From assembly GCA_022482785.1 (NCBI GenBank), contig JAKVON010000005.1, forward strand, positions 124,001-188,000: a DNA stretch of 64,000 bases, read 5' to 3'. The stretch comes from Atopobiaceae bacterium. Its GTDB lineage: Bacteria > Actinomycetota > Coriobacteriia > Coriobacteriales > Atopobiaceae. The translations under genes were made by a program, and so were the position numbers. Below the pieces are notes generated by a model that worked only from the letters and a program-made list of their open reading frames with translations, was not told the origin of the DNA and searched no databases. Below are positions 1 through 64,000 of the stretch, in pieces (the first letter of the stretch is position 1; each line of letters starts with the position of its first letter).

Positions 1-34
1 TGAGTCCAAGATTCCGATCGCGATAAACGCCAAA

Positions 35-319
35 GTGAGCAAGTTTGACCACGAGGCGTTCATCGGAGAGGGCGGAACCTTCTATGCCGTAAGCAAGGAG
101 AGGTATTCGCTCGAAGAGGCCACAGCGATAGCAGAGAGGGAACTCGAGTGCCCTGTGGTGCTGCTCGAAGTGGATTGGGTAGCGAGACACCGAGCCGGCA
201 TAGACGATTGGGGAGATCCGCGCGTCGGGTGGTGGCTTGATGATGGACCACTTCCGAGGAGCTGCCCTGTGTGGTCTTTCGAGCCACGCGACTCTAGAAG
301 GGATGGAGATGCAGCATGA
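35..319 (+). CDS. Phage hypothetical protein (5' end may lie outside window)
   Basis: A 94-codon frame from a GTG, but the same frame is open back to base 2 and the GTG has no Shine-Dalgarno sequence, so the true start is probably upstream of the window. The product is acidic, Trp-rich in its second half and without membrane segments. Its stop overlaps the next ATG (ATGA), which ties it to the small-gene string that follows. I do not recognise the family. Position in the middle accessory region of a phage suggests a non-structural role, which is inference. Confidence 0.6.
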   Translation: MSKFDHEAFIGEGGTFYAVSKERYSLEEATAIAERELECPVVLLEVDWVARHRAGIDDWGDPRVGWWLDDGPLPRSCPVWSFEPRDSRRDGDAA

Positions 320-537
320 AGGTCAAAGCTATCAAGGAATTTTCAGTAAGCCTTTTCGATGATGACGGTGCCATCGTGGAAAACGAGTTCTATGACGTCT
401 CGTGTGGAGAAGTGTACGAGGTGGCATACGAGACTCCTGAAGGGATCGTGCGTCTCGATTCAGAAACTGGATGGCTTGAGATTTCCAGAGATCATCTTGC
501 GGAGTGCTTCGAGGTGATATCTGATGCCAGAGACTAG
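316..537 (+). CDS. Small acidic phage protein
   Basis: A 73-aa product starting at an ATG that overlaps the stop of the previous gene by 4 nt (ATGA), a sign of translational coupling. A GGGATGGAGATG-type purine-rich stretch just upstream can serve as ribosome site. The protein is acidic, has an SH3-like alternation of beta-prone residues (VSLFDDDG, GEVYEVAYE, GWLEIS) and no Cys pairs or membrane segment. Function unknown. It overlaps the next gene by 14 nt. Confidence 0.6.
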   Translation: MKVKAIKEFSVSLFDDDGAIVENEFYDVSCGEVYEVAYETPEGIVRLDSETGWLEISRDHLAECFEVISDARD

Positions 538-826
538 AGAAGTGACCGTCTTCTCAGACGATATTTTCGAGCCAGAAGACTTTAAGCGGCGCGTGTTGAG
601 CGTGACGGTTGATGAGCTGCAACATAAGTTTCAATGGGCTATGAACAGCGCTATCGCATGGGGAAGCCTAGATGGACTTACCGTTTCCGAGCGTACATGT
701 CACCGTGTGACTGGCGTCAACCATGGGTGCTGCTCCGAATGTGGTCACGAGCTGTACATTAACCAGCCTAACGGTGACGACGGTCGATACTGTCCAGGGT
801 GCGGAGCTCGGGTGGTCGAGGAATGA
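524..826 (+). CDS. Phage protein with C-terminal zinc ribbon
   Basis: A 100-aa protein whose last third holds two paired Cys knuckles, CSEC and CPGC, about 20 residues apart, the layout of a small zinc ribbon. The N-terminal part (about residues 1-65) has no motif I know. It starts inside the previous gene and its stop overlaps the next start by 3 nt. A nucleic-acid-binding or adaptor role is plausible for phage zinc-ribbon proteins of this size but is inference. Confidence 0.62.
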   Translation: MPETREVTVFSDDIFEPEDFKRRVLSVTVDELQHKFQWAMNSAIAWGSLDGLTVSERTCHRVTGVNHGCCSECGHELYINQPNGDDGRYCPGCGARVVEE

Positions 827-1251
827 ATGTATATCTTTCTGGACCGATGTCAGGTATCAGAGACAACAACCGTACCGGGTTCATCGCTGCCAACATCGCA
901 CTCGAAAACTCCGGAGTCTGCGCGGGTGGAAAGATATACAACCCGGCAATCGAGGTACCCGGATACGCCACGAGGGAAATGGCCATGGCATATGACCTGA
1001 AGATGCTCACGACGTACGAGACTGTCGAGCAGACATTTGTCGACGACAAGATGCGAATCTACAAGTCGACAATGGCTATGAAGCCCTTGTATGACTGCGT
1101 CTGCCTGCTTAATGGATGGATGGAAAGCGAGGGTTCGAAGATAGAGGTATCGGTCGCTCGATACCTTGGAATCAAGGTCATGACGATTGACCAGCTGCTG
1201 TCTGGATTCCAGTTCGGACCAATCGATAGGTTTGTCGATGAGCAAGATTAA
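823..1251 (+). CDS. DUF4406-like (nucleoside deoxyribosyltransferase-like) phage protein
   Basis: A 142-aa protein. The N-terminus MNVYLSGPMSG matches the start of DUF4406 and related nucleoside 2-deoxyribosyltransferase-like Rossmann proteins, where YLSGP forms the first strand and nucleotide loop. The second half has D-CVCLLNGWMES-GSKIE, the family's distal strand plus acidic helix. ATG 823 is preferred over upstream starts because it places the motif at residue 1 and overlaps the previous stop (ATGA). Such proteins are common in phages, with proposed roles in nucleotide salvage or nucleotide-signal handling; no activity can be assigned from sequence alone. Confidence 0.75.
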   Translation: MNVYLSGPMSGIRDNNRTGFIAANIALENSGVCAGGKIYNPAIEVPGYATREMAMAYDLKMLTTYETVEQTFVDDKMRIYKSTMAMKPLYDCVCLLNGWMESEGSKIEVSVARYLGIKVMTIDQLLSGFQFGPIDRFVDEQD

Positions 1252-1489
1252 GACGTCTCTGAAGAGCAGACGGATCGTCAGGAAGAACAGGGAGTTCTTC
1301 GAAACGATGACTAGGTACGGTCTGACGGCAGACGAGCTCCGGGCGTGGCTGTTGATTGAGGATCGTCTGAGAATGCTCGGAAGAGCCGTCTGCGTTTCCT
1401 TAGAAGATGCGGCAAGAAAAATGTCTGATGCGGCAAGGGCCTTGAACGACTCCTACCTCATGCAACAACACGACAGTGAAGACGATTAG
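1238..1489 (+). CDS. Small basic phage protein
   Basis: An 83-aa product from ATG 1238, overlapping the previous gene by 14 nt. The N-terminus is very basic (KIKTSLKSRRIVRKNR) and the rest is helix-prone, ending in an acidic tail. No recognised domain. The charge pattern and place just before an HTH gene fit a DNA-associated accessory protein, but this is only inference. Confidence 0.55.
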   Translation: MSKIKTSLKSRRIVRKNREFFETMTRYGLTADELRAWLLIEDRLRMLGRAVCVSLEDAARKMSDAARALNDSYLMQQHDSEDD

Positions 1490-1508
1490 GATCCGTCGGG
1501 GGGACCAA

Positions 1509-2027
1509 ATGGACCAAGAAGCGACAGGGGTCAGGAAATGGGATGCCAGGTCCTGGCTCAACGAGGTCCGGAAGAGCGAGAGGTTCGTTGAGGCGGAGAA
1601 GCGAAGGGCCTCTATCGCGAGGTCGAGGGTAGATGACCCATCGATATGCGACCCGCTGTCAATCAGCCCTGGGCCTAAGAACTCGGTCTCAGACCCAATG
1701 TCCGTGGTCGACACCGCAATCGACGCAGAGCTCGACCTGAGGGAGATCGTGGGTGCTGCTCAGGGAGAAGTAGACGACTGCATGAGGTGCATAGCCGGTC
1801 TGCATCGCTTCGGGAAGCATGACGAGGCATATGCCGTCCAGCTCAGGGTTTTGGCAAAGGATGACCGGACGGGGAAGAGGCTCTCGTGGTCACAGGTGTC
1901 GTCGAGGATGATCGGAGTGTCTCCTCGTCAGGCTAGGAGGTATTACGACATGGCGGTTGACCTTATGGAGAGCGTGGGACCGGCACGGGCCAAGTCGGGA
2001 GACTTCTCTCCCGTCCTGGCCACCTGA
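1509..2027 (+). CDS. Phage HTH protein, putative late-gene regulator (sigma region 4/ArpU-like)
   Basis: A 172-aa protein. The C-terminal third contains LSWSQVSSRMIGVSPRQARR followed by a helix, a helix-turn-helix of the sigma-70 region 4 type found in ArpU/RinA-like phage activators and DUF1492-type proteins. The central part is helical (LREIVGAAQGEVDD). ATG 1509 is chosen because GGGGGGA sits just upstream; an in-frame GTG at 1476 lacks one. The gene lies directly before the HNH and terminase genes, where late-transcription activators usually sit, and a cluster of TGGCCA palindromes begins near its stop codon. Regulator function is inferred from fold and position. Confidence 0.6.
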   Translation: MDQEATGVRKWDARSWLNEVRKSERFVEAEKRRASIARSRVDDPSICDPLSISPGPKNSVSDPMSVVDTAIDAELDLREIVGAAQGEVDDCMRCIAGLHRFGKHDEAYAVQLRVLAKDDRTGKRLSWSQVSSRMIGVSPRQARRYYDMAVDLMESVGPARAKSGDFSPVLAT

Positions 2028-2070
2028 AAGAACCTGGCCAGGTTTGGACAGCTTTGGCCAGGTTTGGCCA
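2017..2070. repeat. Four TGGCCA palindromes, possible operator/iteron cluster
   Basis: TGGCCA occurs at 2017, 2035, 2055 and 2065. The copies at 2035 and 2055 are extended to the direct repeat TGGCCAGGTTTGG with a 20-bp period, about two helical turns, so bound proteins would face the same side of DNA. The cluster sits between the HTH gene and the HNH/terminase genes. A binding site for the upstream HTH protein, or a packaging-related site, are the two plausible readings. Confidence 0.5.
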
Positions 2071-2154
2071 ACTTCGCCCATGCCGAGGCGTGATATGAAT
2101 ACGGTCGACGCAAAGCGTTGGCGGGTAGGTTTTCCCTCCCTTTCCCTTCCCACC

Positions 2155-2186
2155 AGGAGGCCACGGTTCCCCAGCCGTGGCCTCCT
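2155..2186 (+). promoter_or_regulatory. 12-bp perfect hairpin before HNH gene
   Basis: The arms at 2155-2166 and 2175-2186 (AGGAGGCCACGG / CCGTGGCCTCCT) are perfectly complementary around an 8-nt loop. No T-run follows, so it is not a typical intrinsic terminator. An AGGAGG lies in the left arm and is paired in the hairpin. The true HNH ribosome site (GGAGG at 2193-2197) lies just downstream and stays free, which supports ATG 2201 rather than GTG 2177 inside the right arm. Confidence 0.55.
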
Positions 2187-2200
2187 ACATTTGGAGGATC

Positions 2201-2605
2201 ATGCTGAAGAGCTGCCCTTACTGCGGGCGAATCCACGACGAGCACTTCGACTGCGGGATGCGTCCGACCCCAAGAAGTGGGACGAGGGACAAGGAGCTCA
2301 GGGCGTTCAGGTCGTCGAAAGACTGGTCATCCATGAGCGAGGAGATCAGGAGCCGAGACGACTGGTGCTGCCAGATCTGCGTGAGAGGGATGTACGGGGA
2401 CAGGGTGGTGGAGACCAGGGGGGTGTCGGTGCACCATGCCAGGGGTGCTGCCACCCATCCTGACCTTAGGCTCGAGCCCACTAACTTGATCACGCTTTGC
2501 GACAAACATCACAAAATGGCAGATGCAGGGATCATCCCTTTGCATGTCATTCTGCGGGTGATAGAGGAGCAGGAAAAGAAGAATGAGTCCCCCCCGGCGT
2601 TGTGA
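2201..2605 (+). CDS. HNH endonuclease
   Basis: A 134-aa protein. An N-terminal knuckle CPYCGRIH (Cys ligands) is followed by a second pair CCQIC near residue 58 and the HNH core: VHHARGAA (first His pair), then EPTNLITLCDKHHKM with the Asn, structural Cys and final His of the beta-beta-alpha metal fold. ATG 2201 has GGAGG at ideal spacing. HNH proteins next to terminase small subunits are typical of cos-type phages, where they assist the terminase in cutting or processing packaged DNA; this neighbour relation is seen here. Confidence 0.88.
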   Translation: MLKSCPYCGRIHDEHFDCGMRPTPRSGTRDKELRAFRSSKDWSSMSEEIRSRDDWCCQICVRGMYGDRVVETRGVSVHHARGAATHPDLRLEPTNLITLCDKHHKMADAGIIPLHVILRVIEEQEKKNESPPAL

Positions 2606-2686
2606 CGCGGAGAAACCGCGAGAACGGAAGACCCACGCCGCCCACGGAGACTTGTTTTTCTTAGAAATGAGAAATCGGAGGCCGCC

Positions 2687-3148
2687 ATGGCAAGGCCGGC
2701 GAAGTCAGTGGCAACCAAGACGGGCTCGATAACCAGGCGAGAGCACGACATTAGGAAGAGCCTGGAGGACAAGGTAAGGGGAAAGAGCGACGCCATCGAG
2801 CCGAGGTCGACGCTCAACCCGAGGCAGACAGAGCCCTTCTACTTCATCAGGGACCAGCTCCGGTCGGCCAACGTCCTTGGGAACCTCGACGTCTTCGTGC
2901 TCGAGCAGACAGCGATCTGCATCGACCGCCTGAGCTCCATCGAGACCATGATCGACCTCGACCCGAGCATGATATCCAACTCAAAACTCATGGCATCGCG
3001 CGCAAGGTACGCGAGCGATTTCTTCAGATGCTGCAACGAGCTGTGCCTGTCTCCCCAGGCGAGGGCAAAGCTGTCGATCGCCGGCGCCGAGAGGGCGAAG
3101 CGGGACGATGACCCGCTGGTCGAGGCCCTTTCCGGCCGCGACGACTGA
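2687..3148 (+). CDS. Terminase small subunit (P27 family)
   Basis: A 153-aa protein preceded by GGAGG. It has a basic N-terminus, a helical middle, and the C-terminal signature LSPQARAKLSIAGAE that marks P27-family small terminases (usual form LSP-AR-KL). TerS recognises the packaging site on phage DNA and recruits TerL. Its stop overlaps the TerL start by one base. The 80-bp gap between the HNH gene and this one is where a cos site would be expected, though no site can be defined by eye. Confidence 0.85.
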   Translation: MARPAKSVATKTGSITRREHDIRKSLEDKVRGKSDAIEPRSTLNPRQTEPFYFIRDQLRSANVLGNLDVFVLEQTAICIDRLSSIETMIDLDPSMISNSKLMASRARYASDFFRCCNELCLSPQARAKLSIAGAERAKRDDDPLVEALSGRDD

Positions 3149-4833
3149 TGAGGCAGCAGGCGGAGAGCTACTGCAAGGCGGTAATGTCCGGCAAGGTGCC
3201 GGCGCCGCGCTACGTCATCCTGCAGTGCGTCGAGTTCGACAGGATATGGCGCGGCAAGGACCCAGAGTTCGTCGTCGCCAAGCACCGGCTCGAAAAGATC
3301 GGAAACGTCCTCAAGCTCCTCGTCATGCCAAAGGGTCTGCGACAGGGAGAATGCGTATACGACTGCCTCTCCGGGTTCCAGTGGCTCTTCATCACGGCCA
3401 CCCTGTGCGTCGTGTACAGGTCGGACCACAAGCACCGCAGATACGAAACGGCGCTCCTTGAGATCTGCCGCAAGAACGGCAAGACGTTCCTGATAGCCCT
3501 AATTTTCGTCCTGCTCATGCTCATAGAGCCTCGATACGGGAAGTTCTACTCGGTGGCACCTGACGGAGCGCTCTCGCGCGAGGTAAAGGACGCGATGAAC
3601 GACCTCATCAAGGCGAACCCATCGGTCCTGTCCACCGACGGACCGAGGAAAAGATTCAAGCTGCTCAGGAGCGAGATAAGGTGCCTCCTCACAGAGAGCT
3701 CATTCTTCCCGTTGAACTACAGCCAGAACCGGCTCGACGGAAAGCTCCCGAACGCCTTTTTGGCCGATGAGGTCGGGGCTCTACCGAACGACTACGCGGT
3801 AGAGGCCATGCAGTCGGGTCAGCTCACCATCCTAAACAAGCTCGGGTGCATCATCTCGACGAAGTACCCGACCATCAACAACCCATTCGAGGACCACGTC
3901 TCGTACGCGAAGAAGGTCCTCGAGGGACAGGTCGACGACAAGACCATATTCGCTCTCCTCTATGAGCCGTCGGAGGAGATAGCGAGGTCGTGGCAGACAG
4001 ACGACCTCGTCCTGATGCACGGGAACCCGCTCGCATGCGACATGCCCCAGATGATGGATGACCTCAAGCGCAAGAGGTCAAAGGCAATCGTCAAGGAAGA
4101 CGAGCGAGAGAACTTCCTCTGCAAGCACTGCAACGTCGTCTACCAGGGGGTCGGGACAGAGACATACATCCCAATCGACCAGGTAATCAAGGGAAGGTCG
4201 AGCAGCATCGACTTCTCAGGACGGGACCTGTACGTCGGGGTCGACCTCGCCCAGACCAACGACAACACGGCCGTCGCCATCGTCGCCGCCGGAGAAGACG
4301 GGGAGATCCTCGCAGACGTCAAGGCTTTCATCCCAGAGGGGAGGATCGCCGAGAAGGACCAGTACGAGCACATCAAGTACGAGCGCTTCGTCGAAGACGG
4401 GTGCTGCGTCGCGTGCGGCGACATGACAATCGACTACGGGGTCGTCGAGAAGTTCGTCGAGGGAATCGAGGGAGCCACCGGCGGAACTGTCATCGCCGTC
4501 GGATACGACCGGTATAACGCCATGAGCTCGGCCCAGAAATGGGAGGAGTTCGGCCTTAGGACGGTCGAGATAAGGCAGCACTCGGATACCCTCCACCCCC
4601 CGACGAAGCTCCTTTCCGAGAAGGCCGCGAACGGAGAGTTCAGGTATCGCAGGAACAAGCTCCTCGAGATCAACTTCGAGAACGCCCGGTGCACGAAGGA
4701 CACGAACCTAAACAAATACGTCAACAAGAAGCGGTCGGTCGGAAAGGTCGACATGGTAGCCGCACTAATCGACGCGGTCTACCTGCTCCAGCAGGACAGC
4801 TTCGTGGGCGACTTCGTCGTCCAATCCGGATGA
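3148..4833 (+). CDS. terL: Terminase large subunit
   Basis: A 561-aa packaging motor. ATPase domain (about residues 90-330): RKNGKT is the variant Walker A of Terminase_1 proteins, and NAFLADEVGA is the Walker B strand with Asp-Glu. The C-terminal RNase H-like nuclease starts at LYVGVDLAQTND (catalytic Asp) and continues with VGYDRYN and a final DMVAALIDAVYL acidic motif. The length is normal for the family. It threads DNA into proheads at the portal and cuts concatemers. Start overlaps terS; the portal gene follows after 11 nt. Confidence 0.95.
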   Translation: MRQQAESYCKAVMSGKVPAPRYVILQCVEFDRIWRGKDPEFVVAKHRLEKIGNVLKLLVMPKGLRQGECVYDCLSGFQWLFITATLCVVYRSDHKHRRYETALLEICRKNGKTFLIALIFVLLMLIEPRYGKFYSVAPDGALSREVKDAMNDLIKANPSVLSTDGPRKRFKLLRSEIRCLLTESSFFPLNYSQNRLDGKLPNAFLADEVGALPNDYAVEAMQSGQLTILNKLGCIISTKYPTINNPFEDHVSYAKKVLEGQVDDKTIFALLYEPSEEIARSWQTDDLVLMHGNPLACDMPQMMDDLKRKRSKAIVKEDERENFLCKHCNVVYQGVGTETYIPIDQVIKGRSSSIDFSGRDLYVGVDLAQTNDNTAVAIVAAGEDGEILADVKAFIPEGRIAEKDQYEHIKYERFVEDGCCVACGDMTIDYGVVEKFVEGIEGATGGTVIAVGYDRYNAMSSAQKWEEFGLRTVEIRQHSDTLHPPTKLLSEKAANGEFRYRRNKLLEINFENARCTKDTNLNKYVNKKRSVGKVDMVAALIDAVYLLQQDSFVGDFVVQSG

Positions 4834-4844
4834 AAGGAGGAAAC

Positions 4845-6200
4845 ATGAGGGTTCCATGGCGCAGAAAGCGCGCGAACGAGCTCCCGTCGGCAGAGGTCAG
4901 GACCGAGACGGTGAGCGATCAGACGGACTCTGGGTCTGTTACCGCATCTAGCGACCTTCTGTCAGCGATGATCAGAACCGAAGATACCGTCACGGTCGAC
5001 CAGGCCATGCAGATACCGGCATTCGCCGCATGCGTGGACAAGATCTCCGGGACCATCTCCGAGATGCCATTCAAGCTCTACAAAGATGACGGAGAGGTCT
5101 CCCAAGAGGTGACGGACGACTACCGGCTGCGGCTTGTCAACTCCGAGACCGGAGACACGCTGACGGCCCCTGAGTGGAAGCGCGCCATCGTGCGAGACTA
5201 CCTGACGGCCAAGGGCGGATACACGTTCGTCGAGAAGGTCGGGACGGAGTACAGGTCTCTCAGGTACGTGGCACCCGGATTCGTGGGGTTCGCCTACAAC
5301 TCGGACCCAATCTTCAAGTCGTGCAGATACCTCGTCAACGGGAAGATGTACGAGCCATACCAGTTCATGAGGATCGTCAGGAACACGGTCGACGGCCACA
5401 GGGGAAGTTCCGTCATCGACGACAACGGACTCGTCCTGTCGGTCGCCTGGTCGACGTACCGGTACGAGCTCTCGCTCGTGGGAAAGGGCGGGAACAAGAA
5501 GGGCTTCGTGAAGAGCCCCCGCAAACTCAGCCAAGAGGCGATCGACAAGCTCAAAGAGGCATGGAGCCGCCTCTACAGCAACTCCGACGAGAACGTCGTC
5601 GTACTCAACGAGGGCCTGGAGTTCCAGGAGAGCTCGAACACCTCCGTTGAGATGCAGATGAACGAGAACAAGAAGACCAACGCCTCCGACATCTGCAACA
5701 TCGTCGGCGCCCCGGTGTCGATCATCCAGGGGAACGCCACGGACCAGGACAGGAAGAACTACCTCAACGACACGATCATGCCAATCCTCGTCCAGATCAT
5801 GTCCCAACTCGACTCGGTGATGCTCCTGGAGAGCGAGAAGAGAGAGCTCTTCTGGGGAGCAGACGTCTCCTCCCTCGTGCAGCTCGATCCGGAGAAGCAG
5901 ATGCAGATCTGGAAAGAGGCAAAGGAGGCCGGCATCTACCAGCTCGACGAGATCCGACGAGAGGCGAAGAAGAAGCCTCTTGGGGTCAACTATCTGAACA
6001 TGGGGCTCCAGGACGTCCTTTTCGACCCAGAGGCGAACCGGATCATCATCCCCAACATGGCCAAGGTCATTGACATAGACAGCCTGGGGGAGCAGGGGGA
6101 TGGTGACGACCCGGACGACACCGGCGACTCCCAGGACCCAATCGAGCAGGAGGCCGGGGACCCCGGCCAAGAAGACCCACCCGAGGAGGTGAAACCATGA
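4845..6200 (+). CDS. Portal protein (HK97 type)
   Basis: A 451-aa protein. An N-terminal segment rich in charged residues leads to QAMQIPAFAACVDKISGTISEMPFKLYK, the canonical start of the HK97/SPP1-like portal core, and the central VLSVAWSTYRYELSLVGKG-type helix region follows. The C-terminus is acidic and disordered (DGDDPDDTGDS). ATG 4845 follows AAAGGAGG; an in-frame upstream extension overlaps terL and is rejected. The portal forms the dodecameric DNA channel at one capsid vertex. It overlaps the protease gene by 4 nt. Confidence 0.93.
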   Translation: MRVPWRRKRANELPSAEVRTETVSDQTDSGSVTASSDLLSAMIRTEDTVTVDQAMQIPAFAACVDKISGTISEMPFKLYKDDGEVSQEVTDDYRLRLVNSETGDTLTAPEWKRAIVRDYLTAKGGYTFVEKVGTEYRSLRYVAPGFVGFAYNSDPIFKSCRYLVNGKMYEPYQFMRIVRNTVDGHRGSSVIDDNGLVLSVAWSTYRYELSLVGKGGNKKGFVKSPRKLSQEAIDKLKEAWSRLYSNSDENVVVLNEGLEFQESSNTSVEMQMNENKKTNASDICNIVGAPVSIIQGNATDQDRKNYLNDTIMPILVQIMSQLDSVMLLESEKRELFWGADVSSLVQLDPEKQMQIWKEAKEAGIYQLDEIRREAKKKPLGVNYLNMGLQDVLFDPEANRIIIPNMAKVIDIDSLGEQGDGDDPDDTGDSQDPIEQEAGDPGQEDPPEEVKP

Positions 6201-6799
6201 ACATCCAGTTCAGAGAGGACAGCGTCCTCATCGACGGCTATGTCAACGCAGTAGCAAGAGACTCGAAGCCGATGAGGGACATGGAGGGAAACCTCTTCGT
6301 CGAGCAGATATCACCCGGAGCTTTCTCGCGGGCCCTCGAATCGGGGACAGACGTCCTGATGCTCCTCGACCACGACGACAGCAGGGTGCTAGGGAGCACG
6401 AGCAACAACCTCAGGCTCGTCGAGGACTCGATCGGCCTCAGGGCGACCGCGCTCGTGAGCGACCCGGACGTCATCGAGAAGGCGCGGTGGCACGAGCTCA
6501 GGGGCTGGTCATTCGGGTTCGTCCCGATCCGACAGAGCGAAGAGGAGATCAGCGGGGGATCGATGACCCGCCGTCGAGTAGAGGAGCTAGAGCTTCGAGA
6601 GGTGAGCATCCTCGACGAGTCGAAGATCCCGGCGTACGACGGAACCTCGATAGAGACGAGGGATGACGGGAAGGTGACGGTGACGAGATCTCTCGAATCT
6701 CCCCCAACTTTCATCGACGACATCATGAGGTCGCACAAGACCGACCCTCCGGATCTCGCGGAATACGGCCGAAGGATCGAGGAGCTCGAAAAGAAATAG
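6197..6799 (+). CDS. HK97-family prohead protease
   Basis: A 200-aa protein of the U35/HK97 maturation protease family. Signatures seen: LLDHD (catalytic His), RGWSFGF, and ELREVSI with the catalytic Ser. The C-terminal part ends in a Glu/Lys-rich helix. It cleaves the capsid scaffold (delta) segment during head maturation; the following capsid gene indeed carries a long N-terminal coiled coil. ATG overlaps the portal stop (ATGA). A hairpin follows the stop. Confidence 0.92.
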   Translation: MNIQFREDSVLIDGYVNAVARDSKPMRDMEGNLFVEQISPGAFSRALESGTDVLMLLDHDDSRVLGSTSNNLRLVEDSIGLRATALVSDPDVIEKARWHELRGWSFGFVPIRQSEEEISGGSMTRRRVEELELREVSILDESKIPAYDGTSIETRDDGKVTVTRSLESPPTFIDDIMRSHKTDPPDLAEYGRRIEELEKK

Positions 6800-6803
6800 C
6801 AAA

Positions 6804-6829
6804 GAGAAGGCGCCTGCGGGCGCCTTCTC
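6804..6829 (+). terminator. Hairpin between protease and capsid genes
   Basis: Arms 6804-6814 and 6819-6829 (GAGAAGGCGCC / GGCGCCTTCTC) form an 11-bp stem with a 4-nt loop. No T-run follows, so it is more likely a weak attenuator or an mRNA processing/stabilising structure placed just upstream of the highly expressed capsid gene. Confidence 0.55.
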
Positions 6830-6848
6830 GCTACCGAGAGGAAACAAC

Positions 6849-8009
6849 ATGCTTAAGGCACTGCTCGAGAAGCGCGCTGGACTCATCGCACGCATGAAGG
6901 AGATCAAGGACCAGGCAATCGGAGAGGAGCGCGCCTTCTCCGAGGAAGAGGACAAGAAGTTCTCAGAGATCGAGGCCCAGGTCCGCTCCATCGACTCGAC
7001 CATCGACTCCATCAAGCGAGGCGAGGACCTCGCGAACACCACGATCGAGGACGTCGCAGACACGTCCAGCCGCTCGCAGACCACCGACGAGGAGACCGAG
7101 ACGCGAGCCTTCGCCGACTACATCCGCAGCCAGGTCACAGGAACGCAGCTCCGCGCGGACTCTAACATCACCAAGACCGACAACGGAGCGATCATCCCCA
7201 AGACGATCGCCAACAAGATCATCGACACTGTCAAGGACCTCTCGCCCCTGTTCGGGTTCGCCGAGAAGTTCCCCGTCAAGGGCAACCTCTCGATCCCGTA
7301 CGTGGACTCTGCCAACGACAACATCACGGTGGCGTATGCCACCGAGTTCACCGAGCTCGAGGCGAAGAGCGCGAAGCTCGCATCCGTCGACCTCAGCGGG
7401 TATCTCGCCGGAGCGCTTGCCAAGATCTCCCGGTCCCTCATCAACGCGAGCGACTTCGACCTCACGTCCTTCGTCGTCGACAAGATCGCCATGGCCGTAG
7501 CCGACTGGCTCGACCACGAGATCATCGTCGGCACCGACGGGAAGATCGAGGGCCTGCGAGGTGTCAAGATCGTCGTCACCACGGCATCCGCGGACGCCAT
7601 CACCTTCGACGAGATCATCGAGACGAAGGACAAGGTCAAGTCCAAGTACCAGGGGCGCGCGTGCTGGGTCATGAACCAGGACACTCTCACCAAGATCCGT
7701 CTCCTCAAGGACGGCAACGGCAGGTACCTCGTGAACGACGACGTCACGAGCGAATTCGGGACCACGCTCCTCGGAAAGCCCGTCTACACGTCCGACAACT
7801 GCTCGAAGCTCGCTGCGGGAGCCTCCGTGATCTTCTACGGCGACTTCTCCCAGGGGCTCGCGGCAAAGCTCGTCGAGGACCAGTCCATCCAGATCCTCGT
7901 CGAAAAGTACGCGACGCAGCATGCGATCGGCGTGGTCGCATGGGAGGAAGCGGACTGCAAGGTCCAGGACGCCCAGGCAATCGCGTCGCTCGTCGTCAAG
8001 GCAGCCTAA
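6849..8009 (+). CDS. Major capsid protein (HK97 gp5 fold)
   Basis: A 386-aa protein. Residues 1 to about 100 are a charged coiled coil (KRAGLIARMKEIKDQ, EEEDKKFSEIEAQ), the scaffolding delta domain removed by the protease. The core begins near GAIIPKTIANKIIDTVKDLSPL, the typical N-arm of HK97-fold capsids, and contains E-loop-like and P-domain segments up to EKYATQHAIGVVAWEEADC. Length and layout match the family. It is preceded by GAGAGGAAAC as ribosome site. Confidence 0.94.
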   Translation: MLKALLEKRAGLIARMKEIKDQAIGEERAFSEEEDKKFSEIEAQVRSIDSTIDSIKRGEDLANTTIEDVADTSSRSQTTDEETETRAFADYIRSQVTGTQLRADSNITKTDNGAIIPKTIANKIIDTVKDLSPLFGFAEKFPVKGNLSIPYVDSANDNITVAYATEFTELEAKSAKLASVDLSGYLAGALAKISRSLINASDFDLTSFVVDKIAMAVADWLDHEIIVGTDGKIEGLRGVKIVVTTASADAITFDEIIETKDKVKSKYQGRACWVMNQDTLTKIRLLKDGNGRYLVNDDVTSEFGTTLLGKPVYTSDNCSKLAAGASVIFYGDFSQGLAAKLVEDQSIQILVEKYATQHAIGVVAWEEADCKVQDAQAIASLVVKAA

Positions 8010-8024
8010 CAGGAGGTGGCAAAC

Positions 8025-8279
8025 ATGAAGATCAAGGCAACAAAGAGCTTCTGCGGCCCTAAGGTCCGCGCGGCGACCGGCCAGGAGATCGAAGTCGAAG
8101 ACGAAGATCTCGCAAAGCGTCTCGTCGACTCAGGGCTCGCGACGTCCGAATCCTACTCGCCGTCCGAAGAGGGGGATCCAGAGAACGTCGAAGCCGGAGT
8201 CGAAGAGACATCCGAGGCCCCGAAGGAACCAACGAAGAAGCCGGCAGCGAAGCGGACCCCCCGCGAGGAAGGCCGCTAG
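8025..8279 (+). CDS. Small head-associated phage protein
   Basis: An 84-aa protein from ATG 8025; AGGAGG at 8011-8016 gives good spacing, whereas the GTG at 8016 overlaps that site. Residues 1-40 (KIKATKSFCGPKVRAATGQEIEVEDEDLAKRLVDSGLA) form a short module often seen between capsid and connector genes. The tail is acidic, then Lys/Pro/Ala-rich and likely disordered. A capsid decoration or assembly role is inferred from position. Confidence 0.65.
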   Translation: MKIKATKSFCGPKVRAATGQEIEVEDEDLAKRLVDSGLATSESYSPSEEGDPENVEAGVEETSEAPKEPTKKPAAKRTPREEGR

Positions 8280-8293
8280 TAAGTAGGTGAGAG

Positions 8294-8665
8294 ATGAAGG
8301 TCAGCGAAATCAGCGAATCGGACCTGCTCCTCCAAATCAGGGAGGTCAAGGAAGACCTCACCGAAGCTGAGATCTCTCACATCATGGCCCTCAGGGACTC
8401 GGCGGTGGCATACGTCGAGTCCCACACCGGCCTCCCCAAGACCTCCGCATCCACTACCACGGTGGCATCTGACGGGACGTCTACGACCACGTACGAGTCA
8501 GACTGCCTGGACGCCCACGAGGACGTCACGATGGCCGTCCTGGCCCTCGTGAGCGACATGTACGACAACCGACAGATGACGGTCGACTCTTCCAACTCGA
8601 ACCGTCTCGTCGAATCCATCCTATCCCTGCACTCGGTGAACCTAATCCCCGGTGAGTCCTCATGA
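8294..8665 (+). CDS. Head-tail connector (gp6-like)
   Basis: A 123-aa helical protein that opens with LLLQIREVKEDLTEAEISHI, followed by AVAYVESHTGL and a late helix VTMAVLALVSDMYDNRQMTV. This is the pattern of the HK97 gp6/SPP1 gp15 adaptor family, which forms a ring beneath the portal. It is the first of four joining genes in the usual order and overlaps the next gene by 4 nt. Confidence 0.82.
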   Translation: MKVSEISESDLLLQIREVKEDLTEAEISHIMALRDSAVAYVESHTGLPKTSASTTTVASDGTSTTTYESDCLDAHEDVTMAVLALVSDMYDNRQMTVDSSNSNRLVESILSLHSVNLIPGESS

Positions 8666-8997
8666 ACGCCGGGGCATATCGGCAGAAGATCGAAATCCAG
8701 AAGTCGACACCAACGAAGGACGTCGACGGGGTCGACAAGGACGTGTGGGTGAAGGAGAGATCTCCATACGCCTACGCGAACGCCCTGAGCGGCGCCGAGT
8801 TTTGGGCGGCCGCACAGGTTAACGAGCAGGAGACCGTAGTCTTCGAGATCAGGTGGCATCCGTGGGCGTCATCAATCGACCCGGAGAAGAACCGCATCGT
8901 ATGGAACGGGTGGTCGTACGACATCTCCTTCGTCGACGACGTGATGAACCGACACGAGACGGTCAAGATCAAGTGCCTTAGGGGGAAGCGTGTCTGA
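8662..8997 (+). CDS. Head closure protein (SPP1 gp16-like)
   Basis: A 111-aa beta-rich protein starting MNAGAYRQKIEIQKST, with FEIRWHPWASSIDPEKNRIVWNG-type core. This fits the phage head-tail joining family (Phage_H_T_join, SPP1 gp16) that closes the DNA channel below the connector. It overlaps both neighbours. Confidence 0.82.
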   Translation: MNAGAYRQKIEIQKSTPTKDVDGVDKDVWVKERSPYAYANALSGAEFWAAAQVNEQETVVFEIRWHPWASSIDPEKNRIVWNGWSYDISFVDDVMNRHETVKIKCLRGKRV

Positions 8998-9382
8998 CTC
9001 CATATCGCCAGACGGTCTATCGGCAGCGATCATGTCAGAGATGGACCGATTCAAGAAGGTGAGCTCGCAGGCGCTCGACAAGGCGGCCAACGAGTGCGCC
9101 GACGAGGCGGTGAAGAGGCTCAAGGAGTCGTCTCCGGTCGGACCGTCGAAGAAGCACTACGCGAAGGGATGGAAGAAGGAGGTCGAGCGAGAGAGCTCAG
9201 AGAAGATCTCCGTGACCATCTGGAACGCGAAGAAGCCAGGATTAGCCCACCTGCTCGAGTTCGGCCACGCCAAGCGCGGAGGCGGCCGCGTAGGCCCGTC
9301 TCCCGAGGGCGGACACATCGAGCCGGTCGACGATTGGGTCCAGAAGGAATACGAGTCCAGGGTCGAGGAGCTGATGGGATGA
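8990..9382 (+). CDS. HK97 gp10-like tail-joining protein
   Basis: A 130-aa protein with GTG start behind GGGGG. The signature HK97 gp10 elements are present: helical N-terminus (ALDKAANECADEAVKRLKESSPVGPSKKHYAKGWK), then GLAHLLEFGHAKRGGG and the closing P-EGGHIEPVDDW. Members bridge the head completion proteins and the tail terminator. It overlaps its neighbours by 4-8 nt. Confidence 0.87.
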   Translation: MSDSISPDGLSAAIMSEMDRFKKVSSQALDKAANECADEAVKRLKESSPVGPSKKHYAKGWKKEVERESSEKISVTIWNAKKPGLAHLLEFGHAKRGGGRVGPSPEGGHIEPVDDWVQKEYESRVEELMG

Positions 9383-9714
9383 GCCCCAAAGATATCCAGG
9401 CGGCTCTCGAGAAGTCGGGGCTCCGTGTCTGCTACCGGGCATGGGCCGAGGGCAGAGAGCCCGAGCTGCCGTACGTCGTGTGGTACTTCCCCCAGACCGA
9501 CAACCTCATGGCGGACGGAGCGGTATACGAAAGAATCTCCGATTTAAACGTCGAGCTCTACTCGGAATCGAAGGACTTCGAATCAGAGAGGGCGCTCGAG
9601 CGTGTCTTAACCGAAATGTTCCGTGCATGGCAGAAATCCGAGTCCTGGCTGGAATCGGAGCGAATGTACGAGCAACTCTACGAAGGAGGACTGATCGTCG
9701 ATGACGACAGCTAA
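9379..9714 (+). CDS. Tail terminator/completion protein
   Basis: A 111-aa protein from ATG 9379, overlapping the previous stop. The sequence GLRVCYRAWAEGREPELPYVVWYF followed by SDLNVELYSESKDFESERALE is typical of the small tail-completion proteins (gpU/SPP1 gp17-like) that cap the tail tube. It overlaps the tail tube gene by 14 nt. Confidence 0.8.
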   Translation: MSPKDIQAALEKSGLRVCYRAWAEGREPELPYVVWYFPQTDNLMADGAVYERISDLNVELYSESKDFESERALERVLTEMFRAWQKSESWLESERMYEQLYEGGLIVDDDS

Positions 9715-10282
9715 CAAGGTCAAATTCAACCTCAAGAACTGCCACTACGCGAAGATGACGGAGACAGTCGACTCTACCACCGGGAAGACTACCTACGCTT
9801 GGGAAACCCCCAAGGCATGGCCAGGGGCGGTCTCGCTCAAGCTCGACCCTCAGGGCGAGCTCTACAAGTTCTTCGCCGACGGCCGGAAGTACTACTCCAC
9901 GACCACCAACCAGGGATACGAGGGGGACTTCGAGTCTGCCCTCGTGCCGGAGGACTTCGACCAGAACATCCTCGGACACACCCTGGACGCGAACAAGGTG
10001 GAGCTCGAGAACGCTAACGTCGAGCCCGGACACTTCGCCTTCATGTTCCAGTTCGACGGAGACGCGAAGGCCACCAGGTACGTCCTCTACGACTGCATCC
10101 TCACGCGCCCCACGCTCGAGGGGAACACGGTCGAGGAGAAGATGAAGGTCGACACCCAGAAGACCACGCTCTCCGCCGCCCCGCTCGAGAACGGTGACGT
10201 CTGCCAGAAGACCAACTCCGAGACCCTCGCCGCGGCGTACGACGCGTGGTACGACGCCGTCTACCAGACCAAGGCAGCATGA
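9701..10282 (+). CDS. Major tail tube protein
   Basis: A 193-aa protein starting MTTANKVKFNLKNCHYAK, followed by TYAWETPKAWPGAVSLKLDPQGE and YEGDFESALVPEDF, the standard pattern of phi13-family major tail proteins of Gram-positive siphoviruses. It polymerises to the tail tube around the tape measure. Position between the tail terminator and tail chaperone genes is as expected. Confidence 0.92.
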   Translation: MTTANKVKFNLKNCHYAKMTETVDSTTGKTTYAWETPKAWPGAVSLKLDPQGELYKFFADGRKYYSTTTNQGYEGDFESALVPEDFDQNILGHTLDANKVELENANVEPGHFAFMFQFDGDAKATRYVLYDCILTRPTLEGNTVEEKMKVDTQKTTLSAAPLENGDVCQKTNSETLAAAYDAWYDAVYQTKAA

Positions 10283-10659
10283 TGGCGCAGGCTGACATCG
10301 AGGTCGGAGGTCGCACCGTGGCCATGCGCGCCACGGCGGCGACCCCGCGACACTACCGCATCAGATTCAGGCGCGACCTCTTCGCGGACCTCATCAAGCT
10401 CTCCAACAAGGTCAAGGACAAGAGCGAGGAGGAGGCGGCTCTCTCCATCGACGACCTGTCCATCTTCGAGAACGTCGCCTACGTCATGGCCAAGGACGGA
10501 GACCCCTCAGGCGTTCCGGACGACATCGACCAATGGCTCGACCAGTTCGACATGTTCTCCATCTGGGAGGTCCTGCCACAGGTCCTGGATCTCTGGAACG
10601 TGAGCGGTGTCACGCTGTCGAGCCCAAAAAACCAGGCAGGCCGACTGAGCGCGATCTGA
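10279..10659 (+). CDS. Tail assembly chaperone, short product (gpG-like)
   Basis: A 126-aa protein whose ATG overlaps the tail tube stop. It has TVAMRATAATPRHYRIRFRRDLF at the start and a middle of acidic helices (DKSEEEAALSIDDLSIFENVAYVMAK), typical of Gram-positive siphovirus gpG-like chaperones. The last codons contain the slippery site CCA-AAA-AAC at 10624-10632; ribosomes that do not slip end at TGA 10657-10659. It helps tape-measure folding and tail assembly. Confidence 0.85.
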   Translation: MMAQADIEVGGRTVAMRATAATPRHYRIRFRRDLFADLIKLSNKVKDKSEEEAALSIDDLSIFENVAYVMAKDGDPSGVPDDIDQWLDQFDMFSIWEVLPQVLDLWNVSGVTLSSPKNQAGRLSAI

Positions 10660-10823
10660 CAGTCGGCCTCTTCATGCTCCGGTGCCTTCAGCTAGGTCTT
10701 AGCCTCTCCGACCTCGACTCGCTCGAGATCGGAGAGGTCCTTGACATGCAGACCGAGGCGATGAACGACGGCGAGGAGTACGACCAGCTCGCCACGCAAG
10801 ACGATTTCGACCGATTCGCATGA
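10279..10823 (+). CDS. Tail assembly chaperone, -1 frameshift product (gpGT-like)
   Basis: The 3' part (frame of 10533-10823) has no ribosome site and is reached from the upstream frame by a -1 slip on A_AAA_AAC (10626-10632). The fusion is about 181 aa and adds a helical T domain: KKPGRPTERDLTVGLFMLRCLQLGLSLSDLDSLEIG, then VLDMQTEAMNDGEEYDQLA. G/GT pairs made by a programmed -1 shift are conserved in long-tailed phages upstream of the tape measure gene, which follows here at 10855. Confidence 0.8.
10626..10669 (+). promoter_or_regulatory. Programmed -1 ribosomal frameshift signal
   Basis: Canonical heptamer A_AAA_AAC at 10626-10632 in the upstream reading frame. Five nucleotides downstream, arms 10638-10646 (AGGCCGACT) and 10661-10669 (AGTCGGCCT) form a perfect 9-bp stem with a 14-nt loop, a stimulatory hairpin at ideal spacing. 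The -1 frame then runs uninterrupted to 10823. Confidence 0.88.
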
Positions 10824-10854
10824 ACCAGCAGCTTGACAACAGAATGAGGTTCCC

Positions 10855-13398
10855 ATGGCGGCCAGGGTAAGAGGGATAACCATCAAGCTCAACGGTGACT
10901 CCACGGGACTCACCAAGGCCCTCTCAGACGTCAACCAGAAATGCAAGAGCGTCCAGACGCAGCTCAAGGACGTCAACCGGCTCCTAAAGCTCGACCCAGG
11001 AAACACAGAGCTCATCGCACAGAAGCAGAAGCTGCTCGCCCAGGCTGTCGACGAGACCAAGAACAAGCAAAAGGCACTCCAACAGGCCGCAGCCGAGGCA
11101 AAGAAGCAGATGGAGTCCGGGACCGAGGGAGCCCAGAAGGAGTACGACGCGCTCCAGCGGGAGATCGTCCAGACAACGGACGACCTGAAGTCACTCGAGA
11201 AGCAGGCCAAGCAATCGTCATCCACGATGGGGACGGAGCTCCAGGCCGCCGGCTCGAAGATCTCGTCCGTCGGAGGGAAGATCACCTCGGCCGGCACGAA
11301 GCTGTCCTCCACGGTGACGGCCGGAATCGCCGCCACCGGAGCGGCGGCAATGGCCGCGTTCGAGGAAGTCGACGGGGCCGAGGACGAGGCGGTCAGGAAG
11401 ACCGGTGCAACCGGGGACGCCGCAAAGGAGCTCTCGGAAGACGTCAGGACGGTCGGGGCGAGCCTTTCGGCGGCGAACTCCGACTGGACGACGATCGGGG
11501 ACACGGTCGGATCCGTGTCGACGAAGTTCGGAGTCACGGGATCCGACCTCGACACGCTCTCCGAGAAGTTCCTCGAGTTCGGCCAGAACACCGGAGCCGA
11601 CACATCGACTGCGATCGAGCAGGTATCTCTCGCGATGGACGCCTTCGGGGTGTCGTCGGACCAGGCTGGGAACGTGCTCGGACTCCTCCAGGACACCACC
11701 CAGACGACGGGGGTATCTATCGACACCCTCATGCAGGACCTCAACTCCTCCGGCGCCTCGTTCAGGGAGATGGGGTTCTCGATCGGAGACGCAACGGAGT
11801 TCATGGGGTCCCTCGAGAAGGAGGGAATCCCCGTTGACCAGGCCCTCGCCGGGTTCAAAAAGGCGGCCGCGAACTGCGCCAAGAGCGGTAAGGACATGGG
11901 CACCGAGATGAGGTCGCTCGCAGAGCGACTCAAGGACCCGGCGACCCAGGCACAGGCCACCCAGGACGCGATGACCCTCTTCGGTAACAAGAGCGGGCTC
12001 GTCCTCGCACAGGCGATGGCAGACGGGAAGGTATCCCTCGACGGAATGAGCGGAGACCTCTCGAAGTACGCCGGCACGGTCGACGACACGTTCAACCAGA
12101 CCGTCGACGGCGCCGACAAGATGAAGCAGAGCTGGAAGCAGCTCCAGGAGGCAGGAGCCGACCTTGGCGGGGCGGTAGGTGACACGCTCGCCCCGATCCT
12201 CCAACAGGCAGCCGGGTTCCTCAAGGGCCTCGCAGACGGCTTCGCGGCTCTTCCCCAGCCGGTCCAGCAGGCGATCGTCACCGTGCTCCTCGTGGTGGCG
12301 GCGGTAGGCCCGCTGCTCGTCATGATCGGATCGGTCATATCCGCCGTCGGGACTATAACGACGGCGATTGGCGTGGCCATGCCGATCATCGGCGGTCTGG
12401 CCGCCGGGCTGCTCCCGTTCGCGCCGATCATCCTCGGAATAATCGCCGCGATAGTGGCGATCATCCTGATCATCCAGAACTGGGGCGCGATCTGCCAGTT
12501 CTTCGGAGACCTGTGGAACGGCTGGAGCCAGGGGGTAGTCGCCGCCTGGGATGCCGTCGAAGGCTACTTCGCCGGAGTCGGGCAGTGGTGGAGTGACAGG
12601 TTCTCCGAATGGGGATCGGCAATCCAGGCGGGCGGTCAGCAGATCGCCGACTACTGGCGCGGCAAGTGGGACGAGGCGTCCCAGAAGGCGTCGGACACCT
12701 GGTCGGCAATGCAGGCAGCCGGGGCGCAGGGGATGTCCGACCTCAACACGAACGTGCAGAACGGGTGGTCGGCCGTCTCCGGGTTCTTCTCCGGACTTCC
12801 CGGATGGGCGTCGTCAACCGGAGACTCGATCTTCTCGAGCCTTAGGTCGGCCGCGCAGAACGTGATGTCGAACCTCGACATCGAGGGAAGGTTCTGGAGC
12901 TCGGTGAACTTCCTCGGGAACCTCTGGGGCCAGTTCCAGTCTTGGGGATCGGACGCCATCAACGGCTTCGCCTCAGGGGTCACGAGCGCAATGAGCGGGC
13001 TCATGTCGACCGTCTCATCCATGGCCTCGCAGATAGCGAGCTACCTGCACTTCTCTCGTCCCGACAAGGGACCGCTGAGGGACTACGAGTCGTGGATGCC
13101 AGACTTCGTCGGGACCATGGCTGGGCAGATCACCAGGCTCAGCCCGAAGATGGCACAGGCCGTGCGCGGACTCTCCTCGACCATGACGCTCAGCCCGCAG
13201 ATGCAGCTCGCCGCCGCGTCCGCATCCGGTACCACCGACTACAGCGGAGCGCTGTCCGGCATCTCGAACGGAATACAGTCCCTCCGCGAGAGCTCCGGCG
13301 GGAAGACGGTAATCCCCGTCTATCTCGGCAACTCGAAGCTCGAGGAGTTCGTCATAGACGCAAACAGGAAGTCCAACTTCAGGAGCGGGGGTAAGTGA
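10855..13398 (+). CDS. Tail tape measure protein
   Basis: An 847-aa protein. The N-terminus RVRGITIKLNGDSTGLTKALSDVN leads to long coiled coils (about residues 20-130), the classic TMP start. A TP901-type phage tail tape measure core with repeated EDEAVRKTGATGD, DLDTLSEKFLEFG and FREMGFSIGDATEFMGSLEKEG segments follows (about 150-430). Hydrophobic membrane-like stretches lie at about 475-545, and a Trp-rich region with FSGLPGWASSTGDSIF and YLHFSRPDKGPLRDY near the end. It sets tail length and is ejected with DNA. It overlaps the next gene by 1 nt. Confidence 0.95.
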   Translation: MAARVRGITIKLNGDSTGLTKALSDVNQKCKSVQTQLKDVNRLLKLDPGNTELIAQKQKLLAQAVDETKNKQKALQQAAAEAKKQMESGTEGAQKEYDALQREIVQTTDDLKSLEKQAKQSSSTMGTELQAAGSKISSVGGKITSAGTKLSSTVTAGIAATGAAAMAAFEEVDGAEDEAVRKTGATGDAAKELSEDVRTVGASLSAANSDWTTIGDTVGSVSTKFGVTGSDLDTLSEKFLEFGQNTGADTSTAIEQVSLAMDAFGVSSDQAGNVLGLLQDTTQTTGVSIDTLMQDLNSSGASFREMGFSIGDATEFMGSLEKEGIPVDQALAGFKKAAANCAKSGKDMGTEMRSLAERLKDPATQAQATQDAMTLFGNKSGLVLAQAMADGKVSLDGMSGDLSKYAGTVDDTFNQTVDGADKMKQSWKQLQEAGADLGGAVGDTLAPILQQAAGFLKGLADGFAALPQPVQQAIVTVLLVVAAVGPLLVMIGSVISAVGTITTAIGVAMPIIGGLAAGLLPFAPIILGIIAAIVAIILIIQNWGAICQFFGDLWNGWSQGVVAAWDAVEGYFAGVGQWWSDRFSEWGSAIQAGGQQIADYWRGKWDEASQKASDTWSAMQAAGAQGMSDLNTNVQNGWSAVSGFFSGLPGWASSTGDSIFSSLRSAAQNVMSNLDIEGRFWSSVNFLGNLWGQFQSWGSDAINGFASGVTSAMSGLMSTVSSMASQIASYLHFSRPDKGPLRDYESWMPDFVGTMAGQITRLSPKMAQAVRGLSSTMTLSPQMQLAAASASGTTDYSGALSGISNGIQSLRESSGGKTVIPVYLGNSKLEEFVIDANRKSNFRSGGK

Positions 13399-13769
13399 TG
13401 ATCAGCCCTCTGGCCATAGACGGGACCGAGCTGCCGCAGCCGGTGCCCGGAACGTACGACGTGAGGGTCCCGATCCAGGACTCGGAGCATGAGACGGAGT
13501 CCGGGGGAACGCAGCGGAACGTCATCAGGACCGGAAGGAGGTTGGTCTCCGGAACCTGGAGGGTCACGCCGAGGTGGGTGGCCGCCTTCCATGCGATCCA
13601 AGCCAAGAAGGCCGTGTCGGTCACGGCATATGTCCCACAGATGGGAGACGTGGAGACGTTCGACGCCTTCGTATCCTCCGACCTCGAGGCGAAGGCGGTA
13701 GAGGGCAGCGAGAGGATAGGTTCGGTCGCCGGCCTGTATGACGTGACGCTGCAGCTAACGGAATTCTAG
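13398..13769 (+). CDS. Minor tail protein
   Basis: A 123-aa beta-rich protein. ATG 13398 overlaps the tape measure stop and follows AGGAGCGGGGG; the preceding in-frame GTG is possible but less likely. It includes VRVPIQDSEHETESGGTQRNVIR and RLVSGTWRVTPRWVAAFHAI. It is far shorter than a standard distal tail protein but sits in that position, so it may be a reduced Dit or a tail-tip adaptor. Family not firmly recognised. Confidence 0.7.
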   Translation: MISPLAIDGTELPQPVPGTYDVRVPIQDSEHETESGGTQRNVIRTGRRLVSGTWRVTPRWVAAFHAIQAKKAVSVTAYVPQMGDVETFDAFVSSDLEAKAVEGSERIGSVAGLYDVTLQLTEF

Positions 13770-13778
13770 GGAGGTCCC

Positions 13779-15935
13779 ATGTACGCCGTCTCCGAAGCCT
13801 ATCTGGTGGCCATGGCCTCTCCTTCCCAGAGGCACAGGGCGACGGGATCGCTCGTCGGCACCGACGGCACGAAGCACGCGTTCGACAACTCGGGGATCCT
13901 CTCCGGGTCCCTCTCGCTCGTAAGGCAATGCTCCGAAGGCGACGAGGTGAAGATCGGCTCGGTCTACGTCTCAGAGCTAGACGTGACGCTCACCGAAGCA
14001 GAGTCGTACAGGTCCACGCTGGGAGGGGCGTCGGTAGACATCTTCTTCGGACTCGAGCTTGCTGACGGGTCGTGGGAAGACGTGCCCATGGGGAAATTCT
14101 TCGTCTCGAAGGCGGAGTGGGGCGAGTCGGGAGTGGCGATCGTCGCTTACGATTCGATGGCGAAGCTCGACAAGGAGTTCTCTTCCACCACCACGACCGG
14201 AAGCCCATACTTCCTGGCGAAGCTCGCATGCGACTCGTGCGGAGTCGACCTCGGCATGTCGGAGATCGAGATGTCGAACCTCCCGAACGGAGGGGAGACG
14301 CTGAGCCTCATGGCGGACTCGGACGTCCAGACATGGAGAGACTTCGTCTCGTGGATATCACAGGCGATGGCCTGCTTCGCCACCGTTGACCGGTCCGGAA
14401 GCCTCGTGTTCAAGCGATATCCTTCAACGACCACGAAAGTGGCCTCGACCGGCCCGTCGAAGAGATGGTCGGGCGCGAAGTTCTCCGACTTCTCGACCAG
14501 ATACACGGGCCTGTCGATAGTCGAGATGGCCGACCTCACCACGACCTACTACCACGTGACACCTGATGACGGGCTCACCATGAACCTCGGGCAGAACCCG
14601 TTGCTCCAGAAGGGGCTCATCGCGACGAGGAAGAGGCAGAGGGAATCGATACTCTCCGCCATCCAGTCGATAGACTACGTCCCGTTCGACCTGAGCTCCA
14701 TCGGAGACCCGGCATGGGACCTCGGAGACGTGCTCGACCTCTCCGGAGGGATAGCAGGGCAGACGGCCTTCGGTTGCGTCATGAAGTCGACGTGGACGCT
14801 CAACGGAGGGGTCGAGGTCCAGGGATACGGGTCTGATCCAGCTCTCGTCTCGGCGAGCAGCAAGACCGACAAGAACCTCTCCGGGATCCTCTCGAAGGTT
14901 TCAGACAGCGAGGTCAACTACTACGCGTTCACGAACAGCGGGAACTTCTCCCTCGGCCCGAGGACGCTCGTCATCGAGATAGACTTCGCGAGCAAGAGCG
15001 ACACCATCGTGGAGTTCTCCGCCCAGTGCCTCCTGTCGTGCGTGGGGGAGGTCGAAGAGGACTCATCGTCGAAGACGTACCACCGCACCGTCCTCACCGT
15101 CTCCTACGAGCTCAACGGGACCGAGTTCGCGACATTCCATCCAATCGAGTCATGGGTCGACGGGAGCCACATCCTTCACCTTTATCGGCCGTTCTCCATA
15201 CAGGCCGGGACCTCGAACGTCCTCCTCGTGTACATGGCCGGAGCCTATGGCACCGTCGACATAGGCCCAGGGCAGATACAGGCGATGGTGTCGGGCAAGG
15301 GGCTCGCGGCAGACCTGTCCGGGTGGGACGGCCAGGAGAAGCTCTCCGAGAGCCTAGACGTCTCGCTCGTGTCGACGGAGTCGAGCCTCGACGTTACGAT
15401 CTCTGCCGAGGTGGCCTCATCGTCCATGCAGCCTCAGGAGATCCCCGAGAGCGAGTCCATGGACGTCTCGCTCGTGTCGACGGATTCGAGCCCATACATC
15501 CCGCAATCGGACTCGATGCAGGTGGGGCAGCAGGTCTACGCGGTTATCACGGACAACTCGTGGGCATACGATTTCGATCGGGACGCGGTGACGACCGTCG
15601 ACGGGTTCAGATCGGATGGGTCCCAGGCTGTCACCACGGACCTGCAGGGCACCGACATCACTGCGAAGGGCATCACCTCATTCGACGCGAACTGCTCGGA
15701 AGACGTGGTCTTCTCCATGTCGGCCGACGGCGGAAAGACGTGGCTGAAGAGGTCGTCCGGATCGTGGTCCGAGAGCTCTTCGGCATCAGACGGATGCCAG
15801 AAGTCGGACCTCTCATCACTCACGGAGGAAGACTGGAAGATCTTCTCCGGAGGGTACGAGCTCAGGTTCTGGCTCGCATCCAAGGACAGCTACCTGTACA
15901 GCGCTGTGCTCACATACGATTGGAGCTGGAAATGA
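13779..15935 (+). CDS. Tail tip/baseplate hub protein
   Basis: A 718-aa protein behind GGGAGG. The N-terminal about 350 residues resemble siphovirus hub proteins that follow the tape measure gene (beta-rich, FVSKAEWGESGVAIVAYDSMAKLDKEF, then LACDSCGVDL and TWRDFVSWISQAMACFATVD). A middle region is of unknown fold. Residues about 520-580 hold a degenerate duplication (ESLDVSLVSTESS and ESMDVSLVSTDSS). The C-terminus ends in a beta-sandwich-like DGGKTWLKRSSG segment. Likely a structural tail-tip component that connects to receptor-binding proteins; the exact role is inferred. Confidence 0.8.
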   Translation: MYAVSEAYLVAMASPSQRHRATGSLVGTDGTKHAFDNSGILSGSLSLVRQCSEGDEVKIGSVYVSELDVTLTEAESYRSTLGGASVDIFFGLELADGSWEDVPMGKFFVSKAEWGESGVAIVAYDSMAKLDKEFSSTTTTGSPYFLAKLACDSCGVDLGMSEIEMSNLPNGGETLSLMADSDVQTWRDFVSWISQAMACFATVDRSGSLVFKRYPSTTTKVASTGPSKRWSGAKFSDFSTRYTGLSIVEMADLTTTYYHVTPDDGLTMNLGQNPLLQKGLIATRKRQRESILSAIQSIDYVPFDLSSIGDPAWDLGDVLDLSGGIAGQTAFGCVMKSTWTLNGGVEVQGYGSDPALVSASSKTDKNLSGILSKVSDSEVNYYAFTNSGNFSLGPRTLVIEIDFASKSDTIVEFSAQCLLSCVGEVEEDSSSKTYHRTVLTVSYELNGTEFATFHPIESWVDGSHILHLYRPFSIQAGTSNVLLVYMAGAYGTVDIGPGQIQAMVSGKGLAADLSGWDGQEKLSESLDVSLVSTESSLDVTISAEVASSSMQPQEIPESESMDVSLVSTDSSPYIPQSDSMQVGQQVYAVITDNSWAYDFDRDAVTTVDGFRSDGSQAVTTDLQGTDITAKGITSFDANCSEDVVFSMSADGGKTWLKRSSGSWSESSSASDGCQKSDLSSLTEEDWKIFSGGYELRFWLASKDSYLYSAVLTYDWSWK

Positions 15936-17266
15936 CCCTCAAGGGATGCACCGACATCGTCCTCACGGACGTGAGGACAGGACGCGTGGAGTCGCACCAC
16001 GACGAGAACATGGTCACGAACGCCCTGCGAGACCTCGTGTCGATGGACCCGGCCGGAATGCGGTTCCTCAGCTCGATGCAGAGCAACTTCAAGATGGTCC
16101 CCATCTGCCCGAACGCGGCAGGTGGGGTGCTTCTCTTCCCGAAGAAGGTTACCGAGTCGGTCGACGGGTATCTCCCTCCGGCAGACCAGTGGCCAGTCGG
16201 GTACGCTTCGAACTCAGCCGACTCGACCGGGGACCCTCTGAGGGGATCATTCAACTCAAACGAGAGCTATGCGACGGCTAACGGATACCGCCTCGTGTGG
16301 GACTTCGGCACTTCAGACGCCAACGGGGACGTCTCGTGCATCTGCCTCACCACATCACAGGGGGGCGCCGCATACCTCGGCAGCACCTTCGACTCTGGAT
16401 CTGGCCTCACGTCAATCTCGTCCGTAAGCGAGAGCGGGTCGTTGGCGAGCTCTATCTTCGACAAGGTCGTCGGGTGGCAAGACGGCAAGATCTACTCGGC
16501 CTGGGTGACGAGCTCCTACAACTCATCGAAGACCTATTCTTACGTCCTGCATGTCGCGACGGCATCAAGGCTCTTCAAGTCGCTCCCCCTCTCGCAGGGG
16601 ACGAACCTCCCGACCGACTGGTCGGAGAGCACGTACTCCCTCTCCTACACGTCGTCACAGCAGAAGACGTGGTGCTGCTGCATGGACGGTTCCACGGTGT
16701 TCGCACTCGCCGTGGACGACCAGGCATCATCGACGGTCCACGTGTGCTCGGTCGAGTCGTCTAAGCTCACCGAGTCGACCCTCGCCGTGAAGGACGCCTC
16801 CCTGTGCTCCGGCACCTCAGGGTTCAACTACGCGATCGTCGCAGGAGGGGCGCTGCACGTGACGAAGTCAGACGGACTCGCCCTGTACAAGGTACCCATG
16901 TCTGACACGACCAGCGTCACGGAGATCGCCCTTCCCGTCACCGTCGGGAACAACGCCTACACATGCCTCAGGCAGCCGTTCGGAAACGGGATCGTCACCG
17001 GAGGAGGATGGAGGAGCTACACGGACCCGAACAACGAGTTCGTGCTCACGACCGACGGAACCGTGACGAGGGTGGCGGGGTTCGACCAGAACGTCAGGTT
17101 CATCTCCCCGGTCGGCCCCTACGAGGCGTCTTGCAATTCGACGAACTCGTACCTCAGCGTCATCGACCCAGTGCTCCTCACGATCAACAACCTGGGATCA
17201 CCCGTGACGAAGACGGCCGACAAGACGATGAAGGTAATCTACACGCTCTCCAAGGCGACGTCATGA
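15932..17266 (+). CDS. Tail fibre/tip structural protein
   Basis: A 444-aa protein, start overlapping the hub stop (ATGA). Its opening MTLKGCTDIVLTDVRTGRVE and HHDENMVTNALRDL is a recurrent N-terminal module of tail proteins in phages of anaerobic Gram-positives. The rest is Ser/Thr/Gly-rich with propeller-like repeats (YSAWVTSSYNSSKTYSYVLH, TVFALAVDDQASSTVHV). Likely forms part of the adsorption apparatus together with the DGR target two genes downstream. Receptor unknown. Confidence 0.7.
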   Translation: MTLKGCTDIVLTDVRTGRVESHHDENMVTNALRDLVSMDPAGMRFLSSMQSNFKMVPICPNAAGGVLLFPKKVTESVDGYLPPADQWPVGYASNSADSTGDPLRGSFNSNESYATANGYRLVWDFGTSDANGDVSCICLTTSQGGAAYLGSTFDSGSGLTSISSVSESGSLASSIFDKVVGWQDGKIYSAWVTSSYNSSKTYSYVLHVATASRLFKSLPLSQGTNLPTDWSESTYSLSYTSSQQKTWCCCMDGSTVFALAVDDQASSTVHVCSVESSKLTESTLAVKDASLCSGTSGFNYAIVAGGALHVTKSDGLALYKVPMSDTTSVTEIALPVTVGNNAYTCLRQPFGNGIVTGGGWRSYTDPNNEFVLTTDGTVTRVAGFDQNVRFISPVGPYEASCNSTNSYLSVIDPVLLTINNLGSPVTKTADKTMKVIYTLSKATS

Positions 17267-17475
17267 GCACGAAGGTGGTAACGGGGGTGGACCTCCCGTC
17301 AGGCAAGGTACAGTTCGGCGATGTCGACGCATCGTGGCCGGACCGAGGGGAGGCCATGCTCGCGATGGAATACCCGTCCGGAGACCTCTATGCGATCTAC
17401 GCGATCGGAGACGATCCGCCGAAGATCACGTGCGACGAATCTGGAAACGTCTACCTGGAGGTGGATGATGGCTAA
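17263..17475 (+). CDS. Small tail-associated protein
   Basis: A 70-aa protein that overlaps the preceding gene by 4 nt and the DGR target gene by 8 nt. Beta-prone with many acidic residues (VQFGDVDASWPDRGEAMLAME, YLEVDDG). Tight coupling to both tail genes suggests a small structural or chaperone-like partner. I do not recognise a family. Confidence 0.6.
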   Translation: MSTKVVTGVDLPSGKVQFGDVDASWPDRGEAMLAMEYPSGDLYAIYAIGDDPPKITCDESGNVYLEVDDG

Positions 17476-19195
17476 CCTTCTGCTCATCGGGAACTTCAAG
17501 GGTCCTCAAGGAGGCACGGGGCCGTCGGGCAAGGGGATATCTTCCACGGCGGTCGCCTACCAGTCGTCGGCGTCAGGGTCGACCGTGCCGACCGGTACGT
17601 GGTCGTCCTCAATCCCGTCGATCTCCGAAGGCCAGTACCTCTGGACGAGGCTCACGATCACATACAGCGACTCGACTACGACGACGTGCTATGCGGTCGG
17701 GATGGCCGGATCTACCGGTTCGGCCGCGGGATTCGGGACGCCTACCGTCACGCTGAACACCAACGTCACGGAGGCTTCGGCTACGGTCGAGTCGTCCGGC
17801 CCAGACACCGCCAAGGTGTTCGCCTTCACGTTCAACCTCCCTCTCTCGGGGACGTCCCTACCTACGGGCGGGACGACAGGTCAGGTCCTTGCCAAGGCAT
17901 CCGACACGAGCGGGGACGCCGCTTGGGTAGACCCTCCCGTGCCTTCCGGCGGGACGACCGGACAGGTCCTCGCGAAGAACTCGGACACGAGCGGGGACGT
18001 CGGTTGGGTGACCCCGAGCGCATCCGGGGAATCGTGGTCGCAGCTCTGCGGATTCTCTTCGGCGGCGCTCTCGTCGGCCACCAGCCTCGACAAGAAGCTC
18101 TCGAAGGTGGGATGCTCGGAGTACCGCCTGGCTCTCGACGTCGGGCAGTCCTCCTCCGCATGCTCTGGGGCGCTCGTGGTGTCGGTGGACGGTTACGGCC
18201 TCGGATCCGGGCTGTTCGACCATGACCTGGCGACCGGCCCGAGGCACATCTACGCAGAGGGCACGCCATCCCCTTACGCGTCGACCAAGTTCGTCGACGC
18301 CGACTCCGACCTCTCGACTGCCCCGGCGCAGCTCCAGGAACAGCTCGCGTTCCCGTCCGGATCCGGAACGGCAGGGCACCTCATCCTCACGTTCCCGGCC
18401 GCATACACCGGCTCCGTGAGCGGATCCGTGTGGGGGCTCGGAGGCAGGGACTCGGGCAACCTCCCGGAGCACGACACGCTGGCCGAGTACACCGCGGCAG
18501 AGCTAAGCAAGATATCGGCTGACCTGTCGAAGAACGGCACCAGCTCGCTCGCATACCAAGAGTTCCTCGCCTATATGACCGCCGGGGCGACCTGGACAAC
18601 GCCGGCACTTTCGGGGCTCACGGACTTCCCGTCCGCAGACCAGGTGATGGTATGCCGCATCGTCGGGATCAACCACGACACGAAGACGTCGGGCGGTACC
18701 GCAGGGCTCACGTTCCAGGCGACCCATGCGCTCCCATGGCTCTACCAGATGAACTCGACGAACGCGAACGCCGGCGGATGGTCCTCGTCGAAGCTCAGGG
18801 CGACCATGAACTCCGGGGAGATCTGGAACATGCTCCCGTCCGAGCTCCAGGACGTCATCGTGGCAGTCGACAAGACCACCAACAACACCGGAGGGACGGC
18901 GACGACGGCCGCAGACGCGACAGTCACGAGCGACAAGCTCTGGCTCCTCTCGTACATGGAGTACGTGCCGTCGTGCTACTCGTCATGGGCGAACTTCGCG
19001 ACTGGTCACGAGGGGACGCAATACGAGTATTGGAAGGGCAAGGTGACAGCCAACTATTCGGGAAACTCGGTGCTCACATCGCTCCATCTCACGAACAGCG
19101 GCGCCGCGGCCGTCACCCACGAGGGGACGGCCGATGCGAGCATCGTCTGGGAGCGGTCGCCGATCCGACCAGCGCAGCCAGCTTCCTCAACGTAG
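17468..19195 (+). CDS. DGR target: tail protein with DUF6273/C-type-lectin-like variable domain (frameshifted in VR)
   Basis: A 575-aa protein as given. N-terminus: collagen-like GPQGGTGPSGKG, then beta-rich modules with two copies of GGTTGQVLAK-SDTSGD (about 135-180), as in phage tail fibres. The C-terminal region from about residue 395 (CRIVGINHD, WSSSKLRATMNSGEIWNMLP, KLWLLSYMEYVPS) resembles DUF6273, a formylglycine-enzyme/C-type-lectin-like fold used by DGR targets. The last codons enter VR. A 1-nt deletion relative to TR diverts the frame and stops it at 19195. With both VR deletions restored, the frame would run on to GLCVVPGFSL and stop at 19268. Likely the receptor-binding protein (inference). 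Confidence 0.85.
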   Translation: MANLLLIGNFKGPQGGTGPSGKGISSTAVAYQSSASGSTVPTGTWSSSIPSISEGQYLWTRLTITYSDSTTTTCYAVGMAGSTGSAAGFGTPTVTLNTNVTEASATVESSGPDTAKVFAFTFNLPLSGTSLPTGGTTGQVLAKASDTSGDAAWVDPPVPSGGTTGQVLAKNSDTSGDVGWVTPSASGESWSQLCGFSSAALSSATSLDKKLSKVGCSEYRLALDVGQSSSACSGALVVSVDGYGLGSGLFDHDLATGPRHIYAEGTPSPYASTKFVDADSDLSTAPAQLQEQLAFPSGSGTAGHLILTFPAAYTGSVSGSVWGLGGRDSGNLPEHDTLAEYTAAELSKISADLSKNGTSSLAYQEFLAYMTAGATWTTPALSGLTDFPSADQVMVCRIVGINHDTKTSGGTAGLTFQATHALPWLYQMNSTNANAGGWSSSKLRATMNSGEIWNMLPSELQDVIVAVDKTTNNTGGTATTAADATVTSDKLWLLSYMEYVPSCYSSWANFATGHEGTQYEYWKGKVTANYSGNSVLTSLHLTNSGAAAVTHEGTADASIVWERSPIRPAQPASST

Positions 19196-19255
19196 GCTCG
19201 AACGGCGACCCGTCCTCAACAACAGCGCGAGCAACGGGCTCTGCGTGGTCCCCGG
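19125..19255 (+). repeat. DGR variable repeat (VR)
   Basis: A 131-nt copy of TR (19824-19956, 133 nt). Every difference lies opposite a TR adenine: six A-to-G, two A-to-T and two single-A deletions; C, G and T positions are identical. It occupies the 3' end of the target gene. Beyond 19255 similarity breaks (VR CTTCTC versus TR ATTGTC), as expected for distinct IMH and IMH* ends. The deletions fall in GAATCC to GATCC and in the AAC tetrad. Confidence 0.94.
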
Positions 19256-19271
19256 CTTCTCGTTGTAAGCT

Positions 19272-19316
19272 CTGACCATTGTTAGGGCGGGGCCGTGTCC
19301 CCGCCCTCCGGGTCAG
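19272..19316 (+). promoter_or_regulatory. Inverted repeat downstream of VR (DGR homing hairpin or terminator)
   Basis: A perfect 9-bp stem AGGGCGGGG (19284-19292) / CCCCGCCCT (19299-19307) with a 6-nt loop, flanked by an outer CTGACC (19272-19277) / GGTCAG (19311-19316). It begins about 16-28 nt after VR. In the Bordetella phage DGR a GC-rich hairpin just after the VR IMH is needed for efficient homing, so placement fits that role. No T-run follows, which speaks against a simple terminator. Confidence 0.65.
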
Positions 19317-19324
19317 GAGGGCAC

Positions 19325-19798
19325 ATGTCAGTACCGAAGTCGCGCAGATCGACGAGCCCATGCGAGTACGTCATACGCGCCGGGGAGGTCGACCGCCTTG
19401 TCGGGCAGCTGGCGATCAAGCTCCCCAAGAGATGGGACGGAAACAGGAAGGACGCCCTCCTGAGGACGTCCGACGACATCCTCAGGGAGTCTGTGTCGGC
19501 TAATGCGATATGGGCTGCGACGGACGTAGAGAGGGAGGCGCGCCTGAGGCACCTCACGGAGGCGTACTGCGCTTGCGCCGTGCTGCAGGTGAGGCTCGAC
19601 CAGATCGCCAACGAGAGGCCGGTTAGGAGATACGACGAGCCCGGGAATGACGGGGAGACGGTCCACGTCGAGAGGCGGTGCGTCTCCGACTCATACCTGG
19701 AGATCGTCTGCATGGAGGTCGACAAGGAGCAGGCCCTGCTGAAGGGCGCCATCAAAGCGGAGAGGGCGAGGCCGTCGCATGGCACCGGACTGGGATAG
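19325..19798 (+). CDS. avd: DGR accessory variability determinant (Avd)
   Basis: A 157-aa, mostly helical basic protein between VR and TR, the usual location of Avd. ATG 19325 is preceded by AGGAGGGCAC; upstream in-frame starts would lie in the hairpin. Four helical segments can be drawn: AGEVDRLVGQLAIKLPKRW, NRKDALLRTSDDILRESV, EREARLRHLTEAYCACAVLQVRLDQIA and DSYLEIVCMEVDKEQALLKGAIKAER. Avd forms a pentameric four-helix-bundle barrel that binds the RT and TR RNA and is required for mutagenic retrohoming. A Gly/Asp/Glu-rich insert makes it slightly longer than typical. Identification rests on fold pattern and context. Confidence 0.8.
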   Translation: MSVPKSRRSTSPCEYVIRAGEVDRLVGQLAIKLPKRWDGNRKDALLRTSDDILRESVSANAIWAATDVEREARLRHLTEAYCACAVLQVRLDQIANERPVRRYDEPGNDGETVHVERRCVSDSYLEIVCMEVDKEQALLKGAIKAERARPSHGTGLG

Positions 19799-19823
19799 AA
19801 TCTAGCGAGCGGCCGATACCATC

Positions 19824-19956
19824 GGACGGCCAATGCGAGCAACGTCTGGGAGCGGTCGCCGAATCCGACCAACGCAACCAACTTCCTCAACGTAAGCTCG
19901 AACGGCGACCCGTCCAACAACAACAACGCGAGCAACGGGCTCTGCGTGGTCCCCGG
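19824..19956 (+). repeat. DGR template repeat (TR)
   Basis: A 133-nt sequence 97% collinear with VR apart from adenine changes. It is adenine-loaded at first and second codon positions: in the VR frame it reads AAT/AAC (Asn) at nearly all variable sites (SPNPTNATNF, PSNNNNASNG), the codon design that gives maximal amino-acid diversity and no stop codons upon A mutagenesis. It lies in the non-coding gap between avd and rt and would be transcribed as the template RNA together with flanking sequence. Confidence 0.94.
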
Positions 19957-20136
19957 ATTGTCGTCGACCATGCGCCGGTACCCAAGCGGAGAAGGCGCTC
20001 ATATGACGAGAAGGGGCATCGGTCGCGGGGGCTCGTCCCCCGAACAAGGCGGACGGGGTCCTCTGCCTGTCACTTGCCTGACATGGGCATCTGGCCGTGT
20101 AACGGCTTCAGGGGCAGAGAGCTACGGGGCGAATCA

Positions 20137-21297
20137 ATGCCCCGCCCGCCCGCCGGCATGAACGCATCCCAGAGAAGGCGCAGATCCGAGCGCCGGAAGT
20201 CCGAGAGGGAATCGAAGAGGCGCTCGAGGACGTCGAAGCTCCTCGACATCGAGGGGTCTTTCTCCCCGAGGTCGCTGCTCGACGCCTCGCACGAATGCCT
20301 CAGATCCGTCAGATGGAAGGCAAGCGCCCAGAGATGGTGCATCTATGGGCTCGCCAACTCGACGAAGCTATCAAGGCAGATAGTTTCTGGAAGCTACAGC
20401 AAGCGAAAGACGAACACCTTCTACCTCACCGAGAGGGGAAAGAGGAGGCTCATAACCCCTGTCGCGTTCAGAGACAGGGTGGTCGAGCACGTGCTATGCG
20501 AGAAGGTCCTCATCCCGCTGCTCGGCCCCGAGCTCACGCATGACAACGCGGCGAGCCAGAAGGGCAAGGGAACGAAATTCGCCATGGACAGGTTCAGGAC
20601 CGCTATGGCATGGTGTGCGAGAAGGAACGAGGACGCATGGATCCTCACGTTCGACTACCACGACTACTTCGGATCAATACCGTCATCGAGAGCCATGGAG
20701 GAGATCGAGCGCAGGCTCGTCTCTTCGGCCTCCACAGACGAGCAACTAGACAACGCACGAAGGATATCCGACCTCACCAGGGCGTTCGTCTGCGAGTCTT
20801 CGGGTCTCGGGCTCGGAAACCAGACGTCGCAGGTGGTCGCCGTGTGGTGGGCGACCCCAATAGACACGTGGCTCGCGTCGGTTTCCATGCGAAGCGGAAG
20901 ATACATGGACGACGGGTGGGCCATATTCCGATCGAGGGATGAGGCCGACGCTTCGCTAGCCGAGCTCAGAAAGCGGTCCGCGTCCATCGGGCTCACTCTC
21001 AGCGAGGGAAAGACCATGACGAGAAGGCTCGTCGGATCAGACGTCAAGTTCCTGAAAGGCGTCTACCGCGCGCACGGCTCTGGAAAGGTGACATGCAGGA
21101 TATCGAGCGCATCGCTCAGAAGGTGGCGCCGGCATTGCCGGTCGGTAGCCCGACTGATGGGGTCCGGAAGGATCTCAGCATCAGACCTAGAATCCTGCCT
21201 TTCCTCGTCTAGGTCGATAGCCTCGAGGTGCGACTCGGCTTCGAAGAGGCGGCTCCTGAGGGACATGGAGAGGTTCAAGGTCAGGATCATCGGCTAA
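20137..21297 (+). CDS. DGR reverse transcriptase
   Basis: A 386-aa RT from ATG 20137 (ATG 20158 is an alternative; neither has a strong ribosome site). N-terminus is Arg/Lys-rich. Motifs seen: RRLITPVAFRDRVVEHVL (fingers), FDYHDYF with catalytic D173 and D176 region, LGNQTSQ at 226-232 which fits the DGR hallmark [ILV]GxxxSQ (retroviral RTs have QG here), and YMDD at 256-259. The C-terminal basic thumb (RRWRRHCRSVARL) binds RNA. Size and motif order match DGR RTs. It copies TR RNA with errors at adenines; the cDNA replaces VR. Confidence 0.95.
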   Translation: MPRPPAGMNASQRRRRSERRKSERESKRRSRTSKLLDIEGSFSPRSLLDASHECLRSVRWKASAQRWCIYGLANSTKLSRQIVSGSYSKRKTNTFYLTERGKRRLITPVAFRDRVVEHVLCEKVLIPLLGPELTHDNAASQKGKGTKFAMDRFRTAMAWCARRNEDAWILTFDYHDYFGSIPSSRAMEEIERRLVSSASTDEQLDNARRISDLTRAFVCESSGLGLGNQTSQVVAVWWATPIDTWLASVSMRSGRYMDDGWAIFRSRDEADASLAELRKRSASIGLTLSEGKTMTRRLVGSDVKFLKGVYRAHGSGKVTCRISSASLRRWRRHCRSVARLMGSGRISASDLESCLSSSRSIASRCDSASKRRLLRDMERFKVRIIG

Positions 21298-21306
21298 GGA
21301 GCTCGC

Positions 21307-21633
21307 GTGGAAAAGAACAAGGCACTCAAGGTGGCGGCGTCGGTCTCGGCGCCGCTCGCGGTTTTCAGCGGATGCATGCTGACGTTCTGGGCGTTCGGGA
21401 AGAGCCTGGGAGGCCCGGCCTTCGACGACCTGCTCGGAAAGACGATCGTCTCGTCGGTCCCGACGGCGCTCACCATCTTCTGGCAGTGGACCCAGGAGGC
21501 AAAGCAGCACAGGTCGAGAGGGAGATGCGGGAACAGGAGGCCGCGAGACATGCCGAGGAGGAACGCAAGAGCGACCACGCAGAGGTGCTCCGGAAGCTGG
21601 ACGCCGTCTGCGACGGAGTGCAGACCATCCTAA
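21307..21633 (+). CDS. Phage membrane protein (lysis region), possibly frameshift-joined to the next ORF
   Basis: GTG start behind AAGGAG. Residues 1-65 look genuine: basic start, one hydrophobic segment (ASVSAPLAVFSGCMLTFWAFG) and a second (IVSSVPTALTIFWQW). From about residue 70 the composition turns Arg/Ser-rich and reads like an out-of-frame translation of the overlapping ORF in frame 3. So either the protein ends in a short unrelated tail, or a -1 slip or assembly indel near 21505-21525 joins it to that ORF, giving a two-segment membrane protein with a coiled-coil C-terminus. Confidence 0.55.
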   Translation: MEKNKALKVAASVSAPLAVFSGCMLTFWAFGKSLGGPAFDDLLGKTIVSSVPTALTIFWQWTQEAKQHRSRGRCGNRRPRDMPRRNARATTQRCSGSWTPSATECRPS

Positions 21634-21830
21634 AAGCCGAGATCATCCACCTGTTCCGGAAGTGCGTCCCGAGGGGATACATCACGCTCGAGGAACGGGA
21701 ATATGCGGCAAAGGTCTACGCCGACTATCACTCGAAGCTCGATGGAAACGGCGACGGGACCTATATGTTCGAGGCATTGATGGCGCTCCCGCTTGAGGAG
21801 CATCGGGCTGGAGCGGAGGGGACAGACTAA
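21525..21830 (+). CDS. Phage lysis-module protein of the GYIT-Y-N-G-LF type
   Basis: A 101-aa protein with a charged coiled coil (REQEAARHAEEERKSDHAEVLRKL), then ILKAEIIHLFRKCVPRGYITLEEREYAAKVYADYHSKLDGNGDGTYMFEAL. The second part matches a short conserved module (GYI...Y..Y..L.GNG.G..LF) common beside holins in phages of Gram-positives, where it usually follows a hydrophobic N-terminus. The start ATG 21525 has its purine-rich site too close, so a fusion with the upstream membrane ORF is plausible. Function unknown. Confidence 0.65.
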   Translation: MREQEAARHAEEERKSDHAEVLRKLDAVCDGVQTILKAEIIHLFRKCVPRGYITLEEREYAAKVYADYHSKLDGNGDGTYMFEALMALPLEEHRAGAEGTD

Positions 21831-21852
21831 GCCGCGCAAATAGGATCAGACA

Positions 21853-21874
21853 AAGGGCCCGCGGGCCCTTTTTT
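21853..21874 (+). terminator. Intrinsic terminator
   Basis: AAGGGCCC (21853-21860), GC, GGGCCCTT (21863-21870) followed by four T. It separates the DGR/coiled-coil genes from the holin-endolysin genes. Confidence 0.8.
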
Positions 21875-21894
21875 CGTGACCAAGGAGGCCACAG

Positions 21895-22176
21895 ATGGAC
21901 ATCAACTGGCTCGTAAGGTTCAAGAACAAGACGTTCTGGCTCGAGATCATCCCGGCAATCCTCCTCCTCGTTCAGGTGGTCGCCGTCCCGTTCGGATACA
22001 AGTTCGACTTCGTCGCCCTCAACTCTCAGCTCACGGCAATCGTGAACGCCCTGTTCGCCGTCCTCGCGATTCTCGGGGTCGTCACGGACCCGACCACGAG
22101 GGGAGTGTCCGACTCGAATCTCGCCCTCACCTACGAGGCGCCGAAGGACGATGGGAACCTCAGGAAGGCGGCCTAG
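21895..22176 (+). CDS. Holin, phi-LC3 type
   Basis: A 93-aa protein behind AAGGAGG. The opening MDINWLVRFKNKTFWLEIIPAILLLVQVV is diagnostic of the phi-LC3 holin family (INW..R.KN..FW). Two membrane segments (about 17-33 and 45-62), then a soluble tail with VVTDPTTRGVSDS, also a family feature. It permeabilises the membrane for the endolysin encoded downstream. Confidence 0.92.
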   Translation: MDINWLVRFKNKTFWLEIIPAILLLVQVVAVPFGYKFDFVALNSQLTAIVNALFAVLAILGVVTDPTTRGVSDSNLALTYEAPKDDGNLRKAA

Positions 22177-22407
22177 ATGGACGCGAAGACGATCGCGAGG
22201 AACTTCACCTACAAGAGTCCCAAGGGAGATCAGCCGAAGAGATACGAGGATCTGAGAGAGAACGCGAAGATCCTCGCGTTCAAGATCAACTCCATCTGTC
22301 CCGAGGGACGGGAGAAGTCGATCGCCATGGCGAAGCTCGAGGAGTCCGTCATGTGGGCCAACGCCTCAATCGCGAGGGAGGACAAGCCATGCCTCTCGTC
22401 GGTGTAG
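22177..22407 (+). CDS. Acb2/Tad1-type hairpin protein, putative anti-CBASS cyclic-nucleotide sponge
   Basis: A 76-aa protein. It shows the motif string of the Acb2/Tad1 hairpin domain: NFTYKSPKGDQPKRYEDLRENAKILAFKI then CPEGREKSIAMAKLEESVMWANASIARE. The FTY-PPKGDQ-ERY and REKSLALTKLEEAVMWANAAIAR consensus is how I recognise the family. Acb2 proteins form hexamers that bind cyclic di- and trinucleotides and block CBASS immunity. The gene starts directly after the holin stop, preceded by AGGAAGG, and overlaps the endolysin start by 19 nt. Family call is confident; sponge activity in this phage is inferred. Confidence 0.85.
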   Translation: MDAKTIARNFTYKSPKGDQPKRYEDLRENAKILAFKINSICPEGREKSIAMAKLEESVMWANASIAREDKPCLSSV

Positions 22408-24083
22408 ACATCTACGACGGTGAGGCGTCCATCGATCTTGCCGCCACCGGTGCGGACTTCGTCATCATCAAGGCCACGCAGGGAGACTGGCAGCAGGAGC
22501 ATTGGCGCGAGTCCGTGGCCAAGGCCCAGGCCGGAGGGATCCTATTCGGTCTCTACCACTTCCCAGAGGTAGACAAAGGCGTCGATGTAGAGGTCTCAAC
22601 CTTCCTGTCCACGGTCAAGGACTTCATCGGACAGGCTCCTCTCTTCCTGGACTGGGAGAACAACGAGGTAACGGGTCAAAAGAACCTTGACGCCGGAGTT
22701 GGCTACGCCAAGAAGTTCCTTGACGAGGTCAAGGCGCGCACCGGAGTGACTCCTCTCATCTACACGTCCAAGTCCGTCACCAACGAGTATGACTGGTCTC
22801 CTGTCTCGTCCGAGGGAATCGGCCTCTGGGGCTCCCAGTACCTCAACAAGTACTACGACGGCTCGGTTCACGATCTCCTCGACGCTCCGGAAATGCGGAG
22901 CGGGTGGGGCGCTTTTGTCGCGCCTGTCATCTATCAGTACACGGGCAACGGACATATCAACGGATTCGACGGCGATCTCGACCTCGACGTCGCATACATG
23001 TCGCGCGAGGACTGGCTCAAGGCGGCCACGTGCGGCAAGCAAGGAGGATCAACCATGCCAAGCATTCAGAAGTTCGTGGCTCGCATGAGGTACTGGTGCG
23101 ACGAGGCGAACTTGGGATACGACCAGAGCAACCGCGAGGACTTCGAAGTCGGTGGCGAGACGGACTGCTCCGCGCTCGTCATCCACTGTCTCCAGGAGGC
23201 AGGCTTCGATACCGGAGAAGCCACATACACCGGCAACATGAGCGACGAACTGTGTGCTCGGGGTTGGGAGAGGGTCTCCAACGACGGAAACCCTCAGTTC
23301 GGCGACATCCTGCTCAACGACTCTCACCACGTGGCGGTATACGTCGGAGGCGGCCTGCTCTCTCAGGCGTCTCATGGCGAGCCGGGGCACAGGGTGAGAG
23401 GCGGACAAAGCGGAGACCAGACCGACGACGAGACTATAACGAAGGCATACTATGATTTCCCCTGGTCGTGCTACTTGAGGTACACGGGAGCAACAAGCGA
23501 CGAAGGTGGATCATCTACCGATGGACGTTCCGTAGACGAACTCGCCCAGGCCGTCATCAATGGCGAGTTCGGAGATGGAGATTCCAGGCGCACAGCCCTC
23601 GGCGACCAGTACGAAGCCGTCCAAGCACGTGTGAACGAGATTCTCAACGGTGGCTCGAGCATTCCTGCCGAGACACGGTCCGTAGACGAACTCGCCCAGG
23701 CCGTCATCAATGGCGAGTTCGGAGATGGAGATTCCAGGCGCACAGCCCTCGGCGACCAGTACGAAGCCGTCCAGGCACGTGTGAACGAGATTCTCGGAGG
23801 CGGTCCCAGCCCGTCTGTCTCAGCGGACATCGACCAGCTGGCTCAAGACGTCATCGACGGAAAGTATGGAAACGGTGACGACCGCAGGAATGCCCTCGGT
23901 GCCAACTACGACGCCGTGCAGGCACGCGTGAACGAGCTTCTCAATGGCGGTTCGAGCGATGATATCGACGCTCTAGCCCAGGACGTCATCGACGGAAAGT
24001 ATGGCAACGGCGACGATCGCAAGGCGGCGCTCGGTTCCAACTACGACGCCGTCCAGGCACGCGTGAACGAGATCTTGGGGTGA
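22389..24083 (+). CDS. Modular endolysin: GH25 muramidase + cysteine amidase/peptidase + four CW_7 repeats
   Basis: A 564-aa lysin. Residues 1 to about 210: GH25 lysozyme (VGVDIYDGEASIDL with catalytic Asp, IIKATQG, PLFLDWEN with the Asp-x-Glu pair, DLDVAYMSREDW at the end). Residues 223 to about 370: papain-like NlpC/P60-CHAP-type domain with catalytic Cys in ETDCSALVIHCLQ and His in SHHVAVYVGGG. Residues about 380-564: four CW_7 (Cpl-7) cell-wall repeats of about 40 aa, each with DELAQAVINGEFGDGDSRR or a variant. ATG 22389 is chosen because the frame before it has no phage-like start and this gives the exact GH25 N-terminus. Confidence 0.94.
   Translation: MPLVGVDIYDGEASIDLAATGADFVIIKATQGDWQQEHWRESVAKAQAGGILFGLYHFPEVDKGVDVEVSTFLSTVKDFIGQAPLFLDWENNEVTGQKNLDAGVGYAKKFLDEVKARTGVTPLIYTSKSVTNEYDWSPVSSEGIGLWGSQYLNKYYDGSVHDLLDAPEMRSGWGAFVAPVIYQYTGNGHINGFDGDLDLDVAYMSREDWLKAATCGKQGGSTMPSIQKFVARMRYWCDEANLGYDQSNREDFEVGGETDCSALVIHCLQEAGFDTGEATYTGNMSDELCARGWERVSNDGNPQFGDILLNDSHHVAVYVGGGLLSQASHGEPGHRVRGGQSGDQTDDETITKAYYDFPWSCYLRYTGATSDEGGSSTDGRSVDELAQAVINGEFGDGDSRRTALGDQYEAVQARVNEILNGGSSIPAETRSVDELAQAVINGEFGDGDSRRTALGDQYEAVQARVNEILGGGPSPSVSADIDQLAQDVIDGKYGNGDDRRNALGANYDAVQARVNELLNGGSSDDIDALAQDVIDGKYGNGDDRKAALGSNYDAVQARVNEILG
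23040..24083 (+). promoter_or_regulatory. Internal ribosome site and in-frame start in the endolysin gene
   Basis: AAGGAGG at 23040-23046 lies 8 nt before ATG 23055, in frame, exactly at the border between the GH25 domain and the Cys-amidase domain (MPSIQKFVARM). Translation from it would give a 342-aa second product with the amidase and all CW_7 repeats but no muramidase. Comparable internal starts are known in several Gram-positive phage endolysins. Confidence 0.65.
23529..23795 (+). repeat. Recent 117-bp duplication of a CW_7 repeat
   Basis: 23529-23645 and 23679-23795 are identical except one transition (CCAAGC/CCAGGC). The other two CW_7 repeats of the lysin are clearly diverged, so this pair reflects a recent duplication or gene conversion with a 150-bp period. 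Confidence 0.9.
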
Positions 24084-24087
24084 TCCG

Positions 24088-24417
24088 ATGCCATATGACG
24101 ATAATGTCGACCATGAAAGAATCGACGCCATGAGTCTCATCATCGGGATCATCGTCGGCCTGATCATCTCAATCTTCATGTATGCGACCCAAGGACAGGC
24201 ATCTGCCCGAGTCTCAGAAGCTGGGGCAAATGCGGTGAGCCTGGACGAGCTCGAGAGTGATGACAGCTCGACGCTATGCGATCTTGGATACGGGTCCTAT
24301 TCGTGGACTGCTTACGATCGAGACACGAAAGTGGCGTATGTCATCGTGAGAAGTGGAGGCTCCATCTCCGTGACCCCCAGAATTTCCAGAGACGGATCAG
24401 TGATGACCGTCGAATGA
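24088..24417 (+). CDS. Phage membrane-anchored DUF6440-like protein
   Basis: A 109-aa protein after the lysin. One membrane segment at about residues 15-35 (AMSLIIGIIVGLIISIFMYA), then a short extracytoplasmic domain with YDRDTKVAYVIVRSGGSISVTPRISRDG, which resembles DUF6440 (D-T-V-Y-GG-TPL--DG). Last gene of the phage before the terminator, a typical place for lysogenic-conversion or moron genes. Function unknown. Confidence 0.68.
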   Translation: MPYDDNVDHERIDAMSLIIGIIVGLIISIFMYATQGQASARVSEAGANAVSLDELESDDSSTLCDLGYGSYSWTAYDRDTKVAYVIVRSGGSISVTPRISRDGSVMTVE

Positions 24418-24465
24418 TGCCATTTGCGCGGGAAACAATCCATAAATGCAGCTCCCGCGAATGGA

Positions 24466-24497
24466 AGAGCCCTCCCTTTTGGGAGGGCTCTTTTTTT
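24466..24497 (+). terminator. Strong intrinsic terminator closing the prophage
   Basis: Arms 24466-24476 (AGAGCCCTCCC) and 24481-24491 (GGGAGGGCTCT), loop TTTT, followed by seven T. It ends the phage transcript just before the putative attachment region. Confidence 0.92.
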
Positions 24498-24637
24498 GTT
24501 AGGACGCGTTCATAGTCCAACAACTAGTCCAAATCCATGTTCCAGCATGCAAATCACAGTTCCCGACCTGGACTTTTCTGTTAGTCTAACTTCGGGTTTG
24601 GGGCACCAGTCCGCTCATCTCGTGGCGGTCTCCCGAC
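24498..24637. other. Putative right prophage junction (attR region)
   Basis: 140 bp without coding potential, AT-richer than the host, between the last phage terminator and the 3' end of a minus-strand host gene. It holds short repeats TAGTCCAA at about 24513 and 24526 and an imperfect TTAGTCTAA further on, which may be integrase arm sites. The core cannot be defined because attL is outside the window. Confidence 0.4.
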
Positions 24638-25006
24638 CTATTGTGCGTCGAGGGCCTTCACGATGTCGACAGGCATCTCCGATGCCTGCTTCTCGGCATA
24701 GCTGTTCACGCTACCGTCGGATGCGAGCATGAGCTTGAGGTAGGCGTTGGCCTTCAGCGGGCCTCTCCCCACCATGCTCTGGAAGCTCACCTCCTGGGTG
24801 GTCCCGTCCTCCTTGACGCCCTCGAGCGTGTAGCTGTAGTACCGCTCGCCGCTCTCCTCGATGACGTTTTCGGTGGCCGGGCGATTCACCTTTACGTAAC
24901 AGGCCTCCCCGGTGCCATGGGTCACGATCTTGTAGGCGATGATTCCGCCGAGGCAAACCACCGCCGTGACGACGCAGGCAAGGATGACCTTCTTGAGCAT
25001 ACTCAT
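24638..25006 (-). CDS. YxeA-like (DUF1093) secreted protein
   Basis: A 122-aa protein with an N-terminal membrane/signal segment (KKVILACVVTAVVCLGGIIAYKI), then a small beta domain: YVKVNRPA, RYYSYTLEGVKEDGTTQEVSFQSM, LKANAYLKLMLASDGSVNSY. This is the YxeA/DUF1093 pattern (YYV-I; Y-Y-L-A-DE-G; LK-GAYLKL; V-SY-EV). Function of the family is unknown; some members lie near ABC exporters or bacteriocin genes. It reads towards the prophage end. The 197 bp upstream (25007-25203) holds no gene I can support. Confidence 0.8.
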   Translation of the reverse strand: MSMLKKVILACVVTAVVCLGGIIAYKIVTHGTGEACYVKVNRPATENVIEESGERYYSYTLEGVKEDGTTQEVSFQSMVGRGPLKANAYLKLMLASDGSVNSYAEKQASEMPVDIVKALDAQ

Positions 25007-25203
25007 GGCGCCCCCATTCGATGTCCGACACGAGCATCATGGAGTCCGCGAAGAGCGGATGCCATCGAATTGCCTTACGCGTGGGTGACCTTTTCGTAAG
25101 AATCGGGGCTCCGACTTCTCCCGACGTCCTCCGCCTGAAGCCGGATGCGCCGTGCCGTGTGCGCATGCGGGGATGCTCTCTGCAGCCAACCGCTCGCCGC
25201 CTG

Positions 25204-26145
25204 CTAGAGCAGCTTCCATCCCGACACGTCGCACTGGCCGTCGCTGTTGTAGCCCGCAGCGACGACCGTGCCGTCGCGCTTGAGGCCGATGGAGTGCTCA
25301 TAGCCTGCGGAGACGGCGACGATGTCCTTCCACTTGGATATTTCGTCCGAGCCCGTGCCGCTTCCCGCGACGAGCACCGTGCCGTCGCTCCTGAGCCCGA
25401 GGGTGTGGGCGACTCCGCAGGAAACCTGCGTGACGTCGGCCCATCCCGACACGTCGCACTCTCCGTTGTAGCTGCTGCCGGTCGCCACGACCGTGCCGTC
25501 GGCCTTGAGGCCGAGCGTGCGCGCGAGGCCTGCCGACACGGCCTTGATGCCGCTCCATCCCGACACGTCGCACTGAGCCGAGTCGTTTCCGCCCGTGGCC
25601 ACGACGGTCCCGTCGCGCCTGAGGCCAACGGTGTGGTAGCCTCCGGCCGACACGGCGACGACGTCGCTCCATCCCGACACGTCGCACTGCCCCATCTGGT
25701 CGCTGCCCGTGGCCACGACGGTGCCGTCGCCTCTGAGCCCGACGGTGTGATAGGCCCCGGCCGACACGGCCGTGATGCCGCTCCATCCCGACACGTCGCA
25801 CTGGCCCGACTTGTCGAGGCCCGTGGCCACGACGGTGCCGTCTCGCCTGAGGCCCACCGAGTGACATCCGCCTGCAGAGACGGCCGCGACGTCCGTCCAG
25901 CCCGTGACGTCGCACCTGCCGTCCTGGTTGCTTCCGGCTGCCATCACCGTGCCGTCGCCCTTCGCCCCGAGCGTATGAAGCGTCCCCGTGGCAGAGATGA
26001 GCGGCGCGCACTCCGCAGCCGTTGGCCCTGAGGAGCTGCCGGCCGCTGGCGTCGTGCCGGCAGGGGAGCAGGCCGTGACGAGCGCGAGCATGACGATTGC
26101 GGCGAGAGCCGCTGCCGCCAGCCTCGAGGTGCCGTTAAGGCGCAT
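25204..26145 (-). CDS. RCC1-repeat lipoprotein
   Basis: A 313-aa protein with a lipoprotein signal peptide (LAAIVMLALVTAC, lipobox Cys). The body consists of six to seven repeats of about 38-40 aa with the pattern VAVSAGGYHTVGLRRDGTVVATGSNQDGQCDVSGW, i.e. RCC1 blades forming a beta-propeller exposed on the cell surface. DNA of the repeats is also highly similar, suggesting recent repeat expansion. The start could be the ATG at 26160, immediately after the stop of the upstream peptidase gene; 26145 gives the better signal peptide. Probably co-transcribed with the peptidase. Confidence 0.85.
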   Translation of the reverse strand: MRLNGTSRLAAAALAAIVMLALVTACSPAGTTPAAGSSSGPTAAECAPLISATGTLHTLGAKGDGTVMAAGSNQDGRCDVTGWTDVAAVSAGGCHSVGLRRDGTVVATGLDKSGQCDVSGWSGITAVSAGAYHTVGLRGDGTVVATGSDQMGQCDVSGWSDVVAVSAGGYHTVGLRRDGTVVATGGNDSAQCDVSGWSGIKAVSAGLARTLGLKADGTVVATGSSYNGECDVSGWADVTQVSCGVAHTLGLRSDGTVLVAGSGTGSDEISKWKDIVAVSAGYEHSIGLKRDGTVVAAGYNSDGQCDVSGWKLL

Positions 26146-26160
26146 CCCTCTTCCTTCCAT

Positions 26161-28128
26161 CTATCCGAGCCTCCTCGTCGCGACGCCGTTCTCGTAGTCG
26201 ATGAAGGCGTAGTCCGAGTTCGTCTGCTTACCCGTCGTGTCGGTGACGGTGTACTGGTAGGCGTACTGCCCGTCATAGAGGTCGATCTCCGTGAACTGGT
26301 CGGGGCCGGTGTAGGTGATGGGGTCGGAGTCGTACTCGATCACCTGGCTCGTGTCGCTCAGCGAGACCGCGTCGGAGACCAGCACGATCTGGTCGCCCCT
26401 GGCCAGCTTCTTGGTGGTCTTGCCGGCCATGCCGGTGTTCTGGTCGATGGAGTCCTCGACGCCGATGATGGAGTAGCTCGAGGTCGTGAAGTCATAGCTC
26501 ACCACCATGTTGGTGCTCGTGCCGTTGAGCTTGATGGGGACGGTGTAGGTGTTCGTGTCGTCCCCCTCGTCCGAGAGGGTGAGGGAGGCGTAGTGCCCGT
26601 CCATCGAGCCCCACACGCCCCGGAAGTTGTCCTTGAACACGCCGGCGTCCCAGTCGGCGTCGATGTCGTCGTCGGTGCCGAGGACGAGCATCTCGTCGTT
26701 GGCCTCGTCGACGTAGATGAGGTTGAACGTGACGCTCGCGACCGAGTCGAGCGAGGAGGGGTCGAGCGTCATCTGGATGTGCTGGTCGTCGCTTATCGTG
26801 AGGGCGGGGGTCTGGCTGAAGCCCTGGATTTGCCCCGTCTCGACGCCCGTGTCGCCCTGGACGTCGCCCGTGACGTCCTCGCCGAGAGAGTAGCGGATGA
26901 AGTTCGCGTAGACGGGGCTTGCGGCGACCTGCGCGTAGGCCGCCGCGTTCTGCTCGTCGCCGTCATAGCAGTAATAGGTGGAGAGGCCCGAGGCCTGCTT
27001 GCGATAGGGCCCCCTCACCTGGTAGATGACTGCCTTGCCAAGGGCCTCGAGGACCTGTTGGTCGCTCGAGGGCACGAGGTCCTGGGCCTTCCTCATGAGG
27101 TCCCCCAGGTCGACCATGTTGGCGTAGCCGCTGCTGGCGTTGTTGCCCCCGAAGTTGACCGACGCGCGGGCCCTCCTTCCGAACTGGCCGACGACCTTGC
27201 TGTTCTTCGCCGCTGCCGTGAGGACCTCCTTGCCCATGCCGTTCACGGCCGAGACGAGGCCGTCGACCTGGGAGAGGTCGGTCACCGACATGGTGATCGA
27301 CTTGTCCGTCCCCGAATCCTCGCACCCCTGCTCGAAGGCGTCGCAGGCGGTCTTGGCGAGCGTCTCGGCGGACATGCTCGGGTCCTGCCCCAAGGCTGCG
27401 AGCGTGCGGTCGTAGTCCCAGCCGTTGCCGGGCTCGACCTCCTCCGATGCCACCAGGTAGCTCGCGTACTTCTTCATGACGTTGGCGTTGTCGAGCGTCG
27501 CCATGAGGCAGGTGTCCATGCCCACGACGTCGAGCTTCGAGCCGTCCGAGTACACGCTGCCGATGGCCTGGTCGAGCTCGGGAAGGGTGAGGCTGTCATA
27601 GTCGTAGTTCTCGTCGAAGCAGGCACCGGCGACGCTCCCGCCGCCGTGGTCCCAGAGCACGAGCATCGTGTGGTCTGCCGGGTAGTTCGTCTTGCAGTAC
27701 CGCAGGAACGACGAGAGGGTCGAGGGGTCTCCCATGTCGGCCTGCGGCTGCTCGTCGACCTTGTTGAGGCTCGTGCCGCCGTACTCGTAGCGCTGGATGA
27801 CGTCGGGGTCCATGACGTTGTTGCGCCAGTAGCTCGTCCCGCCCGTCTCGAGCACCACCTTGACGTCGCTGCCCACGTCGGCCGAGAGCATCTCGGAGAT
27901 GTCCTCGGTGGCCGCCCCGCTCTGGCTCTCGAGGTCGCTGCCGCAGCAGTACCAGTAGACCGCCCAGGTGCCCTTCTCGCCCGTCGGGGTCGTGGTGCCG
28001 ACGTCGCTGCCCGCGTAGCCGCCCGAGGTGGCGATGGAGCATCCGGTCACGGCGAGCGCGAGGAAGAGGAGGAGAGCCGCGAGGCTCGCCCTCATGAGAG
28101 CACTTCTGCCGGTCGCCTGTCTCCGCAT
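26161..28128 (-). CDS. Clostripain-family (C11) cysteine peptidase lipoprotein
   Basis: A 655-aa protein. Signal peptide with lipobox (LLLFLALAVTGCS), then the C11 core: TWAVYWYCCGSDLES, a long alpha/beta region, catalytic His in VLWDHGGGSVAG and catalytic Cys in VVGMDTCLMA. The C-terminal half is a beta-rich domain with TYTVPIKLNGT and VVSYDF. ATG 28128 has GGAGGG; the frame upstream is Arg/His-rich and not coding. Such lipoprotein C11 peptidases are frequent in gut actinobacteria and clostridia. Adjacent RCC1 lipoprotein begins at its stop codon. Substrate unknown. Confidence 0.9.
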   Translation of the reverse strand: MRRQATGRSALMRASLAALLLFLALAVTGCSIATSGGYAGSDVGTTTPTGEKGTWAVYWYCCGSDLESQSGAATEDISEMLSADVGSDVKVVLETGGTSYWRNNVMDPDVIQRYEYGGTSLNKVDEQPQADMGDPSTLSSFLRYCKTNYPADHTMLVLWDHGGGSVAGACFDENYDYDSLTLPELDQAIGSVYSDGSKLDVVGMDTCLMATLDNANVMKKYASYLVASEEVEPGNGWDYDRTLAALGQDPSMSAETLAKTACDAFEQGCEDSGTDKSITMSVTDLSQVDGLVSAVNGMGKEVLTAAAKNSKVVGQFGRRARASVNFGGNNASSGYANMVDLGDLMRKAQDLVPSSDQQVLEALGKAVIYQVRGPYRKQASGLSTYYCYDGDEQNAAAYAQVAASPVYANFIRYSLGEDVTGDVQGDTGVETGQIQGFSQTPALTISDDQHIQMTLDPSSLDSVASVTFNLIYVDEANDEMLVLGTDDDIDADWDAGVFKDNFRGVWGSMDGHYASLTLSDEGDDTNTYTVPIKLNGTSTNMVVSYDFTTSSYSIIGVEDSIDQNTGMAGKTTKKLARGDQIVLVSDAVSLSDTSQVIEYDSDPITYTGPDQFTEIDLYDGQYAYQYTVTDTTGKQTNSDYAFIDYENGVATRRLG

Positions 28129-28286
28129 GCGCGTCCCTCCGTCTTGTCGGCCATCCTCCTGATTCTCCCACGTATGGTGACGCCGGGGGCGTCGGGAGCG
28201 GCGGGAGGCGGAAACGAGAGCCCCATGGGGCACCGCCTCCGTGCTATGGTTGGGCCCGTCTCGCATCGATCAGGGGGAGGGGCTCC

Positions 28287-28955
28287 GTGCCGTCGAAGAA
28301 GGTATCAAAGAGGGGCGCGCTCGTCATCGCCCTCGTCGCCGTCGTGGCGGCGGCGGGCCTGGCCTTCCTGCTCGGCGGCAAGGGCCAGGGCTCGTCCGCG
28401 GCCTCGTCCGCGACGGCCGCCAGCACCTCCTCCAAGGCAAGCGGCGGTGCATACTCCACCGGGACCCACCACGCAACCATCGTCGTGAAGGATTACGGGA
28501 CCATCCAGGTGGAGCTCTACGCGGGCGTCGCCCCCATCACGGTGGCGAACTTCGCCAAGCTGGTCGAGCAGGGCTTCTACGATGGCCTCACCTTCCACCG
28601 CGTCATCTCCGGGTTCATGATCCAGGGCGGCGACCCCAAGGGCAACGGCACGGGCGGCTCGGGCCAGACCATCAAGGGCGAGTTCAGCGCCAACGGCGTC
28701 GCGAATCCCATCAAGCAGGAGCGGGGGACGATCTCGATGGCGCGCTCGAGCGGCTATGACTCGGCGAGCTCGCAGTTCTTCATCATGCAGAGGACGAACG
28801 CGTCGATCGACGGGCAGTACGCAGGCTTCGGGCACGTGACCTCGGGCATGGAGGTCGTCGACGCCATCTGCGAGAAGGTCCCCACGACGGACTCGAACGG
28901 CACGGTCGCCAAGGAGAGCCAGCCGGTGATCGAGTCCATCCGCATGGTCGACTGA
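28287..28955 (+). CDS. Peptidyl-prolyl cis-trans isomerase, cyclophilin type, membrane-anchored
   Basis: A 222-aa protein, GTG start behind GGGGGAGGGG. An N-terminal anchor (ALVIALVAVVAAAGLAFLLGG) and a Ser/Ala linker precede a compact cyclophilin: GTIQVELYAGVAPITVANF, GFYDGLTFHRVISGFMIQGGD, GTISMARSS, SSQFFIM and YAGFGHVTSGMEVVD. The catalytic FHR and QFFI motifs are intact. It catalyses prolyl isomerisation for folding of exported proteins. It is divergent from the peptidase gene; 28129-28286 would carry both promoters. Confidence 0.92.
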   Translation: MPSKKVSKRGALVIALVAVVAAAGLAFLLGGKGQGSSAASSATAASTSSKASGGAYSTGTHHATIVVKDYGTIQVELYAGVAPITVANFAKLVEQGFYDGLTFHRVISGFMIQGGDPKGNGTGGSGQTIKGEFSANGVANPIKQERGTISMARSSGYDSASSQFFIMQRTNASIDGQYAGFGHVTSGMEVVDAICEKVPTTDSNGTVAKESQPVIESIRMVD

Positions 28956-28988
28956 GCCAGCGAGCCTGTGTGGAGATGGGGTCCCTCC

Positions 28989-29017
28989 TTGCAAAGGGGC
29001 TCCTCGCGCGCTATGAT
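28989..29017 (+). promoter_or_regulatory. Sigma-70-type promoter of the infC operon
   Basis: TTGCAA (28989-28994), 17-bp spacer, TATGAT (29012-29017). This near-consensus pair lies 212 bp upstream of infC, leaving room for a regulatory leader. Confidence 0.72.
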
Positions 29018-29228
29018 GCAACTCGTGTCTCGGCCTTGGGGTCGAGCGAAAGCGGGGCCATGCTCAATCGGCTCCCACCTGAACGGCGCCTCTGGGCAGC
29101 TGTCTGGTCAGACAACGGATGTCATCCTCGCCGTCGGGCGAGGCCGTTTCTCCCGGATGCCGCCAAAGCGACACCGGGTTTTTCATTCGGAGGGCGCCAA
29201 GGCGTCCGGAAAGAGGGAGGTGTAGACG
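29018..29228 (+). promoter_or_regulatory. infC 5' leader, possible attenuator
   Basis: About 200 nt of non-coding leader. CCCGG (about 29153) can pair with CCGGG followed by five T at about 29175-29184, a weak terminator-like element. Further hairpins can be drawn around GGGCGCCAAGGCGTCC. Leaders of infC-rpmI-rplT operons are commonly controlled by L20 binding or attenuation; that control here is inference. Confidence 0.4.
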
Positions 29229-29819
29229 ATAGCCAAGCCCGAAGGACCTCGTATCAACGAGGAAATCACAGCTCGTACCTGCCGTCTCATCGGTTCGGAC
29301 GGGTCCCAGATGGGACTGTTCGGAGTGCGTGACGCCCAGCGCGTCGCCGACGACCAAGGCCTCGACCTGGTCGAGATCGCTCCCAACGCGGAGCCGCCCG
29401 TCTGCAAGGTCATGGACTACAGCAAATACAAGTACGAGCAGGCTATCAAGGCCAAGGCCGCGCGCAAGAACCAGGCGAAGGTCGAGGTCAAGGAAATGAA
29501 GTTCCGTCCCAAGATCGACGTGGGCGACTACGAGACCAAGAAGGGTCACGTGCTGCGCTTCCTCAAGAAGGGCGCGCGCGTCAAGATCACCATCATGTTC
29601 CGCGGTCGCGAGATGGCTCACCCCGAGCAGGGACTCAACGTGCTCGAACGCCTGGCGTCCGACCTCAAGGAGGTCGCCGTCGTCGAGCAGCAGCCCAAGA
29701 TGGAAGGGCGCAACATGCACATGCTCGTCGCCCCGATCAAGGGCGCCTTCGACGAGAAGGCCGCGAAGTCGGACGAGAAGCCCGCCCAGGCGGACGAGAC
29801 CGAGAAGAAGGAGAGCTAG
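29229..29819 (+). CDS. infC: Translation initiation factor IF-3
   Basis: A 196-aa protein. The N-terminal domain opens with [28 protein letters not shown], conserved in IF-3, so the gene must begin upstream of the first ATG (29310). The only fitting codon is ATA at 29229, preceded by GGGAGG at 29215-29220; a stop codon lies 6 nt before. Rare AUU/AUA/AUC starts are a known autoregulatory feature of infC. C-terminal domain has [24 protein letters not shown] and [15 protein letters not shown] Lys/Asp/Glu-rich tail of about 20 aa follows. First gene of infC-rpmI-rplT. Confidence 0.93.
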
Positions 29820-29821
29820 AC

Positions 29822-30022
29822 ATGCCCAAGATGAAGACGCATAAGGGCTCGGCGAAGCGTTTCCGCCGCACCGGCACCGGCAAGATCATGCGCGCCAAGG
29901 CCTTCAAGAGCCACATCCTCACCAAGAAGTCGCCTAAGCGCATCCGCGGCTTCCGCCAGGAGGCCGAGCTGACCGGCAAGCAGGCGACCACCGCCTCCGT
30001 CCGCATGGGTTCCAAGAACTAG
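29822..30022 (+). CDS. rpmI: 50S ribosomal protein L35
   Basis: A 66-aa basic protein, [22 protein letters not shown] with the standard L35 KMKTHKGAAKRF signature and a later [13 protein letters not shown]. It starts 2 nt after infC and precedes rplT, the universal order. Confidence 0.97.
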
Positions 30023-30069
30023 GCGCGACCCGCGCTCTATCACCACAGCAACCAAGGAGTTGATCTCAC

Positions 30070-30435
30070 ATGGCACGTGTCAAGCGCGCAGTCGCCGCCA
30101 AGAAGAAGCGTCGCACCGTCGTCGAGCGGTCCAAGGGGTACTACGGCACTTCCTCCCGCACCTATCGCGGCATGAAGGAGCAGGTCCAGCATTCGCTCCA
30201 GTACCAGTACCGCGACCGTCGCAACAAGAAGCGCGACATCCGCAAGCTCTGGATCCAGCGCATCAATGCCGCGGCCCGCATCAACGGCCTGAGCTATTCC
30301 ACCTTCATGCACGGCCTCAAGCTGGCTGGCGTCGACCTCGACCGCAAGGTCCTCTCGCAGATCGCCTACGAGGATGCCGACGCCTTCGCAAGCCTCGCCG
30401 AGGTCGCCAAGAAGGCCCTCGAGGCTGCCAAGTAG
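30070..30435 (+). CDS. rplT: 50S ribosomal protein L20
   Basis: A 121-aa protein, [20 protein letters not shown] followed by [24 protein letters not shown] and [25 protein letters not shown], the full L20 signature. Preceded by AAGGAG. A hairpin follows the stop. Confidence 0.97.
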
Positions 30436-30460
30436 CCCTCGTCCCAAGAGCTGCCTCTCT

Positions 30461-30490
30461 GACGTCCGTCGCCCTCGGGTGGCGGACGTC
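30461..30490. terminator. Hairpin between rplT and the convergent transferase gene
   Basis: GACGTCCG (30461-30468) pairs with CGGACGTC (30483-30490), with further CG pairs inside. No strong T-run, but it lies between two convergent genes and probably serves both. Confidence 0.6.
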
Positions 30491-30522
30491 TTGCCATGGG
30501 TGGGGGAAGGGCCTCGAGGCGG

Positions 30523-31743
30523 TCAGCGGCCGGAGCGGCGGTGCGGCCAGCGCTCCTCGCGACGCTCCTCCTTGGCCTCGAGACGCCGTTCCTCCTCCTG
30601 CTCGAAGGCCGGGTCGTCCGGCGTCACGAGCTCGTCGTCGCCGGTCTTGGGGTCGCGATGGTGCAGGAGGACGGGCTCGAAGAGGTGCAGCCTCCCCGCG
30701 AAGCCCACGGAGGCGGCCACGAGGATCACGAAGATCGCCACGCGGGGCCAGAGCGTCACCTGCGTCATGACGTAGGAGCCCAGGCAAAGCAAGGCGGTCC
30801 AGGCGTAGATGAACAGCACCGCCTGGCGCTGGTCGAACCCCTCGGCGATGAGGCGGTGGTGGATGTGGCCCTTGTCGGCATGCGAGACGCCCACGTGGGC
30901 ACGCCTGCGCCGCACGATGGCCGAGAAGGTGTCGATGATGGGGATGCCGGCGACGACGAGCGGGATGATGATGGTCGTGAGGCCCGCGACGCGGTTGACG
31001 TTGAGAAGCGAGATGGTCCCGAGGGCGAAGCCCAGGAGCAGCGAGCCGGAGTCTCCCAGGAAGATGCTGGCAGGGTGGAAGTTGTAGCGCAGGAAGCCCA
31101 GCGTCGACCCGCAGAGGGCCGCCGAGAGGGCGGCGGCGTCGAGCCGTCCGGCCTGCGCCGAGAGCACGAGCATCGTCGCGCTCGCTATGCAGGTGATGCC
31201 GGCGGCGAGCCCGTCCAGCCCGTCGATGAGGTTGATGATGTTCACGTAGGCGACGAGATAGGCCACGGTCGCGGGGTAGGCGACCCAGCCGAGCATGACG
31301 TCGCCCTGCCCGAACGGGTTCGAGACGTTGCCGATGATGAGCCCCCCGGCGACCGCGACGACTGCCGCCGCGATCTGGCCGGCGAGCTTCGCGAGGGGAT
31401 GGAGCTGCCAGACGTCGTCGGCCGCGCCCACGAGGAAGATGATGACGAACGAGACCCCCAGCAGGTGGTAGTCGACGCTCAGCCAGGGGGCCGGCTGGAA
31501 CACCATGGGCCAGTCGAGGAAGGTCGTTCCCCAGTACTGGGTCCCGAGGGCCGCAAGGAGCGCCAGGAAGACGGCGATGCCGCCCATGCGGGGCGTGGGC
31601 TCGCGATTGATGCGGCGCGCGCTCGGGTAGTCGACGGCATCGAGCCGCCAGGCGATGACGCGAGCGAGGGGGGTGGCGGCCAGCGCCGTGACCAGGGCTG
31701 CCAGGAAGAGGACGAGATAGGGGAACGCGTCAGGACCGAGCAT
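30523..31743 (-). CDS. Undecaprenyl-phosphate GlcNAc-1-phosphate transferase family (WecA/TagO/MraY-like)
   Basis: A 406-aa polytopic membrane protein with 10-11 hydrophobic segments. Diagnostic motifs: PTPRMGGIAVFLALL (cytoplasmic loop 1), LVGAADDVWQL with the DD pair, NIINLIDGLDGLAAG (NhxNxxDGxDGL, typical of WecA/TagO), FLGDSGSLLLGF and HADKGHIHHRL (the HIHH motif of the GlcNAc-specific branch). It transfers GlcNAc-1-P to undecaprenyl phosphate, starting teichoic-acid, arabinogalactan-like or surface glycan synthesis. C-terminus is a long charged tail (EEERRLEAKEERREER). ATG 31743 has GGGAGGGG upstream. Confidence 0.92.
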   Translation of the reverse strand: MLGPDAFPYLVLFLAALVTALAATPLARVIAWRLDAVDYPSARRINREPTPRMGGIAVFLALLAALGTQYWGTTFLDWPMVFQPAPWLSVDYHLLGVSFVIIFLVGAADDVWQLHPLAKLAGQIAAAVVAVAGGLIIGNVSNPFGQGDVMLGWVAYPATVAYLVAYVNIINLIDGLDGLAAGITCIASATMLVLSAQAGRLDAAALSAALCGSTLGFLRYNFHPASIFLGDSGSLLLGFALGTISLLNVNRVAGLTTIIIPLVVAGIPIIDTFSAIVRRRRAHVGVSHADKGHIHHRLIAEGFDQRQAVLFIYAWTALLCLGSYVMTQVTLWPRVAIFVILVAASVGFAGRLHLFEPVLLHHRDPKTGDDELVTPDDPAFEQEEERRLEAKEERREERWPHRRSGR

Positions 31744-31922
31744 GCGCCTTCCCCTCCCGCCATCGACTCCGAATGCCACGATAGGGCCTATCCCTCAAAT
31801 CATACAGGAAACGGGCCGACACCGAGCCGCCTTCGTATCGCAACCGTTTGGCACCGCCGCGATTCGCGGCCTGCGAGCTGGGTAGGCACTCCCTGGAATG
31901 TCGCGGATGGGAAGGACGCAGG

Positions 31923-33362
31923 ATGGATGTCGCCATCATAGGCGCCGGCATCGCCGGATGCGCCGTCGCGCGGGAGCTCTCTCGCCTCTCTCTTGACGTC
32001 GTGGTGCTCGAGGAGGGCTATGACGTGGCCTGCGGGGCCTCGCGCTCGAACAGCGGCATCGTCCACGGAGGCTACGACCCCGTCCCCGGCACGAGGAAGG
32101 CGCTCTACAACGCCCGTGGCATGCGCATGATCCCCGGGCTTGCCGACGAGCTGGGCTTTCGCTACTCCAACAACGGGTCGCTCGTCATAGCCCTCTCCGA
32201 CCAGGACCTGCCGGCCATCGACGTCCTGGCCGGCCGTGCCCGCGCGAACGGCATCGAGGGGGTGCGGAGGATAGGCGCCGACGAGCTCCGCGGACTCGAG
32301 CCGAACGTCAACCCGTGCGCCGTGGGGGCCCTGCTCTGCGAGGGGTCGGGCATCTGCGACCCATTCGGCATGACGGTCGCCTTCGCCGAGAACGCGGCGA
32401 CGAACGGCGTCACGTTCCGCATGGGCGCGCGGGTCGTCGGGGCGAGCCGCAGGGGCGGCCTCTGGGACGTCGCCCTCGCCGACGGCAGCCACGTCGAGGC
32501 GACCCTCGTCGTCAACGCCGCCGGGGTCCACGCGATCGACCTCCACAACCAGGTCTCGTCCGATCGCCTCGCGAGCAGGCCGCGTCTCGGCGAGTACGTG
32601 CTCATGAGCCGCGACATGCACGGCGCCTTCGGGCACACGATCTTCCGCGCGCCCGGGCCCAAGGGCAAGGGGGTGCTCGTGAGCCCCACGGCCGACGGCA
32701 ACCTCATCGTCGGCCCCGACGCCGTGGACGGCATCGGGCCGGACGACACGGCGACCACCCCCTCGGGCCTGGAGTGGGTCATCGAGCAGGCACGGCTCAC
32801 CTGGCCCGCGTTCGATCCCCGCGAGATTATCGTCAACTTCGCCGGCACCCGTCCCTGCGGCGCCGACGGCGACTTCGTCATCGGCGAGCCGGCCGATGCG
32901 CCTGGCTTCTTCGACATAGCGGCCTTCGACTCCCCGGGCATCACCTCGGCCCCCGCCGTCGCCGTCGACGTCGCCGCGTGGGCGGCCGAGCGCCTCGGCG
33001 CCCGTCCCGACCCCGCGTTCGACGGCCATCGCGACATGCCTCCACGGTTCCTCGAGATGGGCGAGGCCGAGCGCGAGGAGGCCATCGCCCGCGACCCTGC
33101 CTTCTCGCACCTCGTCTGTCGCTGCGAACAGGTGAGCGAGGCCGAGGTGCTGGCCGCGATCCATGCTCCCATACCCGCGACCACCGTGAACGCGGTCAAG
33201 CGTCGGTGCCGGGCGGGGATGGGAAGGTGCCAGGGCGGCTTCTGCGAGCCCCTCGTGGTGGAGATGCTCTCCCGCGAGCTCGGCATCCCCATCCAGGACG
33301 TGCTGCTCGGCGAGCCCGGCAGCGAGATAGCGCCTCTTACGAGAGGGGAGGGCCGCTCATGA
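31923..33362 (+). CDS. FAD-dependent glycerol-3-phosphate dehydrogenase-like oxidoreductase with BFD-type [2Fe-2S] domain
   Basis: A 479-aa protein. MDVAIIGAGIAGCAVARELSR is the FAD-binding GxGxxG Rossmann start; GASRSNSGIVHGGYDP resembles GlpA/LhgO-type DAO-fold oxidoreductases. The C-terminal about 60 aa hold HLVCRCEQVSEAEVLAAI, then KRRCRAGMGRCQGGFC, four Cys of a BFD-like Fe-S domain. Its ATGA overlap with a second flavoprotein and a DUF1667 gene recreates the three-gene operon found in clostridia and Thermotoga next to glycerol genes. Probably oxidises glycerol-3-P or a related 2-hydroxyacid and passes electrons to the partner. Substrate is inferred. Confidence 0.86.
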   Translation: MDVAIIGAGIAGCAVARELSRLSLDVVVLEEGYDVACGASRSNSGIVHGGYDPVPGTRKALYNARGMRMIPGLADELGFRYSNNGSLVIALSDQDLPAIDVLAGRARANGIEGVRRIGADELRGLEPNVNPCAVGALLCEGSGICDPFGMTVAFAENAATNGVTFRMGARVVGASRRGGLWDVALADGSHVEATLVVNAAGVHAIDLHNQVSSDRLASRPRLGEYVLMSRDMHGAFGHTIFRAPGPKGKGVLVSPTADGNLIVGPDAVDGIGPDDTATTPSGLEWVIEQARLTWPAFDPREIIVNFAGTRPCGADGDFVIGEPADAPGFFDIAAFDSPGITSAPAVAVDVAAWAAERLGARPDPAFDGHRDMPPRFLEMGEAEREEAIARDPAFSHLVCRCEQVSEAEVLAAIHAPIPATTVNAVKRRCRAGMGRCQGGFCEPLVVEMLSRELGIPIQDVLLGEPGSEIAPLTRGEGRS

Positions 33363-34666
33363 GCGCGCCTGTGCGGAGCTGCGACGTGCTGGTCGTCGGG
33401 GGAGGCGCCGCCGGCCTCTCGGCGGCTGCGGCGGCGGCCGAGGCCGGGGCCTCCGTGCTCGTCGCCGAGCGCGAGGACCGTCTGGGCGGCATCCTCAACC
33501 AGTGCATACACAACGGCTTCGGCCTCCACCGGTTCGGGCTCGAGCTGACGGGCCCCGAATACGCCGCGCGCGACGTCGCCCGCATCGCCGGCTCCGGCGC
33601 GGTCATGCCCCTGCTCGAGACCTCCGTCCTGTCGCTCGACACCTCCTCCCGGCAGGGCGGCCGCATCACGGCCAAGCTCGTGGGCAGGGGGGTCGGCCTC
33701 TTCGACGTCTCGTGCGGCGCCGTGGTCCTTGCCTGCGGGTGCCGCGAGCGCACGCGCGGCCAGATCAACATCGCCGGCGGCAGGCCTGCCGGCGTCTACA
33801 CGGCCGGCACCGCCCAGCGCCTCATCAACGTCGACGGCGCCCTCGTGGGCAGGCGCGTCGTGATTCTCGGCTCTGGTGACATCGGCCTCATCATGGCCCG
33901 ACGCATGACCTGGGAGGGCGCCGACGTCCTCTGCGTCTGCGAGCTCGCCTCCGAGCCGGGGGGCCTGCGCAGGAACATCGCGCAGTGCCTCGACGACTAC
34001 GGCATCCCCCTCCACCTCTCCACCACGGTGACGCAGGTCTTCGGGAAGGTGCGGCTCGAGGGCGTCGAGCTGGCCGACGTCGACCCCGCGACCCGTCGCC
34101 CCGTCCCAGGCACCGAGCGCCGCGTCGACTGCGACACCCTCCTGCTCTCCGTGGGGCTCATCCCCTCGAACGAGGTGGCCGCGACGGCGGGCGTCGGCAT
34201 CGACCGCAGGACGGGCGGGCCGTCCGTCGACGAGAGCCTCGAGACCGACGTCCCCGGCATCTTCGTCGCCGGAAACGAGCTCCACGTGCACGACCTGGCC
34301 GACTACGTCTCCGAGGAGGGGCTCGAGGCCGGGGCCAACGCCGCGGCGCACGCGCTCGGCCGTCGCGGCTCCCGTCGTGACGACGGCATCGTGGTCGAAT
34401 GCGGCGAGAACGTGGGCTCGGTGACGCCCCAGCGCATCGCGAGGGGCGCGGACGAGGTCGTCATGCGCCTGAGGAGTCGCGGCCGCGTGCAGGACGCCGA
34501 CATCGTGCTCGTGGCGGACGGCCGCGAGGCACGTCGCTGGCGCCGTCGGATCGTGGTCCCGAGCGAGATGCAGACGGTCAAGCTCTCGGCCGCCGACCTG
34601 CCGGAAGGCATCGGCAGGCTATGCGTCGGCGTGGTCGCCCACGGCGCCTCGCCAGAAGGGGAGTAG
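33359..34666 (+). CDS. NAD(P)/FAD-dependent oxidoreductase, partner of the GlpA-like protein
   Basis: A 435-aa flavoprotein. N-terminal FAD motif VLVVGGGAAGLSAAAAAAEAG, GGILNQCIHNGFGLHRFG (typical of this subgroup), a second Rossmann motif VVILGSGDIGLIMARRM for NAD(P)H, and VPGIFVAGNELHVHDLADYVSEEG at the FAD end. The C-terminal about 90 aa are variable and beta-rich. Start overlaps the upstream gene by 4 nt; the DUF1667 gene follows after 2 nt. Expected to form an electron-transfer complex with both neighbours. Confidence 0.87.
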   Translation: MSAPVRSCDVLVVGGGAAGLSAAAAAAEAGASVLVAEREDRLGGILNQCIHNGFGLHRFGLELTGPEYAARDVARIAGSGAVMPLLETSVLSLDTSSRQGGRITAKLVGRGVGLFDVSCGAVVLACGCRERTRGQINIAGGRPAGVYTAGTAQRLINVDGALVGRRVVILGSGDIGLIMARRMTWEGADVLCVCELASEPGGLRRNIAQCLDDYGIPLHLSTTVTQVFGKVRLEGVELADVDPATRRPVPGTERRVDCDTLLLSVGLIPSNEVAATAGVGIDRRTGGPSVDESLETDVPGIFVAGNELHVHDLADYVSEEGLEAGANAAAHALGRRGSRRDDGIVVECGENVGSVTPQRIARGADEVVMRLRSRGRVQDADIVLVADGREARRWRRRIVVPSEMQTVKLSAADLPEGIGRLCVGVVAHGASPEGE

Positions 34667-34668
34667 AC

Positions 34669-35034
34669 ATGCCGACGAGACAGACCAAGGAGTTCACCTG
34701 CGTGCAGTGCCCCATGGGATGCCTGCTCACGGTGACGCTCGAGGACGGCGCCGTCGTCTCGGTGAGCGGCAACTCGTGCCCGAGGGGAAAGGCCTATGGC
34801 AGGACCGAGGCCGTACACCCCGAGAGGACCGTGACCTCCCTCGTGGGCATCCTCGACGACTTCCACCCCCTGAGCGTGAAGACCGCCGCGCCAATCCCGC
34901 GCGAGCGCATCGACGAGGTGCTCGACGCCATCGCCCAGACCGTCATCGAGCCACCCGTCGAGATCGGGGACGTCGTGATTCCCGACGTGTGCGGGACGGG
35001 GGTCGACGTCGTCGCGACCGAGGCGCGCTCCTAG
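34669..35034 (+). CDS. DUF1667 protein (Cys-rich electron-transfer partner)
   Basis: A 121-aa protein with EFTCVQCPMGCLLTV and NSCPRGKAYG, the conserved Cys set of DUF1667, followed by HPERTVTSLVGI and SVKTAAPIPRERIDEVLDAI. Always found beside the GlpA-like/flavoprotein pair; probably carries a metal or Fe-S centre. Third gene of the operon, followed by a hairpin. Confidence 0.9.
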   Translation: MPTRQTKEFTCVQCPMGCLLTVTLEDGAVVSVSGNSCPRGKAYGRTEAVHPERTVTSLVGILDDFHPLSVKTAAPIPRERIDEVLDAIAQTVIEPPVEIGDVVIPDVCGTGVDVVATEARS

Positions 35035-35041
35035 GCGAGGG

Positions 35042-35070
35042 CCCGTCGGAAACCCCGCGGTTCCGACGGG
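35042..35070 (+). terminator. Hairpin terminator-like element after the flavoprotein operon
   Basis: CCCGTCGGAA (35042-35051) and TTCCGACGGG (35061-35070) form a perfect 10-bp stem with a 9-nt loop. Only a weak T content follows, so termination may be partial. Confidence 0.65.
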
Positions 35071-35154
35071 TGGAATGGCCAACTCCTCTATCTTGTCCGA
35101 CCATCCCGACAAGTCAAGACTGGTTTCCCCTGAAGTTCCCAGTAGTATCTGAGG

Positions 35155-35325
35155 TGTCAGCCCCCTGCGGTACAAACTGGGTGAACCGACAAGCGTTTCA
35201 AGGGAGCCCGTATCCCGCACTCACTACAGGTATCCTCCGTTGCTGAGGAAGCTGGAAAAGTCGGCGAGGGCACCCACCTTATGGAGGTGGGTTCATTATC
35301 GTAACCGCAGGGGGCGACGCCTTTT
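35155..35325 (+). ncRNA. 6S-like structured RNA (ssrS candidate)
   Basis: Non-coding 400-bp gap with a long hairpin plan. GCCCCCTGCGGTAC (35160-35173) pairs with 35301-35315 (GTA, bulged A, CCGCAGGGGGC), closing about 130 nt. On the 3' side of the interior, CCCACCT (35273-35279) and AGGTGGG (35285-35291) make a small hairpin followed by TTCATTATC, which looks like the 3' central-bubble hairpin of Gram-positive 6S RNA. A TAGTAT -10-like box (35143-35148) sits about 8 nt before the inferred 5' end, and CCTTTT follows. Length about 170 nt fits 6S. Judged from structure only. Confidence 0.58.
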
Positions 35326-35438
35326 CAGCCGTGCCTCCGGGGCAGCGTGCCCCACAGGCGAGATGGTTTCGCCTTTTTCCACACGGCGACATCGTTTACA
35401 ATGGCGCTTGAATCGCAGGTTAATCGAAGGGGCACGTT

Positions 35439-37745
35439 GTGGGAACCTCCAGGGCAAGGAGCCGTCATGTCGGGTCGCTCGACGGGCTGAGGGCGCTCGC
35501 GGTCCTTGGCGTCGTGGGCTATCACATGGGTCTCGGCTGGTGCCAGGGCGGGCTGCTCGGCGTCTCCCTCATGTTCGTGCTCTCGGGCTATCTCATCACG
35601 GGCCTCCTGCTCGTGGAGTACCGCGAGACCTCGACCTTCGACCTCAAGGCCTTCTGGGCGCGCCGCCTCCGCCGCCTCATGCCCCAGGCGGTCGTCTGCG
35701 TGGTCGTGACGGCCGCGCTCTGCACGCTCCTCAACCACGTGCTGCTCACCAAGATGCGCGGCGACGTCATCCCGTCGCTGCTCATGTTCCTCAACTGGTC
35801 GAAGATATTCTCCAACGAGTCCTACTTCGCCGCGGCGGGCGGCCCCTCGCCCCTGACCCATTACTGGACCCTCGCCATCGAGGCCCAGTTCTATCTCGCA
35901 TGGCCTCCCGTCCTGCTGCTCCTCATGAGGCGGCGGACGAGCTCGCGGGCCATCGAGATCGGGCTCGTGGCGGCGACCGTCGCCTCCGCCGTCGGGATGG
36001 CGCTCGCCTTCTCGCCCGACGCCGACCCCTCGCGTGCCTACTACGGCACGGACACGCGCGCCTTCTCCCTCCTCCTGGGGTGCCTGCTGGCCTTCGTGTG
36101 GCCCTTCGACCGGGTGAGCAGGTGGTCGGTCAAAGGCATCGCCGCGCTCGACCGCAGGCTCGTCGAGGTCGTGGCCTCGGCCTCGGTCGCCGTCCTCGTG
36201 GTCATGATGACGGTCACGAAGGGCTACGAGGCCTTCTCGTTCCGCGGCGGGACCCTGCTCTACTCCGTGGTGGCGCTCGTCGCCATCGCGGCGCTCATGC
36301 CGGAGGGCTCGGTGGCCTCGAGGGTGCTGTCGCTGCGCCCCCTGGCCTGGGTGGGCTCCCGCTCGTATGCCATCTACCTCTGGCATTACCCGATCATCCA
36401 GCTGATGACCAACAGGAACTCAACCCTGCCGACGCCGGCGTGGTGGTACGTGCTCGAGCTTGCCGTGACGCTCGCCGTGGCAGAGCTGACGTATCGGTTC
36501 GTCGAGAGGCCCCTCAGGTACGGAGGGGTCGTCGACCGCCTGGTGGATGACGTCAACGCCGGGCAGCACCATCCGCTACCCAAGAGGGAGGCCCTCGCGT
36601 CATGGGCGCGCGGCCATGCGGCCGTCGTCGCGGGCGCCGTCGCCGTGCTCGCCGTCTCGCTCGCGGGCCTCGCGTTCGTCCCTGGCGTGAACGCCGTGGG
36701 AGGGGGCACCGACGACAAGAGGGTCAGCGCGACGAGCCTCCGCAAGCCGTTGGCCAACGGCCAGTACGACGTGACGCTCATCGGCGACTCGGTGGCGCTC
36801 GACGCGGCGGACTACCTGAACGACGCGTTCCCCCACGGGCTGGTCGACTGCAAGGTGGGACGGCAGGCCTCCGAGGCCCTGGAGGTCTATGACGGGTATC
36901 GGGACCAGGGCGTCGTGGGCGACATCGTGGTCTTCTCGATCGGTACGAACGGCCCCTTGACCCAGGAGATCCTCGCTCGGATGGTCGAGGACGTGGGCTC
37001 GGACAAGAAGATCTACTTCGTGAACAACCGCATGCCCGACTCGTTCCAGGACGAGAACGACGCCCTGCTCGCCGCTTTGCCCGGCACGTACTCGAACGTG
37101 CAGGTCATCGACTGGTACGGCCTGAGCGCGGGCCACGACGACTGGTTCTGGCCGGACGGGACCCACCTCAAGCAGGAGACCGACGCGATGCAGGCCTTCA
37201 CCGACATGGTCGTCGATGCCATCGGCTACAGGCAGCTCGAGGCGACCCCGACGGCCTACGACGTCACCTTCATCGGCGACGTGATATCCCTCGACGCGGC
37301 AGACGAGCTGGCCACGACCTTTCCGAAGGGCCTGATCGACTGCGCCGACGGCCGCCAGGCCAAAGACGTCCCGGGCGTCTACGAGAGCTATGACGGGCAA
37401 GGGGTCGTGGGCGGCTCCGTCGTCGTCTGCATGGGCTACGACCAGCCTCTCGACGCCTCCGAGATAGGGGCGGTGGTGTCGGCCGTCGGCTCCGGGCACG
37501 AGCTGTGGCTGGTGAACTCGCGTTCCGACAACCCCTGGTGCGCCTCGAACAACGCCGCGCTGGCCGATGCCGCCTCGCGCGACGCCAACGTCCATGTCGT
37601 CGACTGGTACTCGGCGAGCTCGGGCCACGACGACTGGTTCGTCGGCGACGGCGCGCATCTCTCCGAGGCCGGGCAGGCCGCCTATGCCCAGACGGTCGCG
37701 GACGCGATGGGGTATTCCGTCGGCACGGAGGCCGCGGCCGCCTAG
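35439..37745 (+). CDS. OatA-like acyltransferase with two tandem SGNH domains
   Basis: A 768-aa protein, GTG start behind AAGGGG. Residues 1 to about 370: acyltransferase 3 domain with about ten membrane segments (LDGLRALAVLGVVGYHMG with catalytic His, SGYLITGLLL, LTHYWTLAIEAQFY). A linker with one more segment leads to SGNH domain 1 (about 445-610): IGDSVALDAA with catalytic Ser, FSIGTNG, and WPDGTHL with Asp/His. SGNH domain 2 (about 615-755) is a homologous copy but reads IGDVISLDAA, lacking Ser, while DGAHL is kept. OatA-type enzymes O-acetylate peptidoglycan or surface glycans. The doubled, partly dead extracellular domain is unusual. Confidence 0.88.
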   Translation: MGTSRARSRHVGSLDGLRALAVLGVVGYHMGLGWCQGGLLGVSLMFVLSGYLITGLLLVEYRETSTFDLKAFWARRLRRLMPQAVVCVVVTAALCTLLNHVLLTKMRGDVIPSLLMFLNWSKIFSNESYFAAAGGPSPLTHYWTLAIEAQFYLAWPPVLLLLMRRRTSSRAIEIGLVAATVASAVGMALAFSPDADPSRAYYGTDTRAFSLLLGCLLAFVWPFDRVSRWSVKGIAALDRRLVEVVASASVAVLVVMMTVTKGYEAFSFRGGTLLYSVVALVAIAALMPEGSVASRVLSLRPLAWVGSRSYAIYLWHYPIIQLMTNRNSTLPTPAWWYVLELAVTLAVAELTYRFVERPLRYGGVVDRLVDDVNAGQHHPLPKREALASWARGHAAVVAGAVAVLAVSLAGLAFVPGVNAVGGGTDDKRVSATSLRKPLANGQYDVTLIGDSVALDAADYLNDAFPHGLVDCKVGRQASEALEVYDGYRDQGVVGDIVVFSIGTNGPLTQEILARMVEDVGSDKKIYFVNNRMPDSFQDENDALLAALPGTYSNVQVIDWYGLSAGHDDWFWPDGTHLKQETDAMQAFTDMVVDAIGYRQLEATPTAYDVTFIGDVISLDAADELATTFPKGLIDCADGRQAKDVPGVYESYDGQGVVGGSVVVCMGYDQPLDASEIGAVVSAVGSGHELWLVNSRSDNPWCASNNAALADAASRDANVHVVDWYSASSGHDDWFVGDGAHLSEAGQAAYAQTVADAMGYSVGTEAAAA

Positions 37746-37778
37746 TCGAGGCTCCTCGTGTGGTTGTCTTGGCGTGCG

Positions 37779-37807
37779 TTGACTTTGGCGGCGTCTACCG
37801 CGATAAT
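37779..37807 (+). promoter_or_regulatory. Promoter of tRNA-Ala
   Basis: TTGACT (37779-37784), 17-bp spacer, GATAAT (37802-37807), 21 bp before the tRNA. Confidence 0.8.
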
Positions 37808-37828
37808 TGCCACTGCGCGAACGCGCCT

Positions 37829-37904
37829 GGGGACGTAGCTCAGTTGGGAGAGCGCTGCCTTCGCACGGCAGAGGTCGTGGGTTCAACTCCCATCGTCTCC
37901 ACCA
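37829..37904 (+). tRNA. tRNA-Ala (CGC)
   Basis: A 76-nt cloverleaf including encoded CCA. Acceptor GGGGACG pairs with CGTCTCC (one G-U); D arm TAGCTCAGTTGGGAGAGC; anticodon stem CTGCC/GGCAG with loop TTCGCAC, anticodon CGC reading GCG (Ala); T arm GTGGGTTCAACTCCCAT. Confidence 0.96.
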
Positions 37905-37913
37905 GGTTTGCTC

Positions 37914-37947
37914 GAGGCCAACGGCTCAGGTCGTTGGCCTCTTTTTT
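37914..37947 (+). terminator. Intrinsic terminator after tRNA-Ala
   Basis: GAGGCCAACG (37914-37923) pairs with CGTTGGCCTC (37932-37941), followed by six T. Confidence 0.92.
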
Positions 37948-38032
37948 GTCGCGGACGGTTGCGACGGGGCTGCTCGTCGTGCCACGTTGCTTGTCGCACG
38001 ATCGCAATTCTTTGGCTGAGAATCCCTCCGAG

Positions 38033-39244
38033 TCATCGGGCGGTGCTCTTCTCGGCTCCGCACAGCCAGCGTGCGATATCCACTACCCGTATGCCCTCGT
38101 GGTCATAAGCCTCGTGCCTGGTGCGGGCGATGACCATCTTGGGGTACGCGTCTCGAATGGCCAGGAGGGGAGCACACTCCCTTTCGAACGTATCGCGATT
38201 GGAGATATCGTCGCTCACCTGGATATAGACCAGCTCTCCCTGGCGCATGGCGACGAAGTCGACTTCCCTCTTATAGAGGGTTCCGACGTAAACCTCGTAT
38301 CCGCGCCGCATGAGCTCGATGGCGACGATGTTCTCGTAGACCCTTCCGTAGTCGAGGTTCCTCGTTCCGAGCCTCGCAAAGCGAAACGACTGGTCGCAGA
38401 GGTAGTACTTGTCGCCCGAGGCTAGGTAGCGTTTGCCGCGCAGGTCGTATCTGCGAACTCGGTAGAAGGCGAAGGCGTTGCAGAGGTATTCCATATAGGA
38501 GGCCACGGTCATCCCGCTGGCTTTGATTCCGTTGGCCGAGAGAGCGTCCGTGATGCTCCTGATCGATGAGATGTTGGAGACGTTGTCCATCATGAAATCG
38601 GTGAGACGTTCGAGCATATCGGTGCTGCGAATTCGGTACTTCTGCCTGATGTCTCGCATGACGAGCATGCCACATACGTCTGAAACGTAGCGATAGCGCA
38701 TCTCCTGGGTGGGATAGACATAGGAACCTGGCATGCCGCCCTCCACCACGTAGCGATCGAACGCGCTGTCCTCATCGTCCAAATCGTAGTAGCGCATGAA
38801 CTCGGCAAGCGAGAACGGGAAGACCTCGATCTCTATCGTGCGCCCCGTGAACAGCGTGGCGAGATCGCTCGAGAGGAGGAACGCATTGGAGCCGGTGATG
38901 TAGATGTCGTAGCCCTCCGAGGCGTGCAGGCTGTTGATGGCCTTCTCGAATCCCTCGCACATCTGTACCTCGTCGATGAGGACGAAGTTGTGCTTTCCAT
39001 CGATGTGGAACCTCTCGACGTAATCTACGAGAGCGTGGTATTCAGCCAGATTCTCGTTCTCTATGAGGTTGTAGTTGATCTGTATGACGTTCGAATCGGG
39101 GAGGGTGCTCTCGACGTGGTCTCTGAACGCCTCGAGGAGCTTGGATTTGCCGCTTCGCCTCACCCCAGTGATGACCTTGATGTCTGGTGAGCCGATGCAG
39201 GCGATAAGCCTGTCGAGATAGTCATTTCTTCGTATGAGTCGCAT
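38033..39244 (-). CDS. AAA_14/DUF4143 ATPase
   Basis: A 403-aa protein. Walker A TGVRRSGKSKLLEAF, Walker B NFVLIDEVQMC, sensor YITGSNAFLL, then EVFPFSLAEFMRYY and the C-terminal DUF4143 nuclease-like region with DFVAMRQGELVYIQV (D-x-V-x-Q, PD-(D/E)XK-like). This two-domain type is common in gut bacteria, usually as a solitary gene; proposed roles include stress or mobile-element-related NTPase. Lower GC than its neighbours, suggesting transfer. ATG 39244 is preceded by AAGGT-like weak site; a palindrome-rich promoter lies upstream. Confidence 0.9.
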   Translation of the reverse strand: MRLIRRNDYLDRLIACIGSPDIKVITGVRRSGKSKLLEAFRDHVESTLPDSNVIQINYNLIENENLAEYHALVDYVERFHIDGKHNFVLIDEVQMCEGFEKAINSLHASEGYDIYITGSNAFLLSSDLATLFTGRTIEIEVFPFSLAEFMRYYDLDDEDSAFDRYVVEGGMPGSYVYPTQEMRYRYVSDVCGMLVMRDIRQKYRIRSTDMLERLTDFMMDNVSNISSIRSITDALSANGIKASGMTVASYMEYLCNAFAFYRVRRYDLRGKRYLASGDKYYLCDQSFRFARLGTRNLDYGRVYENIVAIELMRRGYEVYVGTLYKREVDFVAMRQGELVYIQVSDDISNRDTFERECAPLLAIRDAYPKMVIARTRHEAYDHEGIRVVDIARWLCGAEKSTAR

Positions 39245-39263
39245 GAAAAGGTCCTATCTAATC

Positions 39264-39332
39264 TTGACACTATTGTACAAAATTGAGTATACGACAATAT
39301 TGCACAATAGAATAGATAATATATTGGGCAAT
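39264..39332. promoter_or_regulatory. AT-rich promoter/operator region with three ATTG-N2-CAAT sites
   Basis: ATTGTACAA (39272), ATTGCACAAT (39299) and ATTGGGCAAT (39323) are spaced 24-27 bp within an AT-rich island between two minus-strand genes, upstream of the ATPase start. A TTGACA lies at 39264-39269 on the + strand. The triple palindrome suggests a repressor operator, perhaps autoregulation of the ATPase gene. Confidence 0.5.
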
Positions 39333-39366
39333 ATGATAGTATCGCGTGCTCACAGATGTGGTGACG

Positions 39367-39735
39367 TCAGCCGAGTCGCGCAAGCCCAGATTCGATGCGC
39401 TCCTGCTCGAGACGTAGCGCATCCTTGGGCTCAACCAGCGCGCGATGGGTCTCGAGCCACTTCGTGTCCACCCCTCTGACGGGGAGCTCCCGCACGAACC
39501 GATCCCAGGTCACGAATTCGGCATAGGCGGGTCGCTTCCACGATTGCGCCCATGTGCTGGCGGCATGGCCATCGGAGAGGGCCTGCCTCTCGATTGGGGG
39601 ATGCAGGGCGATGCAGGGAGGCTTTGAGTCGCTGTCGTTTGCGAATATGCCAGCAGCCCAATCGCGAGCATGGCGGTCGTAGTATGCGGTGGCCCTTGCC
39701 TTGGTCGCGGCAATCTTGGCCTCAGCGCGTACCAA
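39367..39735 (-). pseudogene. Fragment resembling the N-terminus of JetD (DUF3322; Wadjet)
   Basis: A 122-aa frame with TTG start. The order ATAYYDRHARDWAAGIF, CIALHPPIERQALSDGHAASTWAQSW, then FVTWDRFVRELPVRGVDTKWLE and PKDALRL resembles the DUF3322 N-terminal domain of JetD/MksG-type topoisomerase-VI-like nucleases (P-ER-A---W--W---VEW--R-LP). A full JetD is about 390 aa, so about two thirds, including the catalytic toprim-like part, are missing. No jetA, jetB or jetC is present in the window. Likely a decayed defence-gene relic. Recognition is by pattern and moderate. Confidence 0.42.
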
Positions 39736-39839
39736 CGACGGATTACGTGCAGTTGCGTCCTGGGTTCACAGAAGGGGCGTTCTTGCCAAAAAGGGACTCG
39801 GAAGGCCAAACGGCCAGCGTCGCCACCCGCCCTACGACG

Positions 39840-41141
39840 CTACAGGGCACGCGCGCGCCACTCGGCCTGGTAGAGCCCCTGCCCCCAGACCCCGGCGGAA
39901 TATCTGTCAGACGTCGGTACCGGATGCTTGGCGACGTAGGCATCCGCATAGGAGTCCGTCACCTTGTTACCGATGGCGAAGAGCTCGTCGGTGACCTTGG
40001 ACGAGACCTCGAGCACATAGGCGTACGTGAGGATGTCATCCCAGAGGACGACGTCGGCCGCCTCCCAGTCGCGCGTGCGCGTGAACTCGGAGAGCCACTC
40101 GCGGATCCCCGCGCAATGCCTCGCCACCTCCACGCCCTCATCCGTGATTCCGGGATCGTAGAGGAGGGTGGAGATCGAGGTGAGTGCGATGAGGACAGGG
40201 CCGCACGCGAGCAGCGTAGGTAGCTCCTGCGCGAACACCGCCGCATAGAGCGCCGCCATCGCCGACAGGGTCACCGACAGCTGGACGATGCCGTTCCAGC
40301 GCATCGTGCGCGTGGTCCCCCAGGGAAGCCGGCCCTCCACGAGGGAAAGCGGAGGGAGCGCCGAGACGTCCCTCAGGCCGCTCGCCTCGAACTCCTCGTG
40401 CGACGCCTGGAAGAAGGCGTCGATGTCCTTCATGAGCCTCTTGTCCGCCGAGGTCCCCGACACCCCCACCCGCGTCATCATCTCGCGGACCGTTCCCGAG
40501 GCCCTGCCCCCGAGGGCGGCCCGCACCAGCTTGAGCGTCGTCTTGTCGAGGCCGTCTGTCACGACAGCCCCGCGCACAATGGAGATGCGGATGTCCTTCC
40601 CGCCCGCCTCGCCCTCGCCGGGGCGGGAGATGTCGAGCACCCCCATCGCGGCGAGGTGGAGCACGGCCACCACGATGTCGTCCTGAAGGCCGGTCGCGTT
40701 CACTAGCTTCGAGACGCAGACGGGGTGAAGGCCCTCAAGCGAGTCGATACCATGCTCGATCTGGATGCCCTCGCTCTCCTCCGACCTCCTGTGCGCGCAA
40801 AGCCCGTACTCGCAGAACCTGACCAGGGCGAACACCGTGATGCCGCAACACGCCAGGAACAGTGCGATCGAGAAGATGCGGGTGCCCCTCGTATGGCCGA
40901 AGAGCATCGCGGGGTTCGAGAACGCGGAGGTGGATGCGGTCAGCACAACCGCTGGGACCCGGTTCGAGAGCTGATGCAAAATCTCGAAACCGGCCCACAC
41001 GATGAGAGCAAAGGCGAGAATGCACCAGAGGCACCCCAGGGGGTTGCCGTCGGCGATTATCTTGTCAACCTTCAGGACGTAGTGCCTTCTCGCCCGACGG
41101 CGACGCCTGTAGACGCCCTTGACCGACCTGCGCTGCAACAT
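39840..41141 (-). CDS. DUF2207 C-terminal-type membrane protein
   Basis: A 433-aa protein. Hydrophobic segments at about 33-52, 85-105 and 285-330; between them a soluble part with ATGLQDDIVVAVLHLAAMGVLDISR, a winged-helix-like stretch usual in DUF2207. The end has GVEVARHCAGIREWLSEFTR and VLWDDILTYAYVLEVSSKVTDEL, the characteristic closing motif of DUF2207 (YciQ-like). The large N-terminal extracytoplasmic domain of full-length members is absent, so this is a short form or truncated gene. ATG 41141 has AAGGGGGA at good distance. Function unknown. Confidence 0.75.
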   Translation of the reverse strand: MLQRRSVKGVYRRRRRARRHYVLKVDKIIADGNPLGCLWCILAFALIVWAGFEILHQLSNRVPAVVLTASTSAFSNPAMLFGHTRGTRIFSIALFLACCGITVFALVRFCEYGLCAHRRSEESEGIQIEHGIDSLEGLHPVCVSKLVNATGLQDDIVVAVLHLAAMGVLDISRPGEGEAGGKDIRISIVRGAVVTDGLDKTTLKLVRAALGGRASGTVREMMTRVGVSGTSADKRLMKDIDAFFQASHEEFEASGLRDVSALPPLSLVEGRLPWGTTRTMRWNGIVQLSVTLSAMAALYAAVFAQELPTLLACGPVLIALTSISTLLYDPGITDEGVEVARHCAGIREWLSEFTRTRDWEAADVVLWDDILTYAYVLEVSSKVTDELFAIGNKVTDSYADAYVAKHPVPTSDRYSAGVWGQGLYQAEWRARAL

Positions 41142-41311
41142 TGTTTGACTCCCCCTTTGACCTGGGGTCCATGGTACCCCTTGCATACTGGCCTGCATCA
41201 TTGAGAAGGTCGATGGCGGGCCAAACCTTGGTGTCACCACCTCGGGTGACGGGTGCGGCCACCGCCTGGAATTGTTAGCTACCAGACTGGCGGCAACCAG
41301 GGGATGACCAC

Positions 41312-41470
41312 ATGGGCACCGTGGCGCTGGACGCGCCCGCTATGGGGCCTGCCGACATGTCGACGCTCGAGGACGGGACGCGGCGCTACGTGGGGCTCGA
41401 CTACGTCGACATCGAGTCGCTCGGGTCGTGGCGGGACTTCCTGCGCGCTCTCGGGTGCCTTGTGGAATGA
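41312..41470 (+). CDS. Short ORF, uncertain
   Basis: A 52-aa frame (MGTVALDAPAMGPADMSTLEDG, then RRYVGLDYVDIESLGSWRDFLRALG), preceded by CAGGGGATGACC. The composition is protein-like with host codon use, but it overlaps the transposase relic on the opposite strand at its 3' end and may be the truncated 5' end of a disrupted gene. Function unknown. Confidence 0.3.
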   Translation: MGTVALDAPAMGPADMSTLEDGTRRYVGLDYVDIESLGSWRDFLRALGCLVE

Positions 41471-41690
41471 CTCGGCCATGGCGTTGTCGTATAGGCATTT
41501 GGGCTTGGATGCGGATTGCGTGACCCCATGGGAGCCCAGGACTCTTCGGACTGTATGCGACGTGTCTCAGTACCCCTGGCCATTATGGAAGTCGAGCCCA
41601 TCACATCGGGGGTCGTCCCTGCCGATTGCCTGCTTCAAGGCATCGATCAGGCGACGGTCGGCACCTCAACGGTCAGGCTGTCACACCAAC
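41420..41690 (-). pseudogene. Decayed IS3-family transposase (OrfB end)
   Basis: On the minus strand, RRLIDALKQAIGRDDPRCDG and LDFHNGQGY (compare H-SDRGSQY of the IS3 DDE core) are followed by a stop and a frame change, then YDNAMAESFHK, the diagnostic IS3 OrfB motif around the catalytic Glu. Several frameshifts and stops make it inactive. Ends are approximate. Confidence 0.62.
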
Positions 41691-42259
41691 TTTTCCGACA
41701 CTGGATTGTGCCCTGTGATGTGCCACTGTCTACCTGCGGCTACGCTGTTCGCTGGCATGCGTACGGTAAACATTACCAACCGTATCTTCCTACCGAGCCA
41801 ATAATGATGACTGCCACGCGGGGAGAAGCCTTGATACGCGGGCGGGAACAGGAGGTTCGGATGATGCGGAAGCAGTACAAAGACACGAGTGACGTCCCGG
41901 CCACGACGACGTCTGCACGTGCAGCCTTCAGGACAACGAGGAGGGGGCTATTGATGATCAGACTCCAGGACTCTCAAGAGGCTTCTGTCGAGCATCGTGC
42001 CCACACCTGCGGACGGAACCCCTATGGCACTCGACATGCCGCAGCGGTCCGAGCGATGCGGCTCGTCCGAGGTCGATCTCTGTGACCATCTCGCCTCGAG
42101 GATTGGCGAGCTCCCGCGGGGTGGGGGAGGCGACTAGAAACTGGTTGCCTAATGCCCCAAGTCCCAAAGGGCATACTGTCATCGTTCCACGCGCGGGCAG
42201 GCCGACACCCGCCTGCATTCGACCAACGACCGCTTGCCGGCCAGGGAGAGGGGCTCACA

Positions 42260-43033
42260 TTGATCTATGTGACGGGAGACATCCACGGTGAGGTGGACGG
42301 GCGCTTCGACGGGGCGCGCCTTGCGGCGAGGGGCATCGTGCCCGCGGAGGGCGACCTCCTCGTCATCCTCGGCGACACGGGCATCCTCTGGCAGACGTCA
42401 CCGGAGGAGTGGGGCGACGGCGACATGGACGCGACGGACTCCTGGCTCGTCCGCGACCTGCTCGATGCCTGGCCCGGCGAGGTCGCCTTCATAGACGGCA
42501 ACCACGACAACCACCCGACGCTCGCGGCGCTGCGGCGTGAGGAGCGCTGGGGAGGCGAGGTGGGCGTCGTGGTCGACGGGCTCTACCACCTGCGGCGGGG
42601 CGAGGTCTACGACCTGCCGAACGGCGACGGCACCACGTCGCGCGCCTGGTGCATGGGCGGCGCGTGGTCCATCGACAAGGAGGTGCGCGTGGAGGAGGGC
42701 CTCGGCTGGTGGCCCGAGGAGATCCCCTCGGAGGAGGAGCTCGACCGCGGGAGGGAGTCGCTGGATGCGGCGGGGTGGGAGGTCGACTACGTGCTCACCC
42801 ACGAGTGCCCGCCGGACATGCAGGACGCCCTCACGACCGACAGCCCCTTCGGCCCCGTGGAGCACGAGGACGACCTGCAGGACCTCCTCGCCGACGTGGA
42901 CGACCACGCGACGTTCGACCGGTGGTACTGCGGCCACTACCACACGAACCTCGACTACGGCTCCTGCCACACCTGCCTCTACGATGCGATCGTGCCGCTC
43001 GGGGCCGACTCGCGCGGTAATTGCGATCAATGA
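42260..43033 (+). CDS. Metallophosphoesterase
   Basis: A 257-aa calcineurin-like phosphoesterase. TTG start at 42260 behind GGGAGAGGGG places YVTGDIHGEVDGRF (D-x-H metal motif) at the N-terminus. Further motifs: LLVILGDTGILW (GD), FIDGNHDNHP (GNHD), YVLTHECPP (TH) and WYCGHYHTN (GHxH). All metal ligands are intact. Upstream in-frame ATG 42152 would add an untypical extension. Substrate unknown; small stand-alone members hydrolyse phosphodiesters or nucleotides. Confidence 0.9.
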   Translation: MIYVTGDIHGEVDGRFDGARLAARGIVPAEGDLLVILGDTGILWQTSPEEWGDGDMDATDSWLVRDLLDAWPGEVAFIDGNHDNHPTLAALRREERWGGEVGVVVDGLYHLRRGEVYDLPNGDGTTSRAWCMGGAWSIDKEVRVEEGLGWWPEEIPSEEELDRGRESLDAAGWEVDYVLTHECPPDMQDALTTDSPFGPVEHEDDLQDLLADVDDHATFDRWYCGHYHTNLDYGSCHTCLYDAIVPLGADSRGNCDQ

Positions 43034-43404
43034 TGCTGGCATCAAATATTTCGCTTGACTCTCTCGTGACGTCCGCGTAGTATTTCGGCCCCGCGGCAGA
43101 AGCCGCGCACATACAACCTAATCAAGGCTCAGTGATGCAGAAGACGTCACTGAGCCTTACCTATTTTCGGCGAGGCCCACGGGCCCCGCCTTTTTTCTTG
43201 CCCGGAGACGCCTTCGTGTGCGACGGCACGGCTCGCACCTTGAAAGCCGAATAGCAGCTCCCCGCGAGAGAGCCCCGCCGGGCCACGGCCGGGCCGGACT
43301 CCCTCGCGGCAAGGCGAAAGGCTGAGCGCGCTGGCTGGGGCTGCACCAACAGGAGGACGTTTACCAACATGGCGGGCACGAGCCCCCGCCGGAAGGAAGG
43401 CACC
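43034..43404 (+). promoter_or_regulatory. Structured leader region of the conjugative remnant
   Basis: 370 bp without a gene. A 12-bp perfect stem, AAGGCTCAGTGA (43124-43135) / TCACTGAGCCTT (43147-43158), is followed by a GC hairpin GGCGAGGCCC / GGGCCCCGCC (about 43169-43190) with six T, a real terminator. After it come GC-rich hairpins and AGGAGG (about 43350) close to the first small ORF. The first hairpin may be an attenuator or the end of the upstream gene's transcript. Confidence 0.5.
43168..43196 (+). terminator. Intrinsic terminator
   Basis: GGCG-A-GGCCC / GGCC-C-CGCC stem around ACG with six T at 43191-43196. Confidence 0.75.
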
Positions 43405-43542
43405 ATGTCATTCATCGACACGCCAGGAATCATCAGGGAGACGTGCGACGGCATCTGCACCGTCGCCATCCAGGACGAGATGCTCCAGGAGAGGAAGATA
43501 TCCCTCTTCGGCCTCGCCGACGAAGTCACGAAGTCCATCTAG
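43405..43542 (+). CDS. Small conjugative-element protein
   Basis: A 45-aa protein (MSFIDTPGIIRETCDGICTV, QERKISLFGLADEVTKSI) preceded by GGAAGGAAGG; it ends 16 nt before the coupling-protein gene. An in-frame ATG at 43369 would add 12 residues and also has AGGAGG nearby. Small ORFs ahead of VirD4 are common in Gram-positive conjugative elements. Role unknown. Confidence 0.55.
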   Translation: MSFIDTPGIIRETCDGICTVAIQDEMLQERKISLFGLADEVTKSI

Positions 43543-43558
43543 AGAAGGGAAACGCCAG

Positions 43559-44899
43559 ATGAAGGAAAACACAGGCAGCACCACCCAGAAGCACGTTCAA
43601 GCACGGCCGGAAGGAGGCGAGCGCATCCTCGCCGATGGCGTGAGCGTGAGCAACGACACCTGGAAGACGGGTCGCAACAACAACGACCTCATCATCGGCC
43701 CCACGGGCGCCGGCAAGACCCGCGGATACGTCATCCCGAACATCCTCCACGCCCAGGAGAGCATGCTCATCACCGACACCAAGGGAAACCTGCGCAAGAA
43801 GTACGGCTCCTACCTCAAGGCCCGCGGCTACCAAGTGTTCGACATCGACCTCACCGACATGGCCAACAGCTCCTGCGGCTACGACCCGCTCGACTACGTC
43901 TCGCTGGACGAGAGGACGGGACGCTTCTCCGAGCAGGAGGTCCTCACGGTCGCGGCCGCGCTCTGCCCAGCGGAGAGGGGAGACTGGGACCCCTACTGGT
44001 ATCAGGCGGCGCAGATGTCGGCGGCGGCGCTCGTCGCGCTCGTCCTCACCCGGTTCAAGGCCGAGGACCGGAACATGCATACGGTGAGCCGCCTGGCCAC
44101 CCTCTCGGGCGGCAAGGAGCTTGCCGCCCTCTACAAGGAGCTCGCCGACTACGACCCCGACTGCTTCGCCGTCAGGGAGTACGGGCTGGTGCATATCAAC
44201 GACGAGGCCGACAGGATGGTCGCGAGCGTGCGGGGAATCCTCGTGAACGCCCTGCACCCGCTCTCCACCGATGCGGCGGGGCACCTGTTTGCCTCGACCG
44301 ACCGCATCGACTTCAGGAAGGCAGGCCACGAGAGGACCGCGATCTTCCTCACGGTGAGCGACACCGACCGCTCGATGGACCGGCTCGCGAACCTGTTCTA
44401 CACGCAGGCCATCCACGAGCTGGTGGCGGAGGCCGACTCCTGCGAGGGAAACAGACTGCCCATCCCGGTGCGTCTCATCCTGGACGACTTCGCCACCAAC
44501 ACCGTCATCCCCGGCTTCGACAAGGTGGTGACCACCATCCGCTCGCGCGGCATCGCCGTGAGCCTCATCGTCCAGGACCTCTCGCAGCTCCGCTCCCTCT
44601 ACCGGGACTCCCAGGCGACGACCATCGCCAACAACTGCGACACCTGGCTCTACCTGGGCGGGTTCGACGAGGCGACGGCCGGGTGCGTCGCCAGGAGGCT
44701 CGACCGCCGCGTGACGAGCGTGCTGGACATGCCCCCGGAGGAGGCAATCCTGCTCATGCGCGGGAGGAAGGCCCGGCGCGCCAGGAAGTACGACCTGGAA
44801 AAGGATCCGGCGTACCGCTCCGTCGTTGGGTCGCCTCGGCCCCACGGGCCGGCACCCGAGCCGCCCGATGGCTCGCCAGAGGAGGACATCCCCTGGTAA
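43559..44899 (+). CDS. Type IV coupling protein, VirD4/TraG-like
   Basis: A 446-aa protein. Walker A IIGPTGAGKTRGYVIPNIL, then MLITDTKGNLRKKYGSYLKARGYQVFDIDL, Walker B VRLILDDFATN, and VSLIVQDLSQL with the T4CP Gln. The usual two N-terminal membrane helices (about 100 aa) are absent; the start is well supported by AGAAGGGAAA upstream, so this is a soluble short T4CP. It would couple a relaxase-DNA complex to a secretion channel, but neither is encoded here. C-terminus is Pro-rich. Confidence 0.88.
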   Translation: MKENTGSTTQKHVQARPEGGERILADGVSVSNDTWKTGRNNNDLIIGPTGAGKTRGYVIPNILHAQESMLITDTKGNLRKKYGSYLKARGYQVFDIDLTDMANSSCGYDPLDYVSLDERTGRFSEQEVLTVAAALCPAERGDWDPYWYQAAQMSAAALVALVLTRFKAEDRNMHTVSRLATLSGGKELAALYKELADYDPDCFAVREYGLVHINDEADRMVASVRGILVNALHPLSTDAAGHLFASTDRIDFRKAGHERTAIFLTVSDTDRSMDRLANLFYTQAIHELVAEADSCEGNRLPIPVRLILDDFATNTVIPGFDKVVTTIRSRGIAVSLIVQDLSQLRSLYRDSQATTIANNCDTWLYLGGFDEATAGCVARRLDRRVTSVLDMPPEEAILLMRGRKARRARKYDLEKDPAYRSVVGSPRPHGPAPEPPDGSPEEDIPW

Positions 44900-44931
44900 G
44901 GATAATGAAACCCAGAAGGAAAGGAACTGCC

Positions 44932-45864
44932 ATGCCCACGACCCCAAAACCACTGAAGAGGATCTCCCTCGAGGAGGCGCTCTCGCCCGTCCGGCACGAC
45001 GTGACGCGACATCCCATCTCCATCCTCGCCCGCCTGAGGCGCATCGGCGAGACGCCGATGAGGGACTACCTGTTCTGCCAGCCCGACGGCCTCGACGAGT
45101 CGATCGAGGCGCTCCGCCTCGCGCGGGTCACGGAGCCTCCCGTGCGGGGGAACTTCGAGGACACGCAGGCGTTCCTCGACCGGCTCGGGGACATGACCCT
45201 AGCCGAGGTCGCCTGGAAGCTTGACCGGGGCTTTCGCAAGGACCCCGGCAGCGTCGTGACGCACGACGCCATGCTCGCCTTCCTGAACCCGCTGCGGGTC
45301 ATGTGCGGCGTGCTCTCGCACGAGCCGATTCCGAGGCCCTACCCCCGGAAGAGCTCCTTCGCCAGCGAGGCGTACACGGAGAGGTTCCTGAGCGGCCAGG
45401 ATGCCGCGCTTTCGGGCCTGGCACCCTTCCTCGGCCGCGGCAAGCTCGAGAAGGTCCAGCTGGACGACCTCGGGAGGGACTACTTCTCGAGCCAGGTCAT
45501 CGTCTACCAGAGCCTGGACGAGACGCTTCGCCCCGTGTTCAATGCGTTCTACTTCCGGCTCGACTGGTATGAGGATGCCCTCGACATGGCCTACTACGGG
45601 GGAGGCCGGCTCCGCAGGTTCCTCGAGCCCTACGACGACGGCTACCAGAACTGCTCCGCCGTGTACGCCGACGTCATCAGGGCGTGCGCGGGGCAGGAGG
45701 CGCGCTCATGGAGGCTCGTTCCCGATGAGGGAGGCAAGGCCGGCCCCACGGCAGCGCTGCATGCCCTGTTCGTCGAGCCGATCGCCAGGGCGAGGCTTCG
45801 CTTCAACAGGGATGGCAGCTTCCGGGGACGCTGCCCGCAGTCGAAGAGGGGCGGCGGCGCATGA
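44932..45864 (+). CDS. Conjugative-element hypothetical protein
   Basis: A 310-aa protein behind AAGGAAAGGA, 32 nt after the coupling-protein gene. Mixed alpha/beta with no membrane segment; notable segments RHPISILARLRRIGETPMRDYLF, QVIVYQSLDETLRPVFNAFYFRLDWYEDAL and a basic C-terminus. I know no domain. Co-transcription with the coupling protein suggests a transfer-linked or cargo function. Confidence 0.65.
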   Translation: MPTTPKPLKRISLEEALSPVRHDVTRHPISILARLRRIGETPMRDYLFCQPDGLDESIEALRLARVTEPPVRGNFEDTQAFLDRLGDMTLAEVAWKLDRGFRKDPGSVVTHDAMLAFLNPLRVMCGVLSHEPIPRPYPRKSSFASEAYTERFLSGQDAALSGLAPFLGRGKLEKVQLDDLGRDYFSSQVIVYQSLDETLRPVFNAFYFRLDWYEDALDMAYYGGGRLRRFLEPYDDGYQNCSAVYADVIRACAGQEARSWRLVPDEGGKAGPTAALHALFVEPIARARLRFNRDGSFRGRCPQSKRGGGA

Positions 45865-45913
45865 GAGGGGCTCCCGGCGCTCGGGCGGACGAGTATCCTC
45901 GCCACGTTGAAAG

Positions 45914-45947
45914 TATCTTGGTCAAAAGCGACCATGTGACTAAGATA
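45914..45947. promoter_or_regulatory. Operator-like palindrome overlapping a promoter
   Basis: TATCTTGGTCA (45914-45924) and TGACTAAGATA (45937-45947) are inverted copies with one mismatch. TTGGTC (45919-45924) and TAAGAT (45941-45946) inside them form a 16-bp-spaced -35/-10 pair, so a dimeric regulator would cover both boxes. It precedes the radical SAM gene by about 30 bp. Confidence 0.55.
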
Positions 45948-45978
45948 GTGCGGCAGCAACTCATAGGAAGGGTCCGCC

Positions 45979-46914
45979 GTGGACGTCTCCGCGCACGCAT
46001 ACGAGCACTGCGAGCTCTGCCCCAGGCGGTGCGGGGCCAACCGCGCCGCCGGCGGGACGGGCGTCTGCGGCATGACCTCCGAGCTGCGCGTGGCCCGCTC
46101 GGCCCTGCACTTCTGGGAGGAGCCGCCCATCTCCGGCGAGGCCGGCTCGGGGGCGGTCTTCTTCTCGGGATGCCCGCTTCGCTGCGTCTACTGCCAGAAC
46201 CACGAGATCTCGTCGGAGGGCTTCGGACACGCGGTCTCCGAGCGTCGCCTCGCGCGGATGATGCTCGAGCTCGAGGCCCAGGGCGCGCTCAACGTGAACC
46301 TCGTGACCCCGCTGCACTTCGCGCCACACGTCGCCTCGGCCATCGGGCTTGCGCGCGAGGCGGGGCTCACCGTTCCCGTCGTGTGCAACACCTCGGGATA
46401 CGAGCTTCCCGAGATGGTCGAGGCGATGTCCGGCCTCGTCGACGTCTGGCTCACCGACTTCAAGTACGCGGACGGCTCTCTTGCGGCCTCCCTCTCCGCG
46501 GCGCCCGACTATCCCCAGGTCGCAGCTGATGCGCTCGAGGCCATGGTGCGCCGGCTTCGCGCCGCGGGCGGCCGCGCCGAGAAGGCCGACGGCTCGCTCG
46601 CGCGTGGCATCGTGGTGCGCCATCTCGTGCTGCCGGGGCACGCGGACGACTCTCTCGCCGTGCTCGACCGCGTCTGGGGCATCGCGGGAAACGACGTCGA
46701 CCTCTCGGTCATGAACCAGTACACCCCTAACGACCTCTGTCGCCGGCAGGGCGGCGAGCTTGCGCGCGGGGTCACCGACGACGAGTACGAACGCGTCCTC
46801 GACCATGCCGACGACCTGGGCTTCGAGCGCCTGTGGTGGCAGCAGGGCGGTACCGTCTCGGAGAGCTTCGTCCCGGCCTTCGACGCCTCGGGGGTCGACG
46901 GTCCCGAGCTGTGA
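45979..46914 (+). CDS. Radical SAM protein, PflX/COG1313-like
   Basis: A 311-aa protein, GTG start behind AGGAAGGG. N-terminal Cys cluster CELCPRRCGANR and GVCG, then the radical SAM motif SGCPLRCVYCQNHEISSEG (CxxxCxxC) at about 65-75. Later NLVTPLHFAPH, VVCNTSGYE and DVWLTDFKYAD are the partial TIM-barrel strands of the COG1313 (PflX) group, related to pyruvate-formate-lyase activating enzymes. Partner enzyme unknown. It is controlled by the palindromic promoter just upstream. Confidence 0.88.
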   Translation: MDVSAHAYEHCELCPRRCGANRAAGGTGVCGMTSELRVARSALHFWEEPPISGEAGSGAVFFSGCPLRCVYCQNHEISSEGFGHAVSERRLARMMLELEAQGALNVNLVTPLHFAPHVASAIGLAREAGLTVPVVCNTSGYELPEMVEAMSGLVDVWLTDFKYADGSLAASLSAAPDYPQVAADALEAMVRRLRAAGGRAEKADGSLARGIVVRHLVLPGHADDSLAVLDRVWGIAGNDVDLSVMNQYTPNDLCRRQGGELARGVTDDEYERVLDHADDLGFERLWWQQGGTVSESFVPAFDASGVDGPEL

Positions 46915-47012
46915 GCCCGGCTCTCTCCATCGCCGTCGCGCAGGGCCCCGTTCGCCTCATACGTCTAAACTACTGACCCGTGAGTTCTGGTCCACCAGGC
47001 AAGGAGAAGACC

Positions 47013-47324
47013 ATGTCCGACGACGCAAAGCCCCTCTCCGACGAGGAACGCTCGGAGCTCGAGGCCCTCAGGGCAGAGAAGGAGCGCCGCGAGCGGGCGG
47101 CCAAGGCCGCTGCCGATCGCGGCGAGCTCGAGAGGCTCCGTCGCCAGCAGGCCCAGGCCGAGGCCGATGCCGCCGAGGACGCGCGGATCCGCGAGATACA
47201 GCGGCGCACCCACGACCTCGTCGAGCCGGACGACGACCTCCGGATGCCTCTCATGCAGAAGGTCGTCCTCGTCGCCCTCGTCGTGGGCGTCATCATCTTC
47301 ATTGCCTTCCAGCTGCTCAAATAG
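47013..47324 (+). CDS. Tail-anchored coiled-coil membrane protein
   Basis: A 103-aa protein from ATG 47013 (AAGGAGA upstream). Residues 1-75 are a highly charged coiled coil (ERSELEALRAEKERRERAAK, RRQQAQAEADAAEDARIRE); residues 82-102 form a single C-terminal membrane anchor (VVLVALVVGVIIFIAFQLL). Monocistronic-looking, between the radical SAM gene and pncB. Function unknown. Confidence 0.75.
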   Translation: MSDDAKPLSDEERSELEALRAEKERRERAAKAAADRGELERLRRQQAQAEADAAEDARIREIQRRTHDLVEPDDDLRMPLMQKVVLVALVVGVIIFIAFQLLK

Positions 47325-47406
47325 GGCGGGAATGGTACCCTATCGAGTGATGCGGCCGCATGGCCGCAGGCGCTCTCGAGGAACGACAACCTGAGGGGGA
47401 GACGGC

Positions 47407-48889
47407 ATGTCTCTGACCGACCGTACCAAGCCGACCGACGTCGCGCTCAACACCGACCTCTACGAGCTCACGATGGCCCAGGGATTCTGGGAGTCGGGCT
47501 TCAAGGACTACCAGGCCTGCTTCAACGTGTTCTTCCGCGAGAACCCCTTCGACGGCGGCTATGCGGTCGCCTGCGGCACCGGCCAGATAGCCAGGACGGT
47601 CGAGAGCCTCACGTTCGAGAAGGAGTCCATCGACTACCTCGCGACCCTCAAGGCCCCCGGCGGCGGGCGCGATGTTCAAGCAGGGCTTCCTCGACTACCT
47701 CGCCGACTTCCGCATGCGCGTGTCGGTGTGGGCGGTCCCCGAGGGCGAGGTGGTGTTCCCCCGCGAGCCCATGGTGCGCGTCGAGGGCCCCATCATCGAC
47801 TGCCAGCTGCTCGAGACCACGCTCCTGAACCTCGTGAACTTCCAGACCCTCGTTGCCACCAAGGCGGCCCGCGTGGTGCAGGCTGCCCAGGGGCACATGG
47901 TCTCCGACTTCGGCCTTCGCCGCGCGCAGGGCCCCGATGGCGGCCTGGCCGTCGCCCGCGCCTCGTACGTGGGCGGGTGCAACTCGACCTCGAACTGCCT
48001 GGCGGGCCGCATCTACGGCATCCCGGTCTTCGGCACGCATGCCCATTCCTGGGTGATGGCGTTCCCCTCCGAGCTCGCCGCCTTCCGCGCCTTCGCGAAG
48101 TCGAGCCCCAAGAACTGCGTCCTGCTCGTCGACACCTATGACGTGCGCGAGGGCATCGCGAACGCGATCACCGTGGGCAAGGAGATGGAGAGGGCCGGCG
48201 AGCGGCTCGCCGCGATCCGCATCGACTCCGGCGACCTCGCGAAGCTCTCCAAGTACGCCCGCGACGAGTTCGACAGGGCGGGGATGCCCTACGTCAAGGT
48301 CTCGGCCTCGAACGACCTCGACGAGTACACCATCCAGTCGCTGTTCTCGCAGGGCGCGCCCATCGACTCGTTCGGCGTGGGAACCAAGCTCGCGACCTGC
48401 GACCCCCAGCCCTCGCTCGGCGGCGTCTACAAGCTCTCCGCGACCCGTCCCGACGCCTCCGCCCGCTGGGAGCCCGTCATGAAGCTCTCGGAGATGGCCT
48501 ACAAGCGCACCATCCCCGGCATCCAGCACGTGCGTCGCTTCTACGACGCGTCCGGATGCCCCATGGGAGACCAGATCGTCGACGACGCCCACGCCACGAA
48601 GAGGGGCGCCGACGTGATCGTCGACGTCCTCGACCCCGTCACCACCTACTCGATGCGGGGCTACGACTCCGTCGAGCTCCTGCAGCAGGTGGTCGCCGAC
48701 GGCGCCGCCGTAGGCGAGCACGCGACGCTCGAGGAGTCCAAGCAGCGCTGCAAGGACGCCCTCATGCACCTCGACCCGGCCGTCAAGCGCTTCCTCAACC
48801 CGCAGATTTACCCCGTGGGCATGGAGCCGGGCCTCGCCAAGTTCAGAAACGACCTGGCCCTGCGCGAGGCAGCGCATTCGGGCAGATAG
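47407..48889 (+). pseudogene. pncB: Nicotinate phosphoribosyltransferase, one-base frameshift
   Basis: Two overlapping frames give one family. Frame 1 (from 47407): DVALNTDLYELTMAQGFWESG, FNVFFRENPFDGGYAVACG, then YLATLKAPGGG, after which it loses similarity. Frame 2 (from about 47670) continues FKQGFLDYLADFRMRVSVWAVPEGEVVFPREP, NLVNFQTLVATKAARVV, SDFGLRRAQGPDGG and THAHSWVMAF to the end. One extra base in the GGCGGCGGGCGCG tract (about 47655-47670) explains it. Joined length is about 493 aa, normal for PncB. It makes nicotinate mononucleotide from nicotinate and PRPP for NAD salvage. Real mutation or sequence error cannot be told apart here. Confidence 0.88.
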
Positions 48890-48898
48890 GGGAGAGGC

Positions 48899-50743
48899 AT
48901 GCAGGAGAAGATCGAGGGGCTCATCAGGGCCGCAATCGCCGATGCCCAGTCTGCGGGCGAGCTGCCCGCCTTCGAGGTCGGCGACGTCGGCCTCGAGCGC
49001 CCGGCCGACACGACGCATGGTGACTGGTCCTCGACGGTGGCGCTGCGCTCCGCCAAGGCAGCGCGCATGGCGCCGGGCAGGATAGCCGCAGCGATCGCCG
49101 AGCGCATGCCCTCGGATCCCGCGATCGACAAGGTCGAGGTCGCAGGGCCTGGGTTCGTGAACTTCCACCTCTCGACCGCCGCCGCAAACGACGTCTTCCG
49201 CACGGTGCGCGAGCAGGGCCGCGACTTCGGCAGGTCGGACATCGGCCATGGCCAGAGGATCCAGGTCGAGTTCGTCTCGGCCAACCCCGTCGGCCCCATG
49301 CACGTGGGCCACGGCCGCTGGGCGGCCCTCGGCGACTCCCTCTGCCGCGTGCTCGAGCATGCGGGCTACCAGGTCGAGCGCGAGTTCTACGTGAACGACC
49401 ACGGCAGCCAGATGGACGTCTTCGGCTCGTCGATCGTGATGCGCTACCTGCAGCTGAGCGAGCTCATGGCCCAAGGTCCCCGCTCCCTCGACGAGGCCTA
49501 CGCCACGCTCGTCGCCGACCGCGACGCCTTCGTGGCCGACGAGGACGACGAGCGCCCCGAGACGCACCCCCTCATGGACGCGTTCCAGGCCGCCCTGGGC
49601 GAGAACTCCTATGGCGGCGCCTACATCATCGACATCGCCAGGGGGATCCTCGCCTCCGACGGCGACCGCTGGGTCGACGCTGACGCGCAGGAGCGGCTCG
49701 ACGACTTCCGCGAGCGCTCCTACAAGGTCATGCTCGACTCCATCCGCCAGACCTGCCATGACGTCCGCTGCGACTTCGACGTCTGGTTCTCCGAGCGGAC
49801 CCTCTACGAGAAGGGCCCGGACGGCAGGGACGCCGTGCAGCGCGCCTTCGACAAGCTCGACGACATGGGCTACCTCTTCCGCACCGACGACGGCGCGCTG
49901 TGGTTCCGCTCGACCGCCCTCGGCGACGACAAGGACCGCGTGCTCGTGAAGACCAACGGCGACTACACCTACTTCGCCTCCGACGTCGCCTACCACTGGA
50001 ACAAGTTCCAGCGCGTGGACCACGTGATCGACATCTGGGGCGCCGACCACCACGGCTACATCCGCCGCGTGCGGAACGCCTGCGAGGCCCTCGGCTACCC
50101 CGACCAGTTCGAGGTCCTGCTCGGCCAGCTCGTGAACCTCCTCCGCGGCGGCGTGCCGGTGAGGATGTCCAAGCGCAAGGGGGTCATGGTCACCTTCCGC
50201 GAGCTCATCGACGAGGTGGGTGCCGACGCCGTACGCTACACGCTCATCAGCCGCTCGTCCAACCAGGCGATCGACTTCGACATCGACGCCGTGAAGCGGG
50301 AGTCCTCCGACAACCCCGTCTACTACGTGCAGTACGCGCATGCCCGCATCTGCTCCATCCTGCGGCGCGCCGCAGGCGTCGACCTCGACGAGGAGCGTCG
50401 CCTGGGGATCGACGCCGTCGCGGCGGCGGCGATCGGCGACGACTACGACCTCTCGGTCCTGACCCATCCCACCGAGCTCGAGCTCGGACGCAGGATAAAC
50501 GAGTTCCCCGAGCTCGTCGCGGCCTGCGCCCGGGACAGGGCCCCCTCGCGGATCACGCATTACGTGCAGGAGCTCGCATCTGACTTTCACTCGTTCTATC
50601 GGGAGTGCCAGGTCCTTCCGAGCGAGGGCCGTCCCATCGACGAGAGGGTGTCGAAGGCGCGTCTCGCGGCGTGCGACGCGGTGCGGCTCGTCCTCGCGCT
50701 CTCCCTCCAACTGGTCGGCGTGTCGTCTCCCGATAAGATGTGA
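48899..50743 (+). CDS. argS: Arginyl-tRNA synthetase
   Basis: A 614-aa class I synthetase. N-terminal Add-1 domain, FVSANPVGPMHVGHGRWAALGDSL with the HVGH signature, a WGADHHGYIRRV motif, MSKRKGVMVTF as KMSKS-like loop, and the C-terminal anticodon domain with LASDFHSFYRECQV. All landmark segments are intact. Preceded by GGGGAGAGGC, 9 nt after pncB. Confidence 0.97.
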   Translation: MQEKIEGLIRAAIADAQSAGELPAFEVGDVGLERPADTTHGDWSSTVALRSAKAARMAPGRIAAAIAERMPSDPAIDKVEVAGPGFVNFHLSTAAANDVFRTVREQGRDFGRSDIGHGQRIQVEFVSANPVGPMHVGHGRWAALGDSLCRVLEHAGYQVEREFYVNDHGSQMDVFGSSIVMRYLQLSELMAQGPRSLDEAYATLVADRDAFVADEDDERPETHPLMDAFQAALGENSYGGAYIIDIARGILASDGDRWVDADAQERLDDFRERSYKVMLDSIRQTCHDVRCDFDVWFSERTLYEKGPDGRDAVQRAFDKLDDMGYLFRTDDGALWFRSTALGDDKDRVLVKTNGDYTYFASDVAYHWNKFQRVDHVIDIWGADHHGYIRRVRNACEALGYPDQFEVLLGQLVNLLRGGVPVRMSKRKGVMVTFRELIDEVGADAVRYTLISRSSNQAIDFDIDAVKRESSDNPVYYVQYAHARICSILRRAAGVDLDEERRLGIDAVAAAAIGDDYDLSVLTHPTELELGRRINEFPELVAACARDRAPSRITHYVQELASDFHSFYRECQVLPSEGRPIDERVSKARLAACDAVRLVLALSLQLVGVSSPDKM

Positions 50744-50993
50744 TTTTCTCTTCGCCGATTCTTGCCCGACAAAATGAACTACCTTCACTCCCGCTTGATT
50801 GAGAAACACGAACTGATATTACAATTGAAAGAAATAACGTGTCGACTATATGCTATTATTGTCCGCTAAATAGGTCTACCTTATTTCTCGATGGGGTAGA
50901 CTGAGGTCAGCGGATTGTCGCGGGCGTCTCGGATGGTATGGGGGCGGTCTTCGGGGAGAAGGCCGCCGGACGATGCGAAACGGATAAGAAAAT
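50744..50993 (+). promoter_or_regulatory. AT-rich promoter region of the tandem-wHTH regulator
   Basis: 250 bp, clearly AT-richer than its surroundings. TTGAAA (50825-50830) with TATGCT (50849-50854) at 18 bp is a promoter candidate. The inverted repeat GTCTACC (about 50872-50878) / GGTAGAC (about 50895-50901) could be an autoregulatory operator. No gene is seen. Confidence 0.45.
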
Positions 50994-51683
50994 ATGGATT
51001 TGAACGAGTACATGTCAGTTCGGAGGGCCTACAACCTCGTCCGTCAGGACCAGCCCTCCTCTGTTCGCCTGACGTTCGAGGAGTATGCCATCCTCTGTCA
51101 CCTTGCGAATATCGACGGCGAGCTCAAGACGTCCCAGATTGCCGACTACCAGGGCGTCTTGCGTCCCACCACCACGCACAGGACCAATCACTTGTCCTCG
51201 CTTTCCCTGATCGACCGTCACGAGGGGCTCGAGGACCGTCGCAACGTCTGCTGCAGCGTGTCCGAGAAGGGCCGTGCCGAGGTGGCGAGGCTCTCCAAGG
51301 CCCTCGTCTCGAAGATCGACCCCGGCCAGCCCCTGCACCGCTCGACCCCCGAGCGAATCTGCATGGTCGTGGACGCGATGGGGGAGGTCTTCTGCACGGC
51401 TGGCGACCTCGTACTCCTGGGGCTCTCCCGCGACCCGGATGCCGGCAAGAGCATCTCCGAGCTCGTCGAGATGCTCGGCCTCCTGCAGCCTACGGTCTCG
51501 ATGTCCGTTGCCGCCTTGGTGGAGGACAAGCTCATCTCCCGCGGCGTCAACGACGGCTCCACGCGCATGGTGCGCATGGGCCTCACTCCCGCCGGCAACG
51601 AGGCCGCCGAGGCCATGCGCGGGCGCATCGAGGGCCTGCTCGTTCACAGGCGGTCGCGTTCCGCCGTCTCCGCGGCCCGGTAG
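50994..51683 (+). CDS. Tandem MarR-like winged-helix regulator
   Basis: A 229-aa protein with two winged-helix units. Unit 1 (about 25-95): LTFEEYAILCHLANIDGELKTSQIADYQGVLRPTTTHRTNHL then IDRHEGLEDRRNVCCSVSEKG, the MarR recognition helix plus D-R wing. Unit 2 (about 130-215): GDLVLLGLSRDPDAGKSISELVEMLGLLQPTVSMSVAALVEDKLISRG, then GSTRMVRMGLTPAG. Ordinary MarR proteins have one such unit and dimerise; here one chain carries both. No strong ribosome site before ATG 50994. Ligand and targets unknown. Confidence 0.78.
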   Translation: MDLNEYMSVRRAYNLVRQDQPSSVRLTFEEYAILCHLANIDGELKTSQIADYQGVLRPTTTHRTNHLSSLSLIDRHEGLEDRRNVCCSVSEKGRAEVARLSKALVSKIDPGQPLHRSTPERICMVVDAMGEVFCTAGDLVLLGLSRDPDAGKSISELVEMLGLLQPTVSMSVAALVEDKLISRGVNDGSTRMVRMGLTPAGNEAAEAMRGRIEGLLVHRRSRSAVSAAR

Positions 51684-51989
51684 GAACCCCCGCGCCTCGT
51701 CTCATGATGCCTGCAGCGCATCGAGGGGCCGTCGCCTTGGTTGGCGGCGGCCCCTTTCCTCTCGCACGGCCAAGTGTGCTATAGTCACAAACGTGCGCGG
51801 CCTGGTGTTGTCAAGTCCTCCTGTGCCGGCACGAATCCCCGCATAGCCTCGCATGTCGTTTGCGCCCGGCCGTGTCGAGGGGAGCCTTCAATTCGCGACA
51901 CCCCATGTAACGAGTGATGCCATACCTGCAGCGTGCGCGCCTATCGCCCCTCAATCGCCGGCGGCGCGCCAAAAGGGAAGAGGAACAGA
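51684..51989 (+). promoter_or_regulatory. rho upstream region
   Basis: 306 bp without a gene. A terminator for the regulator gene, GGGGCCGTCGCC (51725-51736) / GGCGGCGGCCCC (51743-51754) followed by TTT, is followed by TGTGCTATAGTCAC with TATAGT (51780-51785) as a likely -10 of rho. This leaves an about 200-nt leader, in line with rho autoregulation known in other bacteria (inference). Confidence 0.5.
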
Positions 51990-53750
51990 GTGAGTGACGA
52001 GCCGATCGAATCCGCCGAGGTCCAGACCACGGCGGCCGCGTCAGACGACGTCCAGGAGAAGCCCGCGCCGAAGCGTCGGCGCAGAAGCAAGCAGCAGCAC
52101 GACATCCCAGACGAGATGAACCGGGTCACGCAGGAGGCCACCCATGCCACCGCGGAGGTCCTCCCTGCCCCGGCGGCGACCCTCTCGGAGGCCGATGCCC
52201 AGGGCCAGCAGCCTGCTGCCGCGCAGAGTTCCGCCGAGGGCCAGCAGCCTGCTGCCGCGCAGAGTTCCGCCGAGGGCCAGCAGCCGGCGCCTCGCGCGGG
52301 GAAGCGCAGGCACGTGAAGCGCAACGATGGCGCCCAGCAGGGGCAGAACGTCCAGGGCCGCAATCGCTCCGGCAACGGCCAGCCGGGCAACGGCAACGGC
52401 AACGCCAACGCCAACGGCCGCAGGCGCAACCGCCGCGGCAACTCGAACGGTGCCAGCCAGGCGGTCGAGCCCAAGCTCAGCCGCGACGAGCTGGCCGGCA
52501 TGAAGGTCGCGGAGCTCCGCGCCAAGGCCGCCGAGCTCTCCCTCGACGTCACGGGCCTCAAGAAGCCCGAGCTCATCGAGGCCGTCTACGCCGCCGCGGC
52601 CGCCGCGGAGGGCTTCCGCACCGTCGAGGGGGTCCTCGAGGTCGTCAAGGAGGGCTTCGGCTTCGTCCGGACGGGCAACTACATGGCCGGCGACGACGAC
52701 GCCTTCATCTCCCAGCAGATGATCAAGAGCATGGGCCTGCGCCCCGGCGACCTCGTCGTGGGGACGGTGCGTCCGAGCAGGCCGAACGACAAGTACCCGG
52801 CGGTGCAGAAGGTCGCCTCCGTGAACGGACTCGATCCCCAGCTCGCAAGGGGGCGCGTCCGCTTCGGCGACCTCACGCCCATCTTCCCCAATGAGCGCCT
52901 CGTGATGGAGCACGGCAAGGACTCGATTACGGGCCGTGCCATCGACCTCGTGGCGCCCATCGGAAAGGGCCAGCGCGGCCTCATCGTCTCGCCCCCCAAG
53001 GCGGGCAAGACCACCGTCCTGAAGCACATCTGCCAGTCCATCGCGGCCAACAACCCCGAGGTCCATCTCATGTGCCTGCTGGTCGACGAGCGCCCCGAGG
53101 AGGTCACCGACATGCAGCGCTCGGTCGACGGCGACGTGGTCGCCTCGACGTTCGACATGCCGGCCGAGAACCACACCGCCGTCTCCGAGCTGGTCATCGA
53201 GCGTGCGAAGCGCCTGGTCGAGATGGGCGAGGACGTCGTCGTGGTGCTCGATTCCATCACCCGCCTGGCCCGCGCCTACAACCTCGCGCAGCCTGCGAGC
53301 GGACGCATCCTCTCCGGCGGCGTCGATTCCGCCGCGCTCTACCCGCCCAAGCGCTTCCTCGGCGCGGCGCGCAACATCGAGAACGGCGGGTCGCTCACGA
53401 TCCTCGCCTCGGCCCTGGTGGACACGGGCTCCAAGATGGACGAGGTCATCTTCGAGGAGTTCAAGGGCACCGGCAACATGGAGCTCAAGCTCGACCGCGA
53501 CCTGGCCGACAAGCGCATCTTCCCGGCCATCGACCCGGTGGCCTCCGGGACCCGCAACGAGGAGCTCCTCATTCCCGCGGAGCTCCAGCCCTTCGTCTGG
53601 GGCATCAGGCGGATCCTCGCCAACATGAACAACACCGAGCGTGCCGAGGCGAGCCTCGTCAAGAGCCTCAAGGCCACCAAGTCGAACCAGGAGTTCCTCA
53701 TCCGCTCGGCGAAGAAGGCACAGCTCTCGGAGTATTCAGACGCGCTGTGA
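51990..53750 (+). CDS. rho: Transcription termination factor Rho with long low-complexity insertion
   Basis: A 586-aa protein, GTG 51990 behind AGGGAAGAGGA. Residues 1 to about 160 are disordered: Ala/Glu/Gln-rich with tandem GQQPAAAQSSAE repeats (42-bp DNA repeat at about 52203) and an Asn/Gly/Arg tract (GNGQPGNGNGNANANG). Then Rho_N (ELAGMKVAELRAKAAELSLD), the S1-like RNA-binding domain (VLEVVKEGFGFVRTG), and the ATPase with Walker A SPPKAGKTTVL, VVLDSITRLARAYN and the Q/R-loop region GGVDSAALYPPKRFLGAARN. An intact hexameric RNA translocase; the insertion is typical of high-GC Gram-positives. Confidence 0.96.
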   Translation: MSDEPIESAEVQTTAAASDDVQEKPAPKRRRRSKQQHDIPDEMNRVTQEATHATAEVLPAPAATLSEADAQGQQPAAAQSSAEGQQPAAAQSSAEGQQPAPRAGKRRHVKRNDGAQQGQNVQGRNRSGNGQPGNGNGNANANGRRRNRRGNSNGASQAVEPKLSRDELAGMKVAELRAKAAELSLDVTGLKKPELIEAVYAAAAAAEGFRTVEGVLEVVKEGFGFVRTGNYMAGDDDAFISQQMIKSMGLRPGDLVVGTVRPSRPNDKYPAVQKVASVNGLDPQLARGRVRFGDLTPIFPNERLVMEHGKDSITGRAIDLVAPIGKGQRGLIVSPPKAGKTTVLKHICQSIAANNPEVHLMCLLVDERPEEVTDMQRSVDGDVVASTFDMPAENHTAVSELVIERAKRLVEMGEDVVVVLDSITRLARAYNLAQPASGRILSGGVDSAALYPPKRFLGAARNIENGGSLTILASALVDTGSKMDEVIFEEFKGTGNMELKLDRDLADKRIFPAIDPVASGTRNEELLIPAELQPFVWGIRRILANMNNTERAEASLVKSLKATKSNQEFLIRSAKKAQLSEYSDAL

Positions 53751-53773
53751 CCGAAAGGGACGACCGGGCGCCC

Positions 53774-54568
53774 CTAGGTGAGGCGCTCGGTCGTCCAGTC
53801 GCCCATGAAGCGCTCGCCCGCGACCATGAAGCGCGCAGGCAGGATCTTTGCCAGGACGTAGACGACCTTCATGTCCCACGAGGGCACGCAGACCTGACGT
53901 CCGCGCACCGCGGCGGCCAGGGCCTCGCGCACCACGTCGCGTGGCTCCTCGAAGCCGATGAAGGTGGTCTTGTCGACGGCATGCTGGTCGCCTGGCCTGT
54001 CGAGGAACTCCGTGCGCATGTACTTGGGGCAGACCGCGGTGACATGGATGCCCACGGGCCCCAGCTCCTCGTCGAGGGCCATCGACAGGTCGAGCACGAA
54101 GCGCTTCGTCGCCCCATAGACCGAGATCCCCGGCTGGGGGACGAGCGCGGCGACGCTCGCCAGGTTGACGATGCGGCTTCCCTCGTGCATGCGGAGCAGG
54201 GCGTGATAGGTCATCTGGACGAGCGCGAGGCAGTTGAGCCGCACCATCCCGGCGTTGCCGCGCTCGCCGATCTGGGTGAAGTCGCCATACTTTCCGAAGC
54301 CGGCCGAGTTGATGAGCCACTGCACGTTGATTGTCTCGTCCTCGGCGAGCTCCTTCTCGATGACGTCATAGGAGGCCTGGTCGGTGAGGTCGAGCGCGAA
54401 GTCGCGCACGGGCGTCTTCGACTCGGCCTTGATGGCGTCGAGCCGGTCTTGGCGGCGGGCGATGGCCCATATCTCGTCGAGCGGGCCGCCTGCGCCCGCG
54501 TTGAGCTGGCGGATGAACTCTCGCCCCACACCAGAGGAGGCTCCCGTGACGATCGCGATGTTTCTCAT
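53774..54568 (-). CDS. Short-chain dehydrogenase/reductase
   Basis: A 264-aa SDR. Start MRNIAIVTGASSGVGREFIRQL (TGxxxGxG cofactor motif), LINSAGFGKYGDF (NAG equivalent), RIVNLASVAALVPQPGISVYGATKRF with catalytic Ser, Tyr and Lys (YxxxK), and VCPKYMRTEF. ATG 54568 has AAGGAG. The C-terminal part with VPSWDMKVVYVLAKILP suggests a membrane-associated, lipid- or fatty-acyl-type SDR. Convergent with rho. Substrate unknown. Confidence 0.92.
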   Translation of the reverse strand: MRNIAIVTGASSGVGREFIRQLNAGAGGPLDEIWAIARRQDRLDAIKAESKTPVRDFALDLTDQASYDVIEKELAEDETINVQWLINSAGFGKYGDFTQIGERGNAGMVRLNCLALVQMTYHALLRMHEGSRIVNLASVAALVPQPGISVYGATKRFVLDLSMALDEELGPVGIHVTAVCPKYMRTEFLDRPGDQHAVDKTTFIGFEEPRDVVREALAAAVRGRQVCVPSWDMKVVYVLAKILPARFMVAGERFMGDWTTERLT

Positions 54569-54868
54569 GCCTGCTCCTTGGAATCGTCCTGCCGTGCGAC
54601 CACTTGTGGATTCGTACCCCTTCCCGGCACACTTGGCCGTCTCGACCTTGCATTCCGTTGAAAACTGGGAAATAATCGAGGAGATTCGGGCCGCAAGGTC
54701 GGGCCGGGTCGTTCGCGACGGTGCATGCAGCTGACACACAGAATGCCGTTGTGGGTGCATTTGACAGGCCCTATCGGGAGATCTGTCGAGTCGTTCGCAA
54801 CAACCAGCTCCATGCGCTGCCACTGTCAGGCAGGCGATGGTCGCCCGCCTGGACGGAGGGAGACGCTC

Positions 54869-56290
54869 ATGGCGCTGAGGAGGAGCAACCCTGCCACCTG
54901 GGTGGGGCTTCTGGGTGGAGCGGCATGGTCCGTGCCGGGAATCGCCTCGGCGGCCAGCCTCTCCCAGGACGCTCCGTCGTCCGCGTCCGGCGACCTCATC
55001 CCGTTCGCCCTGGGCTGCGTCACCGGCGCCGCCTGCGTCGGGGCCATCACGCTCGCCGTCCTCCGGCACAAGGAGGTCAAGGCCGCTCGCGACCAGGCCG
55101 ATTCGGTCCTCTCCCCGGAGACCTTCTCCGAGCAGTTCTCGGCCCGCGCCCCCGAGCCGCGTCGCGTGTCCGAGCCGCGTCGCGCCCCCGAGCCACACTG
55201 CGCGCCCGAGCCGCACCGTGCCCCCGAGCCAAGGGACAAGGCGAAGGCGCCGGCGCGTCGCCATGCGCCGGCGGCCTCGGTGAGCGCGGGGATGGGCCGG
55301 CACATGAGGGCGAATCCCGAGGCGATGACCAACTGGGAGAACACCGGCTCCATCCGGGTGCGGCAGGTCGAGGGCGAGCTTCGCGGCTCCCACCTCAAGG
55401 GGGGCGCCGAGCCGCCGCGCGAGCAGCACGTCGTGCCCGTGGTGGCACCCCTCGACGCCTCCGCCAGGAACGACCTCGAGCAGGTCGCGAGCGACTATGC
55501 GAAGGACCTCTCGTTCGCCGAGCGCGTCGCGGCCCGCGCGAGGGGCGTCGCCGCGACGCTCGGGTCGAGGATCAGCGGGGACATGATGGAGGGCCTGCCC
55601 ATGATAGAGCGGGCCGACGGCTCCGTCGCAGACGTGGGCACCGGCTGGTGGACCAAAGGCCGCGGCCGAGGAGGGCCATTCGACCGGATCGCTCTTCCCG
55701 CTGCCAGGAGATCGAGTCCGACGACTCCGCGTTCTTCCCTGCCCCGAGCTATGGCGCACCGGCCGACAAGCGCGTGGAGGACGACTCCCCCACGGGGAAA
55801 GATCGACGTCACGGCGGCTCGGGCGGCGGCGATCGCCACGAGGCTCTCGGGAATCGACCAGAGCGCGTTTCCCGAGGAGCGCGTCGCCGGAAGGCCCAAG
55901 CACGAGGACCTCTGGGCACAGGCGCTTGCCGCCATGGAAGAGCAGTCGCTGCCTCCCGTCGAAGAGGTCGAGGAGGTCATCGGCGACATGGACACCCTGG
56001 ACGAGATCGACGGCCTCGAGGCCAACACGTCGTTCATCCCGTTCCGCACGCCCGCGGGGCACCCCGAGGTCGTGGATCGCGAGACCTATGTCGACTACCT
56101 CATCGGCGACGAGTTCGGGCGCAACCCGTCGAAGGCCGTCCGGCGCACCTCGCGCGAGTACCTGCATGTCATCGAGGGTGGATCTCAGAAGATGATGCAC
56201 CTGCGCGACGATTCCGAGGGCGCGCGTGCCCCCAGGCCCACGGGCCCCCGCCACTTCCGGACCGAGGCGAGGACGGCACGCGAGGCATGA
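54869..56290 (+). CDS. Membrane-anchored hypothetical protein with a mid-gene frame disturbance
   Basis: A 473-aa frame, ATG 54869 behind GGAGGG. N-terminal hydrophobic segments (VGLLGGAAWSVPGIASAASL; LIPFALGCVTGAACVGAITLAVL), then Pro/Glu/Arg repeats (EPRRVSEPRRAPEPH) and a soluble C-terminal half with EDLWAQALAAMEEQ and FIPFRTPAGHPEVVDRETYVDYL. Between about 55665 and 55800 the frame turns Arg/Pro/Ser-rich, while better protein-like text lies in other frames (AAAEEGHSTGSLFPLP, then EIESDDSAFFPAPSYGAPAD and KRVEDDSPTGK). Three one-base indels that cancel would explain this. The 300 bp before the gene (54569-54868) holds no gene. Function unknown. Confidence 0.65.
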   Translation: MALRRSNPATWVGLLGGAAWSVPGIASAASLSQDAPSSASGDLIPFALGCVTGAACVGAITLAVLRHKEVKAARDQADSVLSPETFSEQFSARAPEPRRVSEPRRAPEPHCAPEPHRAPEPRDKAKAPARRHAPAASVSAGMGRHMRANPEAMTNWENTGSIRVRQVEGELRGSHLKGGAEPPREQHVVPVVAPLDASARNDLEQVASDYAKDLSFAERVAARARGVAATLGSRISGDMMEGLPMIERADGSVADVGTGWWTKGRGRGGPFDRIALPAARRSSPTTPRSSLPRAMAHRPTSAWRTTPPRGKIDVTAARAAAIATRLSGIDQSAFPEERVAGRPKHEDLWAQALAAMEEQSLPPVEEVEEVIGDMDTLDEIDGLEANTSFIPFRTPAGHPEVVDRETYVDYLIGDEFGRNPSKAVRRTSREYLHVIEGGSQKMMHLRDDSEGARAPRPTGPRHFRTEARTAREA

Positions 56291-56751
56291 GGTCGGGCGG
56301 CGGCAGGGACTTCCTTCGGAGTGCGGCCTGGTGGGCCGCGCTCGTCGTGTGGGTCGCCTTCGTCTGGAGCAGGTCGCTCGCGACGGGCGAGGCGTCGGAC
56401 TCCCAGAGCCTGTGGGTCGTCGCCCGCCTCAGGGGCCTGTTCGGCGCCCTGGGGGTAAGCGACGTCGCGGCGATGAACCATCTCGTCCGCAAGGCGGCCC
56501 ATTTCTCGGAGTACCTCGTCCTCGGCCTCCTCGCGTTCCAGGCGAGCCGGCCGCTGCGCGGGAGGGGGAGGACGGCGAGCGTCATCTGCGGGCTGGTGAC
56601 GTGCTGCGTTCCCGTGGTCGACGAGACGCTGCAGCTCTTCGTCAACGCGAGGTCCGGGCAGGCGTCAGACGTCGTCCTCGACATCTGCGGTGCCTGCGTG
56701 GGGCTGATCGTCATGCACGAGGTGCATGCGAGGTCGCTCGAACGGGGCTAG
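56287..56751 (+). CDS. VanZ-like membrane protein
   Basis: A 154-aa protein, ATG overlapping the previous stop. Four membrane segments (WWAALVVWVAFVWS; FSEYLVLGLLAFQAS; ASVICGLVTCCVPVVDE; VLDICGACVGLIVM) with the VanZ family's K-HFSEY, DE-LQLF and R-G---DV-LD motifs. VanZ members contribute to teicoplanin resistance in enterococci, but most chromosomal ones have no known role. Confidence 0.87.
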   Translation: MRSGGGRDFLRSAAWWAALVVWVAFVWSRSLATGEASDSQSLWVVARLRGLFGALGVSDVAAMNHLVRKAAHFSEYLVLGLLAFQASRPLRGRGRTASVICGLVTCCVPVVDETLQLFVNARSGQASDVVLDICGACVGLIVMHEVHARSLERG

Positions 56752-57659
56752 CCTTCCGCGGCCTGGGCGAGATGGGCCCCCAGCTTGATGGCGGCCACCT
56801 CGCGAAGCCACAGGTCGGGCCGCTCGTCTCCGAGCGCGTGGATGACCCGCTCGGCCATCTCGTCACCGTCGGCGACGGCGATCATCGTGGAGCCCGATCC
56901 CGAGATGAAGAACCCGACCGCCCCCGCCCCCATCGCGCGCGAGCGGAGCGGCTCGTAGTCGGGGATGAGGACCTTGCGGTAGGGCTCGTGCAGCCGGTCC
57001 TGGCAGGCCTCGCCGAACAGCCTCGCGTCGCCTGCCTCGAGCGCCAGCACGGTGGCAACGCACCTGCCCATCTGCCAGACGGTCGTCTCGAGCGGCACCT
57101 CGCGCGGCATGACCTTGCGCGCCTCGACGGTGCGTACCTGGTAGGGAGGGGCGGCCACGATGAAGCGCAGGTTGGGTGCCACGTCGAAGCGGCTCGAGAC
57201 GGTCTTGCCGTCGCGGATGAACGAGCTCACGAGCCCGCCGAGGACGGCGGGGGCCACGTTGTCGGGATGCCCCTCGATCTGGGTGGCCACGTCGAGCGTG
57301 AAGGCCTGGTCGACGGGACGGCCCGAGAGCGCCTGGGCGGCGATGACGCCCGCGACGACGCAGGTCGAGCTCGAGCCGAGCCCCCCGGAGAGGGGAATGG
57401 GAGACCCTATCTCGATCGAGCAGGTGGGTGCCTTCGTCCCCAAGCTCTCGCAGGCCGTGAGGAAGCTCGTCCAGGCGAGGTTGTCGGGACCCGTGAACTG
57501 GGGCTCGCAGCCGTGGATCTCGAGCGTGCCCGACCGTGCGAAGGTGAAGCTCGCCCACAGGTCGAGCGCCATGCCAAGCGTGTCGAACCCCACCCCGAGG
57601 TTGGCCGAGGTGGCCGGCACCATCACCGTGACCCGCTCAAGGCCCCCCGGCTCGCTCAT
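56748..57659 (-). CDS. thrB: Homoserine kinase
   Basis: A 303-aa GHMP kinase. VTVMVPATSANLGVGFDTLGMAL is the ThrB start, SPIPLSGGLGSSSTCVVAGVIAA the ATP-binding PxxxGLGSS loop, and GFFISGSGSTMIAV the C-terminal motif 3. It phosphorylates homoserine, the step before ThrC. ATG overlaps the thrC stop (ATGA on the minus strand), so the two are coupled. Confidence 0.95.
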   Translation of the reverse strand: MSEPGGLERVTVMVPATSANLGVGFDTLGMALDLWASFTFARSGTLEIHGCEPQFTGPDNLAWTSFLTACESLGTKAPTCSIEIGSPIPLSGGLGSSSTCVVAGVIAAQALSGRPVDQAFTLDVATQIEGHPDNVAPAVLGGLVSSFIRDGKTVSSRFDVAPNLRFIVAAPPYQVRTVEARKVMPREVPLETTVWQMGRCVATVLALEAGDARLFGEACQDRLHEPYRKVLIPDYEPLRSRAMGAGAVGFFISGSGSTMIAVADGDEMAERVIHALGDERPDLWLREVAAIKLGAHLAQAAEG

Positions 57660-59140
57660 GAGAACGCCCTCTCGCAGGCTCCCTCCACGTAGGCACCCAT
57701 CCGGTCGATGCCGATGACGTCGGCGAAGCGCACCTCGGCCGAGCGCAGCGCCGAGAGGGGGGCGGGAGGGGTGGTCCCGGTGAGCTCGGCGAGCGCGTCC
57801 ATGCAGGCGAAGCCGTCCTTTCCGGAGGCATCCTCGCCCAGCGCGGCCAGCACGTCGGAGCAGAACTTGTAGGGGCTCGCGGTCGAGAGGCACACGCGTG
57901 CGACGCCGTCGCGCTCCCGCTGGCCGAGCACGTGCATGCCCACGGCGGTGTGCGGGTCGACGAGGACATGGTCGTCCTCCCAGCAGCGCCTGATCGCCGA
58001 GCGGGTCTCGTCGTCGGTCGCGCGGCCGCAGGCGAAGGTCGCGTGGAGGCGCTCGGCCATGGCGTCGGGGATGGAGTAGGCGCCCCTCTCGGCGAGATCG
58101 GACATGAGCGACGCCACGAGCTCGCAGTCGCCGTCGGAGAGGTAGAACAGCAGGCGCTCGAGGTTCGAGGACACGAGGATGTCCATGGAGGGCGAGATGG
58201 TCTTCATGAAGGGGCGCCTGCGGTCGTAGGTGCCGGTCGAGATGAAGTCGACGAGCACGTCGTTCGAGTTCGATGCGACGACGAACGTCCGCACGGGGAG
58301 CCCGAGCCGCTTGGCGTAGTAGCCGGCGAGCACGTCGCCGAAGTTGCCCGTGGGGACGCAGAAGTCGACGGGATCGCCCGTCTCGAGGACGCCCTTGCGC
58401 ACGAGCTGCGCGTAGGCGTCGAAGTAGTAGACCACCTGCGGGACGAGGCGGCCGACGTTGATGGAGTTGGCGCTCGAGAGGCACTGGCCCCTTTCGGACA
58501 GACGCCTTGCGAGCCCCGCATCGGCGAAGATGCGCTTGACCTCGCTCTGCGCATCGTCGAAGTTGCCCTCGATGCCGCAGACCGAGACGTTGGAGCCGCG
58601 TTGCGTCACCATCTGCAGGTGCTGGATGTCGGAGACCTTGCCCGCGGGATAGAACACCGTGACGCCGATCCCCGGCTTGTCGGCGAAGCCCTCGAGGGCC
58701 GCCTTGCCGGTGTCGCCGCTGGTGGCGCAGACGATCATGACGTCCTTGCCGCCCTGCCCGCGGGCGATGCCCATGAGCTGCGGGAGCATCTGGAGGGCGA
58801 CGTCCTTGAAGGCGCTCGTGGGCCCATGGTAGAGCTCGAGGAGCCAGTCGGTGCCGATGGGGGAGACGGGGGTCACGGCAGGGGAGTCGAAGCTCGACCC
58901 ATAGGCGCGCTCGACGCAGCCGAAGACCTCCTCCGGGGAGAAGTCGTCGAGGAGGGTCCCAAGGACGAGCCGGGCGTTCGCGCCATAGTCCTGTCGCGCG
59001 ACCAGGGCAAGGTCAAGCTGCCGTTCCCCGAGGCCGTCGGCGACGAAGAGGCCCCCGTCGCCCGCGATGCCCTCGAGGATGGCTTGCTTGCTTGTTACGT
59101 TCTCGTTTCTTGAGCGCGTGCTGTGGTAGAACATACTCAC
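57656..59140 (-). CDS. thrC: Threonine synthase
   Basis: A 494-aa PLP enzyme of the long ThrC class. FYHSTRSRNENVTSKQAILEGIAGDGGLFV is the family N-terminus, YHGPTSAFKDVALQMLPQL carries the PLP lysine, and CATSGDTGKAALEGF and CVPTGNFGDVLAGYYAK bind phosphate. GTG 59140 behind GAGGGG is preferred over ATG 59134. It converts O-phosphohomoserine to threonine. First gene of a thrC-thrB unit, divergent from hom with 119 bp between for both promoters. Confidence 0.95.
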   Translation of the reverse strand: MSMFYHSTRSRNENVTSKQAILEGIAGDGGLFVADGLGERQLDLALVARQDYGANARLVLGTLLDDFSPEEVFGCVERAYGSSFDSPAVTPVSPIGTDWLLELYHGPTSAFKDVALQMLPQLMGIARGQGGKDVMIVCATSGDTGKAALEGFADKPGIGVTVFYPAGKVSDIQHLQMVTQRGSNVSVCGIEGNFDDAQSEVKRIFADAGLARRLSERGQCLSSANSINVGRLVPQVVYYFDAYAQLVRKGVLETGDPVDFCVPTGNFGDVLAGYYAKRLGLPVRTFVVASNSNDVLVDFISTGTYDRRRPFMKTISPSMDILVSSNLERLLFYLSDGDCELVASLMSDLAERGAYSIPDAMAERLHATFACGRATDDETRSAIRRCWEDDHVLVDPHTAVGMHVLGQRERDGVARVCLSTASPYKFCSDVLAALGEDASGKDGFACMDALAELTGTTPPAPLSALRSAEVRFADVIGIDRMGAYVEGACERAFS

Positions 59141-59259
59141 GATTCATACCCCTCGCATCGTGGGACCGGTGCCCGACGAACGTTTCGCTCTATGGTAACC
59201 GCCGCCGCACGCGCGTGCAGGCAAGAACCTGACGATGCCCGAAAGATTGGATGTGCCTG

Positions 59260-60384
59260 ATGAAGATCGCCCTGCTCGGCCATGGCACGGTTGGTCGTGG
59301 CGTCGTCGACATCATCGACAGCGGGACGGGCGCCCTCGAGGTGTCGCGGATCCTCGAGCTGCCCCAGTTCTGCAACGAGGCGCGCATGACCTCGAACTTC
59401 GACGACATCGTCGAGGACGACGAGATAGACGCGGTCGTCGAGGCCATGGGCGGCCTCGAGCCGGCCCACGGCTACATCGTGCGGGCCCTCGAGGCCGGCA
59501 AGAGCGTCGTCACCTCGAACAAGGCGGTCGTCGCCGAGTTCTTCGAGGAGTTCGTCGACGCCGCCCGCGCCAACGGCGCGTCCCTCTTCATCGAGGCCAC
59601 GACGGGCGGCGGCATCCCCTGGATCGCCGGGCTCATGAAGGTGCGCAGGGTCGACGAGGTCTCGAGCTTCTCGGGCATCATGAACGGCACCACCAACTAC
59701 ATCGTCGACCAGATGTCCAGGAGCGGCGCCGAGTTCGGCGCGGTGCTCGAGCGCGCCCAGGGCCTCGGCTACGCCGAGCGCGACCCCTCCGCCGACATCG
59801 ACGGCATCGACGTCAAGAACAAGACGATCATCTCGGCGAGCGTGGCCTTCGACGTTGCCTGCACGCACGACCTGCCCGTCTCGGGAATCCGCAACCTCAC
59901 GAAGGCCGACCTCGAGTTCTTCGCGAGCCGAGGGCAGTCGGTCCGGCTCCTCGGCAAGGGCGTCCAGGAGCTGGGGAGCTATGCCGTGGCCGTCGAGCCG
60001 ACCGCCGTCGACGCCCGCTCCATGGAGGCCGCCGTCCCGGACAACTTCAACCTCCTCTCCTGCGAGGGAGCCACCATCGGGCCCCTCAAGTTCTACGGGC
60101 AGGGGGCGGGCTCGCTTCCCACGGGCAACGCCATGGTCCAGGACCTGCTCGACCTCGCTGCAGGCGTGAGGCCCATCTACGACTTCTCGCGGGGCCTCGC
60201 CTACGACCCGACGCTCCTCTCCGGCGACTACCTCATCCGTGCCGCCGGATTCGAGCCCTCGGGGGCGGAGCCTGCCGGGGCGGGGTATCATCGTGTACCA
60301 GACATCACGGCCGAGCAGGCACGTTCCCTGCTCGACGAGGCGCTTTCGGTGGACCCGACGGCGTTCATGGCCGCAATCGGGTAG
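59260..60384 (+). CDS. hom: Homoserine dehydrogenase
   Basis: A 374-aa protein. MKIALLGHGTVGRGVVDII is the NAD(P)-binding Rossmann start; VTSNKAVVAEF, GIMNGTTNYI and GYAERDPSADIDGIDVKNK with the catalytic Lys/Asp follow. No C-terminal ACT domain is present, so threonine feedback of the classical type is unlikely. A GTG at 59251 is an alternative start 3 codons upstream. Operon hom-lysC-asd. Confidence 0.95.
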   Translation: MKIALLGHGTVGRGVVDIIDSGTGALEVSRILELPQFCNEARMTSNFDDIVEDDEIDAVVEAMGGLEPAHGYIVRALEAGKSVVTSNKAVVAEFFEEFVDAARANGASLFIEATTGGGIPWIAGLMKVRRVDEVSSFSGIMNGTTNYIVDQMSRSGAEFGAVLERAQGLGYAERDPSADIDGIDVKNKTIISASVAFDVACTHDLPVSGIRNLTKADLEFFASRGQSVRLLGKGVQELGSYAVAVEPTAVDARSMEAAVPDNFNLLSCEGATIGPLKFYGQGAGSLPTGNAMVQDLLDLAAGVRPIYDFSRGLAYDPTLLSGDYLIRAAGFEPSGAEPAGAGYHRVPDITAEQARSLLDEALSVDPTAFMAAIG

Positions 60385-60399
60385 GAAGGCCCATCTCGC

Positions 60400-61791
60400 A
60401 TGCTGAAGATCACGAAGTTCGGCGGGTCGAGCACCGCCGACGCGGGGCAGTTCCGCAAGATCAAGGACATCATCTCCGCCGACCCGAGCCGCAAGTTCGT
60501 GGTGGTATCCGCGGCCGGCAAGCGCAACTCGCAGGACAACAAGGTCACGGACCTGCTCTATCTCGTGAACGCCCACCGCACCTACCACGTGGACTGCACC
60601 CCCTTGCTCGGCGACATCAAGGCGCGCTTCGTCGAGATAGCCGACGAGCTCGGCCTGGCCTATCCCATCGCCGAGAAGTTCGACGAGCTCGCCGAGCACA
60701 TCGAGGAGTACACCCCCGAGTTCGTGGTCTCGCGCGGCGAGTACTTCACCGGCCAGCTCATGGCCGAGTGGCTCGGGCTGCCCTTCGTCGACGCGGCGGA
60801 CGTCGTCGTGTTCCACCATGACGGCAACCTCGACATGGAGCGCACCAACGACCGCGTGCAGGACGTCGCCACCCGCGAGGGCCGCTTCGTCATGCCCGGC
60901 TTCTACGGCGCGACGGTCGACGGCGAGATCCGCCTCCTCGACCGTGGCGGCGGCGACATCTCCGGCTCGATCCTGGCGCGCTGCCTCTCCGCCGACCTCT
61001 ACGAGAACTGGACCGACGTCTCGGGATTCCTCACGGCGGACCCGCGCATCGTGCACAAGCCGCTGCCCATCCACCGCATCACCTTCGACGAGTTGCGCGA
61101 GCTCTCCTACATGGGGGCCAACGTCCTGCACGAGGAGGCCATCTTCCCCGTGCGCGAGGCCAACATTCCCATCGCGATCAAGAACACGAACCGCCCCGGC
61201 GACTCGGGCACCATCATCCGGGAGACCACCGAGGAGGGCGAGGACGAGCCCATCATCACCGGCATCGCCGGCCGCAAGGACTTCCTCGCCGTCCACGTGA
61301 AGAAGAACCACATGTCCACCAAGGTGGGCTGCCTGCGCAAGACGCTCTCCATCTTCGAGCGCTATGGCGTCTCGATCGAGCACGTCCCCACGGGGATCGA
61401 CTCGTTCGGCATCGTCGTGAACGGCGAGGACGTCAAGAACAGCATCTACTCGATCGTCGCCGACATCCAGCGCGAGATAGAGCCCGACGAGGTCAAGGTC
61501 ATCGACCAGCTCGCCCTCATCAGCGTGGTGGGCCGCAACATGGCGCGGCGGGCCGGCGTCTCGGGCCGCCTCTTCTCCTCGCTCGGCTCGCGCGGCGTCT
61601 CCGTCCGCATGATCACGCAGTCCTCGCAGGAGATCAACATCATCCTCGGGGTCAACAACGACGACTTCAACAGGGCCGTCAAGGTCATCTACGACGAGTT
61701 CGTCGCCAAGGAGCAGGCCGCCAAGGAGGCCTCGCGCCTGAACCAGGAGCGTTTCGGCAAGGCAAACCCCGAGGGAAAGGTCTTCTCATGA
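60400..61791 (+). CDS. lysC: Aspartate kinase
   Basis: A 463-aa protein. KITKFGGSSTADAGQF is the KFGGTSV nucleotide motif, EFVVSRGEYFTGQLMAEWL and PGFYGATVDGEIRLLDRGGGDISGS complete the kinase domain. Two C-terminal ACT units follow (FLAVHVKKNHMSTKVGCLRKTL; LALISVVGRNMARRAGVSGRLFSSLG), the site of feedback control by lysine or threonine. Start is 15 nt after hom; the stop overlaps asd by 4 nt. Confidence 0.95.
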   Translation: MLKITKFGGSSTADAGQFRKIKDIISADPSRKFVVVSAAGKRNSQDNKVTDLLYLVNAHRTYHVDCTPLLGDIKARFVEIADELGLAYPIAEKFDELAEHIEEYTPEFVVSRGEYFTGQLMAEWLGLPFVDAADVVVFHHDGNLDMERTNDRVQDVATREGRFVMPGFYGATVDGEIRLLDRGGGDISGSILARCLSADLYENWTDVSGFLTADPRIVHKPLPIHRITFDELRELSYMGANVLHEEAIFPVREANIPIAIKNTNRPGDSGTIIRETTEEGEDEPIITGIAGRKDFLAVHVKKNHMSTKVGCLRKTLSIFERYGVSIEHVPTGIDSFGIVVNGEDVKNSIYSIVADIQREIEPDEVKVIDQLALISVVGRNMARRAGVSGRLFSSLGSRGVSVRMITQSSQEINIILGVNNDDFNRAVKVIYDEFVAKEQAAKEASRLNQERFGKANPEGKVFS

Positions 61792-62801
61792 GCAGCTACT
61801 CAGTCGCCATCCTCGGCGCCACTGGCGCCGTGGGCACCCAGATGCTCGAATGCCTCGACGAGCGCGACTTCCCCGTAGGGGAGCTCCGCCTCCTGGCGAG
61901 CGCCCGCTCGGCAGGCAGGAAGATCGACTACCGCGGCGAGGACATCGTCATCCGCGAGGCGACCCCCGAGGCGTTCGAGGGCATCGACATCGTGCTGGGC
62001 GCCGCCGGCGACGCGACGGCCAAGGCCCTCCTGCCCGAGGCCGTCAAGCGCGGCGCCACCGTCGTGGACAACTCCCACGCCTTCCGCCTCGACCCCGACG
62101 TGCCCCTCGTCATCCCAGAGATAAACGGCGGCGACGTCGCCCGCCATCACGGCCTCATCGCCAATCCCAACTGCGCCACCATCATCGGCCTCATGCCCGT
62201 GTGGCCCCTCCACGAGATCGCCGGCCTCACGCGCCTGATCGTCTCCACCTACCAGGCCGCGTCGGGCGCCGGCGCCCCCGGCCTCGACGAGCTCATGCGC
62301 CAGAGCGCCATCGTGGCGGCCGGGGACACGGTCGACGACCCGCAGGTGTTCCAGCACCAGCTCGCGATGAACCTCATCCCGCAGATCGGGGGCTTCGGCG
62401 AGAACGGCTACACCTCCGAGGAGATGAAGATGCAGAACGAGGGGCGCAAGATCATGCACCTGCCCGAGCTGCGCGTCAACTGCACCTGCGTCCGGGTGCC
62501 CGTCATGCGCTCGCACTCCGAGAGCATCACCTGCGAGTTCGAGCGGCCCATCTCGCCCGACGAGGCCCGTGCGGCCCTGGCCGGGGCGAGCGGCGTCAAG
62601 GTCGAGGACGACCCGGCGAACTCCCGCTACCCGATGCCGCTCGAGACGAGCGACCAGGACCTCGTCTTCGTCGGCCGCATCCGCCAGGACATCTCGGCCC
62701 CCGACCCGAGCCGGGCGCTCGCGCTCTGGAGCTGCGGGGACCAGATCCGCAAGGGCGCCGCGACCAACGCCGTCCAGATCGCCGAGCTCCTGGTCAAGTA
62801 A
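61788..62801 (+). CDS. asd: Aspartate-semialdehyde dehydrogenase
   Basis: A 337-aa protein. SVAILGATGAVGTQMLECL is the NADP-binding motif, ANPNCATIIGLMPVWPL holds the catalytic Cys, STYQAASGAGAPGLDEL the substrate loop, and RVPVMRSHSESITCEF the C-terminal signature. It provides aspartate semialdehyde for both diaminopimelate/lysine and homoserine. ATG overlaps the lysC stop. Confidence 0.96.
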   Translation: MSSYSVAILGATGAVGTQMLECLDERDFPVGELRLLASARSAGRKIDYRGEDIVIREATPEAFEGIDIVLGAAGDATAKALLPEAVKRGATVVDNSHAFRLDPDVPLVIPEINGGDVARHHGLIANPNCATIIGLMPVWPLHEIAGLTRLIVSTYQAASGAGAPGLDELMRQSAIVAAGDTVDDPQVFQHQLAMNLIPQIGGFGENGYTSEEMKMQNEGRKIMHLPELRVNCTCVRVPVMRSHSESITCEFERPISPDEARAALAGASGVKVEDDPANSRYPMPLETSDQDLVFVGRIRQDISAPDPSRALALWSCGDQIRKGAATNAVQIAELLVK

Positions 62802-62805
62802 CGCG

Positions 62806-64000
62806 ATGAGCGAAGCCTGTGGCCGTGCCCTGGGTGTTGCGGCGGCCCTCGCCTGCGCCGTCGCGCTGCTGGTCGCGATTCCCGGCCTCGGCTGGTATGG
62901 CGACCTTGCACCCAGGACCGCCCAATGGAACCGGGCCGACACCTACCGCGAGTACGACAACCTCGCCGACTCCCTCATCGAGGGGCATGCGTGGCTCGAC
63001 GTCGAGCCGCCCGCATGGCTCGTCGGGATGGCGAATCCCTACGACCGCCAGGCGCGGGACGGGCTCGCGGCCCAGACGGGGGAGGGCTACCTCTGGGATT
63101 CCGCCTATTACCAGGGACGTTACTACTGCTACTTCGGCATCCTTCCCTGTCTCGCCTTCTATGTGCCGTTCCATCTCCTGACGGGAGGAGCCGCGTTTCC
63201 CACCGGCTTCGCCGTTATCATCTGCGCCTGGGCGTTCCTGGCTGGCTCCGCCGCTCTCGTGGGGCATGCGCGACGACGGTGGTTCCCCCGTGCGGGCAGA
63301 GGGATCAGCGTCCTGTGCTATCTGGGGCTTGCCCTCGGCTCGTCCCTCGAGGTCGCGCTGGTCTCGCCGGGACTCTACGCGCTGCCCATCATGATGGGCC
63401 TGGCGCTTGACGTCTGGGGTCTCTTGCTCTGGCTGCGTGCCTGGGAGGTGCGTCGGTGGGGAAGGGCCGCGGCGGGCTCGCTGCTCCTCGCATCGGTGCT
63501 GGCCACGAGGCCGCCGCTTGCGATCGTCTCGGCGTTCCTGCTGCCGCTCGCTGTCGCCGTGCTGAAAAGCGAGGGACCCGGTGCCTCGAAGGCGCGCTGG
63601 CTCGGCGCGCTGGTCCTCCCCTTCGCCCTCGTGGGCGTTGGCGTGGGCTGGTACAACGCCATCCGCTTCGGGTCGCCCCTCGACTTCGGGTCGGCCTACA
63701 ACCTCACGGCCGTCGACGTCGCCAACCGCCGGGCCCAGCTCGGCTGGCTCGCCTCGGGCGCGTGGTCCTACCTGCTCCAGCCGCCGAGCCTCGTGGCCGC
63801 CTTCCCGTTCCTCTCAGCCGTGCCGCTCGACGGGTCGACCTACGTCGAGCCCATGGCGGGCGGACTCGTCTGGCTCGGTCCCTTCCTGCTGTCATGGGCC
63901 GGCGCGCGCATGGCATGGCGCCGCGATCGCAGGCGCACGGCCGTCGCCTGCGCGCTGGCCGGCATGGGTCTTGCCCTCATGCTCTTCGACTCGTTGGTCG
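62806..64000 (+). CDS. Polytopic membrane protein, partial (cut by window end)
   Basis: Frame open from ATG 62806 to the window edge, at least 398 codons. N-terminal hydrophobic segment (VAAALACAVALLVAIPGLGW), then an extracytoplasmic loop with YREYDNLADSLIEGHAWLD, MANPYDRQARDG and YYQGRYYCYFGILPCLAFY. This loop pattern (Y--LA-----G---L---P--L--M-NPYD; Y-G-YY-YFG--P) occurs in a family of unknown glycosyltransferase-39-like membrane proteins of Gram-positive gut bacteria. At least eight further hydrophobic segments follow. It starts 4 nt after asd but is probably functionally unrelated. Confidence 0.75.
   Translation, partial: MSEACGRALGVAAALACAVALLVAIPGLGWYGDLAPRTAQWNRADTYREYDNLADSLIEGHAWLDVEPPAWLVGMANPYDRQARDGLAAQTGEGYLWDSAYYQGRYYCYFGILPCLAFYVPFHLLTGGAAFPTGFAVIICAWAFLAGSAALVGHARRRWFPRAGRGISVLCYLGLALGSSLEVALVSPGLYALPIMMGLALDVWGLLLWLRAWEVRRWGRAAAGSLLLASVLATRPPLAIVSAFLLPLAVAVLKSEGPGASKARWLGALVLPFALVGVGVGWYNAIRFGSPLDFGSAYNLTAVDVANRRAQLGWLASGAWSYLLQPPSLVAAFPFLSAVPLDGSTYVEPMAGGLVWLGPFLLSWAGARMAWRRDRRRTAVACALAGMGLALMLFDSLV

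Follow-up and report, generated by a model that had tools for sequence, protein, structure and literature searches.

Positions 19125-21297 of the window, the 64,000-nucleotide stretch of Atopobiaceae DNA analysed here, hold a complete diversity-generating retroelement (DGR), in which a variable repeat (VR), an Avd-like ORF, a template repeat (TR) and a reverse transcriptase (RT) ORF lie in succession. An earlier note on this DNA had proposed a complete DGR in canonical order within a prophage tail module; the parts, the adenine bias and the grouping of the RT all bear this out, and profile matches (Pfam and PHROG) to late phage genes around the element support its setting. We consider it very probable (roughly 0.9) that the locus is a phage-borne DGR working as that of phage BPP-1 does. 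The literature already describes both DUF6273 targets and DGRs of such layout from prophages of Coriobacteriia, so the locus itself is one further member, and as a DGR it is ordinary for gut phages. Its features are:

17465-19195, + strand: target gene, tail-fibre-like protein with C-terminal DUF6273 domain (Pfam and PHROG tail-fibre matches, frame and stop)
19125-19263, + strand: VR, direct repeat of TR with adenine-specific differences, sole VR in the assembly
19254-19259, + strand: GGCTTC, putative IMH boundary element inside VR (C fixed against the A of TR among relatives)
19284-19307, no strand: putative target-recognition hairpin or cruciform, 9-bp perfect inverted repeat with 6-nt loop CCGTGT (counterparts at related loci; role suggested by BPP-1, PMC3240598)
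19325-19798, + strand: Avd-like accessory protein, 157 aa (PHROG 30516, of unknown function; homologues in relatives; structure model)
19824-19964, + strand: TR, Asn-rich when read in the target frame (direct repeat of VR)
19955-19959, + strand: GGATT, putative IMH* counterpart in TR (VR/TR alignment and relatives)
20137-21297, + strand: RT, start codon taken as 20137 (RVT_1, PHROG 1423, best PDB sequence match 8ub7_A, DGR branch of the RT tree)

Reverse transcriptase, accessory protein and prophage context

The motifs FDYHDYF, LGNQTSQ and YMDD that had been read in the RT were all located in its ORF, whose reading frame stays open 5' of the assumed start. An RT alignment of 28 rows shows D173, Q232 and YMDD unchanged throughout, and motif 4 is of the GxxxSQ type, which we take to be a mark of the DGR class. 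In a tree of 47 RTs, a quick one with some long branches, the RT falls inside the DGR branch (SH-aLRT 97) and sits with BPP-1 brt, apart from the group II and retron-like RTs. This grouping contradicts a group II intron or retron identity and speaks against an RT outside the DGR clade, which the earlier note had named as a possible refutation. A second RT elsewhere in the assembly has a split reading frame.

The ORF between VR and TR is predicted to fold into an Avd-like four-helix bundle (pLDDT 91), and Foldseek matched the model to the Avd chains of 8ub7 (TMt 0.76-0.82) with modest E-values (best 0.0035). A homologue is present in 115 of 124 loci. Comparison of BPP-1 Avd with this ORF gave no sequence match. 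The accessory protein thus appears to be of the Avd type by the fold of its model, not by sequence, in line with the Avd-like gene first proposed at this place.

Close relatives were sought with the RT, a 20-nt TR/VR stretch and the capsid, as well as by megablast of the late region to phage sequences, and none came up; nor did a second copy of the prophage appear among the sequences searched. A search of the genus for relatives returned only the window's own genome, and one for att-like repeats gave no convincing result. The relatives compared below comprise RT relatives (41 of the 45 non-window RT places, in 40 regions), viral loci (the best 80 of at least 547 relatives) and four phage records chosen by hand.

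Differences between TR and VR

Within the aligned core, 10 substitutions and two deleted A's separate VR from TR. Nine of the substitutions lie on a TR adenine (six A>G, two A>T and one A>C); the tenth, a G>C, sits at the very 3' end. Because A makes up only 35 of the 138 bases of the TR core, simple arithmetic gives a chance of about 4e-6 that all nine would fall on A. The adenine-loaded TR with VR as its repeat, as first described, is thereby substantiated, with both deletions also at A. The A>C nearest the 3' end probably reflects a fixed difference at the boundary rather than mutagenesis. A similarity search of the assembly at E<=0.001 for a second VR gave only TR and the one VR.

Among the loci scanned, 115 of 125 have an adenine-biased TR/VR pair that passes our filter; the filter itself demands adenine bias, and this is therefore not an unbiased rate. 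The other 10 have no pair passing it. The repeats of locus L047 show no clear adenine bias (6 of 14 differences at A), and in the pair of L048 the figure is 21 of 33. Four loci whose detected pair looked misassigned (L108, L148, L156 and L173) were excluded from the hairpin, boundary and indel counts.

A hairpin and a boundary difference at the 3' end of VR

A 9-bp GC hairpin begins 20 nt past the end of VR. Counterparts after VR were found in 90 of 111 loci, whereas the figures are 3/109, 1/109 and 3/110 at control positions and 5/104 downstream of TR; the remaining 21 of 111 have no hairpin of at least 7 bp within 80 nt of VR. The same search recovers the BPP-1 element. Stem and spacing in the window agree with those of the BPP-1 type, a GC-rich stem of 7-10 bp located 4-34 bp after VR (PMC3240598), but the loop CCGTGT is not a 4-nt GRNA. 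Of 79 distinct hairpins, 39 have a CY(N)1-2GY loop and 7 the published GRNA tetraloop.

Intrinsic transcription terminators are likewise GC-rich stems past a stop codon, and the hairpin might be nothing else. This is very improbable, since only 6 of the 90 hairpins have at least five T's in the next 8 nt, the window's not among them; moreover, the same loop sequence is found capping dissimilar stems (13 distinct ones for CTTGT, 12 for CTTGC), and a search that finds these hairpins also finds an element required for BPP-1 homing (PMC3240598).

At the 3' end of the repeats the C of VR against the A of TR is fixed, as GGC/GGA, in all 29 pairs that have GGA. Judged from these alignments, the difference may mark the 3' end in the manner of an IMH/IMH* pair. 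If the locus works as BPP-1 does, TR would be transcribed and copied into cDNA by the RT and the Avd-like protein with errors at template adenines, and the cDNA would replace VR as far as a 3' boundary immediately 5' of the fixed C/A difference. The recipient would be marked by the DNA hairpin after VR, there being no such GC hairpin after TR, and the outcome would be a diversified C-terminal DUF6273 domain of the tail protein.

Comparison with published DGRs

With the BPP-1 DGR (mtd-avd-TR-brt) the window shares gene order, RT grouping, adenine-specific TR/VR differences, an Avd-like fold and a GC hairpin 3' of VR. It differs in its loop (GAAA in BPP-1), in the lack of an Avd sequence match, in its DUF6273 target and in a VR that is out of frame. 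Eggerthella lenta prophage DGRs of clades 2, 3, 4, 7 and 10 are likewise from Coriobacteriia and have the order target-avd-TR-RT with repeats of about 130 bp, a likeness by description and not by sequence; one of them changes in culture, and the available text makes no mention of a hairpin or boundary element (PMC8778435). Faecalibacterium phages Roos and Pioen (PMC11792537) and phages nd4 and nd12 (PMC10743442) have VR in a DUF6273-type domain, as the window does, but come from other hosts; in tentaclins the DUF6273-type domain is N-terminal, whereas in the window's target it is C-terminal. That hairpin loops and IMH/IMH* letters can differ by lineage has a precedent in the archaeal DUSEL4 DGRs, with GRA triloops and TGGGGT/TGGAAT where the window's group has CY(N)1-2GY loops and GCTT/GATT (PMC4372165).

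The target protein

The target ends in DUF6273 (Pfam, E 4e-9), as the earlier note had it, and its N-terminus matches PHROG tail-fibre families. VR does lie in the 3' end of this tail gene, but in the assembly it is out of frame after 19163. That the DGR diversifies a receptor-binding protein is plausible from the position of the target, its DUF6273 domain and its relatives, although the frameshifted allele cannot encode the full domain; by extension, diversification might switch host tropism. Searching with the target yielded a single relative contig (L266, at 43% identity), in which the C-terminus is in frame throughout. The target model of another relative (L143, pLDDT 96) has as its top structural match 9qa6, an IgA peptidase (E 7e-5), with C-type lectins only at E >1. 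PMC10743442 describes the DUF6273-type VR domain as C-type-lectin-like, with VR as a surface beta-hairpin, and a C-type-lectin fold for the window's target may be supposed by analogy with those domains.

The frame break

The assembled VR lacks two single bases, each a TR adenine within an AA pair, and the assembled target allele is out of frame as a result. The frame breaks near 19163, the second loss lies near 19216, and the ORF stops at 19193-19195, inside VR, at a cost of about 35 residues (counted in the TR frame). Across 104 distinct TR/VR pairs (9253 interior TR bases, omitting the first 5 and last 25 alignment columns) there are two interior frame-breaking indels, both in the window's VR. 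Three other pairs have in-frame 3-nt indels, and L109, L112 and L141 show a net shift at the 3' border of the repeat with the interior unaffected. A lenient target read-through test is passed by 112 of 114 relatives. We do not treat read-through as defining a DGR; TR, the RT and the Avd-like gene are intact. A programmed frameshift that would rescue VR finds no support in the observations.

We put at about even odds the reading that mutagenic reverse transcription truly produced the deletions, with the RT skipping template adenines, and that the null allele persists where tail function is not selected in the lysogen. Such an origin would account for both missing bases being TR adenines in AA pairs, and for both interior frame-breaking indels falling in one VR; the 3-nt indels of the other pairs fit slippage at AAC repeats, which PMC12875486 discusses, and the main late genes match profiles over long stretches. 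Two losses out of two would nevertheless fall on A by chance in about 6% of cases (arithmetic from 35/138), so this point is weak, and such losses are absent from the other 103 pairs, though those may have been selected.

The break might instead be an error of sequencing or assembly, VR being polymorphic, which we think possible but somewhat doubtful. Hypervariable repeats are a known difficult case for assembly, the genome, 85.5% complete, is broken into 33 contigs, and another RT of the assembly is likewise split among frames; yet two errors in fewer than 140 bases, both at TR adenines, would be needed, in a setting where the late genes and most of 24-64 kb are taken up by long ORFs. Decay of the prophage, with a DGR that no longer matters, is unlikely. 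In its favour, the target is truncated and the upstream part of the prophage contains a Mutator-family transposase as well as a tyrosine-recombinase ORF. Against it, the RT retains its YMDD, and there are open, profile-matched ORFs for the RT, the Avd-like protein, terminase, portal, capsid, tape measure and endolysin. We think a homing by-product, unselected in the lysogen, slightly more likely than assembly error.

A possible second hairpin code

Together, the hairpin loops and the boundary difference suggest a target-recognition variant, so far only loosely tied to RT lineage. More tentatively, many DGRs of this gut-phage group might use a second hairpin code, with a 5-6 nt CY(N)1-2GY loop (mostly CTTGY) in place of GRNA and a GCTT/GATT boundary pair, which a corresponding RT-Avd complex would recognise. 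On the RT tree, loop class changes 38 times compared with 56.6 when shuffled (0 of 200 as low; FastTree with long branches, near-copies helping the number); the classes were defined after viewing the loops, and the class on the tree is slightly wider than in the hairpin count. Loops are mixed in the window's own RT branch (of 8 rows, three CY..GY, two TNTAT and three other), which lowers the odds of a second code a little. Given this mixture, the near-copies and the long branches, we give the clustering little weight.

The pattern of cis elements, rather than the DGR itself, may be what matters here. Half of the distinct hairpins have a larger, differently conserved loop, even though swapping the BPP-1 loop or enlarging it by 2 nt brings homing near background (PMC3240598), and through such natural variants it becomes possible to test what reads the loop. 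If a second code exists, DGRs with differing loops would not act on each other's targets. Should the frameshifted VR be real, it would offer a rare direct look at the output of mutagenic homing prior to selection.

Organization of the prophage element

The prophage does carry a diversity-generating retroelement (DGR), one that is ordinary as a system. The components lie on the + strand in the order that the earlier note had described for a complete element, running from the target gene through the variable repeat (VR), accessory ORF and template repeat (TR) to the reverse transcriptase (RT):

upstream of and into the VR, +, target ORF
19125-19263, +, VR, a repeat of the TR
19325-19798, +, Avd-like accessory ORF (157 aa), between VR and TR
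19824-19964, +, TR, a repeat of the VR
about 20137-21297, +, RT ORF

Ten substitutions separate TR and VR in their aligned core, nine of them at TR adenines (six A>G, two A>T, one A>C) and the other a G>C at the extreme 3' end; two adenines are also deleted in the VR. Adenine accounts for 35 of the 138 TR core bases. A search of the 2.6-Mb assembly revealed no TR/VR copies beyond these two at E<=0.001.

The prophage tail-module context likewise holds, as late phage genes flank the DGR: terminase, portal, protease, capsid, major tail and tape-measure genes and a PHROG tail protein upstream, and a GH25/ELLD endolysin with CW_7 repeats downstream. The endolysin (22434-24083, +) is a single chain with GH25, ELLD/NlpC-type and several CW_7 repeats. 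Immediately beyond the prophage genes on the right (25204-28266, -) are genes for a Peptidase_C11 protein (clostripain family) and for an RCC1-repeat protein. Upstream of the window, a prophage region on the same contig, C5 (L180/L181 boundary, L181:7197-9929), carries a 528-aa recombinase-family ORF, a tyrosine-type integrase and a Mutator-family transposase. Close to the recombinase-family ORF, a 789-aa host protein shows up to 78% identity to Olsenella and other Atopobiaceae records, which makes a host within the Coriobacteriales probable.

Reverse transcriptase and accessory protein

The RT matches RVT_1 and PHROG 1423; among PDB sequences 8ub7_A scores best (E 8.8e-10), and the title of that entry names a DGR ribonucleoprotein. 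The earlier note had suggested comparing it with DGR RTs. A quickly built tree of 47 RTs puts it among the 34 DGR-labelled rows, BPP-1 brt included, that a branch with SH-aLRT 97 sets apart from three group II, eight retron-like and two other RTs. Counting the window's own genome, 12 of 140 family genomes and 39 of 395 order genomes have an RT relative (E<=1e-10).

Among the relatives' loci, L059 (G158:C6:36500-55500) has two opposed DGR RTs within about 8 kb, each with a separate adenine-biased TR/VR pair. One TR of L044 (G067:C148) is matched by a clean VR (22/22 substitutions at A) and, in a paralogous stretch, by a weaker second repeat (26/43 at A). In L068 and L072 the open RT frame runs through an Asn-rich TR, which recalls the TR-inside-RT layout of Eggerthella lenta clade 2 prophages (PMC8778435, in excerpt). 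L047 (G265:C4), whose RT is a close relative, has TR/VR-like repeats without clear adenine bias (6/14 at A), and its DGR is perhaps inactive. The window's own genome also encodes a retron-like RT (contig C9, L182:2797-3723, -), which matches NF038233 at E 1.3e-55 but stays under the family cut-off. This RT is split among three frames and sits between ORFs that we read as transposase-like and an unnamed 358-aa ORF.

The accessory protein had no Pfam, NCBIfam or PADLOC match and one PHROG match, of unknown function. With an iterated profile, homologues were found in 115 of 124 loci, BPP-1 not among them. We modelled its structure from window and viral-contig sequences (pLDDT 91). The result is a four-helix bundle in which a beta-hairpin precedes the last helix; its top PDB matches, at modest E-values (best 0.0035), are the S23-type 2gsc and 2rld and Avd-type chains of 8ub7 (TMt 0.76-0.82). 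We take the protein to be Avd-like, as previously proposed, from the modelled fold and the position between VR and TR.

Target gene and its broken frame

The target had been described as DUF6273/C-type-lectin-like. Its C-terminal domain is indeed DUF6273, and a profile grown from that domain matches the VR-bearing ORFs of 100 of 114 relatives, but our fold search did not convincingly recover the C-type-lectin-like fold described for DUF6273 targets (PMC10743442, in excerpt). Such targets with a VR at the domain end have been published (PMC11792537, in excerpt). The genome holds two further DUF6273 matches (C3:33656-33949 and C6:110196-110636), with no TR match at either (E<=0.001).

In this assembly the target loses its frame to two single-base deletions, one near 19163 and the other near 19216, and the stop of its ORF falls at 19193-19195. 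By hand count on the alignment, about 35 C-terminal residues are lost and 10 unrelated ones stand instead; mapped onto the modelled relative L143, the missing part would comprise the last four strands. Among 104 distinct TR/VR pairs (9253 interior TR bases), these two VR deletions are the only frame-breaking interior indels. Three pairs (L075, L099, L168) have in-frame 3-nt indels; AAC-repeat slippage in steps of three is discussed in PMC12875486 (in excerpt).

The frame break may be a true homing product or may be an assembly error. With 33 contigs at 85.5% completeness the assembly is fragmentary, and its retron-like RT is likewise frame-split, both of which would suit an error. On the other side, both lesions fall on TR adenines, and the late genes that surround the VR appear intact. 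Broken targets have a precedent in Treponema denticola, for which PMC4891356 (in excerpt) lists truncated target genes. Tropism switching, which the earlier note derived from probable receptor-binding diversification, is something we infer at most, and the frame-broken allele at hand does not serve it.

Boundary site and hairpin

Our boundary motif search located the putative IMH/IMH* site (window VR GGCTTC, 19254-19259; TR GGATT, 19955-19959) in 81 of 104 pairs. In 78 of the 104 pairs the VR base at the last adenine mismatch is C, compared with 288 of 1486 for all other adenine mismatches. TR GGA corresponds to VR GGC in 29/29 pairs, TGA to TGC in 31/32 and CGA to CGC in 14/20, a few of the CGA rows probably being other sites. 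With the GGA triplet in frame, as in the window TR, any third base would keep glycine. The fixed C opposite a TR adenine suggests that this site escapes mutagenesis. Judged from this pattern, it would behave as an IMH/IMH* pair, and the tract that is exchanged is predicted to end upstream of the site.

The VR is followed, 20 nt on, by a perfect 9-bp stem (AGGGCGGGG/CCCCGCCCT) that carries a CCGTGT loop (DNA folding z -3.5). Stems of at least 7 bp occur within 60 nt past the VR in 76 of 102 distinct regions, against 2.4 expected from shuffles. Within 80 nt, hairpins were found at 90 of 111 loci (79 distinct hairpins; T-rich tail behind 6 of the 90), compared with 3/109, 1/109 and 3/110 at three control placements and 5/104 in the stretch after the TR. 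The hairpin of BPP-1, which has a GAAA loop, was recovered as well.

With loop classes defined post hoc, once the loops had been seen, 39 of the 79 distinct hairpins have CY(N)1-2GY, seven GRNA and 33 other loops; CTTGT sits on 13 different stems and CTTGC on 12. In excerpts of PMC3240598, the phage consensus loop is a 4-nt GRNA, BPP-1 homing falls to near background with another loop sequence or a 2-nt-larger loop, and a conserved loop on varying stems is tied to sequence-dependent loop function. Lineage-wise loop classes have precedent in the GRA triloops of archaeal DGRs (PMC4372165, in excerpt). The window RT's own branch (8 RTs) has mixed loops, which counts against a tight loop-RT link.

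DGRs of the same layout, one changing in culture, are published for E. lenta prophages (PMC8778435, in excerpt). In the literature that we searched, as listings or excerpts and mostly outside subscription journals, we found no account of a CY(N)GY loop, of a GCTT/GATT pair or of single bases lost at template adenines. Loop class and boundary pair together make this DGR a variant deserving test.
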